Part shown: one piece after another, positions 1-64,000 of the stretch
Layout: each line of letters opens with the position of its first letter
How positions within the stretch are numbered: position 1 is the first letter of the stretch
Source of the DNA: Acidobacteriota bacterium
GTDB lineage: Bacteria; Acidobacteriota; Vicinamibacteria; Vicinamibacterales; CAVVIG01
NCBI GenBank assembly: GCA_016195265.1
Contig: JACPZW010000037.1
Span: 1-64,000, forward strand
Reading direction: 5' to 3'
Length of the DNA: 64,000 nucleotides
Translations under genes and position numbers: made by a program
Notes under the pieces: model-generated
What the model was told of the DNA's origin: nothing
The model's database searches: none
Seen by the model: the letters and a program-made list of their open reading frames with translations, nothing else

Positions 1-246
1 AAGCCGGATGCGATCGCCGGGCGTCAGCGTGACGTCGCGCGCCGATCCTCGCAGATCGAACGGCATCACCATCGCGTCCATGTAGCCGGGAAACGCCTGA
101 TGCGAGATCGTGAGGACTTCAGCGGGCTTGTCGACGCGCAGCACAAGGCCGTTCGTCGAGTAGTGCTGTGCGCACCCGAGGGTGGCAAAAGCAAATGCAA
201 CCACGAAAACACGAAAACACAAAGAAGAGGAGAAAAGTGGTTTCAT
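1..246 (-). CDS. Copper-binding (CusF-like) lipoprotein, N-terminal part
   Basis: Partial gene: the first 82 codons read leftward off the window edge from an ATG at 246. A basic, hydrophobic leader (about residues 1-25) ends in the lipobox-like TLGC, so the product is probably a lipoprotein. The following segment has the CusF/SCO1-leader pattern: LRVDKPAEVLTISHQAFPG, then MDAMVMPF and a GDRIRL turn. CusF-type domains bind Cu(I) through His and Met residues in the periplasm. In many bacteria this domain precedes an SCO1 domain, which would lie outside the window. The leader is encoded by cacgaaaa-type repeat words that have inverted partners at about 255-280, so the signal peptide may be repeat-derived. 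Family assignment is moderate because only the first part is visible. Confidence 0.6.
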   Translation of the reverse strand, partial: MKPLFSSSLCFRVFVVAFAFATLGCAQHYSTNGLVLRVDKPAEVLTISHQAFPGYMDAMVMPFDLRGSARDVTLTPGDRIRL

Positions 247-297
247 CTTTCTTCTTCGTGACTTCGTGGCTTCGTGGCCCCCGTCAGTCCCTACCAG

Positions 298-1365
298 CTA
301 TGCCACCGTGACTTCCTTGCTGAGATATACGTCCTGAATCGCGTTCAACAGCGCGACGCCTTCGCCCATCGGCCGCTGGAACGCCTTGCGGCCGGAGATG
401 AGGCCCATGCCGCCGGCGCGCTTGTTGATCACGGCCGTCTTCACGGCTTCCTTGAGATCGCTCTCGCCAGACGAGGCGCCGCCTGAATTGATCAAGCCCG
501 CGCGCCCCATGTAGCAATTCGCCACCTGGTACCGCGTCAGATCGATCGGATGCGTCGTCGTGAGGTCCGAGTACACCTTCTTGTGCGTCTTGCCGAAATT
601 GAGCGCGGTGAACCCGCCGTTGTTCTCCGGCAGCTTCTGCTTGATGATGTCCGCCTCGATCGTCACGCCGAGGTGATTGGCCTGCCCGGTGAGATCCGCG
701 GCGAGGTGGTAGTCGGCTTCCTTCGTCTTGAAGGCGGCGTTGCGAAGATAGCACCACAGGACGGTGAACATGCCCAGCTCGTGCGCCTGGTGGAACATCT
801 CGGTGACTTCCTGCAGCTGGCGCTTGGACTCGTCCGAACCGAAATAGATCGTCGCGCCGACGCCCATCGCGCCCATCTCGAACGCCTGCTTGATGTTCGC
901 GAAACGGATCTGATCGAACTGGTTGGGATAGGAAATGAATTCGTTGTGGTTGAACTTCAGAAGAAAGGGAATCTTGTGCGCATACTTCCGCGCGACCGAT
1001 CCGAGCACGCCGAGCGTGGAGGCGACGCCGTTGCAGCCGCCTTCGATCGCCAGCTTGACGATGTTCTCCGGATCGAAGTACGCGGGGTTGGGCGCGAACG
1101 ATGCGCCGGCCGAATGCTCGATGCCCTGGTCCACCGGCAGAATCGACACGTAACCCGTGCCGCCCAGCCGCCCGTGATCGATGAGGGACTGCAGCGCGGT
1201 CATGACGCGCGGCGACCGATCGGATCCGCCGAACAGACGTTCGACCGAGTCAGGCCCGGGCAGGTGCAGGTTCGCCTTCGGAATCGTCTTGCACTGATGC
1301 TGGAGGAGTCCGGCGGCCTCGTCGCCGAGGATCTCCGTGATTTTGGACGTGGCAGTGGTTGGCAT
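298..1365 (-). CDS. fbaB: Class I fructose-bisphosphate aldolase (DhnA/FbaB type)
   Basis: 355 residues, usual length for the DhnA-type class I aldolases found in archaea and in E. coli FbaB. It interconverts fructose 1,6-bisphosphate with dihydroxyacetone phosphate and glyceraldehyde 3-phosphate through a lysine Schiff base in the cytoplasm. Visible hallmarks are the [11 protein letters not shown] segment near residue 105, the [10 protein letters not shown] strand, the [12 protein letters not shown] segment that probably carries the Schiff-base lysine, and the phosphate-binding GGASSGE and [14 protein letters not shown] loops near the C terminus. Start ATG at 1365. It stands 10 bp downstream of thiI on the same strand, so both may be co-transcribed. 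Identity is clear; the exact catalytic lysine is inferred from the family. Confidence 0.93.
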
Positions 1366-1375
1366 ATGCGTGATT

Positions 1376-2539
1376 TTATATCGGAAATCTGAAGTCCTCT
1401 ACCGTCATCGCGGCGACGGCGGACAGGACCATTTCCTCTATGGGAAGCGCCGCCTCGGCCTTCTCCACGTCCGCGAGCCGCGCGCGCGTCGCGGGATGCT
1501 TGGGCGTGAACAGCGTGCAGCAATCCTGGTCGGAAATGATCGAGATGGAATATGTACCGATACGCTCCGCTTCCGCCGAGATCTCGTCCTTATCCATGCC
1601 CACCAGCGGCCTGAGGATCTCCAGCCGCGTGGCGTCGGCGATCGTCGTCATGTTCTCGAGCGTCTGCGACGCGACCTGGCCGATCACTTCGCCGGTCACC
1701 AGCGCGCGCGCGTGCCATTTCCGCGCGAGCCGCTCGGCGATGCGCAGCATCAAGCGGCGATAAATCACGACACGCAGCTCCGGCGCGACCGCAAGGACCA
1801 CCTGCTGCTGCAGCTCGCCGAACGGCACGAGCGCGAGCCGCGATCGCAGCTGATACTTCGTCAGCAGGCCCGCGATCTCGCGGACTTTCTCCTGCGACGC
1901 GCGAGACAGAATCGGATAGCTGTGGAAGTGGATGAAAACGACCGTGCACCCGCGTCGCATCATGCGATACGCGGCGACCGGAGAATCGATCCCGCCCGAC
2001 AGCAGGCAGGCGACGCGGCCCGACGTGCCAGTCGGCAGTCCGCCGGCGCCTGGCTCCTTCCCGAAGAAATAGAACGCGCCGTCCGGTAGCATTTCGAGGT
2101 GCACGGTCAGCGCCGGCCGGCTCAGGTCCACGTGCCAGCCCTTCACCTCCTTGATGCGGCCGCCGACCTCACGCTCCACGGTCGGCGACGTGAACGGCAG
2201 CCGCTTGTCCGCTCGCGTCGCCGAGACGCGAAAAGACGACGTCTCGCGGTCGCCCAGGTCTTCGAGAATCGCCGACGCAAGCGCGTCGAAGTCGTGCGGC
2301 CCGCGGTTGGCCGGACAGAAGTTCGCGATGCCGAACACTCGCGAGATCCGCGCGCGCACTTCCTCCCACGCCGTCTCCGGCCCCATCTCGATCTCGATAC
2401 GGCCCATGACCGAACGGAACGCGCGGATATGAATCCCGGCCAGCGCCGCCTTCAGATTGCGCACGAGCATCTGAATGAACCACGGCCGGTTCTTGCCCTT
2501 GAGCGCGAGTTCCTTGTAGTGGACGACGATGCTGTTCAT
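1376..2539 (-). CDS. thiI: tRNA 4-thiouridine synthase ThiI without rhodanese domain
   Basis: 387 residues. N-terminal ferredoxin-like and THUMP region (residues 1-165, with [11 protein letters not shown] typical of ThiI), then a PP-loop ATP pyrophosphatase domain with [10 protein letters not shown] at 181-190 that adenylates U8 of tRNA. The C-terminal rhodanese domain of E. coli ThiI is absent, as in many bacterial orthologues, so sulfur must come from another carrier; a CC pair sits near the C terminus (SDQDCCTLF). The ATG at 2539 is preferred over an in-frame TTG directly before it. Role: s4U formation in tRNA and possibly sulfur transfer for thiamine. Upstream lies a repeat-rich spacer shared with hpnE. 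Confidence 0.93.
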
Positions 2540-2540
2540 C

Positions 2541-2673
2541 AATCGGGTAGTTGGGTAATTGGGTAGTTGGGTAATTGGGTAGCTTGGTAATTGGATAGCT
2601 GGGAATTGACTTGGGATTGGGCCGCAAATCCCTCAGCCAATCACCAGATTACCCGATTACTCAGTTACCCAAT
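2541..2673. repeat. GGGTARTT word repeat with inverted arm
   Basis: The spacer is built from alternating words gggtagtt and gggtaatt (2541-2604), followed by inverted copies (attacccgatt, agttaccc at about 2645-2671) that would fold back on the first arm. The last codons and the TGA of hpnE lie in the right arm. No promoter is recognisable in it. Confidence 0.7.
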
Positions 2674-4043
2674 ACGGCGCCCGCCGCTCGATGTCCGGAG
2701 CGAACAGCGCTCTCAATGGTCGCGGGCAGTCCCGTGTCTACCCAATCGCCCGCGAGCACGAAGCCACGCAGCGCGGTCTGCGTTGAGGGCCGCGCCGGCT
2801 GCCCCGGCGCGAGCGAGAACGTCGCGCGCGGCTCGCGGACGACGGTCGCTCGGACGAGCGCGGCGGACCGCGACTCAGGAAGCGCCTCGAAGATCTCCTG
2901 CCGCGCGAGGGCGACGAGTTCGTGATTGGTCAATGCGACGATGGACGCCGCGCCGCTCGAGACGAGGGAGAGATGCGACGCGAGATCGTTTCCAGGCCCA
3001 AACACCAGCCGCGTGTCGAACACCCACTGCATGGTCCGGCCCGGTAGTCCGATGAACGGTTCGTCAATGATCCGGCGGTTGAACCACAGATTGATGGTCA
3101 CGATCGGCGATGTGGCCATCCGTCCGGCACGATCGATGACGTCAGCCAGCTCCGGCGGTGGTGCGCCGAACAGGTCCGCGAGCGCGAACCACGGGACGGC
3201 AGAAATCACCCTGTCGATCGGGAAGGAACGCAGAGAGCCCGGCGACCGCAGAGAAGAATCTTCGGGCGCGTCTACGGCGACGACGCGGTCGCCCTCGACA
3301 CGCACTTTCGCCGCGGCGCCGGTGAGCACAGTGCCGCCGTGGCTCTCGATATACTCGCGCGCGGGCTCGGCGTACATAAGATGCAGCGGCTTCGTCGGCA
3401 GCGCGATCGCGGCGGTTCTCGGATCGTCGCCGAACATTTCAGCGAGCACGCGCGCGAACAAAGGCGCAGCGGCCTGATCCGGCGGCTGGTTCAACGCCGC
3501 CAGCGCCAGCGGTTCCCACAACAGCTCGCACAGGCGCGGCGTCTGGCCGTTGCGCACGAGCCAGTCCTTCACGGTCTCCCCGGGCGACGCTGCTTTGAGC
3601 GTCCCGCCCCGCAGCTCGCGCTGCGCGATCCGGAGCGGCCCGGCCATCCCGACGATGGAGAACCGATCGCGCCACATGAGCGCATCCCAGTCGAGGATGC
3701 CGGCGATCAAATGAAACGGCGGAGGAAGCGACGGGCACGAAAGCCGCGATCGCTGTCCCATCCGATCGATCATCGTCACGGCGAGCTGCGGCTCGATCCG
3801 GACGTTGTCCATCGCGCCGATCTCGCGCAGGAACGCGAACGTCTCGTAATAGCAGCCGAGCAGCACGTGCTGGCCGTTGTCCACGAGCTCGCCGGTCTCG
3901 CGATCCGGAAACGCCGTCGCGCGCCCGCCAAGCCGTCCGCGCGCTTCGAGCACAAGGACGCGGGCGCCGTCGCGCGCGAGCCGCACGGCCGCGCTCAGCC
4001 CCGCGCAGCCCGCGCCAATGACGATGACGTCGTACGGGATCAT
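2661..4043 (-). CDS. hpnE: Hydroxysqualene dehydroxylase HpnE
   Basis: 460-residue FAD-dependent oxidoreductase of the squalene/phytoene desaturase family. It starts MIPYDVIVIGAGCAGLSA, a dinucleotide-binding fold with GAGCAG at about residues 10-15, followed by LEARGRLGGRA. In the HpnCDE route it reduces hydroxysqualene to squalene, the precursor of hopanoids. The ATG at 4043 overlaps the hpnD TGA by the sequence ATGA, so translation is coupled; a longer open frame upstream is only the hpnD sequence in another frame. Third and last gene of the hpnC-hpnD-hpnE operon. Its last three codons are inside the GGGTAACT repeat. Confidence 0.93.
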   Translation of the reverse strand: MIPYDVIVIGAGCAGLSAAVRLARDGARVLVLEARGRLGGRATAFPDRETGELVDNGQHVLLGCYYETFAFLREIGAMDNVRIEPQLAVTMIDRMGQRSRLSCPSLPPPFHLIAGILDWDALMWRDRFSIVGMAGPLRIAQRELRGGTLKAASPGETVKDWLVRNGQTPRLCELLWEPLALAALNQPPDQAAAPLFARVLAEMFGDDPRTAAIALPTKPLHLMYAEPAREYIESHGGTVLTGAAAKVRVEGDRVVAVDAPEDSSLRSPGSLRSFPIDRVISAVPWFALADLFGAPPPELADVIDRAGRMATSPIVTINLWFNRRIIDEPFIGLPGRTMQWVFDTRLVFGPGNDLASHLSLVSSGAASIVALTNHELVALARQEIFEALPESRSAALVRATVVREPRATFSLAPGQPARPSTQTALRGFVLAGDWVDTGLPATIESAVRSGHRAAGAVLGN

Positions 4044-4858
4044 GCGGGGAACAGCCATTGCCGAAGCGCGATGAGCGCCTGGCGCGGACGCGGCACGCGG
4101 GCCCGCGCCGTGAACACATCGTAGTGATTGCGCTCGATGCGGCGCAGCGTCTCGAAATACACCGCACGCATGATCTCCGCCGCCACGAGACGCCCGCAGT
4201 CCGCCAGCGGACGCGCGTCCACCGCGCGCTGATAGAAGTCCCTGGCGCGCACGCACTCGAACGCAATCAACGCGCGCACGCGGTCGTGCACGACGCCGGC
4301 GCTCAGGTCATCGACAGTGCAGCCGTGCTCTTCCAGGTCTTCGAGCGGCAGGTACACGCGGCCGAGCTCGAGGTCGCCCTTGACGTCGCGCAGGATGTTC
4401 GTCAGCTGCAGTGCGACACCGAGATTCAGCGCGTAGTCCGACGACCGCGGCTCCGTGCAGCCCCAGATGCGGATGCAGATCAACCCGACGGCCGACGCGA
4501 CGCGGCGGCAGTACTCGAAGAGATCGTCGAACGTCCGGTAGCGCGTCGTGTCCAGATCCATCGCGACGCCGTCGATCACATCGTCGAACGCCTGGCGCGG
4601 CAGATCGAATGACTTGATGAACGGCTGCAGCCGCTGAGCCTGTGGCGTCCGCGGCGCGCCGCCGTCGAACGCGCGCCCGAGCTCGGCGCGCCAGAACGCG
4701 ACCGCGTCCCGGCCCGTCGGCAATCCGTCGGCGACTGTCTCCTCTTCATCCACCGCATCGTCGACGGCGCGGCAGAAGTCCCAGACCGCGATGATGGCGC
4801 GGCGCTGTTCCGCCGGCAGCACCAGGAACGAATAGTAGAAGCTCGTTTTGCGCGCCAT
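4040..4858 (-). CDS. hpnD: Presqualene diphosphate synthase HpnD
   Basis: 272 residues, trans-isoprenyl diphosphate synthase (head-to-head) family. First Asp-rich motif DDAVDEEE at residues 33-40; second motif in LTNILRDVKGDLELGRVYLP. It joins two farnesyl diphosphates to presqualene diphosphate at the membrane. The start ATG at 4858 overlaps the TAA of hpnC (TAATG), and its own TGA overlaps the hpnE start, so all three genes are coupled. Family members differ from HpnC in the motif DRxxE/DDxVD context; gene order C-D-E is the standard one and supports the assignment. Confidence 0.93.
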   Translation of the reverse strand: MARKTSFYYSFLVLPAEQRRAIIAVWDFCRAVDDAVDEEETVADGLPTGRDAVAFWRAELGRAFDGGAPRTPQAQRLQPFIKSFDLPRQAFDDVIDGVAMDLDTTRYRTFDDLFEYCRRVASAVGLICIRIWGCTEPRSSDYALNLGVALQLTNILRDVKGDLELGRVYLPLEDLEEHGCTVDDLSAGVVHDRVRALIAFECVRARDFYQRAVDARPLADCGRLVAAEIMRAVYFETLRRIERNHYDVFTARARVPRPRQALIALRQWLFPA

Positions 4859-5775
4859 TACGACATTTTCGACGGGGCCGTCCAGCGTGCCGCGCGCCAC
4901 AGCAGCGACGGCGCGTCGCGCAGTCCGAGCGTCGGGCGGTCGTGCAGGAGATAGGGGGCGGCGTCTTCCACGGCGTCGAGCACGCGCATGCCGCCGTGCC
5001 AGGTGAGGCGGAGCTCGTAGCGCAGCCGTCCGCGTACGCCGTCGCAGACGGCCCGGCCCGCGGCAAACTTCTCGCGCGTGACGGCGATGCACCCATCGAG
5101 CACGGCGAGCCACTCGCCCGAGAGCATTGCGCCAGACAGATCCATTTCGCGCGCGCGGTTGAGCACGACCGCATCGCGCGGCACGTACAGTCGGCCGATC
5201 TGCCAGTCGCGGCCGAAGTCCTGCCAGAAGTTTGTCAACTGCAGCGCCGTACACAGCGCATCCGACGATCGAGCGAGCGTCTCATCGTGATAGCCGGCGA
5301 TCCGCAGCACGAGGCGGCCGACGGGATTCGCCGAGCGGCGGCAATAGTCGAAGACCTCCTCCCACGAGTCGTACCGCGACGTCGTGGTATCCTGCGCGAA
5401 CGCGCTCACGAGATCGTCGAACAGCGAGATCGGCAGATCGAGCGTCCGAATGGAATGCGCGAGCGCCACCAGCATCAGGCCCCGGTGATCAGTGTCATCC
5501 GTGAACGCCGCGCGACCGGCGCCGGTTGTGGACGCGACCGCGGCGTGAAGCCGATCCTGCCACGCGCGCAGCTGCGCCGCGCGCTCGGCCGCGGGCGCCT
5601 CGCCTTCGTCGGCGATGTCGTCCGCGATGCGCGCGAACGCATAAACGGCGGCGATGTGCGGGCGCATCACCCGCGGCAGCAGCCAGGACGCCACCGGAAA
5701 ATTCTCATAATGCGATCGGGCGAGCGCCTCGCACACGGCGTACGCGCGCGCGAGCGGTTCGGACCGGCGTGGCAC
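4858..5775 (-). CDS. hpnC: Hydroxysqualene synthase HpnC
   Basis: 305 residues, squalene/phytoene synthase fold. N-terminal HYENFPVASWLLP followed by YAFARIADDIADEGE (about residues 45-59, first Asp-rich motif) is typical of HpnC; the second motif lies in LTNFWQDFGRDWQIGRLYVP. Converts presqualene diphosphate to hydroxysqualene. The start is GTG at 5775; the only nearby ATG is out of frame. First gene of the operon, divergent from the gene at 5843, so its promoter should lie in the 67-bp spacer that also holds two ccgg-type hairpins. Confidence 0.92.
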   Translation of the reverse strand: MPRRSEPLARAYAVCEALARSHYENFPVASWLLPRVMRPHIAAVYAFARIADDIADEGEAPAAERAAQLRAWQDRLHAAVASTTGAGRAAFTDDTDHRGLMLVALAHSIRTLDLPISLFDDLVSAFAQDTTTSRYDSWEEVFDYCRRSANPVGRLVLRIAGYHDETLARSSDALCTALQLTNFWQDFGRDWQIGRLYVPRDAVVLNRAREMDLSGAMLSGEWLAVLDGCIAVTREKFAAGRAVCDGVRGRLRYELRLTWHGGMRVLDAVEDAAPYLLHDRPTLGLRDAPSLLWRAARWTAPSKMS

Positions 5776-5787
5776 CGACGCATTTTA

Positions 5788-5840
5788 GTCCGGCTGACGC
5801 CGGACATTCTCGCGGTCCGGCGAAAGCCGGACACCACGAC
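5788..5840. repeat. Two GTCCGGC-GCCGGAC hairpins in a divergent spacer
   Basis: agtccggctgacgccggac and ggtccggcgaaagccggacaccacgac lie back to back. The second is nearly identical (about 24 of 26) to the inverse copy inside the signal-peptide region of the gene at 62482-63636 (63562-63588), so this is a dispersed REP-like family. Confidence 0.75.
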
Positions 5841-5842
5841 CC

Positions 5843-6367
5843 ATGCGTGACGTCCTTGCGGGCGTGGCCGCGATCGTCCTGCTGCTGGCGGCGGCGAGCC
5901 TGGCGACGACGCTGCAGACGTTCCGGCGCCGCCGGCTGCGCGCCAGGGCGGCCGAACAGGATCAGGGCCGCGCGGTCATCGCGGAGATTCCCGGCGACGA
6001 GGATCTCGTCCTCTTCACGGCGGACGCGACGCACTTTCATTTTCGCGACCACGCGATCGACAAGACGGCGATCGTCGCCGTGAGACTACTGATCAACGGT
6101 GCACAGATTGCCGAAGGTCGGCGACGAGCTGCGGAGCGGGGCGAAGGGGTCCCCGCGGAGCGCGACCGGGGGGCAGGGGCCCCCGGAGTAATAGATGACC
6201 GGCCGGAGGGCATCGCCCGCGATCGGTGGGATGTCGCGATCGAGACTGCGACGGGCACGATGCTCGTGGAATGCGGCGCGATTCGTGAGCGCGTGTCGCA
6301 GGAACTGGCGCGGACCGTGTTCGATGCGGTGAAACACGACATGGAGCGACGAGACGATGATGTGTAG
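5843..6367 (+). CDS. Membrane-anchored protein of unknown function
   Basis: 174 residues, family not recognised. One N-terminal transmembrane segment (LAGVAAIVLLLAAASLATTL, residues 5-24) is followed by a basic stretch and a soluble domain with IPGDEDLVLFTADATHFHF. Residues about 91-118 (GRRRAAERGEGVPAERDRGAGAPG) look foreign: they are encoded by a GC-rich palindromic block whose near twin lies in frame in the E2 gene at 37409-37444. The flanking sequence reads as one domain without it. The stop codon TAG is the first triplet of a GTAGGCCGGGTCC repeat. Divergent from hpnC. Confidence 0.65.
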   Translation: MRDVLAGVAAIVLLLAAASLATTLQTFRRRRLRARAAEQDQGRAVIAEIPGDEDLVLFTADATHFHFRDHAIDKTAIVAVRLLINGAQIAEGRRRAAERGEGVPAERDRGAGAPGVIDDRPEGIARDRWDVAIETATGTMLVECGAIRERVSQELARTVFDAVKHDMERRDDDV

Positions 6368-6420
6368 GCCGGGTCCTTTCGGACCCGGCATGGACCGGCG
6401 GGTCCCAAAGGACCCGCCCT
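6364..6420. repeat. GTAGG-CGGGTCC hairpin pair, terminator-like
   Basis: gtaggccgggtcctttcgg then acccggc, and a second stem ggcgggtcccaaaggacccgcc. Two strong stem-loops between convergent genes; no U-run, so intrinsic termination is possible but unproven. The TAG of the left gene is inside the element. Confidence 0.65.
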
Positions 6421-6425
6421 GCATG

Positions 6426-6962
6426 TCACCACTCAGTTTCAGGAACGCCACTGCGTTTATTCACGACGCGGGCGAGGACGAACAACAGATCGGACAGGCG
6501 ATTCACGTAGCGGATCAGGACGGGGTCGACCGGCGGGTCGAGCGCGACCATGCGGCGCTCGGCGCGGCGGCAGACAGTCCGCGCCACGTGCGCCGCGGCG
6601 CCGGCGGGCGTGCCGCCGGCGAGGATGAAGCGGCGCAGCGGCGGGAGTTCTTCCTCGAGCCGATCGATCAGCTGCTCGAGACGGGTGACGTCGGCGTCGC
6701 CGATCACGGCCTTGGTCACGCGCGGCGCAAGCTTGTCCGCGGGATCGGCGAGTTGCGCGCCCAGCGCGAAGAGATCACGCTGGAGATGAATGACCTCGGC
6801 GTCCAGCGCGGCGTCGAGGCCTGACGCGCGGACAAGGCCGAGCCAGGCGTTGAGCTCGTCGATGTCGCCGTACGCGTCGACGCGCGGATCGTCCTTGGTG
6901 GTGCGTGTGCCGTCGAAGAGCGACGTCTCGCCGGTATCGCCGGTGCGCGTGTAGATTTTCAC
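6426..6962 (-). CDS. Cob(I)alamin adenosyltransferase, PduO type
   Basis: 178 residues. Starts with the family signature KIYTRTGDTGETSLF (ATP P-loop of PduO-type enzymes), has DELNAWLGL near residue 35 and the C-terminal RRAERRMVAL and YVNRLSDLLFVLAR segments. It transfers the adenosyl group of ATP to reduced corrinoid to make coenzyme B12. I chose the GTG at 6962 because the longer in-frame extension is encoded only by the repeated word ggtgacaggca. Divergent from mutY with a 71-bp spacer that is almost entirely repeat. Confidence 0.92.
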   Translation of the reverse strand: MKIYTRTGDTGETSLFDGTRTTKDDPRVDAYGDIDELNAWLGLVRASGLDAALDAEVIHLQRDLFALGAQLADPADKLAPRVTKAVIGDADVTRLEQLIDRLEEELPPLRRFILAGGTPAGAAAHVARTVCRRAERRMVALDPPVDPVLIRYVNRLSDLLFVLARVVNKRSGVPETEW

Positions 6963-7021
6963 AAGGGTGACAGGTAGGTGACAGGCAGGTGACAGGCACC
7001 TACCTGTCACCTGCCTGTCAC
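6963..7021. repeat. Near-palindromic GGTGACAGGCA word array
   Basis: Three copies of an 11-nt word (ggtgacaggta, ggtgacaggca, ggtgacaggca) are followed by the inverse words cctacctgtcacc and tgcctgtcaccc. The whole forms an almost perfect 59-bp palindrome filling the divergent spacer between the adenosyltransferase and mutY genes. Confidence 0.8.
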
Positions 7022-7033
7022 CCGCCCAATTAT

Positions 7034-7726
7034 ATGGCCAAGAAAAAGGCGCGACCCCTGCCGATCCCGGCGACGCCGGCGCGCAGGCGATTCCGCCAGC
7101 GCCTGCTGACGTGGTACCGCCGGCACGGCCGCGACCTGCCCTGGCGCAAGACCGGCGACCCGTACCACATCCTCGTGTCGGAGATCATGCTGCAGCAGAC
7201 GCAGGTGGACCGCGTGCTGCCGAAGTACGCCGAGTGGCTGGAGAAGTACCCGTCGATGCACGTGCTCGCGTCGGCGCCCGAGCACGAGGTGACCGAGACC
7301 TGGCGTCCGCTCGGCTACAACATCCGCCCACGCCGGCTGCAGAGCATCGCGCGCGAAGCCGTGGCGCGGTACGGCGGCGCGCTGCCGTCGGATGAAGAGA
7401 CGCTGCTGTCGTTCAAGGGGATTGGTGCGTACACCGCCGGCGCCATCCGAAGCTTCGCGTTCGGCGAGCGCGCGGCGATTCTCGACACGAACGTCGCGCG
7501 CGTGCTCTTTCGCGTGTTCGTCGGCAGAGGTGAGCCGAAGAGCCACGCAATGACGAAACATCTCTGGACGCTGTCGGCGACGCTCGTCCCGTCGCGCCAC
7601 GTCTTCGACTTCAATCAGGCACTGATGGATTTCGGCGCGATGATCTGCGTCGCGCGGAATCCGAAATGTCTCGTGTGTCCGATGAAGAAAGACTGCCGGT
7701 GGATCAAAGGACCCGTCCCCAAATGA
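7034..7726 (+). CDS. mutY: A/G-specific adenine glycosylase (MutY), short form
   Basis: 230 residues. HhH-GPD DNA glycosylase core: SEIMLQQTQVDRV with the catalytic Glu, the helix-hairpin-helix LLSFKGIGAYTAGAI, the catalytic Asp in AAILDTNVARV, and a C-terminal 4Fe-4S site C-x6-C-x2-C-x5-C (residues about 205-221). Removes adenine opposite 8-oxoguanine. The C-terminal Nudix-like recognition domain of full MutY is missing. Instead a separate Nudix gene follows with an ATGA overlap. Start ATG at 7034, after the repeat. Clear glycosylase; the short form could also be an endonuclease III-like variant. Confidence 0.85.
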   Translation: MAKKKARPLPIPATPARRRFRQRLLTWYRRHGRDLPWRKTGDPYHILVSEIMLQQTQVDRVLPKYAEWLEKYPSMHVLASAPEHEVTETWRPLGYNIRPRRLQSIAREAVARYGGALPSDEETLLSFKGIGAYTAGAIRSFAFGERAAILDTNVARVLFRVFVGRGEPKSHAMTKHLWTLSATLVPSRHVFDFNQALMDFGAMICVARNPKCLVCPMKKDCRWIKGPVPK

Positions 7727-8106
7727 CCCTTGTCATCGTCACCGCCGCCGTCATCGAGCGCGACGGACGCTTCTTCGTCACGCGACGGCAGCCGGGCGTC
7801 CACCTCGAGGGCTCTTGGGAATTTCCCGGCGGCAAATGCGATCCCGACGAGACGCTCGCCGCGTGCCTCGCGCGCGAACTGCGCGAGGAACTCGACGTCG
7901 ACGCGCGCATCGGCGACGAAGTCTTCACCATCACGCATACGTACCCGGACCGGCATGTGGAGCTGCATTTTTTCGCGTGCGAACTGCTGGGCGAGCCGAA
8001 GCCGCAGCAGGGTCAGGCGATGCTGTGGGTGCGGCGCCAGGATCTCGCGACGCTGGAGTTTCCGCCGGCGGACAAGGAGTTGATTGAGCGACTAATGAAG
8101 TTGTAG
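7723..8106 (+). CDS. mutT: Nudix hydrolase, MutT/8-oxo-dGTPase-like
   Basis: 127 residues. The Nudix box G-x5-E-x7-RELREEL is complete (GGKCDPDETLAACLARELRE, about residues 38-57). N-terminal IVTAAVIERDGRFFVTRRQPG matches MutT/CTP pyrophosphohydrolases that sanitise 8-oxo-dGTP. Its ATG overlaps the mutY stop (ATGA), so the two oxidative-damage functions are translated together. The TAG stop is part of the following GTAGGGCGGGTCC repeat. Substrate is inferred from family and neighbour. Confidence 0.85.
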   Translation: MTLVIVTAAVIERDGRFFVTRRQPGVHLEGSWEFPGGKCDPDETLAACLARELREELDVDARIGDEVFTITHTYPDRHVELHFFACELLGEPKPQQGQAMLWVRRQDLATLEFPPADKELIERLMKL

Positions 8107-8226
8107 GGCGGGTCCTTTCGGACCTGCCAGACGCGCCGGGTCCAAAAGGACCCGGCCTACGTGACAGACGCGGTGCCGGTCCAAAAGGACCCGGCCTACG
8201 TGACGACGACAGGACCCGGCCTACAT
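8103..8226. repeat. GTAGG-CGGGTCC hairpin cluster between convergent genes
   Basis: Three to four copies of the hairpin word (ggtccaaaaggacccggcc and relatives) separated by tacgtgacagac spacers. The left end supplies the TAG of the Nudix gene and the right end supplies, on the other strand, the TAG of ygfZ. A bidirectional terminator role is plausible. Confidence 0.7.
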
Positions 8227-9231
8227 GACACGCGATCCAACAAATGGCAGCGTCGTCACCACCGCGCTCGCACCACCGACGGTCACCTTCGCTCCGGGCT
8301 CGACGAAATCGCGATGGACGTAGCCCAGCGCGATCGGCTGCTTCAACGCCGGTGAGAGCGCGCTGCTCGTCACGTTGCCGATCTCCCGCTCGCCGGCGTG
8401 AATCACCGCGCCGGGTGCGGGCACGCGATCCCCTTCCAGCGTCAGCCCGACGAGCTTGCGCGCCACGCGTCCGTGCCCCCGATCTCGCACGCGGACGATC
8501 ACTTCCTGCCCGACGTAGCAGCCCTTGCTGAAACTGATCGCGCGCGACTCGATGCCGGCTTCGAGCGGAATCGTCTCTTCGTCCATGTCGCGGCCGAATC
8601 GGGGCACACCCGCTTCGATGCGAATCACCTCCGCCGTGTCCTCGTCCATCGGGAGCGCGCCGGCCGCGGCAACGGCCGACGAGAGCGTCTCGGCCTGCCC
8701 CCTGTCGACGAACACGTCGTAGCCCGGCTCACCGGTGTCGGTCACCCGCGTAACGATCGCCGGACTGCCGGCGAACTGCGCACGCGCGTTGCCGTGCTCG
8801 GGCAACGCGCTCAACCGATCGATCGCAAGATCCGGAACGACAGCGGCGACGATTCGCGCCGCGTCTGGGCCGACGATCGCAAGCTGAGCAAACGTCTCGC
8901 TGACGTCGCCGAGCTGAACATCCTCGGAAAAGATGAACTGATCCAGCTTGGCGAGCACGGTGTCCGTCGCCTCCCGTGCCAGCGTCAGAAGCACGACGTC
9001 GCCGAGCTCGTAGACGTGCAGGTCCGCGATCATCCGTCCCTGCGCGGTCAGGTACGCGGCATAACAGCCCTGCCCCGCTTTCAGCGCCACGACGTCGTTC
9101 GTCAGCAGACCTTGAAGATACGATGCGCGGTCCGCGCCGGACACGACGATCCGCCCGAGATGCGAGCGGCTGAGAAAGGCCGCGCCGTGACGCGCAGCGT
9201 CGTACGCTGTGGGGGAAGCCGCGGGAATCAT
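8221..9231 (-). CDS. ygfZ: Folate-binding YgfZ family protein
   Basis: 336 residues, GcvT/YgfZ fold. The YgfZ signature KGCYVGQEV is present (about residues 238-246), preceded by an N-terminal RIVVSGADRASYLQGLLTNDV typical of the family. YgfZ proteins use tetrahydrofolate and help assemble or repair iron-sulfur clusters, for example of MiaB. The ATG at 9231 is chosen because homology begins there; the frame stays open upstream only as antisense of the next gene. Divergent from the hydrolase at 9248. Confidence 0.9.
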   Translation of the reverse strand: MIPAASPTAYDAARHGAAFLSRSHLGRIVVSGADRASYLQGLLTNDVVALKAGQGCYAAYLTAQGRMIADLHVYELGDVVLLTLAREATDTVLAKLDQFIFSEDVQLGDVSETFAQLAIVGPDAARIVAAVVPDLAIDRLSALPEHGNARAQFAGSPAIVTRVTDTGEPGYDVFVDRGQAETLSSAVAAAGALPMDEDTAEVIRIEAGVPRFGRDMDEETIPLEAGIESRAISFSKGCYVGQEVIVRVRDRGHGRVARKLVGLTLEGDRVPAPGAVIHAGEREIGNVTSSALSPALKQPIALGYVHRDFVEPGAKVTVGGASAVVTTLPFVGSRVM

Positions 9232-9247
9232 GATGGTATTCTTACGT

Positions 9248-10960
9248 ATGCGCCTGGCCCATTCTATCCGCGCGATGCTGGCGACGCTGGCGCTCGCCGC
9301 GCCGCACGTCGCCGCCGCGCAGGCGCCGGCCCAAGGCGCGCAGGCGCCGTTCCAAATTGACCCGGGTGAAGCGACGTTCACGATCTTCGTCCGCTCGATC
9401 CCCATCGGCACCGAAACCGTCACCGTCGCGCGCAGCGCCGACGGCTGGACGATCACCAGCAGCGGCCGACTCGGTCCGCCCGTCGACATCGTCGCGCGGC
9501 GCCTGCAGGTCCGCTACAACGCCGAATGGCATCCGTTCGAATTCACGTACGACGGCACGGCCCGCGGGCAGGCGCAGAGCATTCACACGCTCATCGAGGG
9601 CACGAAGGCGACCAGCGACATCGTCGCCAACAATCAGACGTCGCAGAAGATCGATGCGATCGATCCGAATGCGCTCGTGGTCATGGCGAGCAACTTTTTC
9701 GGGCCGTACGAAGCCGTCGCCGCGCGATTGAAGACGGCGGCCGTCGGCGCGGAGATCCCGATCTTCGGTCCGGCGCAGCTGTCGTTCACCATTCGCGTCG
9801 GCGAAACGTCCGCGGCGCCGATTCAGACGACCGCGCGCCTGATCAACGCGCGGCGGACGCACATCAGCTTGATCCTGCCCGGCGCGCCGCTCGACGGCGA
9901 GCTCTGGACCGACGAGAGCGGCCGCATGGTGCGCTTCAGCATGATCGCGCAGGGGCTCGACGTCGTCCGGAAGGACGTGGCGGCGGTGTCCTCGCGCAGC
10001 GTGACGATCTCGCGGCCGAACGACGAGCCGGCGAAGATTCCCGCGAACGGCTTCATCCTGGCCGGCACGCTGTCCCGTCCGATTCAGACGTCGACGACAC
10101 CGAAGATACTTCCGGCGGTCGTCCTCGTGGGCGGCAGCGGCGCAATCGATCGCGACGGCCTCGCGTTCGGCATTCCCGTGCTCGGGCAGCTCGCGGACGC
10201 GATCGCCGACGCCGGCTTCATCGTCGTGCGCTACGACAAGCGCGGCATCGGTCAGAGCGGCGGGCGCGCGGAATCCGCCGGGCTCGCCGAGTACGCGGAA
10301 GACGCACGCGCCGCGGTCCAATGGCTGTCGAAGCGCAAGGACGTCGACAGGAAGAAAATCGTCGTGATCGGCCACAGCGAAGGTGGCGCAGTCGCCCTGA
10401 TCGCGGCGTCGAAGGACAAGTCGATCGCCGCCGTCGGTCTGCTCTCGGCCAACGGCGTCACGGGCGCGCAGCTCATTCTCGCGCAGCAGGCGCACGCGCT
10501 CGACCGGCTCAAGCTGTCGGTGGCAGATCGGCAGGCGAAGGTCGATCTGCAGAAGAAGATCCACGAAGCGGTGCTCACCGGCAAGGGCTGGGAGACGATG
10601 CCGGCGGAGGTCAACCGCCGTCAGGTGGACAACCCTGAGTTTCAGAGTCTCCTCGCGAATGATCCCGCGAAGGTCATTCCTGAAGTGCGACAGCCGATCC
10701 TGATCGTGCAAGGCGAGTTGGACACGCAGGTGGAGCCGTCGAACGCCGACAGGCTCGAGGCGATGGCGAAGAAGCGCAAGAACGCGCCCCCCGTGAACAT
10801 GGTCGAGATGGTGAAGCTGCCGGGCATCAATCACCTCCTCGTGCCCGCGACGACCGGCGAAGTCGAGGAGTACGGCGCGCTGAAGGACAAGACCGTCAGT
10901 CCGGCGGTGACTCAGGCGATCGTGACGTGGCTGACGAAGACGCTCTCGGCCGCGCGCTAG
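9248..10960 (+). CDS. Secreted alpha/beta hydrolase
   Basis: 570 residues. A Sec signal peptide (MRLAHSIRAMLATLALAAPH... ending AAAQA) is followed by a beta-rich N-terminal domain (to about 270) and a C-terminal alpha/beta-hydrolase domain. The nucleophile elbow GHSEGG is near residue 378, VLVGGSGAIDRDG near 295, YDKRGIGQSGG near 340, and a terminal GINHLL gives the catalytic His. This build resembles acyl hydrolases or dienelactone-type esterases and S9-like peptidases; the substrate cannot be told. The next gene starts 34 nt before this one ends, suggesting an operon. Confidence 0.82.
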   Translation: MRLAHSIRAMLATLALAAPHVAAAQAPAQGAQAPFQIDPGEATFTIFVRSIPIGTETVTVARSADGWTITSSGRLGPPVDIVARRLQVRYNAEWHPFEFTYDGTARGQAQSIHTLIEGTKATSDIVANNQTSQKIDAIDPNALVVMASNFFGPYEAVAARLKTAAVGAEIPIFGPAQLSFTIRVGETSAAPIQTTARLINARRTHISLILPGAPLDGELWTDESGRMVRFSMIAQGLDVVRKDVAAVSSRSVTISRPNDEPAKIPANGFILAGTLSRPIQTSTTPKILPAVVLVGGSGAIDRDGLAFGIPVLGQLADAIADAGFIVVRYDKRGIGQSGGRAESAGLAEYAEDARAAVQWLSKRKDVDRKKIVVIGHSEGGAVALIAASKDKSIAAVGLLSANGVTGAQLILAQQAHALDRLKLSVADRQAKVDLQKKIHEAVLTGKGWETMPAEVNRRQVDNPEFQSLLANDPAKVIPEVRQPILIVQGELDTQVEPSNADRLEAMAKKRKNAPPVNMVEMVKLPGINHLLVPATTGEVEEYGALKDKTVSPAVTQAIVTWLTKTLSAAR

Positions 10961-12357
10961 CAATCGCGCGCGCGTACATCGCGTCGCGCGGCGATCGCGC
11001 CGTGTGGCCGTCGACGACGCTCGCCGATCTGCGGGCCGCGCTCGGCGGTCCTCTTCCCGCGACTCCCATCGATGCCGTCAACGTGATTGACGCGCTGGCC
11101 CGCGCGGCGGAGCCGGGCCTCGTGACGACCACGGGTCCGCGGTACTTCGGATTCGTGACCGGCGGCGCGCTGCCGGCCACGGTGGCCGCCGAGTGGTTGA
11201 CGGCCGCGTGGGATCAGAACGCGGCGCTGTACGTCATGTCGCCGGCGGCGGCGATCGTCGAGGAAATCGCGGGCGCCTGGCTGCTGGACCTGCTGCATCT
11301 GCCGAGTGCGTCGAGTGTCGGCTTCGTGACCGGCTGTCACATGGCGAACTTCACGGCGTTGGCGGCCGCACGGCACGAGGTCCTGCGACGCGCGGGCTGG
11401 GACGTCGAGGCCGACGGACTGCAAGGCTCGCCCGCCGTCCGCGTCATCGTCGGCGACGAGGTCCACGTGTCGGTGATGGGCGCGCTGCGGTATCTGGGAT
11501 TCGGCAGCAAGCAGGTCGTGCGCGTGGCGGTGGACGGGCAGGGACGGATGCAGCCCGAAGCGCTCGCGTCCAACCTCTCGGCCGGAAACGGGCCGGCGAT
11601 TGTGTGTGCGCAGGCCGGCAATGTGAATACCGGCGCGTTCGATCCGTTCGACACGATTGTGGATCTCGCGCATGTGCACGGCGCGTGGGTGCACGTCGAC
11701 GGCGCGTTTGGTCTGTGGGCGGCCGCGAGTCCGGCGCTCCGGCATCACGTGACTGGAATTGAGCGCGCCGATTCGTGGGCGACCGACGCGCACAAGTGGC
11801 TGAACGTGACGTACGATTCGGGTCTGGTGTTCGTGGCGCATCCGGCCGCGCATCGCGCGGCGATGAGCCAAGGCGCCGCGTATCTCACGCGGACGTCGTC
11901 TGAAGCGAGTGGGGCCCCGCCCCCACTCGCCCCGCGTGAGGGCATGGACTGGACGCCCGAGTCGTCGCGCCGCGCGCGCGGCTTCGCGGTCTACGCGGCG
12001 CTGCGGTCGCTCGGCCGCAGCGGCGTCGCCGATCTCATCGATCGCTGCTGCCGTCTCGCGCGGCGATTCGCCGATCGCCTGCGCGCCGAGCCGTCGATGC
12101 GCATTCTCAACGACGTCGTGCTCAATCAAGTGCTCGTCCACGTCGAGCCCCCCGGGAACAACGCCGGCGATGCCGACGCCGCGACACGCGACGCGCTGAA
12201 ACGCGTGCAGGACGAACGGGTCTGCTGGCTCGGCGGCACGCGGTGGCACGGGATGGATGCGATGCGCATCTCGGTATCCAATTGGTCGACGAGGGAAGAA
12301 GATATCGATCGGTCCGCTGACTCGATCGTCCGCGCCGTGCGCTATTTAGGTTCGTAG
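10927..12357 (+). CDS. PLP-dependent group II amino acid decarboxylase family protein
   Basis: 476 residues, aromatic-L-amino-acid/glutamate decarboxylase fold. PLP-binding features: the lysine in DSWATDAHKWLNVTYDSG (about residue 288), HVDGAFGLWA with the cofactor Asp near 260, and the N-terminal TTTGPRYFGFVTGG. GTG at 10927 is used, overlapping the hydrolase gene by 34 nt. A perfect 10-bp inverted repeat (11905-11930) lies inside the frame and encodes ASGAPPPLAPRE, just before the conserved DWTPESSRRARG; this looks like a small in-frame insertion. Substrate unknown; such proteins often act as decarboxylases or aldolase-like enzymes. Confidence 0.85.
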   Translation: MADEDALGRALAIARAYIASRGDRAVWPSTTLADLRAALGGPLPATPIDAVNVIDALARAAEPGLVTTTGPRYFGFVTGGALPATVAAEWLTAAWDQNAALYVMSPAAAIVEEIAGAWLLDLLHLPSASSVGFVTGCHMANFTALAAARHEVLRRAGWDVEADGLQGSPAVRVIVGDEVHVSVMGALRYLGFGSKQVVRVAVDGQGRMQPEALASNLSAGNGPAIVCAQAGNVNTGAFDPFDTIVDLAHVHGAWVHVDGAFGLWAAASPALRHHVTGIERADSWATDAHKWLNVTYDSGLVFVAHPAAHRAAMSQGAAYLTRTSSEASGAPPPLAPREGMDWTPESSRRARGFAVYAALRSLGRSGVADLIDRCCRLARRFADRLRAEPSMRILNDVVLNQVLVHVEPPGNNAGDADAATRDALKRVQDERVCWLGGTRWHGMDAMRISVSNWSTREEDIDRSADSIVRAVRYLGS

Positions 12358-12704
12358 CGCGGCCCTTTCAGGGCCGCAACGTTTCCTCCGTCCAATCGTG
12401 GCGTCCGGCTTCAGCCGGACCTGTCTGAGCGCAGCAGTGATGCCTCTCCTGGCCCGCTATGCGGCAAGACTCGCAGGGTCGCTGCGATACGCAGTTCTGT
12501 CTATCACGACCGGCCGTGCACGCACGATCGACGGATAAGCCGATGTGGAACGAGCACTTTCAGGGCAATTGAACACCTGGTGTTCCGGCGATACACTGCG
12601 GCGAGAAACAGTCGATCGGCCTTACGGAGTTGAGCCGACTTTTCGTTGGACGGCTGTGCCACCAGCCATCGACACCTCCGACGTGAAGGGATAAGCAGCC
12701 GCCA
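12358..12704. other. Spacer at the left edge of the accessory island
   Basis: About 350 bp without a gene. It starts with a gcggccctttcagggccgc hairpin directly after the decarboxylase stop and a gtccggcttcagccggac hairpin at 12405-12421. A 15-bp palindrome gaacacctggtgttc lies at about 12569. No attC, attI or integrase remnant could be recognised. Confidence 0.5.
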
Positions 12705-13535
12705 ATGTCGATAGACTGGTTGGCCTTCGACGGGTTCCGGCGTCCCGCGCCGCCAGTGCGGCAGTGGACGTGGGTGGGTGTCGGTTCATGGCAGGAGACC
12801 CTCGAAGCCGGGTTGAAGGTTCGCCGAGCCGATCTGGCGGAGCGCCGGCGAGAATGGGACGCGGCGCTGCGCGACCTCGACCTCGGCGACCCGAGCGCCG
12901 TCGATCGGACCTCCTTCCGCGTGCTGCGTCTCGATCGCGAGGAGGACTGGTCCGACTGGCTCGCGCAGCTCATCCAGGATTCCAAGGGGGGTTCGTTCGC
13001 CAAGAAGTTCTTCGGCGGGACGCCGGCAGGTTCGTTCGCGATCAAGCAAGTGCATCGAGAAGTGTCGTCCTACGAAGGCTGGCGCGCAGATATCATCGTC
13101 GAGTGGAAGGATTCGTCCTACACGCACGTGGAGGTAAAGGTCGGCGATCAGAATCTCGACAAGACGTTCGACACCGCAGTGGCCATTCAGAAACGCTTCC
13201 ACGGACAAAAGCGCAGGGGGGATTTCATTCTCCTCTTACCGGAGCAGCGCAACGACTGGGACCAAAAGTGCCGGCTGAGTCCAGACCTGGGGAAGCGAAT
13301 CTCGGCGCTCACCTGGATCGATGCCGCGCGCGCGTTCCGGATCGCGCTTCGTGAAGCTGAGGAGGCGCCATCGTGGCGCGTCTGGGCCCACGCGTTTTGC
13401 GGAGCAATAGAGCAGAAGCTGCTCCGAATCCCTGCTGCCGAGAACCCCGTGGAGTGGGTGAAGCGCCTGCGATTCAGCCGACTCACCATCGCGAGAGAAC
13501 TTCTTCGAACTGGGGAGGCCGGTGATGCTCGATAA
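12705..13535 (+). CDS. PD-(D/E)XK nuclease-like protein
   Basis: 276 residues, no named family recognised. The middle carries a plausible PD-(D/E)XK core: REVSSYEGWRADIIVEW then HVEVKVGDQNLDKT, that is E...D...ExK with residues at roughly 120-152. The N-terminal 100 residues are charged and helical (EEDWSDWLAQLIQDSKGG). It is the first of three tightly packed genes; the next starts inside its last codons. GC content is lower than in the chromosomal genes around. Possible restriction or defence nuclease; the function is inference. Confidence 0.6.
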   Translation: MSIDWLAFDGFRRPAPPVRQWTWVGVGSWQETLEAGLKVRRADLAERRREWDAALRDLDLGDPSAVDRTSFRVLRLDREEDWSDWLAQLIQDSKGGSFAKKFFGGTPAGSFAIKQVHREVSSYEGWRADIIVEWKDSSYTHVEVKVGDQNLDKTFDTAVAIQKRFHGQKRRGDFILLLPEQRNDWDQKCRLSPDLGKRISALTWIDAARAFRIALREAEEAPSWRVWAHAFCGAIEQKLLRIPAAENPVEWVKRLRFSRLTIARELLRTGEAGDAR

Positions 13536-14004
13536 AGACACGTTGGAGTTCGTTCGAACCGGGCTGGTCCGATATCCGGACGCGCGTGAAACGGTTGATT
13601 CCTTCGAGGAGACGATCCACAAGTCGGTCATTGATGCACTCCAACATCGAGAGTGGCGGACGTTTCTTCCGTCGACAAACAACAAGGGTGGCCTGGCGAT
13701 TCAGAAAGGTAAGGGGGACACCTACCTCCACGCGTGGCTCGAAGGATCGACGAAGCGCCAAAGCAAGGTACGATTCGTGTACTTGGGAATCTATTGGGAG
13801 GACCCGGTTGTCGCTGCCGCCGGGCTCTGGGACGAAAAGTGGAAGAAGCTCCCGGTGAAGCCGCCGAGCGCGCCCAACGAGGGAATCAAGTTCAACCCGT
13901 CCGATCAATCCTTGGGACTCAAAGTTGGCAAGGAATTCGAGCCAGACGCGGACTTCAAGCGCCTGCTCGACGCGCTCGAAGACGCGATCGAGTCCGAGGC
14001 TTAG
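13525..14004 (+). CDS. Hypothetical protein, second gene of nuclease cluster
   Basis: 159 residues, not recognised. Soluble, with aromatic-rich SKVRFVYLGIYWEDPVVAAAGLWDE and an acidic C terminus (FKRLLDALEDAIESEA). ATG at 13525 follows the ribosome-binding sequence ggggaggcc and overlaps the preceding gene by 11 nt. The tight spacing to both neighbours suggests the product acts with the PD-(D/E)XK-like protein. Confidence 0.55.
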   Translation: MLDKDTLEFVRTGLVRYPDARETVDSFEETIHKSVIDALQHREWRTFLPSTNNKGGLAIQKGKGDTYLHAWLEGSTKRQSKVRFVYLGIYWEDPVVAAAGLWDEKWKKLPVKPPSAPNEGIKFNPSDQSLGLKVGKEFEPDADFKRLLDALEDAIESEA

Positions 14005-14006
14005 GG

Positions 14007-14720
14007 ATGGGCCACAACAGACCGCAAGCGCCGCGGGCTATGGCAAACGTGCCCTTCCCCACCACGATCCGCGCATTCGTCGAATCGACGAGATGGACAT
14101 TCGCTAAAACCTACGCCGCCACGTGGCCGCACGAATACGTTGTCCAAAACTCGGAGAACGCCCCGATGATCCTCGCGCTCGCACGCCACATCTTCGAGCA
14201 CGGAGTCGACGAGCGCTTCTACTCGCAGGTGCGCAAATACCATCACGAGGGCGGGAAGGTCTATTGGTCAATGGACGACACGCCCGAGGAAACCGAGCTC
14301 ATCAACCGTTGCGACGAGGCCCAGACTTACGAAGCGCGGCTCGCCGCTGGAACTCTTCCGAAGAAGCAATCTCCGCTGTCGAAGGGCCGTCTAACAGGCG
14401 CTGGCGTGAGGTTTCAGTGGTTCGGACCGGACGAATATACCGAGCTCACAGGGCAGGTTCTGACGCGGCCGGGTCAAGCCGGCCCCGAAATGGTGCTCGA
14501 CATCGCTGATCAAGATGGTGATGGCCCTTACTTAATCGTTGGGCGCGTACCCGCTGGCAAAACGTACTTTGCCGGCATCAACTCTGCTCGAAATAGGCGG
14601 AACGAAGTCGCTACTTCGTGGGCTTTTGTCGAAACGGGTTTCGTCGGGCGATGGATTGAGGCGCGAATCGAGTACCTATTCAGCTTCGCGATACCGAACG
14701 AAGAAGATGAGCAGAAGTGA
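14007..14720 (+). CDS. Hypothetical protein, third gene of nuclease cluster
   Basis: 237 residues, not recognised. The N terminus (PFPTTIRAFVESTRWTFAKTYAATWPHEYVV) and the segment ILALARHIFEHGVDERFY recur in my impression of small mobile-region proteins but I cannot name a family. ATG at 14007 lies 2 nt after the previous stop; ATG at 14040 is an alternative start. It ends 62 bp before the first attC site, so it could be the last gene of a large cassette. Confidence 0.5.
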   Translation: MGHNRPQAPRAMANVPFPTTIRAFVESTRWTFAKTYAATWPHEYVVQNSENAPMILALARHIFEHGVDERFYSQVRKYHHEGGKVYWSMDDTPEETELINRCDEAQTYEARLAAGTLPKKQSPLSKGRLTGAGVRFQWFGPDEYTELTGQVLTRPGQAGPEMVLDIADQDGDGPYLIVGRVPAGKTYFAGINSARNRRNEVATSWAFVETGFVGRWIEARIEYLFSFAIPNEEDEQK

Positions 14721-14782
14721 TCACCACGAGCATGCAACAACACTAGCGCCGTCTTTCCGGTCAAACGCTCGTTCGAACGGCC

Positions 14783-14853
14783 GTCCAACACGGCATGCAG
14801 CCGGCGGCGCGTGCTGAGTTCTAGCGCGCCGCGGCTGATGCCTGACGTTCGGC
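14783..14853 (+). other. attC site 1
   Basis: Integron recombination site: left core gtccaac, right core gttcggc, and imperfect inverted arms (ggcatgcagccggcggcgcg against cgcgccgcggctgatgcc) with an unpaired extra base, as expected for attC hairpins. 71 nt, same orientation as the six others. Confidence 0.8.
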
Positions 14854-14922
14854 CGCTGGTGCCTGCATCGGGGGCGGTCCCTGCAGTTCACGCGAGTGGG
14901 CCAGGGGCCGGGAGAAATGCAC

Positions 14923-15444
14923 ATGGGCATCTATCGTGTCAAGGCGCTGATACCCACCCCCCTCCCGCGGGTGTGGGAGTTCATCATCGCCCCCCGCAAC
15001 CAGCCCCTATGGGTGCCGTACATCAAGTCCGTCGCCGGTGTCGACCGACCGTTGCAGACGGGTGACCGGCTGACCCAGTGGCGGCGGAACTTCTTCCGCC
15101 TGAAAAGAGTGGAGCTGCTCGTCGAGGAGGTCATCCCGTACCGCTCCGTCCGGCTGGGCATCCTGTCCGCCAAGGGCCGGCCGATGGACGCGACGGCGAC
15201 GTTGAGCGTGGAGCAGGCCGCGGACCCGGGGGCGACCTGGGTCGAGGAAGTCCTCACCTTGTCGCTCGGCAAAGGCCCTCTCGTCCGGGGGGTGCAACGG
15301 TGGCTGCTCGACCCCCTGTTCCGATTAGTGGTGCGGCACCACTCGGGCCGGGCCTTGCGCTGCCTGGCGGAACGGCTCGCCCAGGGGGCGGGCGCGGAGC
15401 CCGGGGCCGAACCAGGCGCTGCAGCAGACGGCGGGGGCATGTAG
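14923..15444 (+). CDS. SRPBCC-fold protein in integron cassette
   Basis: 173 residues. Begins MGIYRVKALIPTPLPRVWEF with IIAPRNQPLWVPYIKSV, the start of a START/SRPBCC (polyketide cyclase-like) fold: an IxAPxxxVW-type helix followed by strands about a lipid pocket. Ligand unknown. ATG at 14923 has gggag upstream; ATG at 14917 is equally possible. The C-terminal tail (GAEPGAEPGAAADGGGM) is encoded by the left arm of attC 2, so the gene ends inside its own recombination site, typical of cassette genes. Confidence 0.7.
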   Translation: MGIYRVKALIPTPLPRVWEFIIAPRNQPLWVPYIKSVAGVDRPLQTGDRLTQWRRNFFRLKRVELLVEEVIPYRSVRLGILSAKGRPMDATATLSVEQAADPGATWVEEVLTLSLGKGPLVRGVQRWLLDPLFRLVVRHHSGRALRCLAERLAQGAGAEPGAEPGAAADGGGM

Positions 15445-15502
15445 GCTTTTCCAGATCCGTAGCTCACTCGGCCCCCGCCGCTGCTGAGCTTGGTCGTTAG
15501 GC
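15406..15502 (+). other. attC site 2
   Basis: 97 nt. Left core gccgaac, right core gttaggc. Arms gcgctgcagcagacggcggg and cccgccgctgctgagc pair with a bulge; the loop is about 40 nt. Contains the stop codon of the SRPBCC cassette gene. Confidence 0.85.
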
Positions 15503-15534
15503 GACTGAATCGACGACAGGAATGAGGGAATTGC

Positions 15535-16359
15535 ATGGAAGAGCCGACCGACCCCGCCGTTGCAACCGGAAACGACAAGAGCAACCGGGAGACTACTGCG
15601 GCCGCCTGGACCTTTCGAATCGCCCTGACGGTAGGGGCACTGGCGATTGGGTATCTTCTGTTGGGCCACGGGATCGCCGTCTTCGCAGGCATTACCGACA
15701 GACTTCCCCTGCTACTGCCGCTGGCGGTAACCGTAATGTCGATCTTCACGAGAGCCACCGACATCAGATCGTACGAGGCTGTGCTGAAGACCTCGAATGA
15801 CATCACGATTGGCATCATCAGCTTCGATATCTGGCTGCTTTCCGCACGAAACGAAGCGACTGGCCGAGTGCTCGTCAACCCCACCACGATGATCCGCGGG
15901 GAGTTTGCCATTGCTTTTCTGGTCTTCGGGCTGCTAATCGCTGTCGGCTCGCTGATTCTAATTCACTATGAATTCCGAACCGCGCGCGAGAGGCAGCGGG
16001 CTCTACTGGTCGGGTTCGTCGCGTCGGTACTGATCTACATCGCACCTTTCGGTGTCCTTGAGCCGGTGCCGCCACCGGCCCCTCCTGGTCCAACGACAGT
16101 GGCGCTCAAGCACTTCGCGGTCGCCATTCCGTACGCCGACCCAGGAATCACTGGTATCGCGCCATCCATTCTCGAGAAACGATTCCTTGTTCACTTTGAA
16201 CGTGACGTGGAGGCGCCCACCCGTGAGAGTGCGCAAGCCACGGCGGTCCAGCGTTTTCTGGCCACCGATGAATCGAATCAGGTCAGGACAAAGAAGGGGG
16301 CGAGGACTGGCGACAAGGTTAATATCGCCCAGAAAGAGATTCTCGTGGCAGAACGGTAG
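15535..16359 (+). CDS. Cassette-encoded membrane protein, unknown
   Basis: 274 residues, not recognised. Four likely transmembrane segments: about residues 25-45, 50-70, 120-145 and 158-176. The remainder is a soluble C-terminal domain of about 95 residues (HFAVAIPYADPGITGIAPS...). Starts with ATG at 15535, 32 nt after attC 2, and ends 15 nt before attC 3, filling one cassette exactly. Low GC relative to the chromosome. Confidence 0.65.
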   Translation: MEEPTDPAVATGNDKSNRETTAAAWTFRIALTVGALAIGYLLLGHGIAVFAGITDRLPLLLPLAVTVMSIFTRATDIRSYEAVLKTSNDITIGIISFDIWLLSARNEATGRVLVNPTTMIRGEFAIAFLVFGLLIAVGSLILIHYEFRTARERQRALLVGFVASVLIYIAPFGVLEPVPPPAPPGPTTVALKHFAVAIPYADPGITGIAPSILEKRFLVHFERDVEAPTRESAQATAVQRFLATDESNQVRTKKGARTGDKVNIAQKEILVAER

Positions 16360-16374
16360 TTCACGGCATGAGTC

Positions 16375-16445
16375 GCCTAACACGGCATGCACCAGACGGC
16401 GCTCATCGCATTGTGAAGCGCCGCTGGTGATGCCTGACGTTGGGC
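16375..16445 (+). other. attC site 3
   Basis: 71 nt and the most canonical of the set: left core gcctaac, right core gttgggc, arms ggcatgcaccagacggcgct and agcgccgctggtgatgcc. Confidence 0.9.
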
Positions 16446-16478
16446 CGACGAAAATGACGGAGGCGAACGCGAACCACG

Positions 16479-16981
16479 ATGAAGTCGAAGGTTTATCTTG
16501 AGACCACGATTGTCAGTTATCTGGTCGCTTCACCGACGCAGGACGTCGTTCAAGCGGCGCACCAACAGGTCACGCGAGCGTTCAAGCGGCGCACCAACAG
16601 GTCACGCGAGAATGGTGGGCACGCCGCGAGCGCTTTGATCTGTTCGTGTCGAGACCGGTCCTGGCAGAAGCTCGTCGGGGCGATACGGCGGCGGCCGCTC
16701 GCCGGTTGGACACGTTGGCCGGTATTCCAGTGCTCTCAATGAATCGAGGGGTGACGACGCTCGCAAGGACTCTGGTCCGGACGGGCACACTGCCCACGAA
16801 AGCACGGCTCGACGCGCTCCACGTGGCAACCGCCGCCGTGAACGGTATGAATTACCTCCTGACGTGGAACTTGCGGCATCTCGCGAACGCCGCAATTCGT
16901 GGCAAGATCGAAGACGTATGTCGGAAGGCCGGAATACAGCCTCCGATTATCTGTACACCCGAGGAACTGATGGAGGCTTAG
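16479..16981 (+). pseudogene. PIN-domain (VapC-like) toxin broken by a 32-nt tandem duplication
   Basis: Reading MKSKVYLETTIVSYLVASP and, in another frame, REWWARRERFDLFVSRPVLAE ... DALHVATAAVNGMNYLLTW ... PPIICTPEELM gives one PIN-domain protein of about 157 residues. The two frames are separated by an exact 32-nt direct duplication (16548-16579 and 16580-16611, differing only at the last base), which shifts the frame by two. Removing one copy restores a continuous reading frame. The intact protein would be a Mg-dependent RNase toxin with acidic residues in ETT and DALH. The following small gene is probably its antitoxin. Confidence 0.8.
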
Positions 16982-16986
16982 CCATT

Positions 16987-17289
16987 ATGCGCCGGGATCC
17001 AATTGTCGAGGAAGTACGGAGGAACCGCGAGGCGATCGCGCGCGAACATGGCAACGACCTCGACGCCATCGTCGCGGCATTCCAGCGAGAGGACGCGGCC
17101 AGTGGCACTGCCGCCGTGTCATTCCCGCCCAAACGTTTTGTGCAGCCCGCGAAACAACGAAAGTCTGGCAAGATCCGGCGGCCCAACAAACGAATGGAGC
17201 CGACGCGCTCTGGATCGCGAAAGCGCGCGGCTCATTCGAGGCGCTGGAGGCGATCGACCTGCTCATCGACGGCCCGCACCGATTCTTGA
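16987..17289 (+). CDS. Probable antitoxin partner of the PIN-domain gene
   Basis: Open for 100 codons. The N-terminal part, [20 protein letters not shown] then [10 protein letters not shown], resembles small acidic-basic partner proteins found next to this PIN subgroup. From about residue 65 the frame runs through attC 4 ([15 protein letters not shown] is attC-encoded) and then antisense through the truncated IS110 transposase. The natural C terminus was therefore probably lost or extended when the IS arrived. Starts 5 nt after the toxin remnant. Confidence 0.6.
17181..17238 (+). other. attC site 4, truncated by IS110 sequence
   Basis: Left core gcccaac and both hairpin arms (cgaatggagccgacgcgct and agcgcgcggctcattcg) are present, but the right core GTTRGGC is missing; the sequence runs directly into the truncated transposase. 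Confidence 0.75.
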
Positions 17290-17858
17290 AAGACGATCTG
17301 TTGTGCGGGTGTCGGGCACACGACCTTCGCCAGGTACCGGCGGTGGGCGTCGTTCCAGGTCGCGCGCCCGACGTAGTGCCGACCCAAGCGCAGCAGGAAT
17401 GCTTTCAACCGCAGCTTCGCGTCTTGCCCCGTGACCCGCGCGGCGTCCCGCGCGCGACACAGATCCCGAACGGCTTCGTCCTCGACCGATGGCACATACA
17501 CGGCCGTGAGATCGCCGGAGCGCAGCAAGCGCGCGAGCTCGACCGCATCGCGGCGATCGGTTTTCACCTTGTCGCCGGGCTTCTTGGGGATCAACGACGG
17601 CGCGACAACCTGGCAGGCCAGGCCCTTCCCGGTCAGATAGCGATGCAGCCCGTACCCGCACGGGCCCGCCTCATAGGCGAACGTGAGTGCGGACGCCTTG
17701 CCCTGCAGCCGGTGAATGAGTCGATCCAGGTCGGCCTGTCGGGAGCCGATCGCGCCGACGAACACCGGCGGCTCAGCGCCGCCGCCGGCGGCGTGCGCCA
17801 CCGCAATCGAATCTTTGTGGACATCCAGACCGACGAACAACGGAGTAGACTGCGCCAT
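17232..17858 (-). pseudogene. IS110-family transposase, C-terminally truncated
   Basis: 208 residues of a family that is normally 320-400. The N-terminal DEDD RuvC-like domain is intact: [12 protein letters not shown] with the first Asp, [14 protein letters not shown] with the Glu, and [19 protein letters not shown] with the Asp pair. The C-terminal domain with the catalytic Ser is absent: the frame ends in attC 4 sequence. ATG at 17858. Cannot be an active transposase alone. IS110 relatives of the IS1111-attC group are known to target attC sites, which fits this position. Confidence 0.85.
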
Positions 17859-17952
17859 GGCTGACCTCCGGAACACAACGCCGCGCTCCATGCGGCGCTG
17901 CGGCTCTGGCCGACAGGCTAACCCGCGATCACGCCGGAGGTCAGCCGTGTAC
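17239..17952 (-). mobile_element. Remnant of an IS110-type insertion sequence
   Basis: Covers the truncated transposase and its upstream non-coding end. That end (17859-17945) holds the inverted arms gctgacctccgg and ccggaggtcagc and a gccgcgctccatgcggcgc hairpin; in the IS110 family this region can encode the bridge RNA. Left boundary is the attC 4 junction; the right boundary is uncertain. Confidence 0.55.
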
Positions 17953-18011
17953 CGCTGCGGAAGTCATAGTGTCTAGCCCGCAGGAAGTTGACCTCAAGAA
18001 AGAACACGCGC

Positions 18012-18251
18012 ATGCGGCACAGTGATTTCGCGATTGGGTTGGAGTTCCATACCGCGGCCGGTCGTTGGCGGTGCACCGACATTGGCACGCGAGTGATCGT
18101 CGCAATTCGACTCGACGCTCCTGATGACAGCTGGTACCACGGTCCTCCGTATGCGGTGGCCGAATCGGTTCTTGACGAGAACGATCTCGGCGGCTGCTCG
18201 CTCGATGCCAACACTGTTTCCGCACCGCCAGAGTCGCGTCGAATGCCTTGA
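18012..18251 (+). CDS. Small conserved cassette protein
   Basis: 79 residues: MRHSDFAIGLEFHTAAGRWR then CTDIGTRVIVAI, WYHGPPYAVAESVLDENDLG. I recognise the pattern (a GPPYAVAE..fDE.D..GC motif) from hypothetical proteins common in integron cassettes, but no function is known to me. Compared with the relatives I recall, the middle between AIRLD and WYHGPP is short. Start ATG at 18012. Lies between the IS110 remnant and brnTA with no attC between it and brnT. Confidence 0.65.
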   Translation: MRHSDFAIGLEFHTAAGRWRCTDIGTRVIVAIRLDAPDDSWYHGPPYAVAESVLDENDLGGCSLDANTVSAPPESRRMP

Positions 18252-18281
18252 AACGTGCCCCCATGGTGGAGTTGCGGCGAT

Positions 18282-18299
18282 GTATATACAGGCGTATAC
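18282..18299. promoter_or_regulatory. Palindromic operator/promoter of brnTA
   Basis: GTATATACAGGCGTATAC, an inverted repeat 7 nt before the brnT start codon, with a TATAC -10-like element. BrnA antitoxins are known to repress their own operon, so this is the likely operator. Confidence 0.6.
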
Positions 18300-18306
18300 T
18301 CATTGA

Positions 18307-18600
18307 GTGCGCTTCAGCTGGGATGTTCCGAAGAGCACTCGAAATCTCCAGGACCGCGGATTCGATTTTGAGTTCGCGACGCAGATCTTCGAGGCAAGGA
18401 CACTGGAGCGGCTCGATTCTCGCCGTGACTACGGAGAGCACCGCATGATCGCAGTGGGCAAGGCCCAGGACATTGCGCTGACCGTGGTGTACACCGACCG
18501 GGCCGAGGCTGGCGGCGAAATCAATCGACGAATCATTTCGGCCAGAAAGAGTAGCCGCCGTGAGCGCGAAGCCTTCAAGAAAGCAACAACCGCGAAATAG
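18307..18600 (+). CDS. brnT: BrnT-family toxin
   Basis: 97 residues. Family pattern FSWDVPKSTRNLQDRGFDF at the N terminus, then YGEHRMIAVGKA, TVVYTDRAE and the C-terminal RRIISARKSSRREREAF. BrnT is a RelE-fold ribonuclease that blocks translation until bound by BrnA. GTG start at 18307. Lies in an integron cassette and overlaps brnA by 41 nt, as usual for this toxin-first pair. Confidence 0.9.
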   Translation: MRFSWDVPKSTRNLQDRGFDFEFATQIFEARTLERLDSRRDYGEHRMIAVGKAQDIALTVVYTDRAEAGGEINRRIISARKSSRREREAFKKATTAK

Positions 18601-18883
18601 CACCGCCGTGCGGGGGCGCGCCGATCTCGCCCGGCTTCGGCGTATGTCCGAACGAGAGATCCAGGCGACGTCGCCGCCGGAGCTGGCGGATCTGCCAGCC
18701 GATTTCTGGGACGAGGCGACCGTCGTCGAACCCGCACCCAAACAGCCGATTTCTCTTCGCGTCGATGCCGATGTACTTCAGTGGTTCAAAACGCAGGGCC
18801 CACGGTATCAGTCACGAATCAACGCGGTCCTTCGGTCGTACATGGCTCAGCGGCGGCAGTCGTCACGACGAAAGGCGGGCTAA
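18560..18883 (+). CDS. brnA: BrnA-family antitoxin
   Basis: 107 residues. Typical BrnA C terminus: SLRVDADVLQWFKTQGPRYQ then SRINAVLRSYM, a ribbon-helix-helix DNA-binding domain that forms the operator-binding dimer. The N-terminal half (WDEATVV region) would wrap the toxin. GTG start at 18560. Its TAA lies in the left core of attC 5, so cassette and gene end together. Confidence 0.88.
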   Translation: MSAKPSRKQQPRNSTAVRGRADLARLRRMSEREIQATSPPELADLPADFWDEATVVEPAPKQPISLRVDADVLQWFKTQGPRYQSRINAVLRSYMAQRRQSSRRKAG

Positions 18884-18946
18884 CATGCGCTGCACCAGAC
18901 GGCCGCGTGGAATCTGAGCGGCCGCTGGTGAGCGCTGACGTTAGGC
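18878..18946 (+). other. attC site 5
   Basis: 69 nt: left core ggctaac, right core gttaggc, arms gcgctgcaccagacggccgc and gcggccgctggtgagcgc with the usual unpaired bases. Confidence 0.9.
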
Positions 18947-19282
18947 TGCGCGGGTTCGAGGCTTTTGGCTCAGAAGACGGGCGACATCGCGGCGACTGGC
19001 GCCAAGACGAAACAGCGAGCGCAATAGCAAATCGGTGCTCACCGTCTGATCAGCGGCTTCCATCTTCGCCACGCGCGATTGGCTGGAGCCGAAGCGCTCT
19101 GCCACGTCCGTCTGCGTGAGGCCCAGATGCTCGCGCCATTGCCGAAGCCCCGCCGCGAGGGCCAGCTTTGTTTCAATGAACCGACGCTCGTCGTCGGACA
19201 GGCGGAGGAAGTCACCAGCATCGCCCACGGTCCAACCCGCTCGCTCCAATCGGCGCCGCTTGTCTTTACGCATGGCCGGCAT
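18941..19282 (-). CDS. higA: HigA-like XRE-family antitoxin
   Basis: 113 residues. Helix-turn-helix of the XRE/Cro type at about residues 48-75 (LGLTQTDVAERFGSSQSRVA). Start at 19282, or ATG 19273; the reading frame begins inside the last codons of the toxin remnant, so translation was probably coupled. The stop codon falls in the right core of attC 5. The cassette is thus carried in reverse relative to the attC direction and needs its own promoter; a palindrome at 19640-19659 is the likely operator. Confidence 0.82.
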   Translation of the reverse strand: MPAMRKDKRRRLERAGWTVGDAGDFLRLSDDERRFIETKLALAAGLRQWREHLGLTQTDVAERFGSSQSRVAKMEAADQTVSTDLLLRSLFRLGASRRDVARLLSQKPRTRAA

Positions 19283-19629
19283 CCTTTTTCGGTCTCGACA
19301 ATCGTTGGAATTCCAGCAGACGCTTTTGACACGAGGAAATGACGATCGTCGGCGTTTTCTCCGTCTGCTTCTTGAAAACGTCGAGAATGACTACCGCGTC
19401 CGTCGCAATGTGGGTACATGATTCGCCAGTTCGCCTTGGCGTCAACAATACGTAGTTCGTGGCAACCGGCCCCAATCGTCGGCATCGGACGCGAGTGCGG
19501 AAGCCCAATCGACTCGCCGCGCTGGAGCCGTCGCAAGAGGAATCCGGCTTCAATACGGGCGCTTGAACCGAACGGTGGCGTCTTGATGTCCCCGCGGAGC
19601 CAGACCAACGGCTTGTCGCGGGGGCTCAT
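19266..19629 (-). pseudogene. higB: HigB/Gp49-like toxin with a one-base frameshift
   Basis: Frame 1 from ATG 19629 reads KPLVWLRGDIKTPPF ... GFLLRRLQRGESIGLPHSRP then CHELRIVDAKANWRIMY, and frame 2 continues HIATDAVVILDVFKKQTEK then TPTIVISSCQKRL. Joined, they make a complete phage-derived Gp49-like/HigB RelE-fold toxin of about 120 residues. The break is at the run ccc in gtacccacatt near 19420, one C too many. Either a real inactivating mutation, a sequencing error, or less likely frameshift decoding. Confidence 0.82.
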
Positions 19630-19639
19630 CGAAGGCAGT

Positions 19640-19659
19640 GTATGTCAGCTCCGACATAC
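19640..19659. promoter_or_regulatory. Palindromic operator of the higBA cassette
   Basis: GTATGTCAGCTCCGACATAC, 7-bp perfect arms around a 6-bp spacer, 10 nt upstream of the toxin ATG. Position and symmetry fit autoregulation by the XRE antitoxin. Confidence 0.65.
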
Positions 19660-19671
19660 CCTGCAAGCGCA

Positions 19672-19766
19672 GCCTAACAGCGGCTGCATCCGTCGGCGGC
19701 CGCGTGGCAACGAGTTCGTTCGATCCGGGGTGAGCGGCCGCCGCGGGTGAGCCGCAGGCGTTGACA
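19672..19766 (+). other. attC site 6
   Basis: Left core gcctaac is canonical; arms gcggctgcatccgtcggcgg and ccgccgcgggtgagccgc pair well. The right end reads gttgaca instead of GTTRGGC, so this site may recombine poorly. Confidence 0.7.
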
Positions 19767-19785
19767 GCCGGAGAAGGCAAGACGA

Positions 19786-19998
19786 TTAGAGATCGTCCGG
19801 GGTCAGACCAGTACGTTTGGCGACCCGCGCAAGCATCTTCGGCCCGATCTCCTCATCGTCGTGGAATGCGAAGATCACGTCGGGCGAATTCGCGCGGGCG
19901 AGCGTTCGATGCGAACCTGACTGGCGTTTCACCTGCCAGCCAATCTTCGAGAGGGCGGCGAGTACGCGGCGGGCCTTGGCAGAGGGCCAGTTGCTCAA
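19786..19998 (-). CDS. hicA: HicA/YcfA-like mRNA interferase toxin
   Basis: 70 residues, dsRBD-like HicA fold: KARRVLAALSKIGWQVKRQS then GSHRTLARA with the conserved catalytic His, and a C-terminal IGPKMLARVAKRTGL helix. Cleaves mRNA when free of HicB. Overlaps hicB by 4 nt (ATGA). Reverse orientation within its cassette. Confidence 0.88.
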   Translation of the reverse strand: MSNWPSAKARRVLAALSKIGWQVKRQSGSHRTLARANSPDVIFAFHDDEEIGPKMLARVAKRTGLTPDDL

Positions 19999-20201
19999 GC
20001 GGCCTGGAACGTGACGTTCAGGAATTCGGCGGGCGCTTCACGGTGTTCGAGACGTTCAGCGATCACTCGAAGGGCAAGCGCCTGAACGCGGGTGACGGCC
20101 TCGTCGCGACTCGCACCGTAGCACATGACGCCAGCCAGTGCGGGCACTTCCGCCAGCCAACGGCCGTCGTCTTCGCGGTCGAGTTCAATCGAAAACGTCA
20201 C
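19995..20201 (-). CDS. hicB: HicB-like antitoxin
   Basis: 68 residues with the HicB pattern FSIELDREDDGRWLAEVPAL then GASRDEAVTRVQALALRVIA. Short form without a C-terminal DNA-binding domain. GTG start at 20201. Antitoxin-first order hicB-hicA with translational coupling. Confidence 0.88.
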   Translation of the reverse strand: MTFSIELDREDDGRWLAEVPALAGVMCYGASRDEAVTRVQALALRVIAERLEHREAPAEFLNVTFQAA

Positions 20202-20229
20202 GGAAGGTACTGTAACATCCGGGCCGGCT

Positions 20230-20325
20230 GTCTAACAAGCGCTGCACCAGACGAGCCGCCGCGTGCCGGTCGTGATTTCACCACGCGAATCTGCGCGGCT
20301 CGCTGGTGAGCGCCGGTCGTTACGC
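20230..20325 (+). other. attC site 7, right end of the cassette array
   Basis: 96 nt: left core gtctaac, right core gttacgc, arms gcgctgcaccagacgagccg and cggctcgctggtgagcgc. No further attC is seen to the right. Confidence 0.85.
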
Positions 20326-20411
20326 AGTCACAAGACTCGCCGACTTCGCGAATGAGACCATGACAACCCCGTCCGCGCGGCTCTGCGACGTCATATCAAA
20401 GGAGTGACGCC

Positions 20412-20792
20412 ATGAACAGACGTGCGTTCGTCATTTCGACGCTGGCAGGCGCCGTCGGTCTCACTGCGGCATCCCGGCTGGCCGCTCAGAAAAAAATGAT
20501 CGCGCCCGATCTCGCGGCGCTCGCCGACGGGAAAGGCTTTCAACTCCTCAACCGTGGCATCAGCCGTTTCACCGATGGCGCGACGAGTGGCGCTCGTCTG
20601 ACCGCGGCTCCAGGAGAAGGCGTCGCACTCCTGCCAGGCATCGAGTTCGGCGACGGCACGATCGAGTGCGATCTCAGAGGCAAGGACGTTCCGCTCAAAC
20701 AATTGAGCGATCGCAGGACGGGACTCCTGGGGCTGTGGGTCGGGAACGCATCCGGCGGCGATTTCGCGAACCTCACGATCGTTCCGGCCTGA
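20412..20792 (+). CDS. Tat-type exported protein, internally deleted
   Basis: 126 residues. N terminus MNRRAFVISTLAGAVGLTAA is a lipid- or Tat-type leader (one RR pair). The mature part reads as the first strands of a concanavalin-like domain (GVALLPGIEFGDGTIECDL), then jumps at RGKDVPLKQLSDRRTG to its last strands (GLWVGNASGGDFANLTI). Related proteins I recall have about 85 residues between, so an in-frame deletion is likely. Good ribosome site is present (aaaggag). Probably non-functional. Confidence 0.55.
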   Translation: MNRRAFVISTLAGAVGLTAASRLAAQKKMIAPDLAALADGKGFQLLNRGISRFTDGATSGARLTAAPGEGVALLPGIEFGDGTIECDLRGKDVPLKQLSDRRTGLLGLWVGNASGGDFANLTIVPA

Positions 20793-20829
20793 GGGAAAAG
20801 GAAGCATCGAGTCTCATCTGGAGGATCAC

Positions 20830-21144
20830 ATGGTGATGAAAGGGTTTGGCATTGCTGCGCTGCTGGCGGCGCTCGTCGTGGGCAGCGCGTGGGCAGTCCA
20901 GGACACGATGAAAAAAGCGTACATCGTCGTCCAGGTCGACGTGAAAAACGCGCAACAGTACGGCGAGTACATGAAGGTGTCGCCGGATATCATCGCGAAG
21001 TTCTGAGGCCGTTTCATCGCGCGCGGCGGGCGCATGGTGACGCTCGAAGGTCCGCCGGCGCACGGTGGCAGTTTCTTCGATCAGCGTGGGCACCACGCGT
21101 TGCAGAATCTGCGATCTTTTGCCTTCAGCGATTCATTTTCCTAA
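20830..21144 (+). pseudogene. DUF1330-like exported protein with internal stop
   Basis: Signal peptide MVMKGFGIAALLAALVVGSA, then KKAYIVVQVDVKNAQQYGEY, the start of a DUF1330 domain. At 21004 a TGA replaces an expected GGA (KF-stop-GRFIARGG), and after VTLEGPPA the similarity is lost. Nonsense mutation plus 3' truncation. Confidence 0.65.
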
Positions 21145-21283
21145 CGATCCGGGACGGCACGATCCTCGCTTGATGATCGCGACGTGACGTTCGAGATCGT
21201 CGACGGAATCCACGACGTCATTGGTACGAAGCACACGGCATCGGACGACGGGATCTCAAAATCAAGAAGCTCCTGGACACGCC

Positions 21284-21435
21284 ATGAAACGACAGGCGAA
21301 ACGCTTTGCGCTGTGCCTCCAGAACAAGGGAAACGAGGCCTCGCTCATTCTCGGGTAAGGTGTATCGGGTCCGTCTTCGTCGACTTCCCGCTCGCGGTCA
21401 GACGGAGAATCCTCGCCCTCCGGAAGGCCGGCTGA
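21284..21435 (+). pseudogene. Remnant of a small hypothetical protein
   Basis: MKRQAKRFALCLQNKGNEAS then LILG ends in frame at TAA 21356, but KVYRV follows in a second frame and FVDFPLAVRRRILALRKAG in a third. Together they resemble the two ends of one small conserved protein with the middle deleted and the frame lost. Confidence 0.55.
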
Positions 21436-21450
21436 GACAAAATTCGCAGC

Positions 21451-22773
21451 ATGCTCGATATCGGCGCCGCTTCTGCCTCATCCGCCTCGCGCGATCGCAT
21501 CACCGGCGCCGGATGGCGCATCGTGCTGCTCGCGAGCCTCGGCGGCACGCTCGAGTTCTACGACTTCGTCGTCTTCGGCATCTTCGCGCGCGACATCGCC
21601 GACGCCATCTTCCCCAGCACCTCGCCGCTCGTGTCGCTGATGGCGTCGTTCGCGGCGTTTGCGGCCGGCTACCTGGCGCGGCCTCTCGGCGGCATCGTCC
21701 TCAGCCACTACGGCGACCGCTACGGCCGGCGCCTGGTGTTCCTGTGGTCGGTGTTCGTGATGTCCGGGGCGACGCTCGGCATGGGGCTCGTCCCGTCGTA
21801 CGGGCGCTGGGGCATCGCGGCCAGCGCGCTGATGGTCGCGCTGCGCATCGTGCAGGGCTTCTGTCTCGGTGGCGAGCTGCCCGGCGCGCTCACCTATGTC
21901 GTCGAGACCGCTCCGCGAATCGCGCCGTTCGTCTGTGCGGTCGTGTTCGCCTGCGTGACCATGGGCGTCGCCGCGGCGACCGGCGTCAGTCTCTCGCTGC
22001 GCACGCTGCTGACGCCGGCGGCTGTGCCCGTCTATGCGTGGCGCATCGCGTTCGTCATCGGCGGCCTCGGCGGCATCCTGAGCTTCGTGCTGCGCCGCTC
22101 GCTCGAAGAGTCGCCGGAGTTCGCGCGCATGCGCAGCCTGGCGTCGCGCCAGCCGTTCCGCGAGCTGCTGCGGACGCACGCGACGCCGGTGCTCGTCGGC
22201 TGCGCGCTGCTCGCCGGCACGGCCGGCTTCAACGGGCTCTTCTTCTCGCACATGCCGGCCTATCTCGCGGGCGTGCTCCACTACGATCCGCGCCAGGCCG
22301 TCTACTCGCAGACGGTCGGGGTGATCGCCTCCGCGCTCGGGATTCTCGCCACTGGCTGGCTGGGCGATCGCATCCGGCCTTGCTATCTGCTGCGATTGGG
22401 CGTCACCCTGCTCACGGTCCTGGCCTTTCCGTTCTACTCGGCGCTCGACGCGCGCACGGCGAATCTGACGGTGCTCCTGACGCTGGCCGGACTCGCCGCC
22501 GGACTGACGAACGGATCATTCGCGTGCCTGCTGACGGATCTGTTTCCGACCCGCATCCGCTTCACCGGCGTCGCACTGGTCTTCAACATCAGCTTCACGA
22601 TCTTCAGCGGCACAGCGCCGCTCCTGGCCACGACGATGATCCGCGAGATGGGCACGGTGACGGCACCGGCGCTGCTGATGATGGCGTGCGGCGCACTCGC
22701 GCTCGCGGGGAGCGCCTGGATCACCCGCTACGGCGGCCACGTGCTCGTCGCGAAGGGAACCTGGACCACTTGA
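21451..22773 (+). CDS. MFS transporter, metabolite:H+ symporter type
   Basis: 440 residues with about 12 transmembrane helices. The first helix has LEFYDFVVFG, the hallmark of the metabolite:H+ symporter (MHS) group that includes ProP and citrate or shikimate transporters; the loop 2-3 signature HYGDRYGRRLVFLWS is intact. The substrate cannot be inferred. Its 3' end overlaps the convergent acetyltransferase gene by 53 bp. Start ATG at 21451. Confidence 0.85.
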   Translation: MLDIGAASASSASRDRITGAGWRIVLLASLGGTLEFYDFVVFGIFARDIADAIFPSTSPLVSLMASFAAFAAGYLARPLGGIVLSHYGDRYGRRLVFLWSVFVMSGATLGMGLVPSYGRWGIAASALMVALRIVQGFCLGGELPGALTYVVETAPRIAPFVCAVVFACVTMGVAAATGVSLSLRTLLTPAAVPVYAWRIAFVIGGLGGILSFVLRRSLEESPEFARMRSLASRQPFRELLRTHATPVLVGCALLAGTAGFNGLFFSHMPAYLAGVLHYDPRQAVYSQTVGVIASALGILATGWLGDRIRPCYLLRLGVTLLTVLAFPFYSALDARTANLTVLLTLAGLAAGLTNGSFACLLTDLFPTRIRFTGVALVFNISFTIFSGTAPLLATTMIREMGTVTAPALLMMACGALALAGSAWITRYGGHVLVAKGTWTT

Positions 22774-23587
22774 TCCGGGTGTACGCCACGCGGAACCCGT
22801 TGCGCACGGCATTGCGCTGCGACGCACTCCCGGGCTCGGTGCAGACCATCGCCAGGTCACACCCGGCGCGGACGGCATGCAGTAGACGCTCCTCGTAAAG
22901 GGATCGTTGGGCGCCGCGATGCCGGAATTCCGGAACGGTGCTCGCGCCCGCCATCAACGCCACGCCTTCGTGGATGACGAGGCCGCCGGTCGCGATTGGG
23001 CGGCCGTCCAACAACGCCAGGAACGGTGAGAACGTCCCGCGACGCGCCGACACGCGCATCAGGTCGTGAATGACGCCGGAGAATTCCGCGACTTCGGCCC
23101 ATCCGCGCGCGGCCGTGTCCGCCCAGACGTCAAGCTCGGCCGATTCGGCCAGGCGGACCTCGAGGTCCGCCGGCGCGGCGCCGGCGGGCGGCCGGTGCGC
23201 GAGCGGGAGAAACATCACGTCTGACAACTCGATCGGCCGGTACCCGCGCTCGTTCAACATCGGCAGCAGCGGGCGATCCGCCAGCGGACTGACTTCGTGA
23301 TTGGCAGGCGCGCCTCGGTCGAAGAAGAACGTCTCGATCGCGTCCATGTCCGACGCAGACGGCATCTGAAACACGCCGAGCCCGAAGGTCTGCGTGATCG
23401 GCGAGGCCGGACCGTCGAACATCGCGTACGTTCCGGCGATCTCGGTCCAGCACGCGCCGGATTCCGGCAGGACGCGGGCCCGTGTTTCGACGAACTGCGC
23501 GCCCGCGACACCTTCCGCGCGCTCGAGGCGCCGCGCCAGCGACAGACCTGAAGGAATGGGATCGGACGGCATGACGCCGGTGATCAT
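22721..23587 (-). CDS. GNAT-family N-acetyltransferase
   Basis: 288 residues. N-terminal half degenerate, C-terminal half a GNAT fold with ALLDGRPIATGGLVIHEGVA and the acetyl-CoA loop TVPEFRHRGAQRSLYEERLL, followed by AMVCTEPGSASQRNAVRNGF. ATG at 23587 or 23572. Convergent overlap with the MFS gene. Substrate unknown. Confidence 0.8.
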   Translation of the reverse strand: MITGVMPSDPIPSGLSLARRLERAEGVAGAQFVETRARVLPESGACWTEIAGTYAMFDGPASPITQTFGLGVFQMPSASDMDAIETFFFDRGAPANHEVSPLADRPLLPMLNERGYRPIELSDVMFLPLAHRPPAGAAPADLEVRLAESAELDVWADTAARGWAEVAEFSGVIHDLMRVSARRGTFSPFLALLDGRPIATGGLVIHEGVALMAGASTVPEFRHRGAQRSLYEERLLHAVRAGCDLAMVCTEPGSASQRNAVRNGFRVAYTRIKWSRFPSRRARGRRSG

Positions 23588-23676
23588 GGCAGCGCAATCG
23601 GGCGCTCGACAAGTCACGCCGACAGCCCGGCCGGTTGCGCGAATTCGGCGTCTAACGGATCGCGAACGGAGAGTCC

Positions 23677-24183
23677 ATGAAAACTGCAATTGCCGTGCTC
23701 GCGGTCGGTCTTCTCGCAGCATCGGCGTCGTCCCAGCCGCCGCTGACCGGGCGCCTGCCCGGCCGGAGCATCGGCGAGGAGTTCCATCGCGTCGCCGGGA
23801 CGCAGGTCACCCAGCACACGGTCACGCTGAGATTCGGCGCGGACGACGACCGGCCGGACTTCACGGTCGAGATGGTGACGCGCATCGCGGATCATCAGCC
23901 GGCGGCGCCTGGCGTCGTGGACATCATCGTCACGCAGCTGCGGTCCGAAGACGAATCGCCGGCGATGTTGGTGCAGGTGGACGGCGAGTCGCAATCGGTT
24001 CCGGCGCGCCTGCACGGCCGGCGATCCATCGCCACGTCGATGCCCTTCGATGCGTTCGCGAAGATGATCGCCGCGAACACGATCATCTATCGCGCGTTCG
24101 GCGAGGAACTGGAATTCTCGAGCGGACAGATGCGGGTGCTGCGGGCGAAGGTCGGGCTGTGGACCGGACGGTCGCGGCCTTGA
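23677..24183 (+). CDS. Secreted protein of unknown function
   Basis: 168 residues. Clear signal peptide (MKTAIAVLAVGLLAASASSQ). The rest is beta-rich without recognised motif (VTLRFGADDDRPDFTVEMVT). ATG at 23677 preceded by ggagag. Divergent from the acetyltransferase, convergent with the permease gene at 24233. Confidence 0.7.
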   Translation: MKTAIAVLAVGLLAASASSQPPLTGRLPGRSIGEEFHRVAGTQVTQHTVTLRFGADDDRPDFTVEMVTRIADHQPAAPGVVDIIVTQLRSEDESPAMLVQVDGESQSVPARLHGRRSIATSMPFDAFAKMIAANTIIYRAFGEELEFSSGQMRVLRAKVGLWTGRSRP

Positions 24184-24205
24184 AAGGGTCGCGCTACGGA
24201 TCAGC

Positions 24206-24232
24206 CGGGTCCAAAAGGACCCGGCCTACATA
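24206..24232. repeat. Single GGGTCC-GGACCC hairpin between convergent genes
   Basis: gccgggtccaaaaggacccgg followed by cctaca, ending next to the stop of the permease gene. Same family as at 6364 and 8103; possible terminator. Confidence 0.65.
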
Positions 24233-25522
<1,290 letters not shown>

Positions 25523-25523
25523 C

Positions 25524-26819
25524 TCACATCTCGAACCGCAGCGCCTCGACCGGCGGGAGTTCCGCCGCGCGGCGCGCGGGATACGTGGACGTCGCGATGC
25601 CGATCGCGATGAGCGTGACGAGGGACAGGAACCCTGCCGGCCACGACAGAATCATTCCGGAGAACCGCTCCGGCATCGGCGCCAGGTTCACGAGCTGGCA
25701 CAAGGCGAGGGCGAGCGCCATGCCGGCGCCGCCGCTCAACAGCGTGAGAAAGAATCCTTCCAGAAAGAACTGCCGCTGAATCGTCAACGTGGTGGCGCCG
25801 AGCGCCTTGCGCACGCCGATCTCGCGCGTCCGCTCCTTGACGGCGACGAGCATGATGTTCATCACGCCGATCCCGCCGAGCGCCAGCGTGACGATGCCCA
25901 CGATCGTGAAGAACTGCTTCATGTGATCGATCATGCGGCCGAACATCAGCGTCTCGAGCGACGTGTCCCACATCGCGATCGCCTGTTTGTCGGCGGGATC
26001 GAACTGGTGGCGCCGCGCCAGAATGCCGCGGACGTGCTGCTCCAGCGGCCAGTCGACGTCCTCGATGCGGCCGGTCCGTTCATCGAGCGCCCGCGGCAGG
26101 TCGTCAACGACGAACTGTTTCGGCGACACGATGATGTCCGACAGCGCGCCGGCCGGCGCGTCGCGGCGAGGCATGTCCTGGCTCATCGCGGCGAACGGCA
26201 CGAAGATTTTGTTGTTGTCGGGTCCGCTGTAGTTGCTGTCCTGCTTCTTCTTGCGAATCTTGCCGATCACCGCGTACGGCGTGCCGTTCAGCGCGATCGT
26301 TTCACCCAGAATGTTGCGCTTGCCGAAGAGCTGCTCGGCCATGTCGAAGCCGACGATCGCCACGCGCGCCACCTGCGCTTCATCGGGCCACGCAAAGTTG
26401 CGACCGTACTCGAGCTCGATCGTCCGAATGTCCTGATACTGCGGCTCGACGCCGCTGACGCGCGTCGTCGCCGAGTTGTAGGCGCTCTTCACCTTCACGG
26501 CGCCGCGCTCGAGTTCGGGGCTGACCACCGCGATCATCGACGACTCCGCCGCGAGCGCCCGCGCATCATCGAGCGTCAGGAGGATCTGGCGGCCGGCCCG
26601 CTCGCCACCGGCCTGCATGCTGGTCCGTCCGCCCCAGACGATCCCGATGTTCTTGCCCAGCTCGCGCAACACCTTGTCGTTGCCGCGGCGGAAGCCTTCG
26701 CCCGTCGCCGACAGCACGACGACCGAGATCATGCCCCACAGGATCCCGAACATGGTCAGGAAGCTGCGCAGCTTGTTGGCGCGCAGGTTCTGGAAGGATT
26801 GGGTGATGGCTTCGCGCAT
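25524..26819 (-). CDS. MacB-like ABC transporter permease (second)
   Basis: 431 residues with the same plan: LRSFLTMFGILWGMISVVVL helix near the N terminus, periplasmic core, and LGGIGVMNIMLVAVKERTRE before the final helices. Its stop is 1 nt from the start of the next permease, so the pair probably forms a heterodimer. ATG at 26819, with the 52-bp spacer to the adaptor gene filled by a GTAGGG hairpin. Confidence 0.9.
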   Translation of the reverse strand: MREAITQSFQNLRANKLRSFLTMFGILWGMISVVVLSATGEGFRRGNDKVLRELGKNIGIVWGGRTSMQAGGERAGRQILLTLDDARALAAESSMIAVVSPELERGAVKVKSAYNSATTRVSGVEPQYQDIRTIELEYGRNFAWPDEAQVARVAIVGFDMAEQLFGKRNILGETIALNGTPYAVIGKIRKKKQDSNYSGPDNNKIFVPFAAMSQDMPRRDAPAGALSDIIVSPKQFVVDDLPRALDERTGRIEDVDWPLEQHVRGILARRHQFDPADKQAIAMWDTSLETLMFGRMIDHMKQFFTIVGIVTLALGGIGVMNIMLVAVKERTREIGVRKALGATTLTIQRQFFLEGFFLTLLSGGAGMALALALCQLVNLAPMPERFSGMILSWPAGFLSLVTLIAIGIATSTYPARRAAELPPVEALRFEM

Positions 26820-26825
26820 GGGATG

Positions 26826-26875
26826 TGTAGGGCCGAGCTCGGTCGGCTCTCTGGCGGAGCAAGCTCCGCCCCTAC
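26826..26875. repeat. GTAGGG hairpin element between adaptor and permease genes
   Basis: gtagggccgagctcggtcgg and gcggagcaagctccgcccctac: bracketed by GTAGG and CCTAC. On the minus strand the right end supplies the TAG of the adaptor gene. Confidence 0.65.
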
Positions 26876-28080
26876 GACGGCAGGATCACCTTGTCGCCTT
26901 GCGTGAGGCCCTCGAGGATCTGCATCCTGGTGCCGTTGCCGACGCCGATCTTCACGGGCACCTTCTTGCGCCCGTTCTTCGCGCCCGCCGCGACGATTTC
27001 AACGAACGCGTTCTTCTGCGCGTCGTAGGTGATCGCCGCCTCAGGAACAATGAGCGAATCGGGATGCTCTTCGAGGATGATTTCGGCGTTGGCGGTCATG
27101 TTCGCCTTGAGCGCCTTGCCCGGGTTGTCGATCGACACGCGCACTTCGAAGTTCGTGACGTTGTCCTTCTCCACGCCCATGGGCGAAATCTGCGTGACGC
27201 GGCCGTCGAACATCTTGTCTTTGAACGTTTCGACGCGGATGCGCGCCGCCTGACCGAGCCGCACGCGGCCGATGTCCGCCTCGTCGACCTTGCCGCGCAC
27301 GAAGACCTGATCGATGTCGCCGAGCGTCATCACGAGCGTCGCGTTCGCGCCCAGATTGAGAATCGACGAGACGGCGCTGCCGATCTCGACGTCGCGTGAA
27401 AGAACCGTCCCGCGAATCGGCGCGCGGATCGTGGCGTTCGCCACGTCCTCGGCGGCGCGATCGGCGGCGGCTTTCGCCTGCGCAACCTGCGCTCTCGCCT
27501 CGCTCACCTTCGCTTCGCTGATCGCAAGCTGCGACTGCGCCGCGTGCTTGCGGTTCGCGGCCATCTCCATGGCGCCGTGCGCGTCATCGAGCGCCGACTG
27601 CGCGATCAGGTGCTGCGCGAAGAGCGAGCCGGCGCGCTCGTACGCGCGGCGCGCGAACTCGGCGTCCGGTCCTTCCGCCTCGACCGCGTTCTTCTTCAGC
27701 TGGGCCTGGGCGCCCTCGAGCGCCGCGCGCGCCGCCAGCAGATTCGCCTCGGCGCCGCGCAGCGTCGCCGCGAGCAGCTCCTTGTCCAGCTCGACGAGGA
27801 TGTCGCCCTCGCGCACCGCGCGATCGACGTCGACGTTGAGAACCTTGATAATGCCGTTCGCCTTCGATTTGATCTCAACCTTCGTGATCGGCTCGACCTT
27901 GCCCGTGGCGACTACGGATTTCACCATCGTGCCCCGCTCGACCGTCGCCAGCCGCGAGGCATCCACGTTCGCCGACGCGCCCTTCAGCGTGGCGAGGCCG
28001 GCCGCGCCGACGATGAGGACCAGCCCGATCGTGGTCACGATGTAGAGCCGCTTGCGTGACTTCCGGATTCCTGAGGTCAT
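26872..28080 (-). CDS. Periplasmic adaptor subunit (MacA/HlyD family)
   Basis: 402 residues. N-terminal membrane anchor (LYIVTTIGLVLIVGAAGLAT), biotinyl-lipoyl half-motifs around VVATGKVEPITKVEIKSKAN and IRAPIRGTVLSRDVEIGSAV, a long coiled-coil hairpin (about 95-210), and a beta-barrel domain. It would link the two permeases to an outer-membrane channel. ATG at 28080 chosen; the upstream in-frame extension has no homology. First gene of a three-gene operon. Confidence 0.9.
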   Translation of the reverse strand: MTSGIRKSRKRLYIVTTIGLVLIVGAAGLATLKGASANVDASRLATVERGTMVKSVVATGKVEPITKVEIKSKANGIIKVLNVDVDRAVREGDILVELDKELLAATLRGAEANLLAARAALEGAQAQLKKNAVEAEGPDAEFARRAYERAGSLFAQHLIAQSALDDAHGAMEMAANRKHAAQSQLAISEAKVSEARAQVAQAKAAADRAAEDVANATIRAPIRGTVLSRDVEIGSAVSSILNLGANATLVMTLGDIDQVFVRGKVDEADIGRVRLGQAARIRVETFKDKMFDGRVTQISPMGVEKDNVTNFEVRVSIDNPGKALKANMTANAEIILEEHPDSLIVPEAAITYDAQKNAFVEIVAAGAKNGRKKVPVKIGVGNGTRMQILEGLTQGDKVILPS

Positions 28081-28171
28081 GTGAACGTGTGACGAGAGCG
28101 TGACAGGCGAAGTTTCAGGAATGTGGCCCGACCGGAGAGAAGAACGGTCCGAGAGGTTAAGATCGACGCTT

Positions 28172-28489
28172 ATGTGGATTCTGCAGAGCGTCGCGCTCGA
28201 AGCGGACGCCGAAGGCGCGGTTCCCGCACTCACCTTTCGCCTCAGTCAGGGCGCGATCAAGACGATCGGCCGCGCGGCCGGCGCCGAGTTCATCGTGGAC
28301 GCCGCCCTGGTGTCACGCGTGCACTGCCGGCTGACCGCGGCCGAGGACTACGTGGAAGTCGTCGACCTCTCGAGCACCAACGGCACGTACGTGAACGACA
28401 AGCGCGTCGAGCGCGCGCAGTTGAAACACGGCGATCGTCTGAAGGTCGGGAGAGTGGAACTGACGTTGAATCGAACGGCTGATGGTTAA
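28172..28489 (+). CDS. FHA-domain protein
   Basis: 105 residues, a single forkhead-associated domain that binds phosphothreonine peptides. Conserved positions: IGRAAGAEFIVDAALVSRVH with GR and SRxH, then VVDLSSTNGTYVND with the NG pair. ATG at 28172. Divergent from the adaptor gene. Possible reader for Ser/Thr kinases such as the one at 30746, which lies 2.3 kb away; that link is inference. Confidence 0.88.
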   Translation: MWILQSVALEADAEGAVPALTFRLSQGAIKTIGRAAGAEFIVDAALVSRVHCRLTAAEDYVEVVDLSSTNGTYVNDKRVERAQLKHGDRLKVGRVELTLNRTADG

Positions 28490-28552
28490 TGGCTAATGGA
28501 CATGGTTGATGGATCTTTACCATCAGCCATCAGCCCTCAGCTATTGACAAGG
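28490..28552. repeat. GGCTGATGG / CCATCAGCC inverted word repeat
   Basis: ggctgatggttaatggctaa faces ccatcagccatcagccctca, forming a long imperfect stem between two convergent genes. The MBL gene stop lies in the right arm. Confidence 0.65.
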
Positions 28553-29181
28553 AACGGGTTGGTCCGTCGTTCCCGCCCAATCGTCGTGTCCGGGCCGTGG
28601 CCGGGATGCACGATCGCCTCGTCGCCGAACGCAAAAAGCACGTTTCTGATCGACGCGATGAGCATCGCGTGGTCTCCGCCCGGCAGATCGGTCCGGCCGA
28701 TCCCGCCGGCGAACAGCGTGTCGCCGACGAACAACTCCCGGCCCGCTTCGCCGCGCCTGCCGATTTGCAGGCACACGCCTCCGGGACAGTGTCCCGGCGT
28801 GTGATGCACATGCGCCTCGTAGTCGCCGAACGCGATCGCGTGCCCGGGCGTGTAATACACATCGATCGGCGGCTGCGGCTCGACGGTCAGCCCGAACATC
28901 GCGCCGGACTCGACCGCGCGGTCGTACCAGAACTGATCGTCGCGATGCAGATAGATCGGGACGCCGAGCGCGTGCTTGGCCGCGGCGACGCCCGTCACGT
29001 GGTCCACGTGCGCGTGCGTCAGCAGGATGTGGCGGATCGCGAGCCGCTCGCGGTCCGCGAACTCCAGCAGGCTCGCCACTTCGTCGCCCGGATCGATGAG
29101 CACCGCCTCGCGCGTCCGCTCGCATCCGACGACGAAGCCGTTCTTGAAGAAGGGGCCGATGGCCTGACTCTCCACTATCAT
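28537..29181 (-). CDS. MBL-fold metallo-hydrolase, glyoxalase II-like
   Basis: 214 residues. Metal ligands: THAHVDH (HxHxDH) at about residues 54-60, HHTPGHCPGG with the third His, FVGDTLFAGGIGRTDL with the bridging Asp, and terminal VHPGHGP. Short hydroxyacylglutathione hydrolase-like form, typical of the YcbL/GloB-II group; exact thioester substrate unknown. ATG at 29181; divergent from the receiver gene by 8 bp. Confidence 0.88.
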   Translation of the reverse strand: MIVESQAIGPFFKNGFVVGCERTREAVLIDPGDEVASLLEFADRERLAIRHILLTHAHVDHVTGVAAAKHALGVPIYLHRDDQFWYDRAVESGAMFGLTVEPQPPIDVYYTPGHAIAFGDYEAHVHHTPGHCPGGVCLQIGRRGEAGRELFVGDTLFAGGIGRTDLPGGDHAMLIASIRNVLFAFGDEAIVHPGHGPDTTIGRERRTNPFLVNS

Positions 29182-29189
29182 GGGGTCCC

Positions 29190-29552
29190 ATGATCCTAGC
29201 AGTCCTTGACGACCTGATGTTCACATCGAAGATAAAAACCGCGGCGAACCAGCTCGGCGTGACCGTGAGTTTCGCGCGGTCCGCCGATGCCGCACTCGGC
29301 GAGATGCGGAAGACGGCGCCCGCGCTGGTCATTCTGGACCTGAACAACGCACGGACGAGTCCGCTCGAGATCGTCTCCGCCATGAAGAACGACCCTGCGC
29401 TGGCGACGATTCCCACGATCGGCTACGCGTCGCACGTCCAGACGGACGTCATCGAGGCCGCGCGGCGCGCCGGCGTCGGCGACGTCCTCGCGCGATCGGC
29501 GTTCACGATGCAGCTCGGTGAGATCCTGTCGCAGGACAGGGCTAAGGGCTGA
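29190..29552 (+). CDS. Receiver-like domain protein
   Basis: 120 residues, CheY-like. Acidic pair VLDDL at residues 6-7, phospho-acceptor Asp in LVILDLNN near residue 50. The conserved Thr/Ser and Lys positions are weak (YASHVQTD, ARSAF), so phosphorylation may be lost or altered. Stop overlaps the start of the next gene (TGATG). Confidence 0.75.
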   Translation: MILAVLDDLMFTSKIKTAANQLGVTVSFARSADAALGEMRKTAPALVILDLNNARTSPLEIVSAMKNDPALATIPTIGYASHVQTDVIEAARRAGVGDVLARSAFTMQLGEILSQDRAKG

Positions 29553-30553
29553 TGGCTGAATCGACCACTGGCCCTCAGCCCTCAGCCCTCAGCCTTTGCG
29601 ATGTCTTTCGAGCGCGCCAGCGGATCGCCCCCTACGTCCGGCGGACGCCCCTCGTCCCTTCGCCGTGGCTGTCCGCGTTGGCAGGCGCGGCGGTGTCGCT
29701 GAAGCTGGAATCGCTCCAGCGATCGAACTCGTTCAAGGTGCGCGGCGCCTTCAACGCCGTGATTGCCCGGCTCCAGCGGTCCGGCGGTGCGCCCGCACGG
29801 CTCGTGACGGCGTCGGCGGGAAATCACGGCCGCGCGCTCGCTGCCGCCGCCGAAACCTTTCGTCTGCCGCTCGTCGTCTTCACGCCGATCGACGCCCCGC
29901 AGACCAAGCTGGCCGCCATTCGCGCGCACGGCGCGGAGCTGCGCGCCGTCGGTCGCGATTATGACGATGCGGAGCGGCTGGCCAAGGCATTCGCGGCGCA
30001 GACCGGGGCGGACTTCATCTCGCCGTACAACGACGCGGATGTCATCGCCGGCGCGGCAACCGTGGGGCTCGAGATCTTCGAGGACGCCGCGGATACGAAC
30101 ACGCTGATCGTCCCGGTCGGCGGCGGAGGACTGATCAGCGGCGTGGCCTCGGCCGCGAAGTCCATCGACGCCCGCTGCGACATCGTCGGCGTCGAAGTCG
30201 AAGTGTCGTGTGCGTTTCAGACGAGTCTGCGCGACGGACGACTTGTGGAGATCGTGCCGGGCGCCACGCTGGCCGATGGACTCGGCGGCAACCCGGATCC
30301 CGAAACCATTACCTGGCCCATGATCCGGCGGCTGGTCGATCGCATCGTCACCGTGAGCGAAGCCGGGCTCGCGGCCGCCATCATCGGCCTGGTCGAGGCC
30401 GAGCACCTCGTCACGGAAGCGTCCGGCGCCGCAGGCGTCGCGGCGGCGACGGCGATGCGCGCGGGTCTCGCGGGCCGGCGCGTGGCGATCGTCGTCACCG
30501 GCGCGAACATCGATCGCGCGCGATTGACCGCGCTGTTGTCCAGGACCACGTAG
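29552..30553 (+). CDS. Threonine/serine dehydratase-like PLP enzyme
   Basis: 333 residues, fold-type II PLP enzyme. PLP lysine in SNSFKVRGAFNAV (about residue 61), ASAGNHGRALAAAA binding loop, and the phosphate loop PVGGGGLISGVASA near 190. No C-terminal ACT domain, so like biodegradative threonine dehydratase or serine racemase. N-terminal codons (GPQPSALSL) are encoded by cagccctcagcc repeat words, so the true start could be the ATG given here or slightly downstream. TAG stop is provided by the following repeat. Confidence 0.85.
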   Translation: MAESTTGPQPSALSLCDVFRARQRIAPYVRRTPLVPSPWLSALAGAAVSLKLESLQRSNSFKVRGAFNAVIARLQRSGGAPARLVTASAGNHGRALAAAAETFRLPLVVFTPIDAPQTKLAAIRAHGAELRAVGRDYDDAERLAKAFAAQTGADFISPYNDADVIAGAATVGLEIFEDAADTNTLIVPVGGGGLISGVASAAKSIDARCDIVGVEVEVSCAFQTSLRDGRLVEIVPGATLADGLGGNPDPETITWPMIRRLVDRIVTVSEAGLAAAIIGLVEAEHLVTEASGAAGVAAATAMRAGLAGRRVAIVVTGANIDRARLTALLSRTT

Positions 30554-30745
30554 GCCGGGCCCTTTCGGCGCTTCTTCGTAGGCCGGGTCCTTCCGGCGCT
30601 TCTTCGTAGGCCGGGTCCTTCCGGCGCTTCTTCGTAGGCCGGGTCCTTCCGGCGCTTCTTCGTAGGCCGGGTCCTTCCGGCGCTTCTTCGTAGGTCCTTC
30701 CGGACCCGGCTGATCAGGCGGGTCCAAAAGGACCCGCCCTACGCA
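30550..30745. repeat. Five 28-bp tandem copies plus terminal hairpin
   Basis: The unit gtaggccgggtccttccggc + gcttcttc repeats from 30550, 30578, 30606, 30634 and 30662 with near-perfect identity, then a partial copy and a final ggcgggtccaaaaggacccg hairpin. It is an amplified version of the GTAGG-CGGGTCC family. The first TAG is the dehydratase stop codon. Confidence 0.9.
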
Positions 30746-31741
30746 TCACCGCAAGAGTCGCAGGATCGCGTCGCGCTGGAGCCACGCGGCGGCCGCAAGC
30801 GCGGCCAGCGCCAGCAGCACGAACACCCAGGCCTTCGAGGACCGCCGCGGCGGTCGAGGCGCGACCACTTCTCCGGCGGCCTCACTGGCTTCGCTGCGCA
30901 CGTCGAGCACCGCCGCCACCGACCGCAGCTCCGCAGCGAACGTCGCGGCCGTTTCATATCGCCGGTCGAGGCTCTTCGCGAGCGCCCTGCCCAGGATGGG
31001 ATCGAGTTCCGCCGGCAGCGATCCGATCACCGTGGATGGCGCAGGCGCGGACGCCTGCACGATCTGCAGCGTCAGCGCGCCCGAAGAGGCGGCGGTGAAC
31101 GGCGGTCTGCCGGTGAGCATCTCGAACAGCACGATCCCGAGCGAGAAGATGTCGGTGCGGGAGTCGCCCTGCTCGCCGAGCGCCTGCTCCGGTGACAAAT
31201 AGGCCACGGTCCCAAGGGACGCGTCGGGCGTTCCCGGGGCGAGGCTGGCCGCCTGACGGCGCGCGGCGCCGCTGCCGGTCCACGGCGCGAGACCGAAGTC
31301 CAGAATCTTCGCGTTGCCCTTCGTCGTCACGATGATGTTGTCGGGCCGGATGTCGCCGTGGACGATGCCGAGCGCGTGGGCGTCGGCGAGGGCGTCGGCC
31401 ACCTGGACGGCGAGATCGATCGCGCGGCGCGGTTTCACCGGACGGCCGGCGATGACCGTCTTCAGCGAGTCACCGCGCGCGTACTCGCAGACGAGAAACA
31501 GCTGTCCCTGGTCCACGCCGATTTCGTACAGCATCGCGATGTTGGGGTGCGACAGCGCCGTGGCCGCTCGCGCGGCGCTCAGGAAGCGCTGGCGCCGATC
31601 GGTGTCTGCGGCGACGTCCGCCGCAATCACACGCAGCGCCACGGTCCGGCCGAGCTGCGTGTCGCGCGCGCGGTAGAGCTCGCCCATCGCGCCGCCGCCG
31701 ATGCGATCGAGGATCTTGTAGTGACTGAGGGTCTCGACCAT
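30746..31741 (-). CDS. Membrane-bound Ser/Thr kinase homologue with altered active site
   Basis: 331 residues: kinase domain (1-275) then a C-terminal transmembrane helix (AWVFVLLALAALAAAAWL). Glycine loop IGGGAMGELYRA is intact. The VAIK lysine is replaced by Arg (VALRVI, residue 37), HRDLKPxN reads HGDIRPDN (residues 128-135), while DFG (148-150) and the APE-like SPEQAL are kept. No extracellular sensor domain remains, only about three residues after the helix. May be a weak kinase or pseudokinase. Confidence 0.87.
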   Translation of the reverse strand: MVETLSHYKILDRIGGGAMGELYRARDTQLGRTVALRVIAADVAADTDRRQRFLSAARAATALSHPNIAMLYEIGVDQGQLFLVCEYARGDSLKTVIAGRPVKPRRAIDLAVQVADALADAHALGIVHGDIRPDNIIVTTKGNAKILDFGLAPWTGSGAARRQAASLAPGTPDASLGTVAYLSPEQALGEQGDSRTDIFSLGIVLFEMLTGRPPFTAASSGALTLQIVQASAPAPSTVIGSLPAELDPILGRALAKSLDRRYETAATFAAELRSVAAVLDVRSEASEAAGEVVAPRPPRRSSKAWVFVLLALAALAAAAWLQRDAILRLLR

Positions 31742-31764
31742 GGCGCGGCGACGATTATAATCGT

Positions 31765-33090
31765 GTGGTCCGTCCAGCCTTGAATCCTTACATCTCGCTT
31801 CTTCGCACCAACCGCGACTTTCGGCTGGTGTACATCGGGCAGGCGATCTCGCAGCTCGGCGACTGGTTCAACGCCGTCGCCGTCTACGCGCTGCTCCTCG
31901 ATTTGACCGGGTCGGCGACCGCCGTCGCGTGGATGATGATCGTGCAGTTTCTGCCCGTGGCGGTCGTGGGGCCGCTGGCCGGCGTCGTCGTCGATCGCGT
32001 CGACCGGCGCCGGCTGATGATCACGACCGACGTGCTGCGTGGCGGTCTGATTCTCTGGCTGCTCGTCATCCGGACGGCGGATCAGGTCTGGATCGCCTAC
32101 GTCGTCATGGCGCTGACCGTCGGCGCCCAGGCGTTCTTCGAGCCGGCCCGGACGGCGACGATTCCCAACATCACGAGCGCCGACGAGCTGCTGCCGGCCA
32201 ACGCGCTCGCGAGCGCGACGTGGGCGGCCATGCTCGCGATCGGCGCGTCGGTCGGCGGCATCGTGACGGCCATCGCCGGGCGCAACGTCGCGTTCGGACT
32301 CAATGCCGTGTCCTTCTTCTGTTCGGCGTTCTTCATCGGCCGCACGCGGTACGACTCGACGCCGGCGGCCGCGGCGCGTCCGGCCGGTCTCGCCGCCATG
32401 ACGGGAATCACCGACCTCGTCGAGGGCCTGCGGTACGTGCGCCGCGAGTCGCACGTCGCGGCGCTGATGTGCGTGAAGGCGGGCTGGGGACTGGCGGGCG
32501 GGGTGCTGCTGCTGCTCACGGTTTTCGGTCAGCGCGTCTTCCCGCTGGCGGGCGGCGCCGCGGCCGGTATCGGCGTGCTGTACGCCGCGCGCGGCGTCGG
32601 CGCGGGGCTCGGCCCGGTCGCGCTGCGCTGGATCCTCGGTCAGCAGTCGCAGACGCTGCGGCGCGCCATCGGACCTGCGTTCTTCACGGTCGGGCTGTTC
32701 TATGTGGCGCTGGCGGGCGCGCCCACGCTCGCGCTGGCCGCGTTTGCGGTGCTGTTCGCGCACGTCGGCGGTTCGATTCTCTGGGTCTTCAGCACGGTGC
32801 TGCTGCAGATGGAAGTGCCCGACCAGTTCCGGGGACGCGTGTTCGCGGCGGAGCTCGCATTCCTCACGCTCGTCACGTCGCTCTCGAGCTACTGCACGGC
32901 GTTCGCGCTCGATCGCATCGGCTGGTCGCCACGCACGCTGTCGTTCATCCTGGGCGTGCTCTTCTGTATTCCCGGCGGGCTGTGGCTGGTGATCCTCTCG
33001 CGATGGAACGAGGGACCACCCGACACGATATCGTCGCCTTCGGAGACGACGTCGGGGGAAGAAGAAGTACTTGAGGGCAGAGTCGGGTGA
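31765..33090 (+). CDS. MFS exporter (enterobactin exporter-like MFS_3)
   Basis: 441 residues, about 11-12 helices. IGQAISQLGDWFNAVAVYAL in helix 1 and VVVDRVDRRRLMITTDVLRG in loop 2-3 are typical of the MFS_3/EntS-like group, which exports siderophores, drugs or lipids. GTG start at 31765. Divergent from the kinase with a 23-bp spacer. Substrate unknown. Confidence 0.85.
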   Translation: MVRPALNPYISLLRTNRDFRLVYIGQAISQLGDWFNAVAVYALLLDLTGSATAVAWMMIVQFLPVAVVGPLAGVVVDRVDRRRLMITTDVLRGGLILWLLVIRTADQVWIAYVVMALTVGAQAFFEPARTATIPNITSADELLPANALASATWAAMLAIGASVGGIVTAIAGRNVAFGLNAVSFFCSAFFIGRTRYDSTPAAAARPAGLAAMTGITDLVEGLRYVRRESHVAALMCVKAGWGLAGGVLLLLTVFGQRVFPLAGGAAAGIGVLYAARGVGAGLGPVALRWILGQQSQTLRRAIGPAFFTVGLFYVALAGAPTLALAAFAVLFAHVGGSILWVFSTVLLQMEVPDQFRGRVFAAELAFLTLVTSLSSYCTAFALDRIGWSPRTLSFILGVLFCIPGGLWLVILSRWNEGPPDTISSPSETTSGEEEVLEGRVG

Positions 33091-33180
33091 TGAAATTGCA
33101 GATTTCAGACTTCAGATTTCAGATTGGGAAGTCAAGAATTCATCAGTCAATCTGAAATCTGCCCTCTGAAATCTGAAATC
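33091..33180. repeat. CAGATTTCAGA word repeats
   Basis: cagatttcagacttcagatttcag and, inverted, ctgaaatctgccctctgaaa. Another block at 33441-33550 flanks the other side of the 33181 gene, so that gene sits between two copies. Confidence 0.75.
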
Positions 33181-33432
33181 TCAACGCTTCTTCATCTCTT
33201 CCATCGCGCTTTGCACCAACTGCTTCGCGTCGTCGAGCTGTTCGAGCACGAGCGCGATGTCCATCTTCGGCTTGCCCGGGAAGCGGTCGCTGCGGCAGTA
33301 GATGCCGTGCTGCCCGACCAGCGCGAGCGAGTCGGTCAGCAGATCGAGCGCCACCGCCAGCCGCCCGCGCGCGGGCCCCATCATCGTCTCGTGGACTTCG
33401 AGGGACTCGCGGTGTTTGTCGAAAATGGACAT
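33181..33432 (-). CDS. Small conserved protein of unknown function
   Basis: 83 residues, soluble and helical (MSIFDKHRESLEVHETMMGP ... LDDAKQLVQSAMEEMKKR). No motif recognised. ATG at 33432. Embedded between CAGATTTCAGA repeat blocks. Confidence 0.6.
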   Translation of the reverse strand: MSIFDKHRESLEVHETMMGPARGRLAVALDLLTDSLALVGQHGIYCRSDRFPGKPKMDIALVLEQLDDAKQLVQSAMEEMKKR

Positions 33433-33440
33433 GGTTATGT

Positions 33441-33550
33441 CGGGATTTCAGATTTCAGAGGGCAGATTTCAGATGGATTTCAGAGTGGCCCCGGTAGATA
33501 AATACCATCAATAACCATCAATCTGAAATCTGAACTCTGAATTCTGAAAT
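33441..33550. repeat. CAGATTTCAGA word repeats, second block
   Basis: gatttcagatttcagagggc then, inverted, caatctgaaatctgaactct. Ends at the stop of the SDR gene. Fills the whole spacer. Confidence 0.75.
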
Positions 33551-34276
33551 CTATTTCCGTGGCTTCGACGGCCGTAGCTCGACGCGGCTCGGCAGGCTGC
33601 GCGGATCGTGTCGCAGCAAATTCACCACGACGTCGGCGACTTCCGACGGGGCGATCTTCCAGTCGGCGCCCTTGTTCTCGTCGCCGCTCGAAAACCCGGT
33701 CGACACGGACCCGGGCAGCACGTAGCTGACGCGGATGTTGTCGTACCGCACTTCCTGCATCAGCGCCTCGCTGAATGCGTTCAGGCCGGCCTTCGACGCG
33801 CAGTAGGCGGCGCCGTCCACGAACGGATTCTTTCCGGCGAGACTGCTGATGTTGATGATGAACCCGGCGCCTCGACGCTGCAGGTGGGGCAGCGCCGCGC
33901 GGCAGGCGTTGAATACGCCGGTCAGATTTGTGTCGATGACGCTGCTCCATTGATCCGGCGTCATCGTCGACACGCTGCCGAAAATGCCGATGCCCGCGTT
34001 ATTGATGAGGATGTCGAGGCCGCCGAAGCGCGCGACCGCCGCGTCGACGGCGCGCTGCATGTCGTCCGCGCGGCGGACGTCGGCCTGCAGGGTCTCGACG
34101 GCGCCCGGACCGGCCGCTTCGATCTTCGGCTTCGCGGCAGACAGGTTCGCCGCGCTCTTGCCGGTGACGGCCACCTGGACACCTTCGGCGACGAGCGCGC
34201 GCGCAATGGCCAGCCCGATGCCGCGCGAGCCCCCGGTGACGACCGCGACTTGGCCGCGCAGTGATTCCATGGACAT
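33551..34276 (-). CDS. Short-chain dehydrogenase/reductase
   Basis: 241 residues, classical SDR: NAD(P)-binding TGGSRGIG at 14-21, NNAG near 88, catalytic Ser in NISS and Tyr/Lys in YCASK near 155. Similar to 3-oxoacyl-ACP reductase-type enzymes; substrate not determinable. ATG at 34276, or 34270. Divergent from the dehydrogenase-like gene at 34291 with only 14 bp between starts. Confidence 0.88.
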   Translation of the reverse strand: MSMESLRGQVAVVTGGSRGIGLAIARALVAEGVQVAVTGKSAANLSAAKPKIEAAGPGAVETLQADVRRADDMQRAVDAAVARFGGLDILINNAGIGIFGSVSTMTPDQWSSVIDTNLTGVFNACRAALPHLQRRGAGFIINISSLAGKNPFVDGAAYCASKAGLNAFSEALMQEVRYDNIRVSYVLPGSVSTGFSSGDENKGADWKIAPSEVADVVVNLLRHDPRSLPSRVELRPSKPRK

Positions 34277-34290
34277 ACAATATCGCAGCG

Positions 34291-35169
34291 ATGCAATCGG
34301 CAGCCATCATCGGCGCGGGCGAGCTGGGCGGCGCGATCGCGCACGTCCTGGCGCGGCGCGGCGGCGTCCGGTCGATCGTGCTCATCGACGAGACCGGACG
34401 CGTCGCGGCCGGCAAGGCGCTGGACATCGCGCAGACCGCGCCGGGGGAACAGTTCTCGACGGATCTGTCCGGATCGACGGATATCTCAGCGGCGGGCGGC
34501 GCCGCGGTCGTGATCCTGGCCGACCGCGCCGGCGCGCCTGGGAACCCTGGAAACCCTGGAAGCCCTGGAAGCAATGTCTGGCAGGGTGACGAAGGCCTGC
34601 TGATGCTGCGGCGGGTAGCGCAGATGGCGCCGGGCGCCGTCATCCTCTGCGCGGGTGCATCACAGCGCGAACTGGTCGACCGCGGTGTGCGCGAGCTTCA
34701 CCTGTCGAGGACGCGCGTGTTCGGATCCGCGCCCGAGGCATTCGCGAACGGCGCGCGGGCGCTGGCCGCACTCGCCGTCAACGGATCGCCGCGCGACGTC
34801 GCGCTCTCGGTCCTCGGCGTCCCGCCGGCGCATCTGGTGATTCCGTGGGAGTCCGCCACTGCCGCGGGCCGTTCGCTGAGCCGCGCGCTCGACGAGCCCG
34901 CGCGGCGTCAGCTCGCGGCACGGATCGCCGCGATGTGGCCGCCCGGTCCGCACGCCCTCGCGTCAGCCGCGACGGCTGTGATCGAGTCGATGGCCGGTCG
35001 CTCGCTGCGGCTGGCCAGCTGCTTCGTGGCGCCCGACACGTCGGCAGGCACGCGGACCAAGACCGCGGCGCTTCCGGTCCGGCTGGGCCAGGCGGGAATC
35101 GTCGAGGTCATCTTACCGTCGTTGAGTGTGGCGGAACAGGTCGCGCTGGATAACGCGATGATGCTATAG
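34291..35169 (+). CDS. Divergent lactate/malate dehydrogenase-like protein
   Basis: 292 residues. Rossmann start AAIIGAGELGGAIAHVLARR and KALDIAQTAPGEQFSTD match malate dehydrogenase N termini. The usual substrate Arg and the catalytic His (normally G-x-H-G) cannot be found: the equivalent stretch is LGVPPAHLVIPWESATAAG. A 9-nt tandem repeat (34540-34574) encodes PGNPGNPGSPGS in the region of the mobile active-site loop. Likely a non-catalytic or altered paralogue. Confidence 0.7.
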   Translation: MQSAAIIGAGELGGAIAHVLARRGGVRSIVLIDETGRVAAGKALDIAQTAPGEQFSTDLSGSTDISAAGGAAVVILADRAGAPGNPGNPGSPGSNVWQGDEGLLMLRRVAQMAPGAVILCAGASQRELVDRGVRELHLSRTRVFGSAPEAFANGARALAALAVNGSPRDVALSVLGVPPAHLVIPWESATAAGRSLSRALDEPARRQLAARIAAMWPPGPHALASAATAVIESMAGRSLRLASCFVAPDTSAGTRTKTAALPVRLGQAGIVEVILPSLSVAEQVALDNAMML

Positions 35170-35220
35170 GCGGGGTGGGACAGGTAGGGCGGGTAGGGCT
35201 GGTGGGTCAGCCCTCCCGCC

Positions 35221-35844
35221 TCACATACCGTACACAGGTCTGTGCATCGCCAAGCCGCCGGCAAAGTCGGCGAGCTGCTTGCGCAGGATCAGCCGGCCGC
35301 GATGCAGCCGCGACTTCAGCGTCTGATCCTTCACCTTCAGCATCGCGCTCGCTTCTTCGGTGGACATGCCCTGGATGTCACGCAGCATCACCGGCGCGCG
35401 GTAGATCGCCGGCAGCGCCAGAATCGCCTTGAACACACGGCGGCGGAGCTGGGACCGCAGCACGCCTTCGTCGGCCATCTGACTCCAGTCCGCGATGTCC
35501 AGCCGCGCGGGCGTGCCTGACTCGCCGTCGGCGGCAGCCGCGGCCTGACGATCCTGGTCCTGCTCGCGCTGGAACCGCGCGGTCCGCAGCCGCGACATGG
35601 CGGCGTTGAACGTAATGCGGTAGATCCAGGACGACAGCGCCGCGTCGCCGCGAAACGCGCCGACCTTCCTGTACACCTTGAACAGGACGTCCTGCGTCAC
35701 TTCCTCGGCGTCTTCCTTGTTGCGCAGATACCGGAACGCGAGCTGGTAGATCTTCGCGCCGTAGGCGTCGGCCAAGTCGGCCAGCGCTCGTTCATCGCCC
35801 GATTGGAGTCGCGTAAGCAAGTCGTCGTTCTTGGGGTCCCGCAT
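35221..35844 (-). CDS. ECF-type RNA polymerase sigma factor
   Basis: 207 residues. Region 2 AYQLAFRYLRNKEDAEEVTQ-like block (AKIYQLAFRYLRNKEDAEEV) and SSWIYRITFNAAMSRLR; region 4 HTH (PVMLRDIQGMSTEEASAMLK then LKSRLHRGR). ATG at 35844 has gagg 8 nt upstream; an earlier TTG is less likely. No anti-sigma gene is adjacent, so the signal is unknown. Confidence 0.88.
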   Translation of the reverse strand: MRDPKNDDLLTRLQSGDERALADLADAYGAKIYQLAFRYLRNKEDAEEVTQDVLFKVYRKVGAFRGDAALSSWIYRITFNAAMSRLRTARFQREQDQDRQAAAAADGESGTPARLDIADWSQMADEGVLRSQLRRRVFKAILALPAIYRAPVMLRDIQGMSTEEASAMLKVKDQTLKSRLHRGRLILRKQLADFAGGLAMHRPVYGM

Positions 35845-36000
35845 GATGAATGCCTCGATGTGGGGTAGAACACCCAAGCGGTCCGGATTATTCCATGCCT
35901 GAACTATCTCCTTTTGTCACTACGGAATAGCTAGCTAGGAAGGGCCGGTCGGACCCTCGGCAAGGAATAAAGGTCGTGTTCGGAAGCGAACGGGTGGGAT

Positions 36001-36663
36001 TCAGGAAACCGTCCGACCGAAGACGTCGCAGAAATGCGTGACGATGCGATCTTCCACCTCGCGCCGATCGACGGGGCGGCCAAGTAGGCGCGCGAGCGAT
36101 GTCACCCCGCGATCGGCAATGCCGCACGGGACGATCAGATTGAAGTAATCGAGCTCGGTCGTCACGTTCAGTGCGAAGCCGTGACTGGTGATCCACCGTC
36201 CGATGCGCACGCCGATCGCGGCGAGCTTCTCGCGTCCCACCCACACGCCGGTGAGCCCTTCAACGCGCTCGGCGACGACGCCGCAGCCGGCGGCCGTGCG
36301 GATCAGGACCTCTTCGAGATCGCGGACGTAGCGATGCACGTCGCATCGATCGGGCTTCAGGTCGATGATGGGATAGCCGACGATCTGCCCGGGACCGTGA
36401 TAGGTGATGTCGCCGCCGCGGCCCGTCTCACGCACGTCGATGCCGCGCGCGGCCAGCGCCTCAGCCGTGGCGAGAATGTGGCCGCGTCCGCCGTCGCCGC
36501 GGACGCCGAGCGTCAGGACGTGGGGATGTTCGACGAGCAGGAGGAGATCGCCGACCGAGCCGGCGCGCCGTTCTTCGACGAGCGCGCGCTGCATCGCGAG
36601 CGCGTCGGCATACGGGATCGAACCCAGGCGACGGACTTCGAGAGTGCGACTGGCTGAACCCAC
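36001..36663 (-). CDS. lipB: Octanoyl-[ACP]:protein N-octanoyltransferase
   Basis: 220 residues. LipB signatures: ETGRGGDITYHGPGQIVGYP (about 75-94), catalytic Lys in VGREKLAAIGVRIGRWITSH, and catalytic Cys in LIVPCGIADRGVTSL. Attaches octanoate to lipoyl domains, here probably of the E2 encoded next to it. I take GTG 36663; upstream codons are cctcccgcccctcccgc repeat (EGREGREGR), not protein. Follows E2 and E3 on the same strand. Confidence 0.92.
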   Translation of the reverse strand: MGSASRTLEVRRLGSIPYADALAMQRALVEERRAGSVGDLLLLVEHPHVLTLGVRGDGGRGHILATAEALAARGIDVRETGRGGDITYHGPGQIVGYPIIDLKPDRCDVHRYVRDLEEVLIRTAAGCGVVAERVEGLTGVWVGREKLAAIGVRIGRWITSHGFALNVTTELDYFNLIVPCGIADRGVTSLARLLGRPVDRREVEDRIVTHFCDVFGRTVS

Positions 36664-36728
36664 CTGCCCCACCCGGCCCTCCCGCCCCTCCCGCCCTTCA
36701 GACCGGGCCGACGCAAGGTCGGCCCCTA
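36660..36728. repeat. CCCTCCCGCC word repeat and GTAGGGGCCGACC hairpin
   Basis: cctcccgcccctcccgccct is followed by gggccgacgcaaggtcggcccc + tacac. On the minus strand the GTAGG end supplies the TAG of the E2 gene. Confidence 0.65.
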
Positions 36729-38060
36729 CACTGTTGCCGGATCCCAATTCTCGAGCGCGCGCTTCACGTGCGACATGAACTCGTCCGCCACGGCGCCGTC
36801 GATGATGCGGTGATCGTAGCCGAGCGTGAGGTACCCCATCGGCCGGATCGCGATGGCATCGTCGATCACCACTGGGCGCTTCTCGACGTTGCCGACGCCG
36901 AGGATCGCCACCTGCGGCTGGTTGATGATCGGCATGCCGAACAGCGCGCCGAAGACGCCGGGGTTGGTGATGGTGAACGTGCCGCCGGAGACTTCCTCGG
37001 GCTTGAGCTGCTTGGATCGCGCGCGGCTCGCAAGATCCGAGAGCGCGCGGCTGAGACCGATCAAGTTGCGCTCGTCCGCCTGCTTGATGACGGGCACGAT
37101 CAGGCCCCAGTCCAGCGCGACGGCGATCCCGACGTTCACGTCCTTGTGATAGATGACCGTGTCGCCGTCGACCGAGGCGTTGACGACCGGCACGGCGCGC
37201 AGGGCGTCCACGGCGGCCTTCAGTATGAATGACAGGTAGGTCAGCTTCGCGCCCGCGCGCTCGAACTCTGCTTTCTTCGCCTCGCGGATCTGTGCGACGC
37301 GCGCGAAGTTCACCTCGAACACCGAATGGACGTGCGCCGACGTCCGCCGGCTGACGATCATGTGCCCGGCGATCTTCTTGCGCATGACCGACATCTTGAC
37401 GATTTCGTCTCCGGGGGCCCCTGTCCCCCGGACGCGATCCGCGGGCATGGGCACGACGCGCGGCGCAGCGACCGGCGGCTGAGTCTTCCCCACCTGCCCT
37501 GTTTGTCCCGCCGAAGCAGCAGATGGCGCCGATGCGGCAGAGGCGGACCCAATGAATCCGAGAATGTCGTCCTTCGTCACACGTCCGGCGATGCCGGACC
37601 CGGGAATCTGCGAGATGTCGACGTTGTGTTCCTTGGCGATCTTGCGCACGAGGGGCGACGAACGCTCGCGGAGCGCGTCGGCGCCGGACTCCGCGTGCTG
37701 GGCGGCCCCGCCGTTGGTCTGAGGCTTCACGGGCGCCGCCGGAGGCGCCGGTGCCTTCGCGGCCGGCGCGGGCGCGGGCGGCTTGGGGGACGCCGGCAAC
37801 GGCAACGCGGCTTTGACGTCGCCCGCGGCGCCAATGATCGCGACGACGCTGTTGACCGGAACCGTGTCGCCTTCCTTCGCGCGGATCTCTGACACGACGC
37901 CCGCGGCCGGCGACGGAATCTCCGCGTCAACCTTGTCCGTGGAGATCTCGAAGAGCGGCTCGTCGCGATCGACAGCGTCGCCGACCTTCTTGATCCAGCG
38001 AACGATGGTGCCTTCGGCGATTGACTCGCCCATCTGCGGCATCACGACATCGGTAGGCAT
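36726..38060 (-). CDS. 2-oxoacid dehydrogenase E2 (dihydrolipoyl acyltransferase)
   Basis: 444 residues: lipoyl domain (1-78, lipoylated Lys 43 in EISTDKVDAEI), Ala/Pro linker, peripheral-subunit-binding domain (SPLVRKIAKEHNVDISQIPG), and catalytic CAT domain with DHRIIDG near the C terminus. Branched-chain or 2-oxoglutarate/pyruvate specificity cannot be decided; the sequence style is SucB/BkdB-like. ATG at 38060. In the linker (37409-37444) a GC-rich block encodes PADRVRGTGAPG, nearly the same peptide as in the gene at 5843. No E1 gene is in the window. Confidence 0.92.
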   Translation of the reverse strand: MPTDVVMPQMGESIAEGTIVRWIKKVGDAVDRDEPLFEISTDKVDAEIPSPAAGVVSEIRAKEGDTVPVNSVVAIIGAAGDVKAALPLPASPKPPAPAPAAKAPAPPAAPVKPQTNGGAAQHAESGADALRERSSPLVRKIAKEHNVDISQIPGSGIAGRVTKDDILGFIGSASAASAPSAASAGQTGQVGKTQPPVAAPRVVPMPADRVRGTGAPGDEIVKMSVMRKKIAGHMIVSRRTSAHVHSVFEVNFARVAQIREAKKAEFERAGAKLTYLSFILKAAVDALRAVPVVNASVDGDTVIYHKDVNVGIAVALDWGLIVPVIKQADERNLIGLSRALSDLASRARSKQLKPEEVSGGTFTITNPGVFGALFGMPIINQPQVAILGVGNVEKRPVVIDDAIAIRPMGYLTLGYDHRIIDGAVADEFMSHVKRALENWDPATV

Positions 38061-38133
38061 GAGGTCCTCTGTTGCTATTGCGGAATGAGGAATGCGGAGT
38101 GCGGATTTCCAATCCGCACTCCGCAATCCTCAA
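38061..38133. repeat. GCGGAGTGCGGATT inverted repeat
   Basis: aatgcggagtgcggatttcc pairs with aatccgcactccgcaatcct. The same words occur at 56391-56479. Fills the spacer between lpdA and the E2 gene. Confidence 0.75.
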
Positions 38134-39582
38134 TCACAAATGTATTGCCTCGCCGTGCACGGCGTGCGCGGCCTCGCCAATCGCTTCCGCCATCGTCGGA
38201 TGCGCGTGAATCGTGCGCATCAGTTCCTCGACCGTCGACTCGAGGCGCAGCGCCAGCGTGGCTTCCGCGACGAGCTCGGTCGCCCGCGCGCCGATCATGT
38301 GGACGCCCAGCACTTCGTCGTACTTCTTCTCCGCGACGATCTTGACGAACCCGTCGGTCTCGCCGGCCATCTTCGCGCGGCTCAGCACGCCGAACGGGAA
38401 CGTGCCAACCTGGACGTCGTAGCCGCGTTCCCTGGCCTCCTGCTCCGTAAGTCCGACGCTGCCGATTTCCGGATCGCAGTACGTGCAGCCGGGTACGTGA
38501 TCGTAATTCAGCGGGCGGGTGTCGCGGCCGGCGATCCGATCCGCGGCAATGATCCCTTCAGCCGACGACACGTGCGCTAGCTGTGGATGGCCCGGGCCGC
38601 CCAGCGTGATCACGTCGCCGATCGCGGAGATGCCGGGCACGTTCGTCTTGTACATCGCGTCCACGCGGACGTACCCCTTCTCGAGCTCAAGGCCGACGCC
38701 CTCAGCGTTGAGCCCGGTCGTCACCGGACCTCGCCCCGTCGCCACGAGAAGATAATCGGCGCGCAGCCCCTTCGTCTGGCCATCGGCGAGCTGCACCGTG
38801 ACGTCGACGCCGTCGCCGTTCACCGTCGCGGCCGTCACCTTCGCGCCGGTGTGGCTCGTGATGCCCTGCTTGCGAAACGATTTTTCGAGCTCCGCCGAGA
38901 CCGCCGCGTCTTCGACCGGCACGAGCCGCGGCAGCAGCTCGACCACCGTAACGTCGCTGCCGAAGCGCGCGAAGATCGACGCGAACTCGACGCCAACCGC
39001 GCCGCTCCCCATGATCACAATCGTCTTCGGTACTTCGTGCAGATGGATGGCTTCGTCGCTCGTGATGATGCGCGCGCGATCGATCTCGATGCCCGGCACG
39101 CCGCGCGGCGCGGACCCAGTCGCGACGATGATTTCCTTGCGCGCGCGCAGTGTCTGTTTCTCGCCTTCGAAGACGTCGATTTCTACAGGGCCGCCGTTTT
39201 TCCGGATGAGGCGCGCCGTGCCCTTGATCCAGTCGATCTTGTTTTTCTTGAACAGGAACTCTATGCCTTTGGTGAGACCGGTGACGATGCGGTCCTTGCG
39301 GGTGTGGACCTGGCCGATGTCGATGGACGCGGTGGCGTGCCCCGAGCTTGTCGAAGGGCCGAGGGTGACGCCCCAGTCCTTCGCGTGCTGGACGACCTTC
39401 AACGCGTGGGCATGTTCGAGCAACGCCTTGGTGGGAATGCAGCCCCAGAGCAGGCACGTGCCGCCGAGGGCCTTCTGCTTTTCGACGACCGCCGTCCTCA
39501 GCCCGAGTTGCGCGGCGCGAATAGCCGCGACATAGCCCCCCGTGCCCGCGCCGATCACGATCAGGTCGTACTCGTTCGCCAC
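38134..39582 (-). CDS. lpdA: Dihydrolipoyl dehydrogenase (E3)
   Basis: 482 residues. FAD site VIGAGTGGYVAAIRAAQLG, redox disulfide GGTCLLWGCIPTKALLEH (about 41-58), NAD site IMGSGAVGVEFASIFARFG, and terminal HAHPTMAEAIGEAAHA with the catalytic His-Glu pair. Reoxidises dihydrolipoamide of E2. GTG start at 39582. After DWGVTLGP a 20-nt repeat (39341-39360) inserts STSSGHA in frame, a signature of the cttcgacaagctcggg repeat known from many genomes. Confidence 0.93.
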   Translation of the reverse strand: MANEYDLIVIGAGTGGYVAAIRAAQLGLRTAVVEKQKALGGTCLLWGCIPTKALLEHAHALKVVQHAKDWGVTLGPSTSSGHATASIDIGQVHTRKDRIVTGLTKGIEFLFKKNKIDWIKGTARLIRKNGGPVEIDVFEGEKQTLRARKEIIVATGSAPRGVPGIEIDRARIITSDEAIHLHEVPKTIVIMGSGAVGVEFASIFARFGSDVTVVELLPRLVPVEDAAVSAELEKSFRKQGITSHTGAKVTAATVNGDGVDVTVQLADGQTKGLRADYLLVATGRGPVTTGLNAEGVGLELEKGYVRVDAMYKTNVPGISAIGDVITLGGPGHPQLAHVSSAEGIIAADRIAGRDTRPLNYDHVPGCTYCDPEIGSVGLTEQEARERGYDVQVGTFPFGVLSRAKMAGETDGFVKIVAEKKYDEVLGVHMIGARATELVAEATLALRLESTVEELMRTIHAHPTMAEAIGEAAHAVHGEAIHL

Positions 39583-39611
39583 GGGATCCTTATAACTTAA
39601 TGAGGGACGCG

Positions 39612-39857
39612 CTAGCGCTTCAACGAGGAGAGCGGCACAAACGCCGTCTGGGCGGCGGCCGGCGCGGATTCAGTGGCCGGCGCCTGCTCGGGATCGAGCC
39701 GGTTCACCCTTGCGCGCAGCTGGCTGATCTCGTATCTCAGCTCCCAGTACGACTCGCTCATCCGCTCGAGCCGCTTGGCGACGTGCCGGGCCCGGGCGAG
39801 CGCCGCCACGGCCGCCAGAACTGCCCCGCCGGTGAGCCACCACTGAAAGGCCAACAA
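39612..39857 (-). CDS. Small membrane protein with coiled coil
   Basis: 81 residues: one N-terminal transmembrane helix (WWLTGGAVLAAVAALAR) and a predicted coiled coil (RMSESYWELRYEISQLRARV). TTG start is assumed because no ATG or GTG is in frame nearby. Unknown function. Confidence 0.55.
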   Translation of the reverse strand: MLAFQWWLTGGAVLAAVAALARARHVAKRLERMSESYWELRYEISQLRARVNRLDPEQAPATESAPAAAQTAFVPLSSLKR

Positions 39858-39936
39858 AACTCGTACCTTATCGAACGGCTTGCAACAGTGTCAACCGCCT
39901 GAGACAATACCCGCGTTTTCTGGCGGCTGACCGAGC

Positions 39937-41325
39937 ATGAGCCACAAACCCAAGACCGTCCTCATTGTCGACGACGACGAGGGGATGCGGGACACGCTGA
40001 CCGCGATCCTCAAGCGGGAGTATCGCGTGCTGCGGGTCTCGAGCGGGGAGGCGGCTCTTCCTATCCTCAACCGCGAGGACGTGGACCTCATGCTGCTCGA
40101 CGTCCGCCTGCCGGGCATCAGCGGGTTCGAGGTCCTCCGCATCGTCAAGGAAAACTACAGCTTGGTCGAGGTCCTCATGATCTCGGCCATCAACGAGATC
40201 GAGACCGCCGTGCAGGCGATGAAGCACGGCGCGTATCACTACGTCACGAAGGACTTCGACTACGACCAGTTGCGGTCGCTCGTGCGGAACGCGAGCGAGC
40301 GGCAGGATCTGAATCGTCAGGTGTTGACGCTGTCGGCGCAGGTCGCCGATCAGGCCGAGCGCGAGTTCATCGTCGGCCCGAGCAAGATGACGCGCGACAT
40401 CGTCGATCTCGTCCACAAGATCGCGAAGCTCTCGGCCACGGTGCTGATTCTCGGCGAGAGCGGCACGGGCAAGGAGCTGCTCGCACGGCTGATTCACCGC
40501 GAGGCCGGCGATCCCGAAGCGCCGTTCATCGCGGTCAATCTGGCCGCGATTCCGCGCGAGCTCGTGGAAAGCACGCTGTTCGGGCACGAGCGCGGCGCGT
40601 TCACCGGCGCGCATCGGCAGCAGCTCGGCAAGTTCGAGCTCGCATCGAACGGCACGCTGTTCCTCGACGAAATCGGCGACCTACGTCTGGATCTCCAGGC
40701 CAAACTCCTGCGCGCCATTCAGGAAGGCGAGATCGAGCGCGTCGGCGGGACCAAGCCTATCAAGACCGAATTCCGCCTCATCGCGGCAACCAACATCGAT
40801 CTTGATAAGGCGGTGAAAGAGGGACGGTTCCGGGAAGATCTCTACTATCGCGTCAACGTCATCCCGATCAAGCTGCCGCCGCTGCGCGAACGCACGGAAG
40901 ACGTCCCGCAGCTCGCGGACTTCTTCCTCCGGCGGTACAACACGCGGTTCCGGAAGAGCATTCAAGGCATCACCGACTCCACGATGGCGTTCCTAAAGAA
41001 GTACTGGTGGCCAGGCAACATCCGGGAGCTCGAAAACCTGATAGAGCGGCTGGTCGCCGTCAGCGATAAGGACTACATCTCTGAAGAAGATCTACCGCTC
41101 GAGTTTCATTTCGCGCAGCTGGAGCCGCGGGGCGCGGGCACAGACAATCTGTTTGAGGATGCGACGAATACCTTCGAGCGGAACTTCATTTTGCGCGCGC
41201 TCGAGAAATGCGGCTGGAATGTGACTGGGACTGCGGAGTACCTTGGAATTCCGTTGAGTACGTTGAAGTACAAGATGGACAAGCTCGACGTGCGTCAACT
41301 TGCGAAACGATTGCGCGGAGCATGA
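39937..41325 (+). CDS. NtrC-family sigma-54-dependent response regulator
   Basis: 462 residues: receiver domain (1-120, phospho-acceptor Asp 55 in LMLLDVRLPG), AAA+ domain with Walker A GESGTGKE (173-180), the sigma-54 contact loop GAFTGA (220-225), Walker B TLFLDEIGD, and a C-terminal Fis-type helix-turn-helix (WNVTGTAEYLGIPLSTLKYK). ATG at 39937. It lies 293 bp upstream of the radical SAM gene, whose promoter has sigma-54 form; the Cache kinase at 44663 is the likely partner. Confidence 0.93.
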   Translation: MSHKPKTVLIVDDDEGMRDTLTAILKREYRVLRVSSGEAALPILNREDVDLMLLDVRLPGISGFEVLRIVKENYSLVEVLMISAINEIETAVQAMKHGAYHYVTKDFDYDQLRSLVRNASERQDLNRQVLTLSAQVADQAEREFIVGPSKMTRDIVDLVHKIAKLSATVLILGESGTGKELLARLIHREAGDPEAPFIAVNLAAIPRELVESTLFGHERGAFTGAHRQQLGKFELASNGTLFLDEIGDLRLDLQAKLLRAIQEGEIERVGGTKPIKTEFRLIAATNIDLDKAVKEGRFREDLYYRVNVIPIKLPPLRERTEDVPQLADFFLRRYNTRFRKSIQGITDSTMAFLKKYWWPGNIRELENLIERLVAVSDKDYISEEDLPLEFHFAQLEPRGAGTDNLFEDATNTFERNFILRALEKCGWNVTGTAEYLGIPLSTLKYKMDKLDVRQLAKRLRGA

Positions 41326-41544
41326 GCAGAGCCAAGAACCTGACCGCGACGGTCAAGTCATTGCCTTTCCCACCTAATCCTCTGATTTCCCAGCACTAAC
41401 CTCGATATACCAACAGTCATTCGGACACGCGCGGACAATGAATTGCCCGCGGTGACCGACGGCTCCAACTGACTCTTCTCCCGCGGCTCAATCGATCGGT
41501 TGATTCCCCGAGCAAAACCTGTGCATTTTCCTCGACGCCGCAGG
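41326..41544. other. Regulator-to-maturase spacer
   Basis: About 220 bp without a gene, lower GC than its surroundings, no dispersed repeat. Binding sites for the NtrC-type activator would be expected here, but I could not identify a convincing palindrome. Confidence 0.4.
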
Positions 41545-41559
41545 TGGAACACCCGTTGC
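41545..41559 (+). promoter_or_regulatory. Sigma-54-type promoter
   Basis: TGGAACACCCGTTGC matches the -24/-12 consensus TGGCACG-N4-TTGC with two mismatches and exact GG-to-GC spacing. Transcription would start near 41571, upstream of the ATG at 41618 and downstream of an alternative ATG at 41564, which helps choose the start. Confidence 0.65.
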
Positions 41560-41617
41560 AGCCATGCATTGCGACCGGCGTGCTGAAACGTTCTACCAAG
41601 AATTGATCCAGCCGTAC

Positions 41618-43060
41618 ATGCAGCCTTCGATATTCAACCTTCGGGTTCCGCTCGCGGCGCGCGACGACGTGTTCCTGATGAACACGCTGACCGACGCGCA
41701 GCTGGTGGTGTCGCCGGATGTGACGGCGCTACTCGATGAGATCGCGCGCGGCGAATTTCGTGGGGCGAGCGGCGTTGCTCCGGAAACGCGCGAAGCACTC
41801 GACCTGCTGTGGGAAAACGGCTTCCTCGTCACCGACGGCGACACCGAGCGCCGCGCGCTCAACGACTACCTGACCGGCGTCAAGAACGACAGCTCGGAAT
41901 TCAGCGTGACCGTTTTGACGACGCTGCAGTGCAACTTCGCGTGCGACTACTGCTTTCAGGGCGATCACGGCGACTACAACGATCGCGCCGACAAGATGTC
42001 GCTCGCCACGGCCGCGCGCGTCGGCGACTGGATCGAGCGCGAGCTCGACCGCGTGCGGCCCGAGCGATTCGGGCTGACGTTCTTTGGCGGCGAACCGCTG
42101 CTCAATCTGCCGGTGATGTACCTGCTCGCCGAGCGCCTGTGGCGCGCCGCCGAGGCACGCGGCGTGACGATGTACACCAACATCATCACCAACGGCCTGC
42201 TGCTGACCGAGGACGTCGTCGATCGCATGCTGCCGTTCGGACTGAACGGCATCAAGATCACGCTCGACGGCGACCGGGACACGCACAACCGCATGCGGCC
42301 GTTGCGCGGCGGCCAGGGCACCTTCGATCGCATCGTCGAGAACATCCGTCGCGTGGCCGGCCGTTGCCGCATCGCGATCGGCGGCAACTTCGACGAGAGC
42401 TCGATCGACAGCTATCCCGCCCTGCTCGACTTTCTGAAAGCACAGGATTTCGCCGACAAGCTCGTCAAGGTCAATTTCAAGCCCATCGTGCGCGCGGAGC
42501 CCGTCGCGCCCAAAGGGATGATCCCGCTGACGCTGGTCGGCGCGGCCGGCGCCCCCGGTGCAAAAGAGAACCTCAAGGGCACCTGCATGACGTCGGTCGG
42601 TTCCGGCGCGGGCAAGGCGTGCGATTCGTGCGGCGGCCTGGAAGACAAATGGACGGCGCTGCGCGAGGACACGAAGCGGCACGGGTTCCCGACGGCGGAT
42701 GGCGTGCCGAAGGGCATGTGCCACGTCCACCGGACCCACGCGCACACCATCGGCCCAGACGGTTCGCTCTACGCGTGCCCCGGTTTCACCGGTCAGCTCG
42801 CGATGTCCACGGGCCATATCGACGATCGCAAGGACGCGCTGCGCGAGTCAGCGCTCGAGAAATTCAATCGACTGCATCCGTGGAAAGAGTGTGGAGACTG
42901 CGCGTTCATCCCGACGTGTGCCGGGGGGTGCGTGGCGGCCTCGCATTCACAGACTGGTGACATGAACACGCCGACATGTCACAAGTCCAGTTTTGAATCG
43001 GCGCTCATCGCGCTGGCGCATGAAGCGGCCAGCAAAGACGCGGCTACTCAGGCTGCGTAG
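41618..43060 (+). CDS. Radical SAM/SPASM peptide maturase
   Basis: 480 residues. An N-terminal RiPP-recognition-like region (1-95) precedes the radical SAM core with Cys 105, 109 and 112 in LQCNFACDYCFQGDHG, then FFGGEPLLN and NIITNGLLL strands. The C-terminal SPASM region binds two more Fe-S clusters: Cys in GTCMTSVG, ACDSCGG, GMCHVH, LYACPGF, WKECGDCAFIPTCAGGC and PTCHKSS. Such enzymes install C-C, C-S or cyclophane links in short precursor peptides. The start at 41618 is downstream of the predicted transcription start. The precursor gene follows 9 nt later, with its ribosome site overlapping this stop codon. Confidence 0.9.
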   Translation: MQPSIFNLRVPLAARDDVFLMNTLTDAQLVVSPDVTALLDEIARGEFRGASGVAPETREALDLLWENGFLVTDGDTERRALNDYLTGVKNDSSEFSVTVLTTLQCNFACDYCFQGDHGDYNDRADKMSLATAARVGDWIERELDRVRPERFGLTFFGGEPLLNLPVMYLLAERLWRAAEARGVTMYTNIITNGLLLTEDVVDRMLPFGLNGIKITLDGDRDTHNRMRPLRGGQGTFDRIVENIRRVAGRCRIAIGGNFDESSIDSYPALLDFLKAQDFADKLVKVNFKPIVRAEPVAPKGMIPLTLVGAAGAPGAKENLKGTCMTSVGSGAGKACDSCGGLEDKWTALREDTKRHGFPTADGVPKGMCHVHRTHAHTIGPDGSLYACPGFTGQLAMSTGHIDDRKDALRESALEKFNRLHPWKECGDCAFIPTCAGGCVAASHSQTGDMNTPTCHKSSFESALIALAHEAASKDAATQAA

Positions 43061-43069
43061 GAGACTACA

Positions 43070-43162
43070 ATGAAGATCACAGTTGTGAAGACCGTCTCGA
43101 GCAAGAAACCCGCCGGCTACTGCGATATCTGGGTCGACTTTCCGGCAATGAACAAGAAGTAA
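43070..43162 (+). CDS. Putative RiPP precursor peptide, 30 residues
   Basis: Tiny gene with a good ribosome site (ggag, 6 nt before ATG). Lys-rich leader MKITVVKTVSSKKPAG, then core GYCDIWVDFPAMNKK. The core has aromatic residues spaced Y17-C-D, W21-V-D and F24, matching the aromatic-x-D/N triplets that three-residue cyclophane-forming radical SAM enzymes modify; the single Cys 18 is an alternative crosslink site. Placed directly between maturase and oligopeptide-binding protein genes (2 nt to the next ATG). I do not know a named family. Its identity as substrate is inferred from position and composition. Confidence 0.75.
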   Translation: MKITVVKTVSSKKPAGYCDIWVDFPAMNKK

Positions 43163-43164
43163 CG

Positions 43165-44658
43165 ATGGACGACCAGCGCCGGTTGTTCGGTCTGGCTACG
43201 GTGTGCGTGGCGGTGGCGGCTGTGCTGCTCACCGCCTGCCGGCCGGCCACCGGCGAGCAGTCGTCTAGCTCCGATCCGATCGCGCTTCACGTCGGCGTTC
43301 CTCAATTGCCAGCGAACGCGACGAACGGTCTTCGGCAACTGGCTCAGAACCAGGCTGTCGAGTCGCTCGCTAGCGTGGCGGACGATGGCCGGCTGCGGCC
43401 GTCGCTGGCAAAGGACTGGCGAGTCAGTACGGACGGTTTAACGCTGACCGTGAATCTCAGGTCAGGCGTAACCTTTCACGACGGCACGCCGGTGACCTCG
43501 ACAATCGTCGCAAACTCCATCAGGCAGACGTTGCCATCGGTTATGGGGACTGCGTTCACCGACATCGAGGATGTGGCCACTGCAGGCGAAACGCAGGTCG
43601 TTGTGCGCTTGCGACACCGGTCGCCCTTCCTGCTCGACGCTCTGGAGGTGCCCGTCCCGAAACCGGGAGCGGCGCTCACGGGAACGGGGCCGTTCATCGT
43701 TGAAGATCAGAAATCGCCAACCGAACTCAAAGCCAACCCTAAGTACTATCTCGGACGGCCAACTGTCGATCGGATCCTTGTGGAGACGTTCCCCAGCGTA
43801 CGAACGGCCTGGGCCGAGATGCTGCGAGGACGGATCGACATGTTGTACGAGGTTGGCGTCGACGAACTGGACTTGCTCGAAGCGTCAACGAATGTCGCGA
43901 TCTTCACGTTTGCTCGCGCCTATCAGTACGCCGTTGTCTTGAACCAGGAGTCGGCAGGTCTGCGCTCCAAGGAGGTTAGACAAGCGCTCAACCTTTCGAT
44001 CGATCGAGATGCCCTTGTGCAAAAAGTTCTTCGAGGACACGGAACTGTTTCGTTCGGTCCGGTTTGGCCGCACAATTTCGCCGCTCGGGCAGACTGGCCC
44101 GTGTTCAGATTCGATCCAAAGTTGGCTGCTCAGAAGCTGGCGCAAACCAGCGGCTCACGAGGTGACCCGTTGCGCTTCACTTGTCTGGTTCGACCGAACG
44201 AACTTGATGAGCGAATGTCACTCGTTCTCAAGCAGCAACTGGAAGCAGTTGGCATCGACATGAACATCGAAGAAGCCGAAATGGATCGAATCATTGACTC
44301 TTTGAATCACCGCCGGTTCGACGCCGTGCTGCTCGAGTCGCCGAACGGACCTACTCTGCTACGTTCATATCGGTCATGGCACTCCGGCGGACCGATGAAC
44401 GCTCACAGCGAAACTGTCGACACCGCGCTAGACGCGATTCGATATGCGAAATCTGAAGAAGAGTATACGAAAGCCGTTGGGTCGTTCCAGCAAGCTGCTA
44501 TAGACGACCCTCCCGCGATTTTCCTCGCGTGGGTGGAGCGCGCACGAGCCGTGAGTAAGCGGTTCATTGTGCCGCTCGCCGAACCAGGACGTGATATTCT
44601 CAGCACCCTTCGGCTGTGGAAGCCAGCGACCGACCAGCGCGTAGCGAATCGGAACTAG
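43165..44658 (+). CDS. Oligopeptide-binding lipoprotein (ABC substrate-binding, family 5)
   Basis: 497 residues. Lipoprotein signal ending LLTAC (Cys 26), then the DppA/OppA fold: LAKDWRVSTDGLTLTVNLRS, VTFHDGTPVT and SFGPVWP-like segments. Family 5 binding proteins hold peptides of 2-5 residues or longer. No permease or ATPase genes are nearby, so it may act as a receptor rather than in uptake. GC content is visibly lower than in flanking genes, hinting at separate ancestry. Lies 4 nt upstream of the kinase gene. Confidence 0.88.
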   Translation: MDDQRRLFGLATVCVAVAAVLLTACRPATGEQSSSSDPIALHVGVPQLPANATNGLRQLAQNQAVESLASVADDGRLRPSLAKDWRVSTDGLTLTVNLRSGVTFHDGTPVTSTIVANSIRQTLPSVMGTAFTDIEDVATAGETQVVVRLRHRSPFLLDALEVPVPKPGAALTGTGPFIVEDQKSPTELKANPKYYLGRPTVDRILVETFPSVRTAWAEMLRGRIDMLYEVGVDELDLLEASTNVAIFTFARAYQYAVVLNQESAGLRSKEVRQALNLSIDRDALVQKVLRGHGTVSFGPVWPHNFAARADWPVFRFDPKLAAQKLAQTSGSRGDPLRFTCLVRPNELDERMSLVLKQQLEAVGIDMNIEEAEMDRIIDSLNHRRFDAVLLESPNGPTLLRSYRSWHSGGPMNAHSETVDTALDAIRYAKSEEEYTKAVGSFQQAAIDDPPAIFLAWVERARAVSKRFIVPLAEPGRDILSTLRLWKPATDQRVANRN

Positions 44659-44662
44659 GCCG

Positions 44663-46426
44663 ATGACCCTCAGGATCCGTCGCATCGCCTACCGCTTCGC
44701 GCTCCTGCTGGCGCTGGCGGCGGTCGTGCCGCTGATCGCATACGGCTTCGTCTCGATCCTCTCGCTGCAGCGCGGCACGCGCGAATCGGTCATCGCCGGC
44801 AACCAGAACGTCGCTACGCGCGCCGCCGAGGAAATCCGCCGCTACGTTGTCACGCACGCGGACCTGCTGCGCGCGCTCTCCGCCGACCTGCAGGACACTG
44901 GCCTCGCGCAGCACCAGCAGGATCAGATTCTCAAGAACTTCGTCCTGCAGTTCCGCGAGTTCCGCGAGATCACGCTGTTCGACGAAAACGGCGCGACCGT
45001 CGCCACGAGCCGCGTCGGCAAGCCGCGCATCACGATTCCGAAAAACGGTCAGCCGGTGGCGGAACGCGTGACGATGTCGTCCATCCACGTCGACGACGAC
45101 CTGCTGCCGACGACCGTGTTCTCGGTCCGCCTGACGAAACTCAACGAGCCCTCGGGCTGGCTGACCGGCGAGTTCAACCTCGAGGAGATGTGGCGGATGG
45201 TCGACCACATCCGCATCGGCGACCACGGCTACGCGCTCGTCATCGCGCCGGGTGGCGAACTGATCGCGCACGGCGACCCCGACAAGAAGGCGCTGGTCGC
45301 GCGGACCGTGAACATGGCCGCGCATCCGCTGATGGCGATTGCGCCCGCGCAGGCCGACGCGCCGACGGTGTCGCGCGAGTACGTGGATGCGGACGGCCAG
45401 AACAATCTCGGCGTCGCGGCGCGCATCGCCCAGCTCGGCTGGACCGTGATCGTCGAGCAGCCGACCGCCGAAGCATACGCAAACGCCACCGTGCTGCAGC
45501 GGCAGCTCCTCATCGCGATCTCGCTCGGGCTGCTGCTGATGATTTCAGTCGGGTATCTCTTCGGCCGGTCGTTCATCAATCCGATCCTCGCGCTCAAGCG
45601 CGGCACGCAGGCCGTGGCCGAGGGCCAGCTCGACACGCGCGTCGACATCCGCACCGGCGACGAGTTCGGCGATCTCGGCGATGCGTTCAACACGATGGCC
45701 GATCGGCTCGTGCAGCTGCAGGAAGACGTCAAACGCCAGGAGCGCCAGACGATGTTCGGGCGCGTCGCCGCCGGCCTCGTCCACGATCTCTCGCACCCGA
45801 TTCAGAACATCGGCAACAGCCTGCGCCTCCTGGAACGGGACGACCTTGACGCCGAGTCGCGCGATCTGTTCCGTCGCACGATCGGACGCGAGATCGCCAC
45901 GCTGAAGCGGTTCATGGACGACCTGCGGCATCTGGTCAAGCCGAAGCCGATTGAGCGCTTCGCCATGGATGTCACCGGATCGGTCGCCGAGATCGTCGAG
46001 GCCATGCGCGGTGAAGCCGAGCGGAGTGGATTGACCGTCGAGACGTCGTACGCGGAAGGCCCGTTGCTGATCAACGGCGACCGCTTCGCGCTCGGACGCG
46101 TGTATCGCAATCTCATCAGCAATGCGATTCAGGCGACCGAGCCCGGCGGCCGCGTCACCGTCACGACGGCGCGCTCCGGCGACCGCGTCGAAGTCCGCGT
46201 GGCCGATACGGGATCAGGGATTCCCGCGGATCGCCTTACGGCCATCTTCGACGATTTTGTAACGACGAAACGCCGAGGCCTCGGCTTGGGCTTGGCCATT
46301 TCCAAGCGCATCGTCGAACAACTCGACGGCACGATTGTTGTAGAAAGCGAAGTCGGACGCGGGACGTCGTTCACGCTGGGCTTCCCGGCCAGCGATGAAA
46401 GCTCACGGCACGCGGCGGCAAGTTGA
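44663..46426 (+). CDS. Cache-HAMP sensor histidine kinase
   Basis: 587 residues: transmembrane helix (about 11-33), extracytoplasmic double Cache domain (35-280), second helix (281-300), HAMP (301-355), HisKA with phospho-acceptor His 374 in AAGLVHDLSHPIQNIG, and HATPase with NAIQAT, DTGSGIP and GLGLGLAISK. It lacks a receiver, so it needs a partner; the NtrC-type regulator on the other side of the peptide genes is the obvious one. The binding lipoprotein before it may deliver the ligand. Confidence 0.9.
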   Translation: MTLRIRRIAYRFALLLALAAVVPLIAYGFVSILSLQRGTRESVIAGNQNVATRAAEEIRRYVVTHADLLRALSADLQDTGLAQHQQDQILKNFVLQFREFREITLFDENGATVATSRVGKPRITIPKNGQPVAERVTMSSIHVDDDLLPTTVFSVRLTKLNEPSGWLTGEFNLEEMWRMVDHIRIGDHGYALVIAPGGELIAHGDPDKKALVARTVNMAAHPLMAIAPAQADAPTVSREYVDADGQNNLGVAARIAQLGWTVIVEQPTAEAYANATVLQRQLLIAISLGLLLMISVGYLFGRSFINPILALKRGTQAVAEGQLDTRVDIRTGDEFGDLGDAFNTMADRLVQLQEDVKRQERQTMFGRVAAGLVHDLSHPIQNIGNSLRLLERDDLDAESRDLFRRTIGREIATLKRFMDDLRHLVKPKPIERFAMDVTGSVAEIVEAMRGEAERSGLTVETSYAEGPLLINGDRFALGRVYRNLISNAIQATEPGGRVTVTTARSGDRVEVRVADTGSGIPADRLTAIFDDFVTTKRRGLGLGLAISKRIVEQLDGTIVVESEVGRGTSFTLGFPASDESSRHAAAS

Positions 46427-46464
46427 TTAAGGGGATCCGGATGACACCGGATATGGAGGGTGAC

Positions 46465-46704
46465 ATGTTCCGAACGCTCGTGAAGACCGATGCGCTGGCG
46501 ATAGACGAAACGACGGTGCCTGTGCGGTATTTCGAGTTACGGACGCTGCGCGGCGCGCGCCGCTACAGCGCGGAAATCCTGTTGGGCCCCGAGGACCGGA
46601 TCATTCTCGACGACGACTCGATGACCAATCTCGAAGCGCGCGCGACCCGGCTCGTGCCGGCCACGCTCTACAGCCGCGTCCTCGCCCGCGCGACAGCTGC
46701 CTAG
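46465..46704 (+). CDS. Small protein of unknown function downstream of kinase
   Basis: 79 residues, beta-rich (VPVRYFELRTLRGARRYSAE). ATG at 46465 has an excellent ribosome site ggaggg 5 nt upstream, so earlier in-frame ATGs are rejected. Same direction as the kinase, 38 nt after its stop; may belong to the same transcript. Family not recognised. Confidence 0.65.
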   Translation: MFRTLVKTDALAIDETTVPVRYFELRTLRGARRYSAEILLGPEDRIILDDDSMTNLEARATRLVPATLYSRVLARATAA

Positions 46705-46727
46705 GAAAAAGCCGAACAGCCCGCCGG

Positions 46728-47030
46728 CTACTTGCGCGGCAGGACCGCGTCTTTGAGCTGTTTCGCGATTCGCGCCTTGACGACGGTCTTGGCGGGACTC
46801 TTGATGGCCTCGCCCGTCGCCTGGTTGCGGCCCATGCGCGCCTTGCGCTTCTGCACCACCAGCTTCACCATCCCGGGCAGCACGAACTCGCCCGAGCGCT
46901 TCAACTCTTTCTCGGACAGCGCCGTCAGCTCGTCGAAGAATTCGCGGGCCTGCGTCCGCTTCACTTCGAAGCGCTCGGCGAAGTGCGAGAAGAGTTCGGA
47001 TTTGCCCATCCTGCGGGCGTCAGACGACAT
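46728..47030 (-). CDS. HU/IHF-family DNA-binding protein
   Basis: 100 residues. KSELFSHFAERFEVKRTQAR dimerisation helices and the DNA arm VQKRKARMGRNQATGEAIKS (GRNPxTGE in classic HU). Nucleoid-associated bending protein. ATG at 47030 has agggg-type site upstream; ATG 47009 is an alternative. Convergent with the small gene at 46465. Confidence 0.9.
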   Translation of the reverse strand: MSSDARRMGKSELFSHFAERFEVKRTQAREFFDELTALSEKELKRSGEFVLPGMVKLVVQKRKARMGRNQATGEAIKSPAKTVVKARIAKQLKDAVLPRK

Positions 47031-47196
47031 CGGCGTTCCCCTTCACTTGACGCGCGGTGATGTTCACCGGCGATAGGCGCGCGCGCAGCACAATCGCGGT
47101 TTTGCCCGGAAAATCGGCGTATCCTAGCGCGCCCTTCTCGCCAGTGTCAATTGCACGCGCCCGGAGAAGTGCCTGTTTTGCTGCTATTCTTGCTCG

Positions 47197-47547
47197 ATGT
47201 CAAGCGCGACCCTCGAAACGTTTCCCAACCCGCGACCCGAGCGGGACTACGAAATCGCGATTCAGTGTCCGGAGTTCACCTCGCTCTGTCCGAAGACCGG
47301 ACTGCCGGACTTCGGCGAGATCCGCATCACTTACGTCCCTGACGCGCGCTGCATCGAGCTCAAATCCCTGAAGTACTACATCATCGAATTCAGGAACCGC
47401 GGCATCTTCTATGAAGACGTGACGAATCAGATTCTCGACGATCTCGTCGCCGCCATTCAGCCGCGCCGCATGACCGTCGTCGGCGACTTTTCAGTCCGCG
47501 GGGGGATCAAGACGGTCGTGACTGCGGAATACAAGAAGAAGGGCTGA
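47197..47547 (+). CDS. queF: NADPH-dependent 7-cyano-7-deazaguanine reductase
   Basis: 116 residues, unimodular type I QueF. Catalytic Cys in [14 protein letters not shown], and the substrate motif [22 protein letters not shown] loop [13 protein letters not shown]. Reduces preQ0 to preQ1 in queuosine synthesis. ATG at 47197. Divergent from the HU gene. No preQ1 riboswitch was recognised upstream. Confidence 0.92.
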
Positions 47548-47618
47548 GGGCTGAGGGCTCAAAGCCGATAGCTGAAAGCCGAGCTGACGGCCGATAGCTG
47601 AAAGCTGACAGCTAATAC
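47548..47618. repeat. GGCTGAGGGCTGA / GATAGCTGAAAGC word repeats
   Basis: ggctgagggctgagggctca then gccgatagctgaaagccgag and gatagctgaaagctgacagc. Starts at the queF stop codon and ends at the next ATG. Confidence 0.7.
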
Positions 47619-47891
47619 ATGAGCGACTTCCCGGTCCACGTTCCCATCGGTCCCGAGTTCGATCTTCACAGTTTCGCTCCGCGCGACATTCCCTCGGTAG
47701 TCGCCGAGTACATCGACGCCGCCGCATCCGCGGGATTTGGCGAGGTGCGCGTGATTCACGGCCGGGGCCGTGGAATCCAGCGCGGCATCGTGCAGGCCGT
47801 GCTCGAGCGCCATCCACGCGTCGTCGAATTCCACGACGATCCCGCGTCTCATCTCGGTGCCACCCTCGCGCGCCTGGCATCGAATTCGTAA
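47619..47891 (+). CDS. Smr-domain protein
   Basis: 90 residues, a stand-alone Smr domain: FDLHSFAPRDIPSVVAEYID, then VRVIHGRGRGIQRGIV with the HGRG loop. Smr domains in MutS2 are nucleases acting on stalled ribosomes or branched DNA; the conserved DLH motif is present. Follows queF in the same direction. Specific role unknown. Confidence 0.85.
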   Translation: MSDFPVHVPIGPEFDLHSFAPRDIPSVVAEYIDAAASAGFGEVRVIHGRGRGIQRGIVQAVLERHPRVVEFHDDPASHLGATLARLASNS

Positions 47892-47907
47892 TCGGCGCAA
47901 CGGTACA

Positions 47908-48189
47908 GTGGCCGCCGCACCGCGCGGTTACGCCCCTCTGACGTCGATATGGCCCGAAACACTGCCGCCTGGCGCGGGCACGGGACTTGCCGTTGCGAAC
48001 GGTGTGGAAAACCCTGAACCCACGCCCGTTGCCGCTGTGCCGGCGCACGAACGTCCCGCGCAGGATGAGTGGGGTCTGTACGATCCCGAGCAGGCAGGCT
48101 TCGAAGCGTTGATGCGGAAACTGACCGCGCCCCATCCGAAGCCCGTCGCCCACGCGACCACGCCGGCGAAGTCGGCTAAGACCGCGTAA
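47908..48189 (+). CDS. Hypothetical protein with C-terminal EWGLYDPEQAGFEALM motif
   Basis: 93 residues from a GTG at 47908. Low-complexity N terminus, then QDEWGLYDPEQAGFEALMRK and a basic tail; this W-G-YDP-x-x-AGFEAL pattern looks like a short conserved segment seen in other proteins of this bacterial group. Start uncertain. Between 48190 and 48415 nothing is recognised. Confidence 0.45.
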   Translation: MAAAPRGYAPLTSIWPETLPPGAGTGLAVANGVENPEPTPVAAVPAHERPAQDEWGLYDPEQAGFEALMRKLTAPHPKPVAHATTPAKSAKTA

Positions 48190-48415
48190 GCGTCCGCGGA
48201 CCCGCCGATCACGAAACCCGCGTCGATCACGCGCGCGAGATGGCCCATTGTCTCCGCCGCCGTCGCGGCGCGACTCGACGTGTCCCTGCGACGTTCCTCA
48301 GGCACGCGGTTTGCCCCTCGATCGAATCCATCCGGCACCTCCCGCGTAACTTGCTGATTCCACAGGATGCGCAATTCGCGCGTGGCAGGTTCTGCGATGT
48401 GAGGGCCCGAACGCG

Positions 48416-50230
48416 ATGCAGATTCTGCCCGATCACGTGCGACCCGGCGCCCTGGTTCGCGTCCGGCACGAGCGCTGGCGCGTGGTGGACGTCCGCCCGC
48501 ACGACGATTGCCAAATCGTCACGCTGTCCGGCCTGTCGCCGCCGCACCTGGGCGTCGAGCGTCGCGTCTTGGCGCCGTTCGATGTCTTCGACCCCGTCGC
48601 CGGCGGCGGCCGGCTTCGCATCGTGCGCCGGACGCGGTGGCGCCGCGCGTGCCGGGCGCTGCTGGCGGCCGACGCGCCTCCCGCCGCGCTGCGTGCGGCC
48701 CGCGACGCTCGCATCGACCTGCTGCCGCATCAACTCGAGCCGGCGATGGCCGTTCTCCGGGGAACGGGATCGCGGTTTCTGCTCGCCGACGAAGTGGGGC
48801 TCGGCAAGACCATTCAAGCCGGCCTTGTGCTGGCCGAACTTCACGCGCGCGGGGCGATCGAGCGCGTGCTTGTGATCGCGCCGGCCGGTCTGCGCGATCA
48901 GTGGTCGCACGAACTGACGACCCGATTCGCGATGGAGGCGTCGCCGGTGGACGCGCGCGTGCTGCGGCAGCTCGCCGCCACGCTGCCGGTCGGCGTGAAT
49001 CCCTGGTCGACAATCGCGCTGGCGATCGCGTCGGTGGATTACGTCAAGCGTCCCGAGGTGCTCCCCGCCGTCGCCAGCTGCGCGTGGGATGCCATCGTCG
49101 TGGACGAGGCGCACGGTGTCGCGGGCGATTCCGATCGGCACGCGGCCGTCAATCTGCTGACGGCGCACGCGGCGTACGTCCTGCTGCTGACGGCGACACC
49201 GCACAGCGGCGATGGCGCGGCGTTCACGTCGCTCTGCGCCCTGGGGTCCGCGCACGGCGATCCACTGATCGTTTTTCGCCGGACCCGCGCGACTGTGCGT
49301 CCAGGCGCGCCGCGGCACGTGCACACGCTGCGCGTCCGGCTCGGCGAACGCGAGCGGCGCATGCACGAGCGGCTCGCGCGCTACACCACCGCTGTCCGAT
49401 CAGAGCGCCCTGCGGCATGGCTCGCGCTTTCCGTGCTACACAAACGCGCACTCTCGAGCGCATGGGCGCTGGCACAGTCGGTGGATCGCCGTCTCGTCGC
49501 GCTCGCCGCGCCTTCGCCCGGCGACACCGGCGATCAACTGACGTTGCCGCTCGGCGATCCGAACGGTGAGTTCACCGCGGCCGACGAGGCGCCCGCATGG
49601 CCGGCCGGTATCGGCCTTTCGGATCCGGCGCGCGAGCGCGATCTGCTCGCGGCGCTGGCAGCGGGTGCGAGATCGGCGGCGCACACCGAAGGCAAGTTGT
49701 CCGCGCTCCGCCGCCTGCTGCGGCGCACGCGCGAGCGCACCATCGTGTTCACCGAGTATCGCGACACGCTGCTGCACGTCCGGCGGGTGCTGGGTACGTC
49801 CGCCGGGCCCGTCGCGATCCTGCACGGCGGCCTCACCTGCAGCGAGCGGGCGGTCGTGCTGCGGGACTTCAACGGCGGCGCGTGTCGCGTCTTGCTCGCG
49901 ACCGACGCCGCCGGCGAAGGGCTGAATCTGCACGAGGCCTGCCGGCTGGTCGTCAATCTCGAGCTGCCATGGAACCCCATGCGCCTGGAGCAGCGCATCG
50001 GCCGCGTCGATCGCATCGGCCAGCGGCGCGTGGTCCACGCGTTTCACTTGATAGCGGATGGGACGGGCGAGCCGGCGCTCGCGGCGCGGCTCCGCGCGCG
50101 CATCGCCCGCGCCCGGGCCGAAGTTGGCGCGCCGAATCCGCTCGGCGCCGACGACGAGCGCGCGGCGGCGCGGCTCGTCATCACGGGAGACTCGAACGAT
50201 GACGCTCTTGACGATCGATCTGCGAGCTGA
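48416..50230 (+). CDS. SNF2-family helicase/ATPase
   Basis: 604 residues. Motif I LADEVGLGKTIQAG (about 123), motif II VVDEAHG (about 230), motif III LLTATPHSG, then the second RecA domain with TIVFTEYRDTLLHV, ATDAAGEGLNLH and motif VI QRIGRVDRIGQ. Translocase on DNA; no nuclease domain. First of three overlapping genes with a DNA methyltransferase at the end. DrmD-like helicases of DISARM are longer, so this is at most a distant relative. Confidence 0.87.
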   Translation: MQILPDHVRPGALVRVRHERWRVVDVRPHDDCQIVTLSGLSPPHLGVERRVLAPFDVFDPVAGGGRLRIVRRTRWRRACRALLAADAPPAALRAARDARIDLLPHQLEPAMAVLRGTGSRFLLADEVGLGKTIQAGLVLAELHARGAIERVLVIAPAGLRDQWSHELTTRFAMEASPVDARVLRQLAATLPVGVNPWSTIALAIASVDYVKRPEVLPAVASCAWDAIVVDEAHGVAGDSDRHAAVNLLTAHAAYVLLLTATPHSGDGAAFTSLCALGSAHGDPLIVFRRTRATVRPGAPRHVHTLRVRLGERERRMHERLARYTTAVRSERPAAWLALSVLHKRALSSAWALAQSVDRRLVALAAPSPGDTGDQLTLPLGDPNGEFTAADEAPAWPAGIGLSDPARERDLLAALAAGARSAAHTEGKLSALRRLLRRTRERTIVFTEYRDTLLHVRRVLGTSAGPVAILHGGLTCSERAVVLRDFNGGACRVLLATDAAGEGLNLHEACRLVVNLELPWNPMRLEQRIGRVDRIGQRRVVHAFHLIADGTGEPALAARLRARIARARAEVGAPNPLGADDERAAARLVITGDSNDDALDDRSAS

Positions 50231-50807
50231 CGCCGTGGCGGAAGCGGCACGTCTCGCCGCGGCACGCGCGCTTGTGCGCGGGGGCGACCCTGGAAGCGCT
50301 GGAGACGTGATCGCGTTGGCGCAGCTGGACGCGGATGCCGCGTGGATCATGACCGCCCGCCCGCCGGCGTTGCGTCAGGCGCTCGGCGGCCGAGCGCTCG
50401 CGATCTGGCGCGTCGCCTGCGAAGACGCAAGCGGCCGCATCGTCGATTCGCGCCTCGTCGCGATCGCAATCGATGTGTTCCCCGCCGGCGTGCCTCCGCG
50501 CACGCGCAGGCACATCGAAGCCCTGGCCAACGCGATCGAGCGCGAGGGGGTGGAGATCGTCGAGCGCTCCAGCGAGGCCTGGCGTACCGAGGTCGAGCGC
50601 ACGACGCGGGCGTTCGCGGCCGCACGCGCGTCACGCGCGCGCGGACTCGACGATGACGCCGCGTCCGGGGATCGTCGGCTGATCCAGCCAGGTCTCTTCG
50701 ATCGCCGGGCGCTGCGCGCCGCACGTCCCCCTGCGGGTCACGCGAACGCGACCGTAGCGGCCGTGACGATCGCGCGGCCCCGGCTTCGGCTCGTGGTGGT
50801 GCCATAG
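50199..50807 (+). CDS. Unknown protein between helicase and methyltransferase
   Basis: 202 residues, Ala/Arg-rich, mostly helical, no motif recognised. ATG at 50199 lies inside the end of the helicase gene (32-nt overlap) with gggaga upstream, and its TAG overlaps the next start (TAGTGATG). Tight coupling implies it is a subunit or regulator of the same system. Confidence 0.7.
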   Translation: MTLLTIDLRADAVAEAARLAAARALVRGGDPGSAGDVIALAQLDADAAWIMTARPPALRQALGGRALAIWRVACEDASGRIVDSRLVAIAIDVFPAGVPPRTRRHIEALANAIEREGVEIVERSSEAWRTEVERTTRAFAAARASRARGLDDDAASGDRRLIQPGLFDRRALRAARPPAGHANATVAAVTIARPRLRLVVVP

Positions 50808-50809
50808 TG

Positions 50810-53800
50810 ATGCTGCCGGGAGTCGACGGCCTCCTTCTCGCCGGCACGGTCGTCGAACGTCACGTGGGTGTAGCGACGGGCGAAATGGCCGTCGAGCGCG
50901 CGCGTCGTGAGTTGATCGCGTGGCGCCAGAAGTGCGGCACGCTGGGCCCGGCGTCCTCGCTGCGGGCCCTGCTGCAGCACGGCGCGGCGCCTCTGACGGC
51001 GGCGCTCGGCTTTGACCCGCCGGCGGCGGTCGAGCCGGCCGGCCCTGCGCTCGGCGCGACGCTGCGCGCCGGCGGACGCTCGGTCGCGCTGCTGGTTGCC
51101 CCGTGGGGCGAGGGACTCGACCCGCTGTGGCGCCTCGCGGTAACGCAGGCGCTGCGGCGCGCCGCCGCCTGGTGTCTGCTCTTCAACGGCGCGCACCTGC
51201 GCATCGTCGATGCGGGACGGCTCTACGCGCGGCGCTACATTCAGTTCGATCTCGACCTTGCGATCGATCACCCGCACGCGTTCGCCGCGATGTGGCGCGC
51301 GGCCCGCGCCGCCTCGCTGACGGCCGGCGCGGACGCGGCGGGATCGCTGCACGCACTCGTAGCCGAATCCGATCGGCACGCTGCCGCGGTGTGCCGATCT
51401 CTGCGCGACGGCGTGCTCGCCGCGTCGGGCGACGTGCTGCAGGCGCTCGTCGCCGGCCGTTCCGCCGCCCGGCTGCCGCCGATCGGCGACAGCTTCGAGC
51501 AGGCGCTGACGATCGTCTACCGCATGCTCTTCCTGCTTTTCGCCGAAGCGCGCGGGCTCGTGCCGCTCTGGCATCCGGTGTATCGCGAGAGCTACAGCCT
51601 CGAGACGCTGCGCGACCTCGCGGAGCGATCGGCGCCGTCGCCGGGTTTGTGGGACGCGCTGCGCGCCATGGCGCGGCTGGCCCACGCAGGCTGCCATGCC
51701 GGCGATTTGCGCGTGACGCCGTTCAACGGCCGTCTGTTCGCTCCGGCCCGTACGCCCCTCGCGGAGCGGCGCGATCTCGATGATGACGCCGCGCAACGCG
51801 CCGTGCTGGCGCTCTCGACGCGGCCGGCGCCCGATCGCGCCGGGCGCGAGCGGATCGCGTACCGTGAGCTCGGCGTCGAGCAGCTCGGCGCCGTCTACGA
51901 AACGCTCCTCGACTACACGCCACGCGTCAAACGGCCGTTGACGCGCGGCCGCGCGCGCGCGGCGGGCGCGCCGGGCACCGCTGGCAGCATCGTTACGCTG
52001 GAGTCCGGGTCGGGCGTGCGGAAGGCGACCGGGACGTTCTACACGCCCCAGCCGATCGCCGATTACCTCGTCCGGCGAACGCTCGGTCCGCTCGTCCGCG
52101 ACGCGACGCCCGAGCGCATTCTGCAACTGCGCATCGTCGATCCGGCGATGGGGAGCGGCGCGTTTCTGGTCGCGGCCTGCCGGTATCTGGCCGGCGCGTA
52201 CGAGGCCGTGCTCGTCCGCGCGGGCGGATGCCACCCGAGCGATTTCGACGAGGCCGAACGCGTCACGCTGCGCCGGACGATTGCCGAACGCTGTCTGTAC
52301 GGCGTCGACCTGAATCCGATGGCCGTGCAACTCGCGCGGCTGTCGCTCTGGCTCGCGACGCTGGCGGCCGATCGGCCGCTCAGCTTCCTGGATCACCGGC
52401 TGCAGACGGGCGACAGCCTGGTCGGCGCCTGGCTTGCCGACCTTCGGCATGCGCCGAACGTCCGCCGGCACGCGCGGACGGGCGCGGACCTGCCGCTGTT
52501 TGGCGACGATGCGGTCGTCGAGGCGCTTCGGGATTCGCTGCCGGTACGCTTCTCGCTCGAATCGGCGCCGAACGACACGCTCGCGCAGGTCCGTGCGAAA
52601 GAGCGCGCGTTCGCGGCGCTCACCGCGCGCGACGCCGTGTTGTCGCGATGGAAGCGCGTCGCGCATCTCTGGTGCTCGGCGTGGTTCACGCGGGCCGAGG
52701 GCGCCGACGCCGTGCCGGCGTCCGCGTTCGGCCCGCTGTCCGACGCGATTCTCGGCAGCCCGAGCGTGCTGCCGGCGCAGACGTCGGCCGCGCTGCTCGA
52801 CGCGTCGGATCGGACGGCGGAGGCGCGGCGGTTCTTTCACTGGGAACTGGAATTCCCGGAAGTGTTCTTCGGCGCCGACGGACGCCGCCTGCCGCTTGCC
52901 GGCTTCGACGCGGTGATCGGGAATCCGCCGTGGGACATGGTGCGCGCCGACGCGGGCGCCGCCGATGATCGCGCGAGCGCCCGCGCCGCAACCGCCGCGA
53001 TGCTGCGGTTCACGCGGGATGCGGGCGTGTACACGGCGCAGTCCGACGGCCACGCCAACCGTTATCAGCTGTTCGTCGAGCGCGCAATCGCACTCACGCG
53101 TCCGGGCGGCCGGATCGGACTCGTGCTGCCGTCGGGCCTGGCCGCCGATCACGGCAGCGCGCCGCTGCGGCGCCGGCTGTTCAACCACTGCGACGTCGAT
53201 GCGCTGGTCGGCGTGGACAACCATCGCGGCGTCTTCCCAATCCACCGGAGCATGCGATTCCTGCTGCTGACCGCGTCCGCGGGCTCGCCGACGACGCGCC
53301 TCGCCTGCCGCAGCGGGGTGAGCGACGCGGCCGATCTCGAGTCCGTCGGCGAGGATCCCGCCGAAACGTCGCCGTGGTTTCCCGTGCGCGTGACGCCTGC
53401 GTGGCTCGAGCGCGTGTCGGGACCCGGGCTCGCCGTGCCGGCGCTCAGGGACGCCGTCGATCTCGCCATCGTCGAGCGCGCGGCCACGCTGTTTCCGCCG
53501 CTGGGCGGCGCCGCGGGGTGGTCCGCGCATTTCGGCCGGGAGTTGAATGCGAGCGACGATCGCGCGGCGTTCCGCCCGGACCGCCTCGGCCTGCCCGTCA
53601 TCGACGGGAAGCATCTCGAGCCGTTCAGTGTCCGGCTGGGATCGGTCGGCCGCAGCATCAGGGCGGCGGATGCGCGGCGCCTGCTGCGCGCGGATCGTCA
53701 CGAGCGCCCGCGCCTCGCGTACCGCGACGTTGCAAGCGCGACGAACCGCGTGACGCTGATCGCGGCGATCCTTCCGGCGCACAGCGTGTCGACGCACACC

Positions 53801-54178
53801 GTCTTCTGCCTCCGCGATCCGCTGCCGCTCCGTGCGCAGCATTTCCTGTGCGGGCTGTTCAACAGCTTCGTCGTGAACTACCTGGTCCGGCTGCGCGTGA
53901 CCATGCACGTCACGACCGCGATGGTCGGGCAGTTGCCGATTCCGACGGCCGAGATCGCGCCTGGCGCGTTCGCCGAGATCGCCGCGCTCGCTCGCCTGCT
54001 GTCTCGTCGCTCCGATCCGCCGGCGCTCGCGCGGCTCAACGCGAGGGTGGCCGAGCTGTATCAGCTGAGCGTCCAGGAGTTCGAACACGTGCTGGGGACG
54101 TTTCCGTTGATTCCGATCGAGGAGCGACGAGAGACGCTGCGCACATATGCCACGGAGACACAGAGGACACGGAGATGA
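50810..54178 (+). CDS. Eco57I/type IIG-like adenine-specific DNA methyltransferase
   Basis: 1122 residues. The N-terminal 400 residues are unassigned. GTFYTPQPIADYLVRRTL introduces the N6-adenine MTase core, with SAM motif I DPAMGSGAFLV (about 444-454) and catalytic motif IV NPPWDM (about 705). The C-terminal half resembles a TaqI-type target-recognition domain (RVTMHVTTAMVGQLPIP). No clear PD-(D/E)XK site was seen in the N-terminal part, so it may be modification-only. ATG 50810; GTG 50807 also possible. Third gene of the helicase operon. Confidence 0.85.
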   Translation: MLPGVDGLLLAGTVVERHVGVATGEMAVERARRELIAWRQKCGTLGPASSLRALLQHGAAPLTAALGFDPPAAVEPAGPALGATLRAGGRSVALLVAPWGEGLDPLWRLAVTQALRRAAAWCLLFNGAHLRIVDAGRLYARRYIQFDLDLAIDHPHAFAAMWRAARAASLTAGADAAGSLHALVAESDRHAAAVCRSLRDGVLAASGDVLQALVAGRSAARLPPIGDSFEQALTIVYRMLFLLFAEARGLVPLWHPVYRESYSLETLRDLAERSAPSPGLWDALRAMARLAHAGCHAGDLRVTPFNGRLFAPARTPLAERRDLDDDAAQRAVLALSTRPAPDRAGRERIAYRELGVEQLGAVYETLLDYTPRVKRPLTRGRARAAGAPGTAGSIVTLESGSGVRKATGTFYTPQPIADYLVRRTLGPLVRDATPERILQLRIVDPAMGSGAFLVAACRYLAGAYEAVLVRAGGCHPSDFDEAERVTLRRTIAERCLYGVDLNPMAVQLARLSLWLATLAADRPLSFLDHRLQTGDSLVGAWLADLRHAPNVRRHARTGADLPLFGDDAVVEALRDSLPVRFSLESAPNDTLAQVRAKERAFAALTARDAVLSRWKRVAHLWCSAWFTRAEGADAVPASAFGPLSDAILGSPSVLPAQTSAALLDASDRTAEARRFFHWELEFPEVFFGADGRRLPLAGFDAVIGNPPWDMVRADAGAADDRASARAATAAMLRFTRDAGVYTAQSDGHANRYQLFVERAIALTRPGGRIGLVLPSGLAADHGSAPLRRRLFNHCDVDALVGVDNHRGVFPIHRSMRFLLLTASAGSPTTRLACRSGVSDAADLESVGEDPAETSPWFPVRVTPAWLERVSGPGLAVPALRDAVDLAIVERAATLFPPLGGAAGWSAHFGRELNASDDRAAFRPDRLGLPVIDGKHLEPFSVRLGSVGRSIRAADARRLLRADRHERPRLAYRDVASATNRVTLIAAILPAHSVSTHTVFCLRDPLPLRAQHFLCGLFNSFVVNYLVRLRVTMHVTTAMVGQLPIPTAEIAPGAFAEIAALARLLSRRSDPPALARLNARVAELYQLSVQEFEHVLGTFPLIPIEERRETLRTYATETQRTRR

Positions 54179-54243
54179 ATAAGCCACAGAGTCACAGAGG
54201 CACGGAGATGAATGGGCCACAGAGTCACGGGGACACTGAGCTG
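54150..54243. repeat. CACAGAGTCAC word repeats, left arm
   Basis: gccacggagacacagaggac, then gccacagagtcacagaggca and gggccacagagtcacgggga. Overlaps the methyltransferase C terminus. TGAATGGGCCACAGAGTCAC at 54209-54228 occurs inverted at 54785-54804. Confidence 0.8.
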
Positions 54244-54612
54244 ATGAGGCTGAATGAGCTGACGGCGCGGATCATTCGGTGCGCGATCGACGTGCACCGC
54301 GTCCTCGGTCCTGGTTTGCTGGAGAGCCTTTACGAGTCAGCGATGTGCATCGAGTTCGACGACCTCAAGATTGATTATGCTCGGCAGATATCGATTCCGG
54401 CGTACTACAAGGGCCACCTGCTCGGCCAATACCGCGTCGACCTCGTTGTCCAGGATCTCGTCTTGGTTGAAGTCAAGAGCGTGGAGCGACCGGTTCCAGT
54501 CTTCGAAGCGCAGCTCCTCACCTATCTTCGGCTCACCGGCAAACGCGTCGGCCTGTTGATCAATTTCAACTCTCGTCTTCTCAAGGAGGGCATCCAGCGC
54601 GTGATTCTTTGA
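54244..54612 (+). CDS. GxxExxY protein, PD-(D/E)XK-like
   Basis: 122 residues. Family signature LGPGLLESLYESAMCIEF (GxxExxY) and a nuclease-like core HLLGQYRVDLVVQDLVLVEVKS with D and ExK. Biological role of the family is not established. ATG at 54244 fits the family N terminus (LTARIIRCAIDVHRVLG); earlier in-frame ATGs (54175, 54208) lie in repeat sequence. The gene is enclosed by inverted repeat blocks and followed by a large hairpin. Confidence 0.85.
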   Translation: MRLNELTARIIRCAIDVHRVLGPGLLESLYESAMCIEFDDLKIDYARQISIPAYYKGHLLGQYRVDLVVQDLVLVEVKSVERPVPVFEAQLLTYLRLTGKRVGLLINFNSRLLKEGIQRVIL

Positions 54613-54757
54613 TCGCGCCGCACGACGCCGCGAAGCGGCGTGTCGGGAGGAACGAGTCACCGGAAACACAAGCCAATCGAAGCGTCCATGCTTGCGTTTC
54701 CGGTGACTCGTTCCTCCCGACGCCGACCGGCTCCGCCGGCCGGTCGTGCGACGCGTC
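54613..54757. repeat. Large multi-stem inverted repeat
   Basis: Core stem of about 32 bp with one mismatch: gtcgggaggaacgagtcacc (54642 onward) pairs with ggtgactcgttcctcccgac (ending 54721), loop of about 16 nt. Outer arms gccgcacgac and gtcgtgcg and small side stems (gccgcgaagcggc, ccggctccgccgg) would make a cloverleaf. Confidence 0.85.
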
Positions 54758-54778
54758 TTCGCAAGATCCGATCTCAGT

Positions 54779-54838
54779 GCCTCAGTGACTCTGTGGCCCA
54801 TTCACCTCTGTGTCTCGGTGTCCCTGTGGCTCGGGACG
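54779..54838. repeat. CACAGAGTCAC word repeats, right arm (inverted)
   Basis: gtgactctgtggcccattca at 54785-54804 is the exact inverse of 54209-54228; further tctgtgtctcggtgtccctg follows. Immediately upstream of the Fe-S/NrfD gene. Confidence 0.8.
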
Positions 54839-54863
54839 CGCGTGGTATATTCGCTCGCCCCGC

Positions 54864-56390
54864 ATGCCCAATTACGGGTTCGCAATCGATCTTCGAAAAT
54901 GCATCGGCTGTCACGCCTGCACGATCGCCTGCAAGGCGGAGCATCAGATTCCGGTCGGCGTCAACCGCTGCTGGGTCAAGACCGTCGAGGAGGGCACGTT
55001 CCCCGCGACGCGACGGCTGTTCTTTCCCGTGCTCTGCAACCAGTGCGCCGACGCGCCGTGCGTCGCCATCTGTCCGACGAACGCGCTCTTCAAGCGCCGC
55101 GACGGGATCGTCGATCTCCACGGCGACTCGTGCATCGGCTGCCGGGCGTGCATGGTCGCGTGCCCGTACGATCAGTTGTTCATCGATCCGAACACGCACA
55201 CCGCCGAGAAGTGCAATTTCTGCGCGAACCGCGTCGAGAACGAACTGCTGCCGGCCTGCGTCAGCGTCTGCCCCACCGAGTGCCGCATCTTCGGCGATCT
55301 CGACGACCCGGCGAGCGCCGTCGCGCGCATTGCGGCCGATGCCGCGATGGACGTCCGCAAGCCGGAAAAAGGCACGGCGCCGAAGGTCTTCTATCTCGGC
55401 GCCACAGACAGCGTGCTGCAGCCGGAAGCGTCGGTCCGCCCCTTCATCTATAAAGAAGGACAGATCCTGTTCCGTCCGCTCGGGTCGCCGTCGCCGGATT
55501 CGTCGCGCCCGGGCGACGCGCGCGTCGACTACGACACGCCGCACGTCAAGCCGTGGGGCATGGACATGGCGCTGTACCTGCTGGCGAAGGGCATCGGCAC
55601 GGGGGCGATGCTGTTGAGCGCCGTGCTGTGGCTGCTCGGCGAGCGCTCGGCGTTGTCCAGCCTGGTCGGGCCGTCGATTTCGCTCCTCTTCATCGTCGCG
55701 ACCGCCGTCATCCTCGTCGTCGATCTCGAGCGGCCCGAGCGGTTCTACTACATCCTCATCCGCCCGAACTGGCGATCGTGGATGGTCTGGGGCACGTACT
55801 TCCTCATCGCGCACGGCGCGATCGCCACGCTGTGGATCGCGTTGTCGTGGCTCGGGTTCACACGCGCGCTCGATGCGCTGGCGTGGCCGGCGATCGCCGT
55901 CGCGATCCTGGCGACGTGCTACACGGGCTTCCTCTTCGCGCAGGGCCTCGCGCGGGATCTGTGGCAGGGCCCGCAGTCCGCCATCGCGCTGCTCGCGCAG
56001 GCCGTCGCCGAGGGCGCCGCGATGCTGCTGCTCGCGGCACGGCTCGGGTCGATCGCGATCACGGGCGCCTCGACGTTGACGCTCGAATGGGTGCTCGGTG
56101 GCGCCGTCGCCGCACATCTCGCGTTCGTCATCGTCGAGAATTTGATCCTGCGGAGCGCCACGCGCCATCACGCGCTGGCCGTATCGGCCATTTGCCGCGG
56201 TCCGTTCGCGCTGCAGTTCTGGGGCGGCGCGCTCGCGTGCGGCGTCATCGCGCTGCTGGCCGTCGGCGCCGCCGCCGCAGGCGTGGATTCGGGCCGCGGC
56301 CCGCTGGCCGGCGCCGTCTTCGCGCTCGCCAGCAGCTTCGCCTGGGAATGGGTCTGGGTGGAGGCGGGACAAAGTGTCCCCCTGTCATAA
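54864..56390 (+). CDS. Fused 4Fe-4S ferredoxin (DmsB/PsrB-like) and NrfD-type membrane subunit
   Basis: 508 residues. Residues 1-190 carry four cubane sites: CIGCHACTIACK, CNQCADAPCVAICP, CIGCRACMVACP and CNFCANRVENELLPACVSVC. From about 230 there are eight or more transmembrane helices with the NrfD/PsrC pattern (DLERPERFYYILIRPNWRSW). The electron-transfer and quinone-binding subunits of a molybdoenzyme are thus one polypeptide. No Tat or Sec leader precedes the ferredoxin part (ATG 54864, PNYGFAIDLRKC), so clusters face the cytoplasm. Catalytic subunit gene follows. Confidence 0.9.
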   Translation: MPNYGFAIDLRKCIGCHACTIACKAEHQIPVGVNRCWVKTVEEGTFPATRRLFFPVLCNQCADAPCVAICPTNALFKRRDGIVDLHGDSCIGCRACMVACPYDQLFIDPNTHTAEKCNFCANRVENELLPACVSVCPTECRIFGDLDDPASAVARIAADAAMDVRKPEKGTAPKVFYLGATDSVLQPEASVRPFIYKEGQILFRPLGSPSPDSSRPGDARVDYDTPHVKPWGMDMALYLLAKGIGTGAMLLSAVLWLLGERSALSSLVGPSISLLFIVATAVILVVDLERPERFYYILIRPNWRSWMVWGTYFLIAHGAIATLWIALSWLGFTRALDALAWPAIAVAILATCYTGFLFAQGLARDLWQGPQSAIALLAQAVAEGAAMLLLAARLGSIAITGASTLTLEWVLGGAVAAHLAFVIVENLILRSATRHHALAVSAICRGPFALQFWGGALACGVIALLAVGAAAAGVDSGRGPLAGAVFALASSFAWEWVWVEAGQSVPLS

Positions 56391-56479
56391 TTGCGGATTG
56401 AGGAGTGCGGAATGCGGATTGAAGCATCAGCGGCGCCTTCTGCGGTCCCGAATCCGCACTCCGCATTCCTCAATCCGCA
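56391..56479. repeat. GCGGATTGAGGAGTGCGGA inverted repeat
   Basis: ttgcggattgaggagtgcgg pairs with ccgcactccgcattcctcaa (around 56454-56477). Same family as 38061-38133. Fills the spacer between the two oxidoreductase subunit genes. Confidence 0.8.
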
Positions 56480-59224
56480 ATGACAACGCCCTTCCGATCG
56501 CATCCCGATCCGTCCACCTGGGATGACTACGTCGACTTCGAGTCGACGAGCTGGCCGAAAAAAGATCGGCGGCACTACTGGATCATTCCCAGCATCTGCT
56601 TCAACTGCGAGTCGGCGTGCGGCATCCTCGCGTACGTCGACAAGGAACAGCTGACCGTCCGCAAGATCGAAGGCAACCCGCTGCATCCGGGCAGCCGCGG
56701 CCGCACGTGCGCGAAGGGCGTGGTTACGCCGAACCAGCTCGAGGATCCGGATCGGATTCTTTATCCGCTCAAGCGCGAGGGCGAGCGCGGCGCCGGCCAG
56801 TGGCGGCAGATTTCCTGGGAGGAAGCGCTCGACGACATCGGCGGGCGGATTCGCAAGGCGATTCTCGAGAACCGCCGCCACGAAATCATGTACCACGTGG
56901 GACGGCCCGGCGAGGACGGCTACGCCAATCGCGTCCTGCAGGCGTGGGGCGTGGACGGTCACAACAGCCACACCAACGTCTGTTCCTCGTCCGCGCGCCT
57001 CGGCCACTTTCTCTGGTGCGGCAACGATCGGCCGTCGCCCGACTACGCGCACGCGCAGACGATCCTGCTGCTGTCGTCGCACCTCGAGACCGGCCACTAC
57101 TTCAACCCGCACGCGCAGCGCATCATCGAGGGCCAGTCCAACGGCGCCACGCTCATCGTGATCGACCCGCGGCTGTCGAACACGTCGGCCAAGGCCAACC
57201 TGTGGCTGCCCGCGTACTCGGGCACGGAAGGCGCGCTGCTGCTCGCGATGGTGAAGGTCCTGCTCGACGAGGACCTGTACGACCGCGAGTTCGTACGGAC
57301 CTGGGTGGACTGGCGCGGCTACCTGCGCGCGGAGCGCGCCGACCTGGCCGTCACCTTCGACAACTTCATCGTCGCGCTGAAAGATCTGTACGCGTCGTTC
57401 ACGCCGGATTTCGCCGCGGCGGAGACCGGCGTCGATGCGGCGCAGATCGTCGAAGCGGCCCGCGCGATCGGCCGCGCACGCGGCACCTTCAGCACGCATA
57501 ACTGGCGATCGGCCGCGGCCGGCAATCTCTGGGGCTGGCAGATCACGCGCTGCCTGTACCTGCTCGTCGTACTGACCGGCTCGGTCGGCACGAAAGGCGG
57601 CGTCGGCCTGCACCTGTCGAACAAGTTCGTCCCGCAGCCGCCGACGACTCCAGCGCCAGCCGACTACTGGAACGAGCTGCTGTTCCCGCGCGAGTACCCG
57701 CTGGCGCACTTCGAAATGAGTTTCCTGCTGCCGCACCTGCTCAAGGAGAACCGCGGCAGGCTCGACGTGTACTTCACGCGCGTCTACAACCCGCTGTGGA
57801 CGAACCCCGACGGCTTCTCGTGGATGGAAATGCTGACCGACCGCGAGAAGATCGGCCTGCACGTTGCGCTGACGCCCACGTGGAGCGAGACGGCGTGGTT
57901 CGCCGACTACATCCTGCCGATGGGCCTCGGCACTGAGCGCCACGACACGATGAGCCAGGAGACGCACGCGGCGCAATGGCTCGGTTTCCGCCAGCCGGTC
58001 CTGCGTGTCGCGCGAGAGAAGCGCGGCGAAACCATCAACGCGACGTACGAAGCGAATCCGGGCGAAGTGTGGGAAGAGAGCGAATTCTGGGCTGCGCTCA
58101 CATGGCGCATCGATCCGGACGGATCGCTCGGCATCCGCAAGCACTTCGAATCGCCGGCGCGTCCCGGCCAGCCCGTGACGATGGACGAGTACTACGGCTG
58201 GATGTTCGAGCACTCCGTGCCGGGTTTGCCTGAAGCGGCGGCGCGCGAACGGCTCACGCCGCTCGCCTACATGCGCAGGTACGGCGCGTTCAAGGTCAAG
58301 GACGAGGTCTACAAAACGTACGAAGAGCCGTTGCCGGCGGGCGCCGTGGACGGCGCGGCGATCGACGAGACGCAGTCGCTCGTCGTCAAGGACGGCAGCG
58401 CGATCGGCGTCGTGATCGACGGCGTCGCGGTCGCCGGATTCAACACGCCGTCACGCCGCCTCGAGTTCTTCTCGCAGACCCTCGTGGATTGGGGCTGGCC
58501 CGAGCACGCCGTGCCGCGCTACGTGCCGGGCCACGTGCACTGGCGCGATCTGAAGCGCGAGAACGGCGAGTTCGATCTGCTGCCGAACTTCCGGCTGCCG
58601 ACGCTGATTCACACGCGATCGCCCGTGAAGTGGCTGTACGAGATCTCGCACGAGAACCCGCTGTGGATCGCGACCGAAGACGCGCGGCGCCATGGCGTCG
58701 GGACCGGCGATCTCGTCAAGGTGCGGACGCGCATCGGCTACTTCGTCACGCGCGCGTGGGTCACCGAAGGCATCCGGCCCGGCGTCCTCGGCATGTCGCA
58801 TCATCTCGGACGCTGGCGTCTGCACGAGGAGATGGGCAACCGGAACGCCTCCTCGCTGGTGACGATCGATCGCCAGGGGACGGGTTACAAGGTGACGCAG
58901 GTGCATGGCGCGCAGCCGTTTGCCAGCAGCGATCCCGACAGCTCGCGCATCTGGTGGAGCGATGTCGGCGTGCACCAGAATCTGACGTTCCCCGTGCAGC
59001 CCGACCCGGTGAGCGGCATGCACTGCTGGCACCAGCGCGTGACGCTCGAGAAAGCCGCGCCCGGCGACCGCTACGGCGACATCTTCGTGGACACGGCGAA
59101 GTCGCACGAGGTCTACAAGGAATGGCTGGCGCTGACGCGGCCCGCGCCCGGCCCCGGAGGGCTGCGCCGCCCGGTCTGGTTCGACCGCCCGCTGCGTCCC
59201 GTGCCCGCCGCGTATAAGCTGTAA
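56480..59224 (+). CDS. Molybdopterin-dependent oxidoreductase, catalytic subunit
   Basis: 914 residues, DMSO reductase superfamily. N-terminal 4Fe-4S site C-x2-C-x3-C plus distal Cys (ICFNCESACGILAYV ... GRTCAKGV). The likely Mo ligand is the Cys in HTNVCSSSARLGH. Later MGD-binding blocks include LIVIDPRLSNTSAKA and, at the C terminus, ISHENPLWIATEDA. No twin-arginine leader, so cytoplasmic. Nearest in style to polysulfide/thiosulfate/arsenate-type reductases, but the substrate cannot be assigned. Preceded by its Fe-S/NrfD partner, followed by a PAS kinase. Confidence 0.88.
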   Translation: MTTPFRSHPDPSTWDDYVDFESTSWPKKDRRHYWIIPSICFNCESACGILAYVDKEQLTVRKIEGNPLHPGSRGRTCAKGVVTPNQLEDPDRILYPLKREGERGAGQWRQISWEEALDDIGGRIRKAILENRRHEIMYHVGRPGEDGYANRVLQAWGVDGHNSHTNVCSSSARLGHFLWCGNDRPSPDYAHAQTILLLSSHLETGHYFNPHAQRIIEGQSNGATLIVIDPRLSNTSAKANLWLPAYSGTEGALLLAMVKVLLDEDLYDREFVRTWVDWRGYLRAERADLAVTFDNFIVALKDLYASFTPDFAAAETGVDAAQIVEAARAIGRARGTFSTHNWRSAAAGNLWGWQITRCLYLLVVLTGSVGTKGGVGLHLSNKFVPQPPTTPAPADYWNELLFPREYPLAHFEMSFLLPHLLKENRGRLDVYFTRVYNPLWTNPDGFSWMEMLTDREKIGLHVALTPTWSETAWFADYILPMGLGTERHDTMSQETHAAQWLGFRQPVLRVAREKRGETINATYEANPGEVWEESEFWAALTWRIDPDGSLGIRKHFESPARPGQPVTMDEYYGWMFEHSVPGLPEAAARERLTPLAYMRRYGAFKVKDEVYKTYEEPLPAGAVDGAAIDETQSLVVKDGSAIGVVIDGVAVAGFNTPSRRLEFFSQTLVDWGWPEHAVPRYVPGHVHWRDLKRENGEFDLLPNFRLPTLIHTRSPVKWLYEISHENPLWIATEDARRHGVGTGDLVKVRTRIGYFVTRAWVTEGIRPGVLGMSHHLGRWRLHEEMGNRNASSLVTIDRQGTGYKVTQVHGAQPFASSDPDSSRIWWSDVGVHQNLTFPVQPDPVSGMHCWHQRVTLEKAAPGDRYGDIFVDTAKSHEVYKEWLALTRPAPGPGGLRRPVWFDRPLRPVPAAYKL

Positions 59225-59277
59225 CGAACCACGGACGGGCCCGCAAGCCGGAAAACTGTCACAATTGGTGTGGGTCC

Positions 59278-60387
59278 ATGGCTGATCGCCCCTCTGCGGA
59301 CAACGATGCGGTTCGCGCGCTGCGCAGGCGGCACGAGCAGGAGCTGCACGACAGCGACGCGCACTGGCGCTCGATCTTCGACTCCGCCGTCGACGGGATC
59401 ATCGTCATCGACGCGCACGGCATCGTCGAGCGATTCAATCCGTCCGCCCAGCGCCTGTTCGGATACACCGCGGACGAAGTCGTCGGCCGCAACGTGCGGT
59501 TGCTGATGCCGTCGCCGCACTACGAAGAGCACGATCAGTATCTCGACCGGTACCACGCGACCGGCCAGCGGAAGATCATCGGCATCGGGCGCGAGGTCGT
59601 CGGTCAGCGTAAGGACGGCACCACGTTCCCGTTGCATCTCTCGGTCAGCGAGATGAACGTCGCCGGCGGACCTAAGTTCGCCGGCATCCTGCACGACCTC
59701 ACCCCGCGCGTGCAGCTCGAGGAGCGCCTGCGCGATCAGACGGCCCTCGCGCGGCTGGGCGAGATGGCCGCGGTGATCGCGCACGAAGTCAAGAATCCGC
59801 TGGCGGGCGTGCGCGGCGCGGTCGAGGTCATCGGCAAGCGACTGCCGTCCGAGAGCCGTGACAGACTCGTCGTGAAGGAAATCCTGGCGCGCATCGACGG
59901 CCTGAACAACATGATGACGGACCTGCTGCTGTTCGCGCGGCCGCCGCAGCCGCGTCCGGCGCTGGTCGACGTCGTGCCGCTGATCGAGATGACGGCGTCC
60001 CTGATCAGCGAAGACGCGGCGCTCAAGGACCTGCGGATCGACGTCGGCGGGGCCGCGCCGCCGGTCATGGCGGATGCGGAACTGCTGAAGATCGTGTTCC
60101 ACAACCTGATCGTGAACGGCGCGCACGCGATGCGCGGCACCGGAATCATCAACGTCTCGGTGAAACCCGTCGACCGCTTCTGCGAAATCGCCGTCCGCGA
60201 CAACGGCCCGGGCATCCCGGTCGACATCCGGCAGAAGATCTTCACGCCGTTCTTCACGACCAAGTCCCGCGGATCCGGCCTGGGCCTGCCGACGGCCAAG
60301 CGCTTCGTCGAAGCGCACCACGGGCTGATCGCCGTCGACTGCCCGCCCTCCGGCGGCACGACGGTGACCGTACAACTCCCGCTGTAA
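59278..60387 (+). CDS. FixL-like PAS histidine kinase
   Basis: 369 residues, no transmembrane helix. PAS domain (about 25-140) close to FixL: LLMPSPHYEEHDQYLDRYHA then IIGIGREVVGQRKDGTTFP. His 85 aligns with the proximal haem ligand of rhizobial FixL, and Arg 91 and Arg 105 with its haem-pocket arginines. HisKA with phospho-acceptor His 169 (IAHEVKNPLAGV) and HATPase (DNGPGIP, GSGLGLPTAKR). Possible oxygen sensor controlling the neighbouring anaerobic-type oxidoreductase; regulator gene not in the window. Confidence 0.88.
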   Translation: MADRPSADNDAVRALRRRHEQELHDSDAHWRSIFDSAVDGIIVIDAHGIVERFNPSAQRLFGYTADEVVGRNVRLLMPSPHYEEHDQYLDRYHATGQRKIIGIGREVVGQRKDGTTFPLHLSVSEMNVAGGPKFAGILHDLTPRVQLEERLRDQTALARLGEMAAVIAHEVKNPLAGVRGAVEVIGKRLPSESRDRLVVKEILARIDGLNNMMTDLLLFARPPQPRPALVDVVPLIEMTASLISEDAALKDLRIDVGGAAPPVMADAELLKIVFHNLIVNGAHAMRGTGIINVSVKPVDRFCEIAVRDNGPGIPVDIRQKIFTPFFTTKSRGSGLGLPTAKRFVEAHHGLIAVDCPPSGGTTVTVQLPL

Positions 60388-60494
60388 GACGTCCCTCCGC
60401 CGCGCGCCCGCATCCCGGGCGGTGAATGCTTGACATCGTGAATCTGACGATGGCATCGTCGTCGCGGGGTTGGGCTCCGCGCTCAGAGGTTCTT

Positions 60495-60842
60495 ATGCGT
60501 TTCGTACATGTTCCTGTCGCTCTCGAAGAGCGGCTCGGCGAAACCGGCGCGACGGCCCTGGCAGAGATGCTGGACGAAGGGCATCGCGAGTGTGTGGAGA
60601 GCGTCATGACTCACTGTGCTGAGCGATTCGAACGCCGGCTCGTGGAGGAGACGTCCCGCCTTCGCGTCGAGCTGGCGCAGCTCGGCGGCGAGCTTCGGGG
60701 CGAGATGCACTCGGGCTTTGCCGCGGTGCGGGAGCAGATGTCGGCGGACCGCGTCGAGCTGCTGAAGTGGGCGTTCGCCTTCTGGGTCGGCCAGCTGGTC
60801 AGCGTCGTCGGGCTCGTCGCGCTGCTGCTGCGCGCCCGCTGA
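60495..60842 (+). CDS. Small coiled-coil membrane protein
   Basis: 115 residues. Helical, coiled-coil body (RLRVELAQLGGELRGEMHSG) and one C-terminal transmembrane helix (FAFWVGQLVSVVGLVALLL). Resembles DUF1640-like coiled-coil proteins. ATG at 60495 has agagg 5 nt upstream. Convergent with the DUF1634 gene. Confidence 0.7.
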   Translation: MRFVHVPVALEERLGETGATALAEMLDEGHRECVESVMTHCAERFERRLVEETSRLRVELAQLGGELRGEMHSGFAAVREQMSADRVELLKWAFAFWVGQLVSVVGLVALLLRAR

Positions 60843-60853
60843 GTCGCGCCCCG

Positions 60854-61189
60854 TCAGAGCTTCCGCCCGAACATGAGTGCGGCGACGACGCTCGCCAGCA
60901 GCTCGACCAGCACGATGAGCGTGAGCGTCGTGAAGCGCCAGTCGCGTTCGCTGATGTACTCCGCGGTCGAGACAACGACGCGCGCGATCGGCGTCGCCAG
61001 CAGCGCCAAAATGCCAATCTGAAGCAGCAGGCCGGCCGGGGACACGGCGGCGGCGCCTGACAGCGACAGCACCAGTCCGAGGGCGAGGCACGCCGAGCTC
61101 AACATGACGCCGGCCCGGAGGACGAGGCCGACGGTGGCTTCCAGCCTGAAGAGCTCGCGCTCCGACGTGTGGTGGGGCGACGGGCTCAC
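60854..61189 (-). CDS. DUF1634-family membrane protein
   Basis: 111 residues, three transmembrane helices (GLVLRAGVMLSSACLALGLV, LLQIGILALLATPIARVVVS, LTLIVLVELLASVVAALMF). DUF1634 proteins typically follow TauE/SafE exporters, as here: GTG at 61189 overlaps the exporter's TGA (GTGA). Likely accessory subunit. Function of the family unknown. Confidence 0.85.
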   Translation of the reverse strand: MSPSPHHTSERELFRLEATVGLVLRAGVMLSSACLALGLVLSLSGAAAVSPAGLLLQIGILALLATPIARVVVSTAEYISERDWRFTTLTLIVLVELLASVVAALMFGRKL

Positions 61190-62019
61190 CGCATCCCTCG
61201 CGCGAACATCATGGCCGAGATGATGAAGAGCACCACGGCCATCAGGACCTTCAGCCATTTGACCGGCGCTGCGGCGCCGAATCGCATGCCGCCCCACGAT
61301 CCCAGCTGGACGCCGAGCACGGCGGTCGCCGCCAGCGCCGGCACCAGCTGGCCGTGACCGTAGTAGATGATCGCGCCCGCCGTCGCGGTCACGCCGATCA
61401 TGAACGCGCTCGTCGCCGCGGCCGCGCGCATCGGGATGCCGCACCACGCGTTGAGCACCGGCACCTTGATGAAGCCGCCGCCGATCCCGAGCAGCGACGA
61501 GACATTGCCGGCGAAGAACGACGCCGCAATCGCGACCGGCAGACGCTTGACGCGATACGTCACGACGCCGCCGCTTTCGTCCTCGTGGTAGCGCCCACCG
61601 AGCACGCCCGGATCGATGTTCGGGTCGAGAATCACGTTGCGGCGCCTGACGCGGCTCAGCATGATGATCCCGACGAGGGCGGACAGGACACCGAACAGTT
61701 TCTGCAGCGTCGCCTGGGCGATCAGCTGCGCCGTCAGCCCGCCCAGCAGGCTGCCGCCAGCGGTCGCCACTTCGAGCAGCATGCCGAGCTTCATGTTGAT
61801 CAGATGCTTGCCGGTGCGGCTGGCCGACACCGTACTGGACGTCGCGATGACGGTGGTGAGGCTGATGGCCGCGGCGACGGTGAAGGGAAATCCCAGGCCC
61901 AGGTTCAGGAATGGGACCAGGAACACGCCGCCCCCGAGGCCGAGCAGCGCGCCGAGACTTCCGGCGATGGTGCCGGCCAGAAAGATGATCAGCACCAGCG
62001 AGGCGGTGACGGCCGGCAT
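61186..62019 (-). CDS. TauE/SafE-family anion exporter
   Basis: 277 residues, about eight transmembrane helices. GSLGALLGLGGGVFLVPFLN in the first half and its repeat SSLLGIGGGFIKVPVLN in the second are the family signature. Probable exporter of sulfite or organosulfonates. ATG at 62019. Operon with the DUF1634 gene. Confidence 0.88.
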   Translation of the reverse strand: MPAVTASLVLIIFLAGTIAGSLGALLGLGGGVFLVPFLNLGLGFPFTVAAAISLTTVIATSSTVSASRTGKHLINMKLGMLLEVATAGGSLLGGLTAQLIAQATLQKLFGVLSALVGIIMLSRVRRRNVILDPNIDPGVLGGRYHEDESGGVVTYRVKRLPVAIAASFFAGNVSSLLGIGGGFIKVPVLNAWCGIPMRAAAATSAFMIGVTATAGAIIYYGHGQLVPALAATAVLGVQLGSWGGMRFGAAAPVKWLKVLMAVVLFIISAMMFARGMR

Positions 62020-62023
62020 CAAC

Positions 62024-62056
62024 GAAGGGCTGAGGGCTGAGGGCTGAGGGCGAACC
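62024..62056. repeat. GGGCTGAGGGCTGA word repeat
   Basis: gggctgagggctgagggctg fills the spacer between the TauE gene and the gene at 62057; same words as at 29536 and 47548. Confidence 0.65.
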
Positions 62057-62485
62057 TCATCCCCGGATCCGTTTGCCGAAGGCGTCGTAGGCGCCGGGCG
62101 CGACTTTGTTCCACCACTTGATGTAGGCGGCCGCAGCCAGTTCCAGATTCTTGAGCTCGCGTGTATGCCCGTAGGCCTCGCGGACGGCCGGCAGGATGTC
62201 GCGCACGCGCTCCCAGCAGAACAGCAGCTCGCGGCCGCTCTGGTAGAAGAGCTCCGGATTCAGCACGCCGCTTGTGAGGAATGACGCCACCATCTCCCAG
62301 TACGTCACCACCATGCGGTACGACGCGTTGGTCTCGCTGCCCGGCGGGCACAGCGCCGTGAACTCGCCGTACGTTTTCACCTTGAACGACGCGGTGAACC
62401 ACTTGCGCGCTTCGCGCAGACGATCTTCGCGCCGCACGTCGTACAGCTTCAGAATCAGTTTCGCGTCGTTGTAGCTGGCCTTCAT
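62057..62485 (-). CDS. Hypothetical protein coupled to the M14-like gene
   Basis: 142 residues, helical, no motif recognised (KASYNDAKLILKLYDVRRED, ... YIKWWNKVAPGAYDAFGKRI). Its ATG overlaps the stop of the preceding gene (ATGA), so the products may work together. Style resembles DUF4760-like proteins, but this is weak. Confidence 0.65.
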   Translation of the reverse strand: MKASYNDAKLILKLYDVRREDRLREARKWFTASFKVKTYGEFTALCPPGSETNASYRMVVTYWEMVASFLTSGVLNPELFYQSGRELLFCWERVRDILPAVREAYGHTRELKNLELAAAAYIKWWNKVAPGAYDAFGKRIRG

Positions 62486-63636
62486 TTGGGCTCCTGTGTG
62501 ATCACGCCGAGGCTCGCGATGGTATCGCCTTGCTTCAGCGACGGCAGCGCGCGGATGAACATGATGATGCCGGCGTCCGGCGCCTTGATCTCCGCGATCG
62601 GACGGTTCAGGGCATCCTTGACGAGTCCTATCGTCGCGCCTTTGGCGACGTGCGCGTCGCGCGGAACCCGCGGAAAGAACACGCCGTTGTACTCGGAGGC
62701 GATCGACGTCACTTCGACCCAGACCGGTTTCGCGACCGGCGTTATGTCTCTTGCAGGGCGCCGCGTCATCTTCAAGTAACCCGTCACCTTGAGCACGCCA
62801 TCCGACAGCATCGTGACGTCGCCGGCGTCCACCGGACCGGAGCGGCCGGCTTCGGCCGTGAACGACGGCTTGCCGCGCGTGGACGCCGTGTTCTCGAGAA
62901 AGCGGGACGCCTTCGGATCCTTCGGACGCTCCCGGGAAATGATGATGTGGTCCAGTCCGAACGCCAGCACCATGCCGCGCGAGAACTCGTCCTGCTTGGC
63001 GTTGCCGGTGACGGTCCAGTAGCTGTAGGGCCGCAGGTTTTCGTCGAGATCGCCGCCGTGCAGATCGATCAGGTGATCGCACTGCTCCACGACTTCCCAC
63101 GTGATCACGGCGGATGCGCGATCGGTTTGCGTGCCGTTCGGATCGCCGGGATAACGGCTGTTCATGCTCTTGTTGTCGTTCGGGTTGACGTGCGGCGTCA
63201 GGCGCTCGAAGGACGGCACGTTGACGAGCGGGACCAGGATCAGCGTGCCCGACAGATTCGCGGGCGCGGCCGCGGGATTGTCGATCAACGCTTCGACCGA
63301 GAGGATCGACGCGTACTCCGTGCCGTGCGCGCCCGACACGACCGCGAGGACGGGCCCGGGCCGCGCGCCGTGAATGACGACCACTGGAATGTCGTAGCCG
63401 GCGTCCGAGCCGGCCGGCACGTGCATCACGCCGTAGGCCTTCTGGCCGCGCTGCGCGGTCGCCGTCCCGACCGTGAACGTGGGATGCGCGTCGGCTTGGG
63501 CCGTGACGGCGGCCGTCCAGCCGACGCTGGACGCCACTGATTCGTGGTGTCCGGCCGCCGATCCGTGGTGTCCGGCGTTCGCCGGACCGGCAACCACGAG
63601 CGCCGCGACCAGCAGGGTGTGCGTCATGTGCGTCAT
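62482..63636 (-). CDS. Exported succinylglutamate desuccinylase/aspartoacylase-like (M14) protein
   Basis: 384 residues. Signal peptide, then M14-like zinc site: SGAHGTEYASIL (H and E) and DLHGGDLDENLRP (third ligand His), catalytic Glu in FTAEAGRSG. The C-terminal beta domain is HlyD-like. Acts on N-acyl amino acids or related amides outside the cytoplasm. In the leader region residues about 18-36 (PANAGHHGSAAGHHESVAS) are encoded by REP-type gccggacaccacg repeats, which makes the cleavage site uncertain. ATG at 63636. Confidence 0.85.
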   Translation of the reverse strand: MTHMTHTLLVAALVVAGPANAGHHGSAAGHHESVASSVGWTAAVTAQADAHPTFTVGTATAQRGQKAYGVMHVPAGSDAGYDIPVVVIHGARPGPVLAVVSGAHGTEYASILSVEALIDNPAAAPANLSGTLILVPLVNVPSFERLTPHVNPNDNKSMNSRYPGDPNGTQTDRASAVITWEVVEQCDHLIDLHGGDLDENLRPYSYWTVTGNAKQDEFSRGMVLAFGLDHIIISRERPKDPKASRFLENTASTRGKPSFTAEAGRSGPVDAGDVTMLSDGVLKVTGYLKMTRRPARDITPVAKPVWVEVTSIASEYNGVFFPRVPRDAHVAKGATIGLVKDALNRPIAEIKAPDAGIIMFIRALPSLKQGDTIASLGVITQEPK

Positions 63637-63689
63637 GGGGCCAACTTTACAATGCTTTCGGCAACTGAATATAGTTGCAGGTCCCTCTC

Positions 63690-64000
63690 GTGAAAACTCA
63701 TCGGTTGTTCATCAACGGCGAGTTCGTCGCGCCGGTGTCCCCGGCGACGCTCGACGTCATCGACCCCTCGACGACCGACGTCATCGCCCGCGTGCCCGAC
63801 GCGAGCGCCGCGGACGTCGCGCGCGCCGTGGGCGCCGCGCGGACGGCGTTCGACGAGGGCGTCTGGAAAGACACGACGGCGCAGGAGCGCGGGCGCATCC
63901 TGTTCCGGATCGCCGGCGCGATACGCGCGCGCGCGGACGAGCTGGCCGAGCTCGAATGCCGCAATACCGGCAAGCCGATCGTCGAAGCCGAGTTCGACAT
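63690..64000 (+). CDS. Aldehyde dehydrogenase, N-terminal part
   Basis: First 103 codons, running off the window. KTHRLFINGEFVAPVSPATL, then TTDVIARVPDASAADVARAV and ARTAFDEGVWKDTTAQERGR with ECRNTGKP: the N terminus of an NAD(P)-dependent ALDH (gamma-aminobutyraldehyde/betaine aldehyde type style). Start GTG at 63690 with only a weak ribosome site. Divergent from the M14-like gene. Confidence 0.88.
   Translation, partial: MKTHRLFINGEFVAPVSPATLDVIDPSTTDVIARVPDASAADVARAVGAARTAFDEGVWKDTTAQERGRILFRIAGAIRARADELAELECRNTGKPIVEAEFD

Follow-up and report, generated by a model that had tools for sequence, protein, structure and literature searches.

A radical SAM peptide cassette in Vicinamibacterales resembles a peptide-signalling circuit under predicted sigma-54 control

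A locus from an Acidobacteriota bacterium looks like an undescribed peptide-signalling circuit, in which the genes for a maturase, a small precursor peptide, a solute-binding lipoprotein (SBP) and a sensor kinase behave as one cassette. The window, i.e. the whole 64,000-nucleotide stretch that was analysed, covers positions 1-64,000 of the forward strand of contig JACPZW010000037.1 (assembly GCA_016195265.1; GTDB lineage Bacteria; Acidobacteriota; Vicinamibacteria; Vicinamibacterales; CAVVIG01). The genes are all on the plus strand, in the order NtrC-type regulator, radical SAM/SPASM maturase, precursor, family-5 SBP and dCache-HAMP kinase; open reading frames and profile matches confirmed all five in the order given by the original prediction. 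The best explanation of the arrangement as a whole is a self-regulating modified-peptide signalling module, to which we give close to an even chance.

A search of genomes for this gene order, proposed as a check in the original prediction, revealed that it is kept in 51 related loci wherever the contig runs on. The regulator is upstream of the maturase in 49 of the 51 loci, the SBP is downstream in 43 and the kinase in 39; loci without a regulator, SBP or kinase end at or near the end of a contig. The outcome that had been named as counting against the prediction, maturase homologues never next to an SBP or kinase, is the opposite of what was found within the order. Across the order (149 genomes), 57 genomes have both maturase and kinase, five the maturase alone, nine the kinase alone and 78 neither (Fisher p = 1.9e-25, a value that ignores shared ancestry), with the 62 maturase-bearing genomes spread over 10 families. 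A small conserved ORF of 80 amino acids (46462..46704, plus strand) was matched by tblastn after the kinase gene at some of the loci and has no match in a Pfam and NCBIfam profile search. The housekeeping genes flanking the cassette are also conserved (E3/NtrC on one side, HU/QueF on the other).

Synteny alone is weak proof of a joint function since these flanks are conserved too, and the cassette genes could simply be neighbours by inheritance, in a chromosomal block between E3/NtrC and HU/QueF. This very improbable reading is already largely refuted, as the four genes come and go jointly at one site while the flanks stay, a conserved sigma-54-type promoter heads them, and the SBP and kinase coevolve beyond the regulator. 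The cassette is truly missing from its site in 15 fetched regulator-bearing genomes; of 15 fetched genomes without it, 14 have the HU gene directly after the regulator at the same site, across a gap of 29-186 bp. A further genome (G468) carries a decaying copy: it has lost the maturase, retains a C-terminal piece of the SBP and has a disrupted kinase reading frame, with the regulator still intact. The suggestion that kinase-only genomes hold independent kinases was rejected: in the three of nine that were fetched, the kinase is at a contig end (G229 and G452) or belongs to the decaying copy of G468. The regulator has a match in 87 of the 149 genomes, 59 of which also have a maturase match, while 28 do not (some may be contig breaks). 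This persistence without the cassette, together with a second predicted target at a peptide importer, led us to reject the part of the original prediction in which the regulator was dedicated to the peptide locus.

The maturase is encoded at 41618..43060 on the plus strand (listed ORF 41564-43060). The true start is probably M19 (41618) and not 41564, because the first ATG immediately adjoins the predicted promoter (41545-41560) and most relatives are similar only from residue 19 onwards. Profiles, alignment and a structure model identify a radical SAM/SPASM peptide maturase, with matches to Radical_SAM PF04055 (61.5 bits, cut-off 29.5) and SPASM TIGR04085 (51.1 bits, cut-off 27). The CxxxCxxC core (C105, C109 and C112) and ten further cysteines are invariant in 28 sequences, and the top PDB matches of the AlphaFold model are to CteB (5why/5wgg). 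The best named NCBIfam family is the geopeptide-type TIGR04280 (251.5 bits, cut-off 400), and the PapB-family ranthipeptide model NF047865 gives 132.6 bits (cut-off 340); assignment as a geopeptide or PapB enzyme was rejected as both curated cut-offs are missed. The TIGR04280 cut-off is reached in none of 396 genomes of the phylum. Twelve maturase relatives from outside the order share 23-29% identity, and an ABC exporter is found within approximately 3 kb of the maturase in six of them. None of the twelve gave a tblastn match to the cassette SBP or kinase. The broader statement that distant maturase relatives are never near a kinase fails, as one of them (L097) has an unrelated two-component pair, an OmpR-type regulator and a HAMP-HisKA kinase, approximately 1.3 kb upstream.

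The precursor gene (43070..43162, plus strand), read as an ORF and with homologues in relatives, encodes a peptide of 30 amino acids, MKITVVKTVSSKKPAGYCDIWVDFPAMNKK, with a core containing Cys18 and C-x4-D; there is one Cys and no His. Of 47 loci that allowed an assessment, 44 have a homologous ORF directly 3' of the maturase, a count that leaves out five at contig ends (L010, L044, L055, L057 and L058), and a RiPP-type arrangement, in which a short conserved precursor gene adjoins the maturase, is therefore present. None was seen directly 3' of the maturase in L030 and L046, and in a close relative (L009) the precursor is broken by two stop codons. Hits of the precursor profile are partly circular because 26 of the counted peptides formed its training set; outside that set, 15 loci matched with E ≤ 1.2e-9, L053 with 5.3e-7 and the interrupted L009 with 8.5e-9, while the precursors of L049 and of the cut-off L011 were identified by eye. 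The pN/pS of the precursor is 0.38 over eight pairs, two of which are of unequal length and imperfectly aligned. C-x4-[D/E] is found in 44 of 46 precursor cores, and two Cys-containing precursors are without the acidic residue of this motif. The cross-link would most likely be a Cys-to-Asp/Glu thioether across C-x4-[D/E], which in the window peptide would join Cys18 to Asp23. Such a link cannot account for a second precursor type (...PWLVD...), present in seven loci, because that type has no Cys.

Downstream is the family-5 solute (oligopeptide)-binding lipoprotein (43165..44658, plus strand; SBP_bac_5 PF00496, 185 bits, cut-off 32.4). Cys25 is invariant in 31 aligned homologues and lies in what we take to be a lipobox. 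The gene is flanked by those for the precursor and the kinase, and ABC permease or ATPase genes are not alongside. A stronger statement, that the genome has no permease for such an SBP anywhere, was dropped, as a Dpp-type SBP with DppB is found elsewhere in the same genome; an OppC_N profile search of that genome gave no match over the cut-off. Among sequence relatives of the SBP with solved structures, several bind peptides. Its best NCBIfam matches are to the nickel-type NikA/Opp5A and the staphylopine-type CntA, all below cut-off, which raises an improbable alternative: the modified peptide would bind metal or act as a redox compound, the SBP would retrieve its complex in the manner of the nickel-metallophore SBPs, and the kinase would report metal status. 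The Cys and acidic residues of the precursor would suit such a role; against it, the window peptide has a single Cys and no His, the SBP scores below the cut-offs of the metal-type models, and the genes predicted to be co-regulated belong to a peptide importer next to a protease rather than to metal functions.

The last gene (44663..46426, plus strand) encodes a sensor histidine kinase with dCache, HAMP, DHp and CA regions. Pfam dCache_1 (a tandem PDC sensor; 50.7 bits, cut-off 45), HAMP and HATPase_c are over cut-off, HisKA is below (21.2 vs 26.9), and H374 is invariant in 22 aligned kinases. The model matches dCache and kinase structures (VIA-align: 5ltv_E, Z 20.0, rmsd 2.4 over 203 residues; 3li9, Z 19.7, rmsd 2.9 over 221). 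The Foldseek and VIA-align rows are dominated by the catalytic core, and LuxQ is absent among the matches listed, an absence that weighs neither for nor against a likeness to it. In a mirror-tree comparison of 29 loci, with the slow regulator as a species proxy and permutations that ignore relatedness, SBP and kinase distances correlated with r = 0.82 (0.67 with the regulator's distances removed). The corresponding values were 0.65 (0.45) for peptide and kinase, 0.57 (0.37) for peptide and SBP, and 0.60 (0.37) for peptide and maturase.

Upstream of the cassette, the NtrC-type response regulator (39937..41325, plus strand) has the REC, AAA+ sigma-54 activator and Fis HTH domains (Pfam Response_reg, Sigma54_activat and HTH_8, all over cut-off), and its translation contains GAFTGA. 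Between this gene and the maturase are a weak UAS-like palindrome with two mismatches (41330..41345, 21 bp before the next), the palindrome GGTCAAGTCATTGCCT (41351..41366), which has one mismatch to GGNCAA-N4-TTGNCC and is conserved across 45 intergenic regions, and GGACAATGAATTGCCC (41433..41448), a perfect match. A pattern match to a sigma-54-type -24/-12 promoter, TGGAAC-ACCCG-TTGCA, follows at 41545..41560 on the plus strand. The regulator-maturase gaps of 45 loci contain 39 perfect palindromes (0.02 expected), and in 31 of the 45 a strict -24/-12 promoter lies no more than 200 nt from the maturase ATG (0.03 expected). These counts cover 45 of 52 loci (the 51 and the window), leaving out L011, L015, L024, L040, L041, L045 and L054, where the regulator is missing, the start is misplaced or the gap exceeds 700 nt. 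The palindrome consensus was drawn by eye from 14 aligned regions out of the 45, and the strict promoter pattern was fixed after a first look at the sequences. In a recount of the 31 regions outside the palindrome definition, 21 perfect palindromes (0.01 expected) were found, along with 19 strict promoters. With rpoN found in the window's own genome, the sigma-54 two-component set is complete (regulator, kinase, promoter with upstream palindromes, and rpoN), and the predicted sigma-54 control of the maturase operon, as originally proposed, is strongly supported. The regulator is presumably the protein that binds the palindromes. Phosphotransfer from the cassette kinase to the regulator would fit the gene neighbourhood; another kinase may feed the regulator, because it occurs without the cassette kinase.

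The same palindrome suggests a second target. With at most one mismatch, it was found upstream of a Dpp-type peptide-importer SBP in 32 of the 39 regulator-bearing genomes examined, and in the other seven the importer had none. The 39 genomes represent 40 importer loci (G000 was counted twice and is negative) and were drawn from 60 with both regulator and importer SBP; in all, 55 importer loci were used, comprising the 30 best among the SBP matches listed as loci, 20 picked by hand and five found via the HD-GYP protein. In relatives, the importer locus is often divergent from a secreted-subtilase/HD-GYP operon. The palindrome is also at the importer in four of 15 genomes with no regulator match, one of which (G479) is 97% complete, and in none of eight genomes of family f2, which has no regulator. 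In the window's own genome, the only palindrome ahead of the Dpp-type SBP has two mismatches, and the subtilase locus has undergone rearrangement. Single sites were rejected as a genome-wide regulon marker: ten genomes held 38, compared with 55 for the reversed control, and the palindrome count was higher in four of the ten. Among 17 stretches around palindrome sites, five are at the importer/subtilase locus and no other recurring locus was seen by eye. From the shared sites at the importer, the regulator of the relatives seems also to control a Dpp-type peptide importer beside a secreted protease.

Shared palindromes at a peptide importer adjoining a secreted protease would fit a response to nutrient peptides. 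In a rather unlikely alternative, the SBP and kinase would detect ordinary peptides outside the cell, e.g. subtilase products, and the modified peptide would be an output, for example an antimicrobial or protease inhibitor, instead of the signal. The peptide-binding relatives of the SBP and the weaker coevolution of peptide and SBP than of SBP and kinase are consistent with this. An output would sit less easily with a cassette that has no exporter, compared with the ABC exporters near half of the distant maturase relatives; moreover, kinase and SBP decay or vanish along with the maturase, and sensing therefore seems to need the peptide.

In the preferred reading, a self-regulating signalling module, the maturase would cross-link the precursor and the modified peptide, the putative signal, would exit the cytoplasm by an unlinked route. 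The lipoprotein SBP would bind it outside, and the kinase dCache domain would read the SBP-ligand complex, or the ligand itself, and set the phosphorylation state of the regulator. The regulator would then act from two or three palindromic enhancers on the sigma-54 promoter ahead of the four genes and, in relatives, on the importer and the divergent subtilase/HD-GYP operon; the peptide would therefore tune extracellular proteolysis and peptide uptake. The export step counts against this reading, since no exporter or peptidase was found among the conserved cassette genes of the 51 related loci. This agrees with the original prediction that neither is visible at the locus, which has to be amended for the secreted subtilase at another locus, importer-linked in relatives. 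The original interpretation is partly supported overall: the gene set, lack of an exporter and sigma-54 control stood and the dedicated regulator did not.

More tentatively, the locus might represent RiPP-based quorum sensing in a Gram-negative soil phylum, where a removable cassette on an older sigma-54 regulator of peptide uptake and secreted proteolysis would convert this regulator of nutrient use into a switch that follows population density and governs a public good; autoinduction would here follow from promoter logic. If the signalling reading is right, common and poorly studied soil Acidobacteria would possess a circuit for peptide signalling whose regulon can be read, a so far unassigned radical SAM peptide group would gain a function, and RiPP chemistry would be tied to a receptor of binding protein and kinase and to a code of sigma-54 enhancers. 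Because the cassette is cleanly present or absent at a single place in the chromosome and the palindrome is shared, simple assays could test the main claims.

As originally suggested, no description of the gene set, or of its parts together, was found among the literature matches listed, a search of titles and abstract starts with subscription papers and preprints outside its coverage. The geopeptide-type systems provide the best named maturase family, also radical SAM/SPASM, yet the window maturase is below the family cut-off and the distant relatives have no match to the cassette SBP or kinase. The ranthipeptide/SCIFF systems (PapB-PapA and CteB-CteA) likewise have thioether-forming SPASM maturases, with CteB the nearest fold and PapB a sequence relative. 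According to an excerpt of PMC9413430, PapB takes CXnD with n = 0-6 and also Glu, and SCIFF peptides are tabled with quorum sensing in a review (PMC8326336). Unlike those systems, the window precursor has one Cys and not several, a Cys-less second precursor occurs, the PapB cut-off is missed, and an SBP, a kinase and a sigma-54 activator are in the cluster.

LuxP-LuxQ shares with our locus a binding-protein gene adjoining that of a tandem-PDC kinase. There, AI-2 is perceived by LuxQ through LuxP, which gives a precedent for a periplasmic protein that signals to a PDC-type kinase (PMC8534201, in excerpt). The present system differs in its family-5 peptide-type lipoprotein, sigma-54 response regulator and modified-peptide gene within the cassette, and the putative SBP-kinase complex is suggested here by coevolution. 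In Agr/Fsr quorum sensing, a peptide signal and a two-component system lead to control of secreted proteases, a similarity to our locus in logic only. Fsr controls gelatinase and a serine protease, as stated in an excerpt of PMC5454873. Those systems belong to the Firmicutes, whereas the acidobacterial locus combines a radical SAM maturase with a putative binding-protein relay and a predicted sigma-54 promoter.

The predicted set of five genes and their order were both confirmed in the window: an NtrC-type regulator, followed by a cassette of a radical SAM/SPASM maturase (start better placed at 41618), a 30-residue precursor, a family-5 solute-binding lipoprotein (SBP) and a dCache-HAMP kinase. 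The genome is 4.5 Mb in 87 contigs. An 80-residue ORF 3′ of the kinase (46462-46704, forward strand) is conserved in part of the loci and had no match among Pfam or NCBIfam models. One scan of the genome collection gave 51 loci, with the regulator upstream of the maturase in 49, and the SBP and kinase downstream in 43 and 39, respectively; loci without SBP or kinase end at or near a contig end. Named maturase relatives are labelled Acidobacteria or Vicinamibacterales, save some MAGs labelled Terriglobia, Luteitalea, Acidimicrobiia or Sulfopaludibacter, to which the gene order is also common. As the flanking genes are conserved too (LipB, E2 and E3 on one side; HU and QueF on the other), synteny alone is weak evidence. 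A DISARM-like pair lies 3′ of QueF on the forward strand, a DrmD-like SNF2 helicase (282 bits) and a DrmMI-like methyltransferase (352 bits) (48416-50230 and 50807-54178), with a 249-residue ORF between them.

Among 149 genomes of the order, matches were found for the maturase in 62 (from 10 families), the kinase in 66, the SBP in 65, the weakest of these being distant paralogues at other places, and the regulator in 87. Maturase and kinase occur together in 57, the maturase alone in 5, the kinase alone in 9 and neither in 78. Fifteen genomes with the regulator and no maturase were fetched and, in 14, HU is next after the regulator (gap of 29-186 bp) within flanks of the same kind. The exception, G411, has 6 kb of other genes at the cassette site; by eye, ORFs there (L109:9404-15033) resemble TadE/VWA-type pilus or surface proteins. 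In genome G468 (locus L092) the maturase is absent, the SBP is reduced to a C-terminal piece and the kinase frame is interrupted, while the regulator is intact (78% identity); from the congeneric G269 the whole cassette is gone. Maturase, precursor, SBP and kinase therefore seem mutually dependent and the regulator independent of them, with G468 as the single case of a decaying state.

The sigma-54 control originally predicted is strongly supported by a -24/-12 element in the regulator-maturase gap (41545-41560 in the window) with UAS-like palindromes (GGNCAA-N4-TTGNCC) upstream of it (41330, 41351 and 41433); the genome has one copy of rpoN. Of 45 regions, 31 have the strict -24/-12 pattern no more than 200 nt from the maturase ATG, against 0.03 expected from shuffles, and 39 perfect palindromes precede the element in these regions, against 0.02 expected. 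At least two palindromes with up to 2 mismatches occur in 38/45 regions, whereas chance alone often produces a single one (7.5 expected in total). In many loci a pair spaced 20-21 bp is followed by a third site about 80-100 bp further down. The palindrome was defined on 14 of the regions; a recount on the remaining 31 gave 19 strict promoters, and 20 of the 31 held 21 perfect palindromes between them (0.01 expected).

Across ten genomes the palindrome was no commoner overall than a reversed control, and the analysis was therefore restricted to sites that recur, come in pairs or are defined by position. Reading the stretches around 17 sites revealed a recurring locus in three genomes without the cassette (G107, G301, G269) and two with it (G293, G028). 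It carries a subtilase (Peptidase_S8; similarity weak and broken in G301), followed in four of the five by an HD-GYP-GAF protein and, on the other side in all except G269, a family-5 SBP with Dpp-type permeases. Some copies have a small excisionase-type HTH-like frame 5′ of the subtilase and, by eye, a conserved TGGYAY-N5-NTGCC separates the palindromes from the subtilase in all except G269. Subtilase, HD-GYP protein and Dpp-type SBP are all present in eight loci read, the SBP divergent from the subtilase. Loci L139-L142, L144 and L170-L174 show this arrangement of secreted subtilase, HD-GYP-GAF protein and mostly divergent importer; many copies have palindromes, a regulon of interest in itself.

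A palindrome with at most 1 mismatch lies within 500 nt upstream of the Dpp-type SBP in 32 of 40 loci from 39 regulator-bearing genomes (the window's genome being counted twice, as negative) and in 4 of 15 loci from genomes without a regulator match, namely G423, G430 and G480, each <85% complete, and G479 (97%). In one family of the order, f2, eight genomes with the importer and no regulator match gave 0/8. Regulator and importer SBP co-occur in 60 of the 149 genomes, with 27 having the regulator only, 18 the SBP only and 44 neither (p = 2.3e-6, a statistic that ignores relatedness). These sequence patterns suggest that the regulator has a job older than the cassette, at the importer/subtilase locus. 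The window's genome has a rearranged form of this locus, in which the one palindrome left has 2 mismatches; support for the wider regulon is therefore stronger in the relatives than here.

Of 47 assessable loci, 44 have the precursor 3′ of the maturase, as an ORF of some 30 residues (MKI.V.KK.....KP..[FY]CP[WF]..[DE]); none was seen in L030 or in L046, where <100 nt remain. In a close relative (L009:3375-3467) it has two in-frame stop codons, yet the core letters are conserved; pN/pS is 0.38 over eight pairs. C-x4-[D/E] is present in 44 of 46 distinct Cys-type precursors and Trp in 31. Modelled at a mean pLDDT of 75, the maturase comes closest to CteB (5why and 5wgg, with a TM-score to query of 0.59-0.60). 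PapB, a sequence relative, tolerates Glu as well as a range of spacings between CX0D and CX6D, though the two ends of this range only in part (PMC9413430). The CteB-like model, the PapB tolerance and the C-x4-[D/E] pattern thus make a Cys-Asp/Glu thioether the likeliest bond. Given a second, Cys-less precursor type (...PWLVD...) at seven loci, Trp- or Asp-centred chemistry is a possible alternative. Four near-identical Cys-type precursors and one Cys-less lie between maturase and SBP at L041:9434-10673. The precursor-SBP gap is only 2 nt in the window; at L030:9460-9540 and L049:9560-9635 it holds, by eye, a terminator-like hairpin and T-run, suggesting different expression levels of peptide and receiver genes. 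That the product is a metal or redox peptide is considered improbable.

Of the five products the SBP diverges most (mean identity 36%, compared with 40% for the precursor, 55% for the kinase, 62% for the maturase and 73% for the regulator); it has an invariant Cys25 and adjoins no permease. The kinase sensor is a tandem dCache. Over 29 loci, the distances of SBP and kinase show a correlation of 0.82 (0.67 with the regulator's distances removed), and the partial correlations of the peptide are 0.45 with the kinase and 0.37 with each of SBP and maturase. SBP and kinase might instead sense ordinary peptides, with the RiPP as output, a reading that we regard as rather unlikely. Our tentative preference, held at slightly under an even chance, is that the modified peptide is a signal which would be detected via SBP and kinase, that sigma-54 would provide positive feedback on it, and that the output would fall on peptide uptake and proteolysis.

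Binding protein to tandem-PDC kinase relay has a precedent in LuxP-LuxQ (PMC8534201). Unlike the cassette, six of 12 distant maturase relatives from other orders have an ABC exporter within ~3 kb, and tblastn gave 0 matches to the cassette SBP or kinase near the 12. In one of them, L097, the maturase relative is preceded by an unrelated two-component pair of OmpR type and followed by a 1056-residue protein in which Reg_prop and Y_Y_Y repeats are joined to a protein kinase of Ser/Thr type, possibly a further link to peptide sensing; L103, also outside the order, has an ORF of similar size. The maturase scores below the cut-offs of the nearest named families, and literature searches, judged by titles and abstract openings, listed no description of the gene set. 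The parts and the logic are already known; what is, as far as searched, undescribed is their combination and the way it plugs into an older sigma-54 regulator.

What the first reader, a model, noticed from the sequence alone, without database searches (positions are those of the whole stretch)
43070..43162. 30-residue candidate precursor with aromatic-x-Asp core
MKITVVKTVSSKKPAG leader and GYCDIWVDFPAMNKK core, with its own ribosome site overlapping the maturase stop. Y-C-D and W-V-D triplets fit three-residue cyclophane chemistry; Cys 18 could instead form a thioether.
Basis: partly seen in the sequence, partly recalled or inferred. Interest (0 to 1): 0.85.

Follow-up and report, generated by a model that had tools for sequence, protein, structure and literature searches.

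The report
Cys-cored radical-SAM peptide with sensor-kinase circuit
A 30-residue gene next to a radical-SAM enzyme is a real, order-wide conserved peptide precursor built around one invariant cysteine, and it sits in a four-gene block with a peptide-binding lipoprotein and a sensor kinase whose predicted promoter shares its control site with a secreted protease gene, which suggests a previously undescribed peptide-signalling system in soil Acidobacteriota.

Summary
The ORF is real and exact (43070-43162, AGGAG site overlapping the maturase stop). Alone it would be chance; conservation makes it a gene. Of 57 distinct maturase loci with enough downstream sequence, 55 carry an intact homologue, sometimes in tandem; pN/pS is 0.50 in frame against 1.06 and 1.18 out of frame. 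The cyclophane reading fails: Y-C-D occurs in 2 of 63 homologues and W-x-D in 3. Only Cys18 is invariant; residue 23 is Asp/Glu in 58 of 63 (Cys-X4-Asp/Glu). The nearest solved structure to the maturase is CteB, a thioether former, so a Cys-based crosslink is the better guess, unproven.

Around it: NtrC-type regulator, then maturase, peptide, family-5 solute-binding lipoprotein and dCache histidine kinase. These four occur all-or-none between the regulator and an HU gene; one genome shows decay with the peptide's Cys turned to Ser. A sigma-54 promoter and a GGCCAA-N4-TTGGCC palindrome are specific to the regulator-maturase gap. The same palindrome precedes a secreted subtilase gene in 18 of 29 relatives' loci (0.1 expected).

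Best model: a modified peptide in an autoregulated two-component circuit tied to extracellular proteolysis. The crosslink, export and SBP-kinase sensing are inferred. New variant of a known kind (rSAM RiPP).

The parts
43070..43162 (+). precursor peptide gene, 30 aa: basic beta-strand-like leader MKITVVK...KKP and core GYC18DIWVD23FPAMNKK; Cys18 codon 43121-43123
41618..43060 (+). radical SAM/SPASM maturase with N-terminal winged-helix (RRE-like) region; annotated ORF starts at 41564, but homology (M19) and the promoter put the start at 41618
43059..43063 (+). AGGAG ribosome-binding site of the peptide gene, overlapping the maturase stop
43165..44658 (+). orphan family-5 solute-binding lipoprotein (SBP_bac_5, lipobox LTAC), starting 2 nt after the peptide stop
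44663..46426 (+). dCache-HAMP sensor histidine kinase, co-occurring with maturase, peptide and SBP
39937..41325 (+). NtrC-family sigma-54 response regulator, present in occupied and in empty loci
41544..41560 (+). sigma-54 promoter element GTGGAACACCCGTTGCA (-24/-12) in front of the maturase operon
41433..41448 (.). palindromic operator GGACAATGAATTGCCC, putative regulator-binding site about 100 nt upstream of the -24/-12 element
41351..41366 (.). second, degenerate operator GGTCAAGTCATTGCCT
46728..47030 (-). HU-like DNA-binding protein gene; marks the right border of the block (directly next to the regulator in genomes without the block)

Best explanation
43070-43162 encodes the precursor of a cysteine-centred RiPP. 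The adjacent radical SAM/SPASM maturase binds its basic beta-strand leader and crosslinks the core, most likely as a thioether from Cys18 to residue 22 or 23 (a Cys-X3/4 ring). Maturase, peptide, SBP lipoprotein and histidine kinase form one operon driven by a sigma-54 promoter under the neighbouring NtrC-type regulator, whose predicted operator also precedes a secreted subtilase gene in many relatives. The matured peptide, or peptides bound by the SBP, would be sensed through SBP and kinase, which phosphorylates the regulator, giving positive feedback and control of extracellular proteolysis. Shown by sequence: conserved gene, invariant Cys, all-or-none block, promoter and operator conservation, shared operator with the subtilase gene. 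Inferred: thioether chemistry, export and leader removal, SBP-kinase sensing, regulator binding to the operator.
For: Conservation in 55/57 loci with tandem copies; purifying selection; invariant Cys18 and Asp/Glu23 in 58/63. Maturase best matches CteB by sequence and fold. In a model of the maturase read through into the peptide, leader residues 3-7 form a beta strand (block pLDDT about 81). Fixed gene order over the order and empty sites lacking maturase, peptide, SBP and kinase together. Decay in G023/L087: no maturase, SBP stub, kinase frame break, peptide core GISPIYLDD with Cys changed to Ser. Sigma-54 element in 87% of 62 regulator-maturase gaps at shuffle p<=0.05 against 2-8% in three control gaps. 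Operator GGNCAA-N4-TTGNCC in 38/62 gaps against 0-1 in control gaps. Same operator at 11/12 or better upstream of an S8 subtilase in 18/29 loci, 0.1 expected.
Against: No chemistry is shown, and no exporter or dedicated leader peptidase lies in the block. The closest relative has a broken peptide gene and L057 has lost it. Residue 23 is A/S/T/C in five homologues, so Asp is not strictly required. Ten loci carry an extra Cys-less peptide (PWLVD core), always beside a Cys-type one, which a pure thioether model does not explain. The regulator persists without the block, so it has other duties and perhaps another kinase. The SBP-peptide co-variation test was inconclusive. Neighbouring SBP and kinase genes are not always functionally linked (PMC11113362). 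This genome itself has only three strict operator sites, none found at a subtilase gene.
Confidence: 0.5

Rival explanations
1. Three-residue cyclophane (triceptide): the maturase joins an aromatic side chain to the beta carbon of Asp two residues on (Y17-C-D19, W21-V-D23).
For: The window peptide contains both triplets. Trp or Phe at position 20 is common in the wider order and the Cys-less paralogues have PWLVD.
Against: Y-C-D occurs in 2/63 and W-x-D in 3/63; five homologues lack aromatics at 19-24. YhhB- and FxsB-type cyclophane maturases score far below the geopeptide, CefB and PapB models.
Confidence: 0.07
2. The regulator, kinase and SBP sense nutrient peptides or another ligand, and the RiPP is an effector (metallophore, antimicrobial or protease-related factor) induced with the proteolysis regulon rather than the signal itself.
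For: The SBP belongs to the oligopeptide/nickel-binding family 5. The operator also precedes a subtilase gene and, in G021 and G050, a divergent SBP-permease transporter gene pair. The regulator remains without the peptide.
Against: The kinase and SBP are lost together with the peptide while the regulator stays, which ties the sensing genes to the peptide; no immunity or export genes are in the block.
Confidence: 0.33
3. The small ORF is not translated or functional and its conservation reflects a regulatory RNA or overlap with neighbouring genes.
For: Very short; broken in the closest relative.
Against: Protein-level conservation, in-frame pN/pS of 0.50 and third-position excess, tandem copies, and variable distance to the maturase from -4 to several hundred nt.
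Confidence: 0.03

Closest known systems
Ranthipeptides of the PapA/PapB type (thioether from Cys to Asp/Glu; PMC9413430)
   Same: rSAM/SPASM maturase; single Cys followed by Asp/Glu; PapB natively uses Cys-X3-Asp/Glu and accepts Cys-Xn-Asp with n = 0-6
   Different: One Cys-X4-Asp/Glu motif instead of six Cys-X3 motifs; residue 23 replaced by A/S/T/C in five homologues; maturase 132.6 bits against the PapB cut-off of 340; embedded in a two-component, sigma-54 operon
CteB / SCIFF maturase (PDB 5wgg, 5why)
   Same: Best sequence and fold match, N-terminal RRE-like region plus SPASM
   Different: 100.7 bits against a cut-off of 425 for the SCIFF maturase model; the precursor has one Cys, not six
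Geopeptide radical SAM maturase (TIGR04280) and CefB (NF038107)
   Same: Highest-scoring named families (251.5 and 186.7 bits)
   Different: Both below curated cut-offs (400 and 600); the precursor matches no Pfam or NCBIfam model
Triceptides (three-residue cyclophanes, YhhB/FxsB type)
   Same: SPASM maturase and short precursor
   Different: No conserved aromatic-x-x core motif
SBP-dependent sensor kinases (general class, PMC11113362)
   Same: Solute-binding lipoprotein gene directly before a kinase gene with an extracytoplasmic sensor domain
   Different: Coupled to a peptide precursor and rSAM maturase in the same operon; SBP-kinase contact untested

Membership tests
RiPP precursor of an rSAM/SPASM maturase | small gene adjacent to and co-inherited with the maturase, conserved leader, variable core | tested here: met
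   55/57 loci, tandem copies, pN/pS 0.50
RiPP precursor of an rSAM/SPASM maturase | the maturase modifies the peptide | not testable with these tools
   needs co-expression and mass spectrometry
Triceptide / three-residue cyclophane | conserved aromatic-x-x core motif | tested here: not met
   W-x-D 3/63, Y-C-D 2/63, five homologues without aromatics at 19-24
Ranthipeptide | conserved donor Cys with an acceptor a few residues away | tested here: met
   Cys18 63/63, Asp/Glu23 58/63
Ranthipeptide | thioether to a non-alpha carbon | not testable with these tools
   needs MS/MS or NMR
PapB family (NF047865) | score above the curated cut-off of 340 bits | tested here: not met
   132.6 bits
Geopeptide maturase (TIGR04280) | score above the curated cut-off of 400 bits | tested here: not met
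   251.5 bits
CefB, Cys-every-fifth maturase (NF038107) | cut-off of 600 bits and a Cys-every-fifth precursor | tested here: not met
   186.7 bits; one Cys in the precursor
SCIFF maturase (TIGR03974) | cut-off of 425 bits and a six-Cys precursor | tested here: not met
   100.7 bits; one Cys
Sigma-54 enhancer-activated operon | -24/-12 element and upstream operator, specific to the operon | tested here: met
SBP-dependent sensor kinase | SBP binds the kinase sensor domain | not testable with these tools
   only adjacency and all-or-none co-occurrence shown

The most novel reading that the evidence does not exclude
A ribosomal peptide crosslinked by a radical-SAM enzyme serves as the pheromone of a Gram-negative two-component system: a solute-binding lipoprotein captures it and a dCache kinase relays it to an NtrC-type regulator that switches on its own operon and secreted subtilases, that is, quorum control of extracellular proteolysis in Acidobacteriota.
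Probability: 0.3. Interest if true: 0.88.

Novelty: new variant of a known kind. Interest (0 to 1): 0.62.

Why it matters
It appears to be an uncatalogued RiPP family (no Pfam or NCBIfam model hits the precursor, and the maturase is below every named cut-off seen) inherited in a fixed place across one order of soil bacteria rather than in a mobile cluster. Genes for making, probably sensing and regulating the peptide lie in one operon with a predicted promoter and operator, so the peptide's function becomes testable, including in the single-contig Luteitalea-like genomes. If the peptide is the signal, it would be a radical-SAM-modified pheromone read through a solute-binding protein and kinase in a Gram-negative, linked to secreted proteases.

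Tried and rejected
Cyclophane motif tested and rejected as the conserved core. Membership in named maturase families tested by curated cut-offs and rejected. Co-variation of SBP with the peptide core, controlling for regulator distance: partial r 0.44, but the kinase catalytic part gave 0.45, so not informative. A wider search for the maturase over 396 genomes of the phylum found it only in the same order. Metagenome scan unavailable. Literature searches for this system, for geopeptides and for Luteitalea with radical SAM found nothing on it. Several perfect operator matches lie in unrelated places and are taken as background: 66 genome-wide sites in 60 genomes is close to the reversed-pattern control of about 65 by my count; only the sites at the regulator-maturase gap and at the subtilase gene are argued to be functional.

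Full report
Observation. ORFs of this size are abundant by chance and no library model hits it, so relatives had to decide.

Relatives. The maturase (radical SAM + SPASM) has relatives in 35 of 60 nearby genomes and 51 loci of the species-wide collection, and in 19 of 396 genomes across the phylum, all of the same order. Record titles that name an order or family say Vicinamibacterales, Vicinamibacteraceae or Luteitalea; a few discordant titles are probably misnamed assemblies. Directly after the maturase, 55 of 57 distinct loci with enough sequence have an intact homologue (L057 in the script's count is a false hit and L076, fused in frame to its maturase, was missed). Copies are duplicated in tandem in several loci (L030, L047, L050, L059, L086, L111; four near-identical copies in L068). 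In-frame pN/pS is 0.50, and 1.06 and 1.18 in the wrong frames. Exceptions: the nearest relative has two stops in the leader and L057 has lost the core.

Core. Over 63 distinct Cys-type peptides the only invariant residue is Cys18; position 19 is Pro in 49, 20 Trp in 38, 22 Val or Ile in 50, 23 Asp or Glu in 58 and A, S, T or C in the other five; aromatic-x-Asp is not conserved. The leader is MK[IV]x[VI][VI]KK...KP. Ten loci carry in addition a Cys-less peptide with the core [RTSHW]P[WF]LVD, always next to a Cys-type one. A conserved Cys followed at a fixed distance by a carboxylate resembles the Cys-X3-Asp/Glu motif of PapB substrates, an enzyme that tolerates n = 0-6 (PMC9413430); here the spacing is X4.

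Maturase. Best PDB match by sequence and by fold of a pLDDT-84 model is CteB, then TigE and SuiB. Named NCBIfam families score below cut-off (geopeptide 251.5/400, CefB 186.7/600, PapB 132.6/340). Because the peptide is in frame with the maturase, the stop could be read as a residue to model both in one chain: leader residues 3-7 come out as a beta strand with block pLDDT near 81, the core is disordered. This agrees with leader recognition by an RRE-like region but does not locate the crosslink.

Operon. The order regulator, maturase, peptide(s), SBP, kinase, then an inverted HU gene is fixed across the order. In eight genomes without the maturase the regulator lies directly beside HU (L088-L095): maturase, peptide, SBP and kinase are absent as a set. 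Other presence/absence mismatches coincide with contig ends where I checked. One genome of the same genus as an empty one (G023; empty sister G009) shows a half-decayed block: maturase gone, SBP reduced to a C-terminal stub, kinase frame broken, peptide still present but its Cys is Ser. It is a single case, but it fits Cys being kept for the maturase.

Regulation. The regulator is an NtrC-family protein. In the regulator-maturase gap a -24/-12 sigma-54 element scores above shuffles in 87% of 62 gaps and in 2-8% of three control gap classes; the empty loci lack it. In the window it is GTGGAACACCCGTTGCA at 41544-41560, so the true maturase start is Met19 at 41618. Upstream lies a palindrome GGNCAA-N4-TTGNCC in 38 of 62 gaps (0.1 in shuffles, 0-1 in control gaps), in the window at 41433-41448 and, degenerate, at 41351-41366; the whole own genome has only three strict sites.

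Regulon. Perfect palindromes elsewhere in relatives fall repeatedly in front of genes for a secreted S8 subtilase, in some genomes with a small HTH_17 gene between, and in G021 and G050 a family-5 SBP gene followed by a permease gene reads divergently from the same region. Starting from the subtilase family instead, 18 of 29 loci have an operator of at least 11/12 within 900 nt upstream (0.1 expected), most followed by a sigma-54-like element. That the neighbouring regulator binds this operator is inferred from position, and a paralogous activator is not excluded.

Mechanism. The most economical reading is an autoregulated peptide circuit: precursor made, crosslinked at Cys, exported by something outside the block, captured by the SBP lipoprotein, read by the dCache kinase, regulator phosphorylated, sigma-54 transcription of its own operon and of proteolysis genes. 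The main rival is that the sensors read nutrient peptides and the RiPP is an effector. Sequence cannot decide between them; the co-variation test was uninformative, and adjacent SBP and kinase genes are not always linked (PMC11113362).

Verdict. Observation confirmed; cyclophane interpretation not supported; precursor claim supported; thioether alternative favoured but unproven. The system is a new variant of a known kind with an unusually informative context.

Noticed in passing
window 46423-46704 (+): A small protein of about 90 aa without Pfam match follows the kinase and is conserved in many but not all occupied loci; role unknown.
   Followed up: partly
L068 7434-8600: Four near-identical tandem copies of the Cys-type precursor plus two Cys-less ones between maturase and SBP.
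   Followed up: partly
L076 6001-7554: Maturase and precursor are one open reading frame (natural fusion or lost stop).
   Followed up: partly
L087 (G023) 4226-8079: Half-decayed block: maturase gone, SBP stub, kinase frame break, precursor with Cys to Ser, while a perfect operator remains beside the regulator.
   Followed up: yes
L036 3377-3467: Closest relative's precursor has two in-frame stops in the leader but an intact core; sequencing error or recent decay.
   Followed up: partly
L136, L139, L146, L147, L137, L150 and L154-L183: GGCCAA-N4-TTGGCC operators with sigma-54-like elements upstream of S8 subtilase genes, some with a small HTH_17 gene between; in G021 and G050 a divergent family-5 SBP and permease gene pair.
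   Followed up: partly
L104 3794-7032: About 3.2 kb of extra DNA between regulator and maturase in G058, content not examined.
   Followed up: no
L060, L061, L064, L069, L070, L075, between precursor and SBP: A similar sequence stretch recurs between precursor and SBP genes in one clade (reads ...AAPPPG.GAAFFF... in one frame); possible hairpin or attenuator, not analysed.
   Followed up: no
G000:C7:21950-22975 (L002, L125): A second rSAM protein with a possible SPASM-like C-terminal match (open frame 544 aa) elsewhere in the same genome.
   Followed up: no
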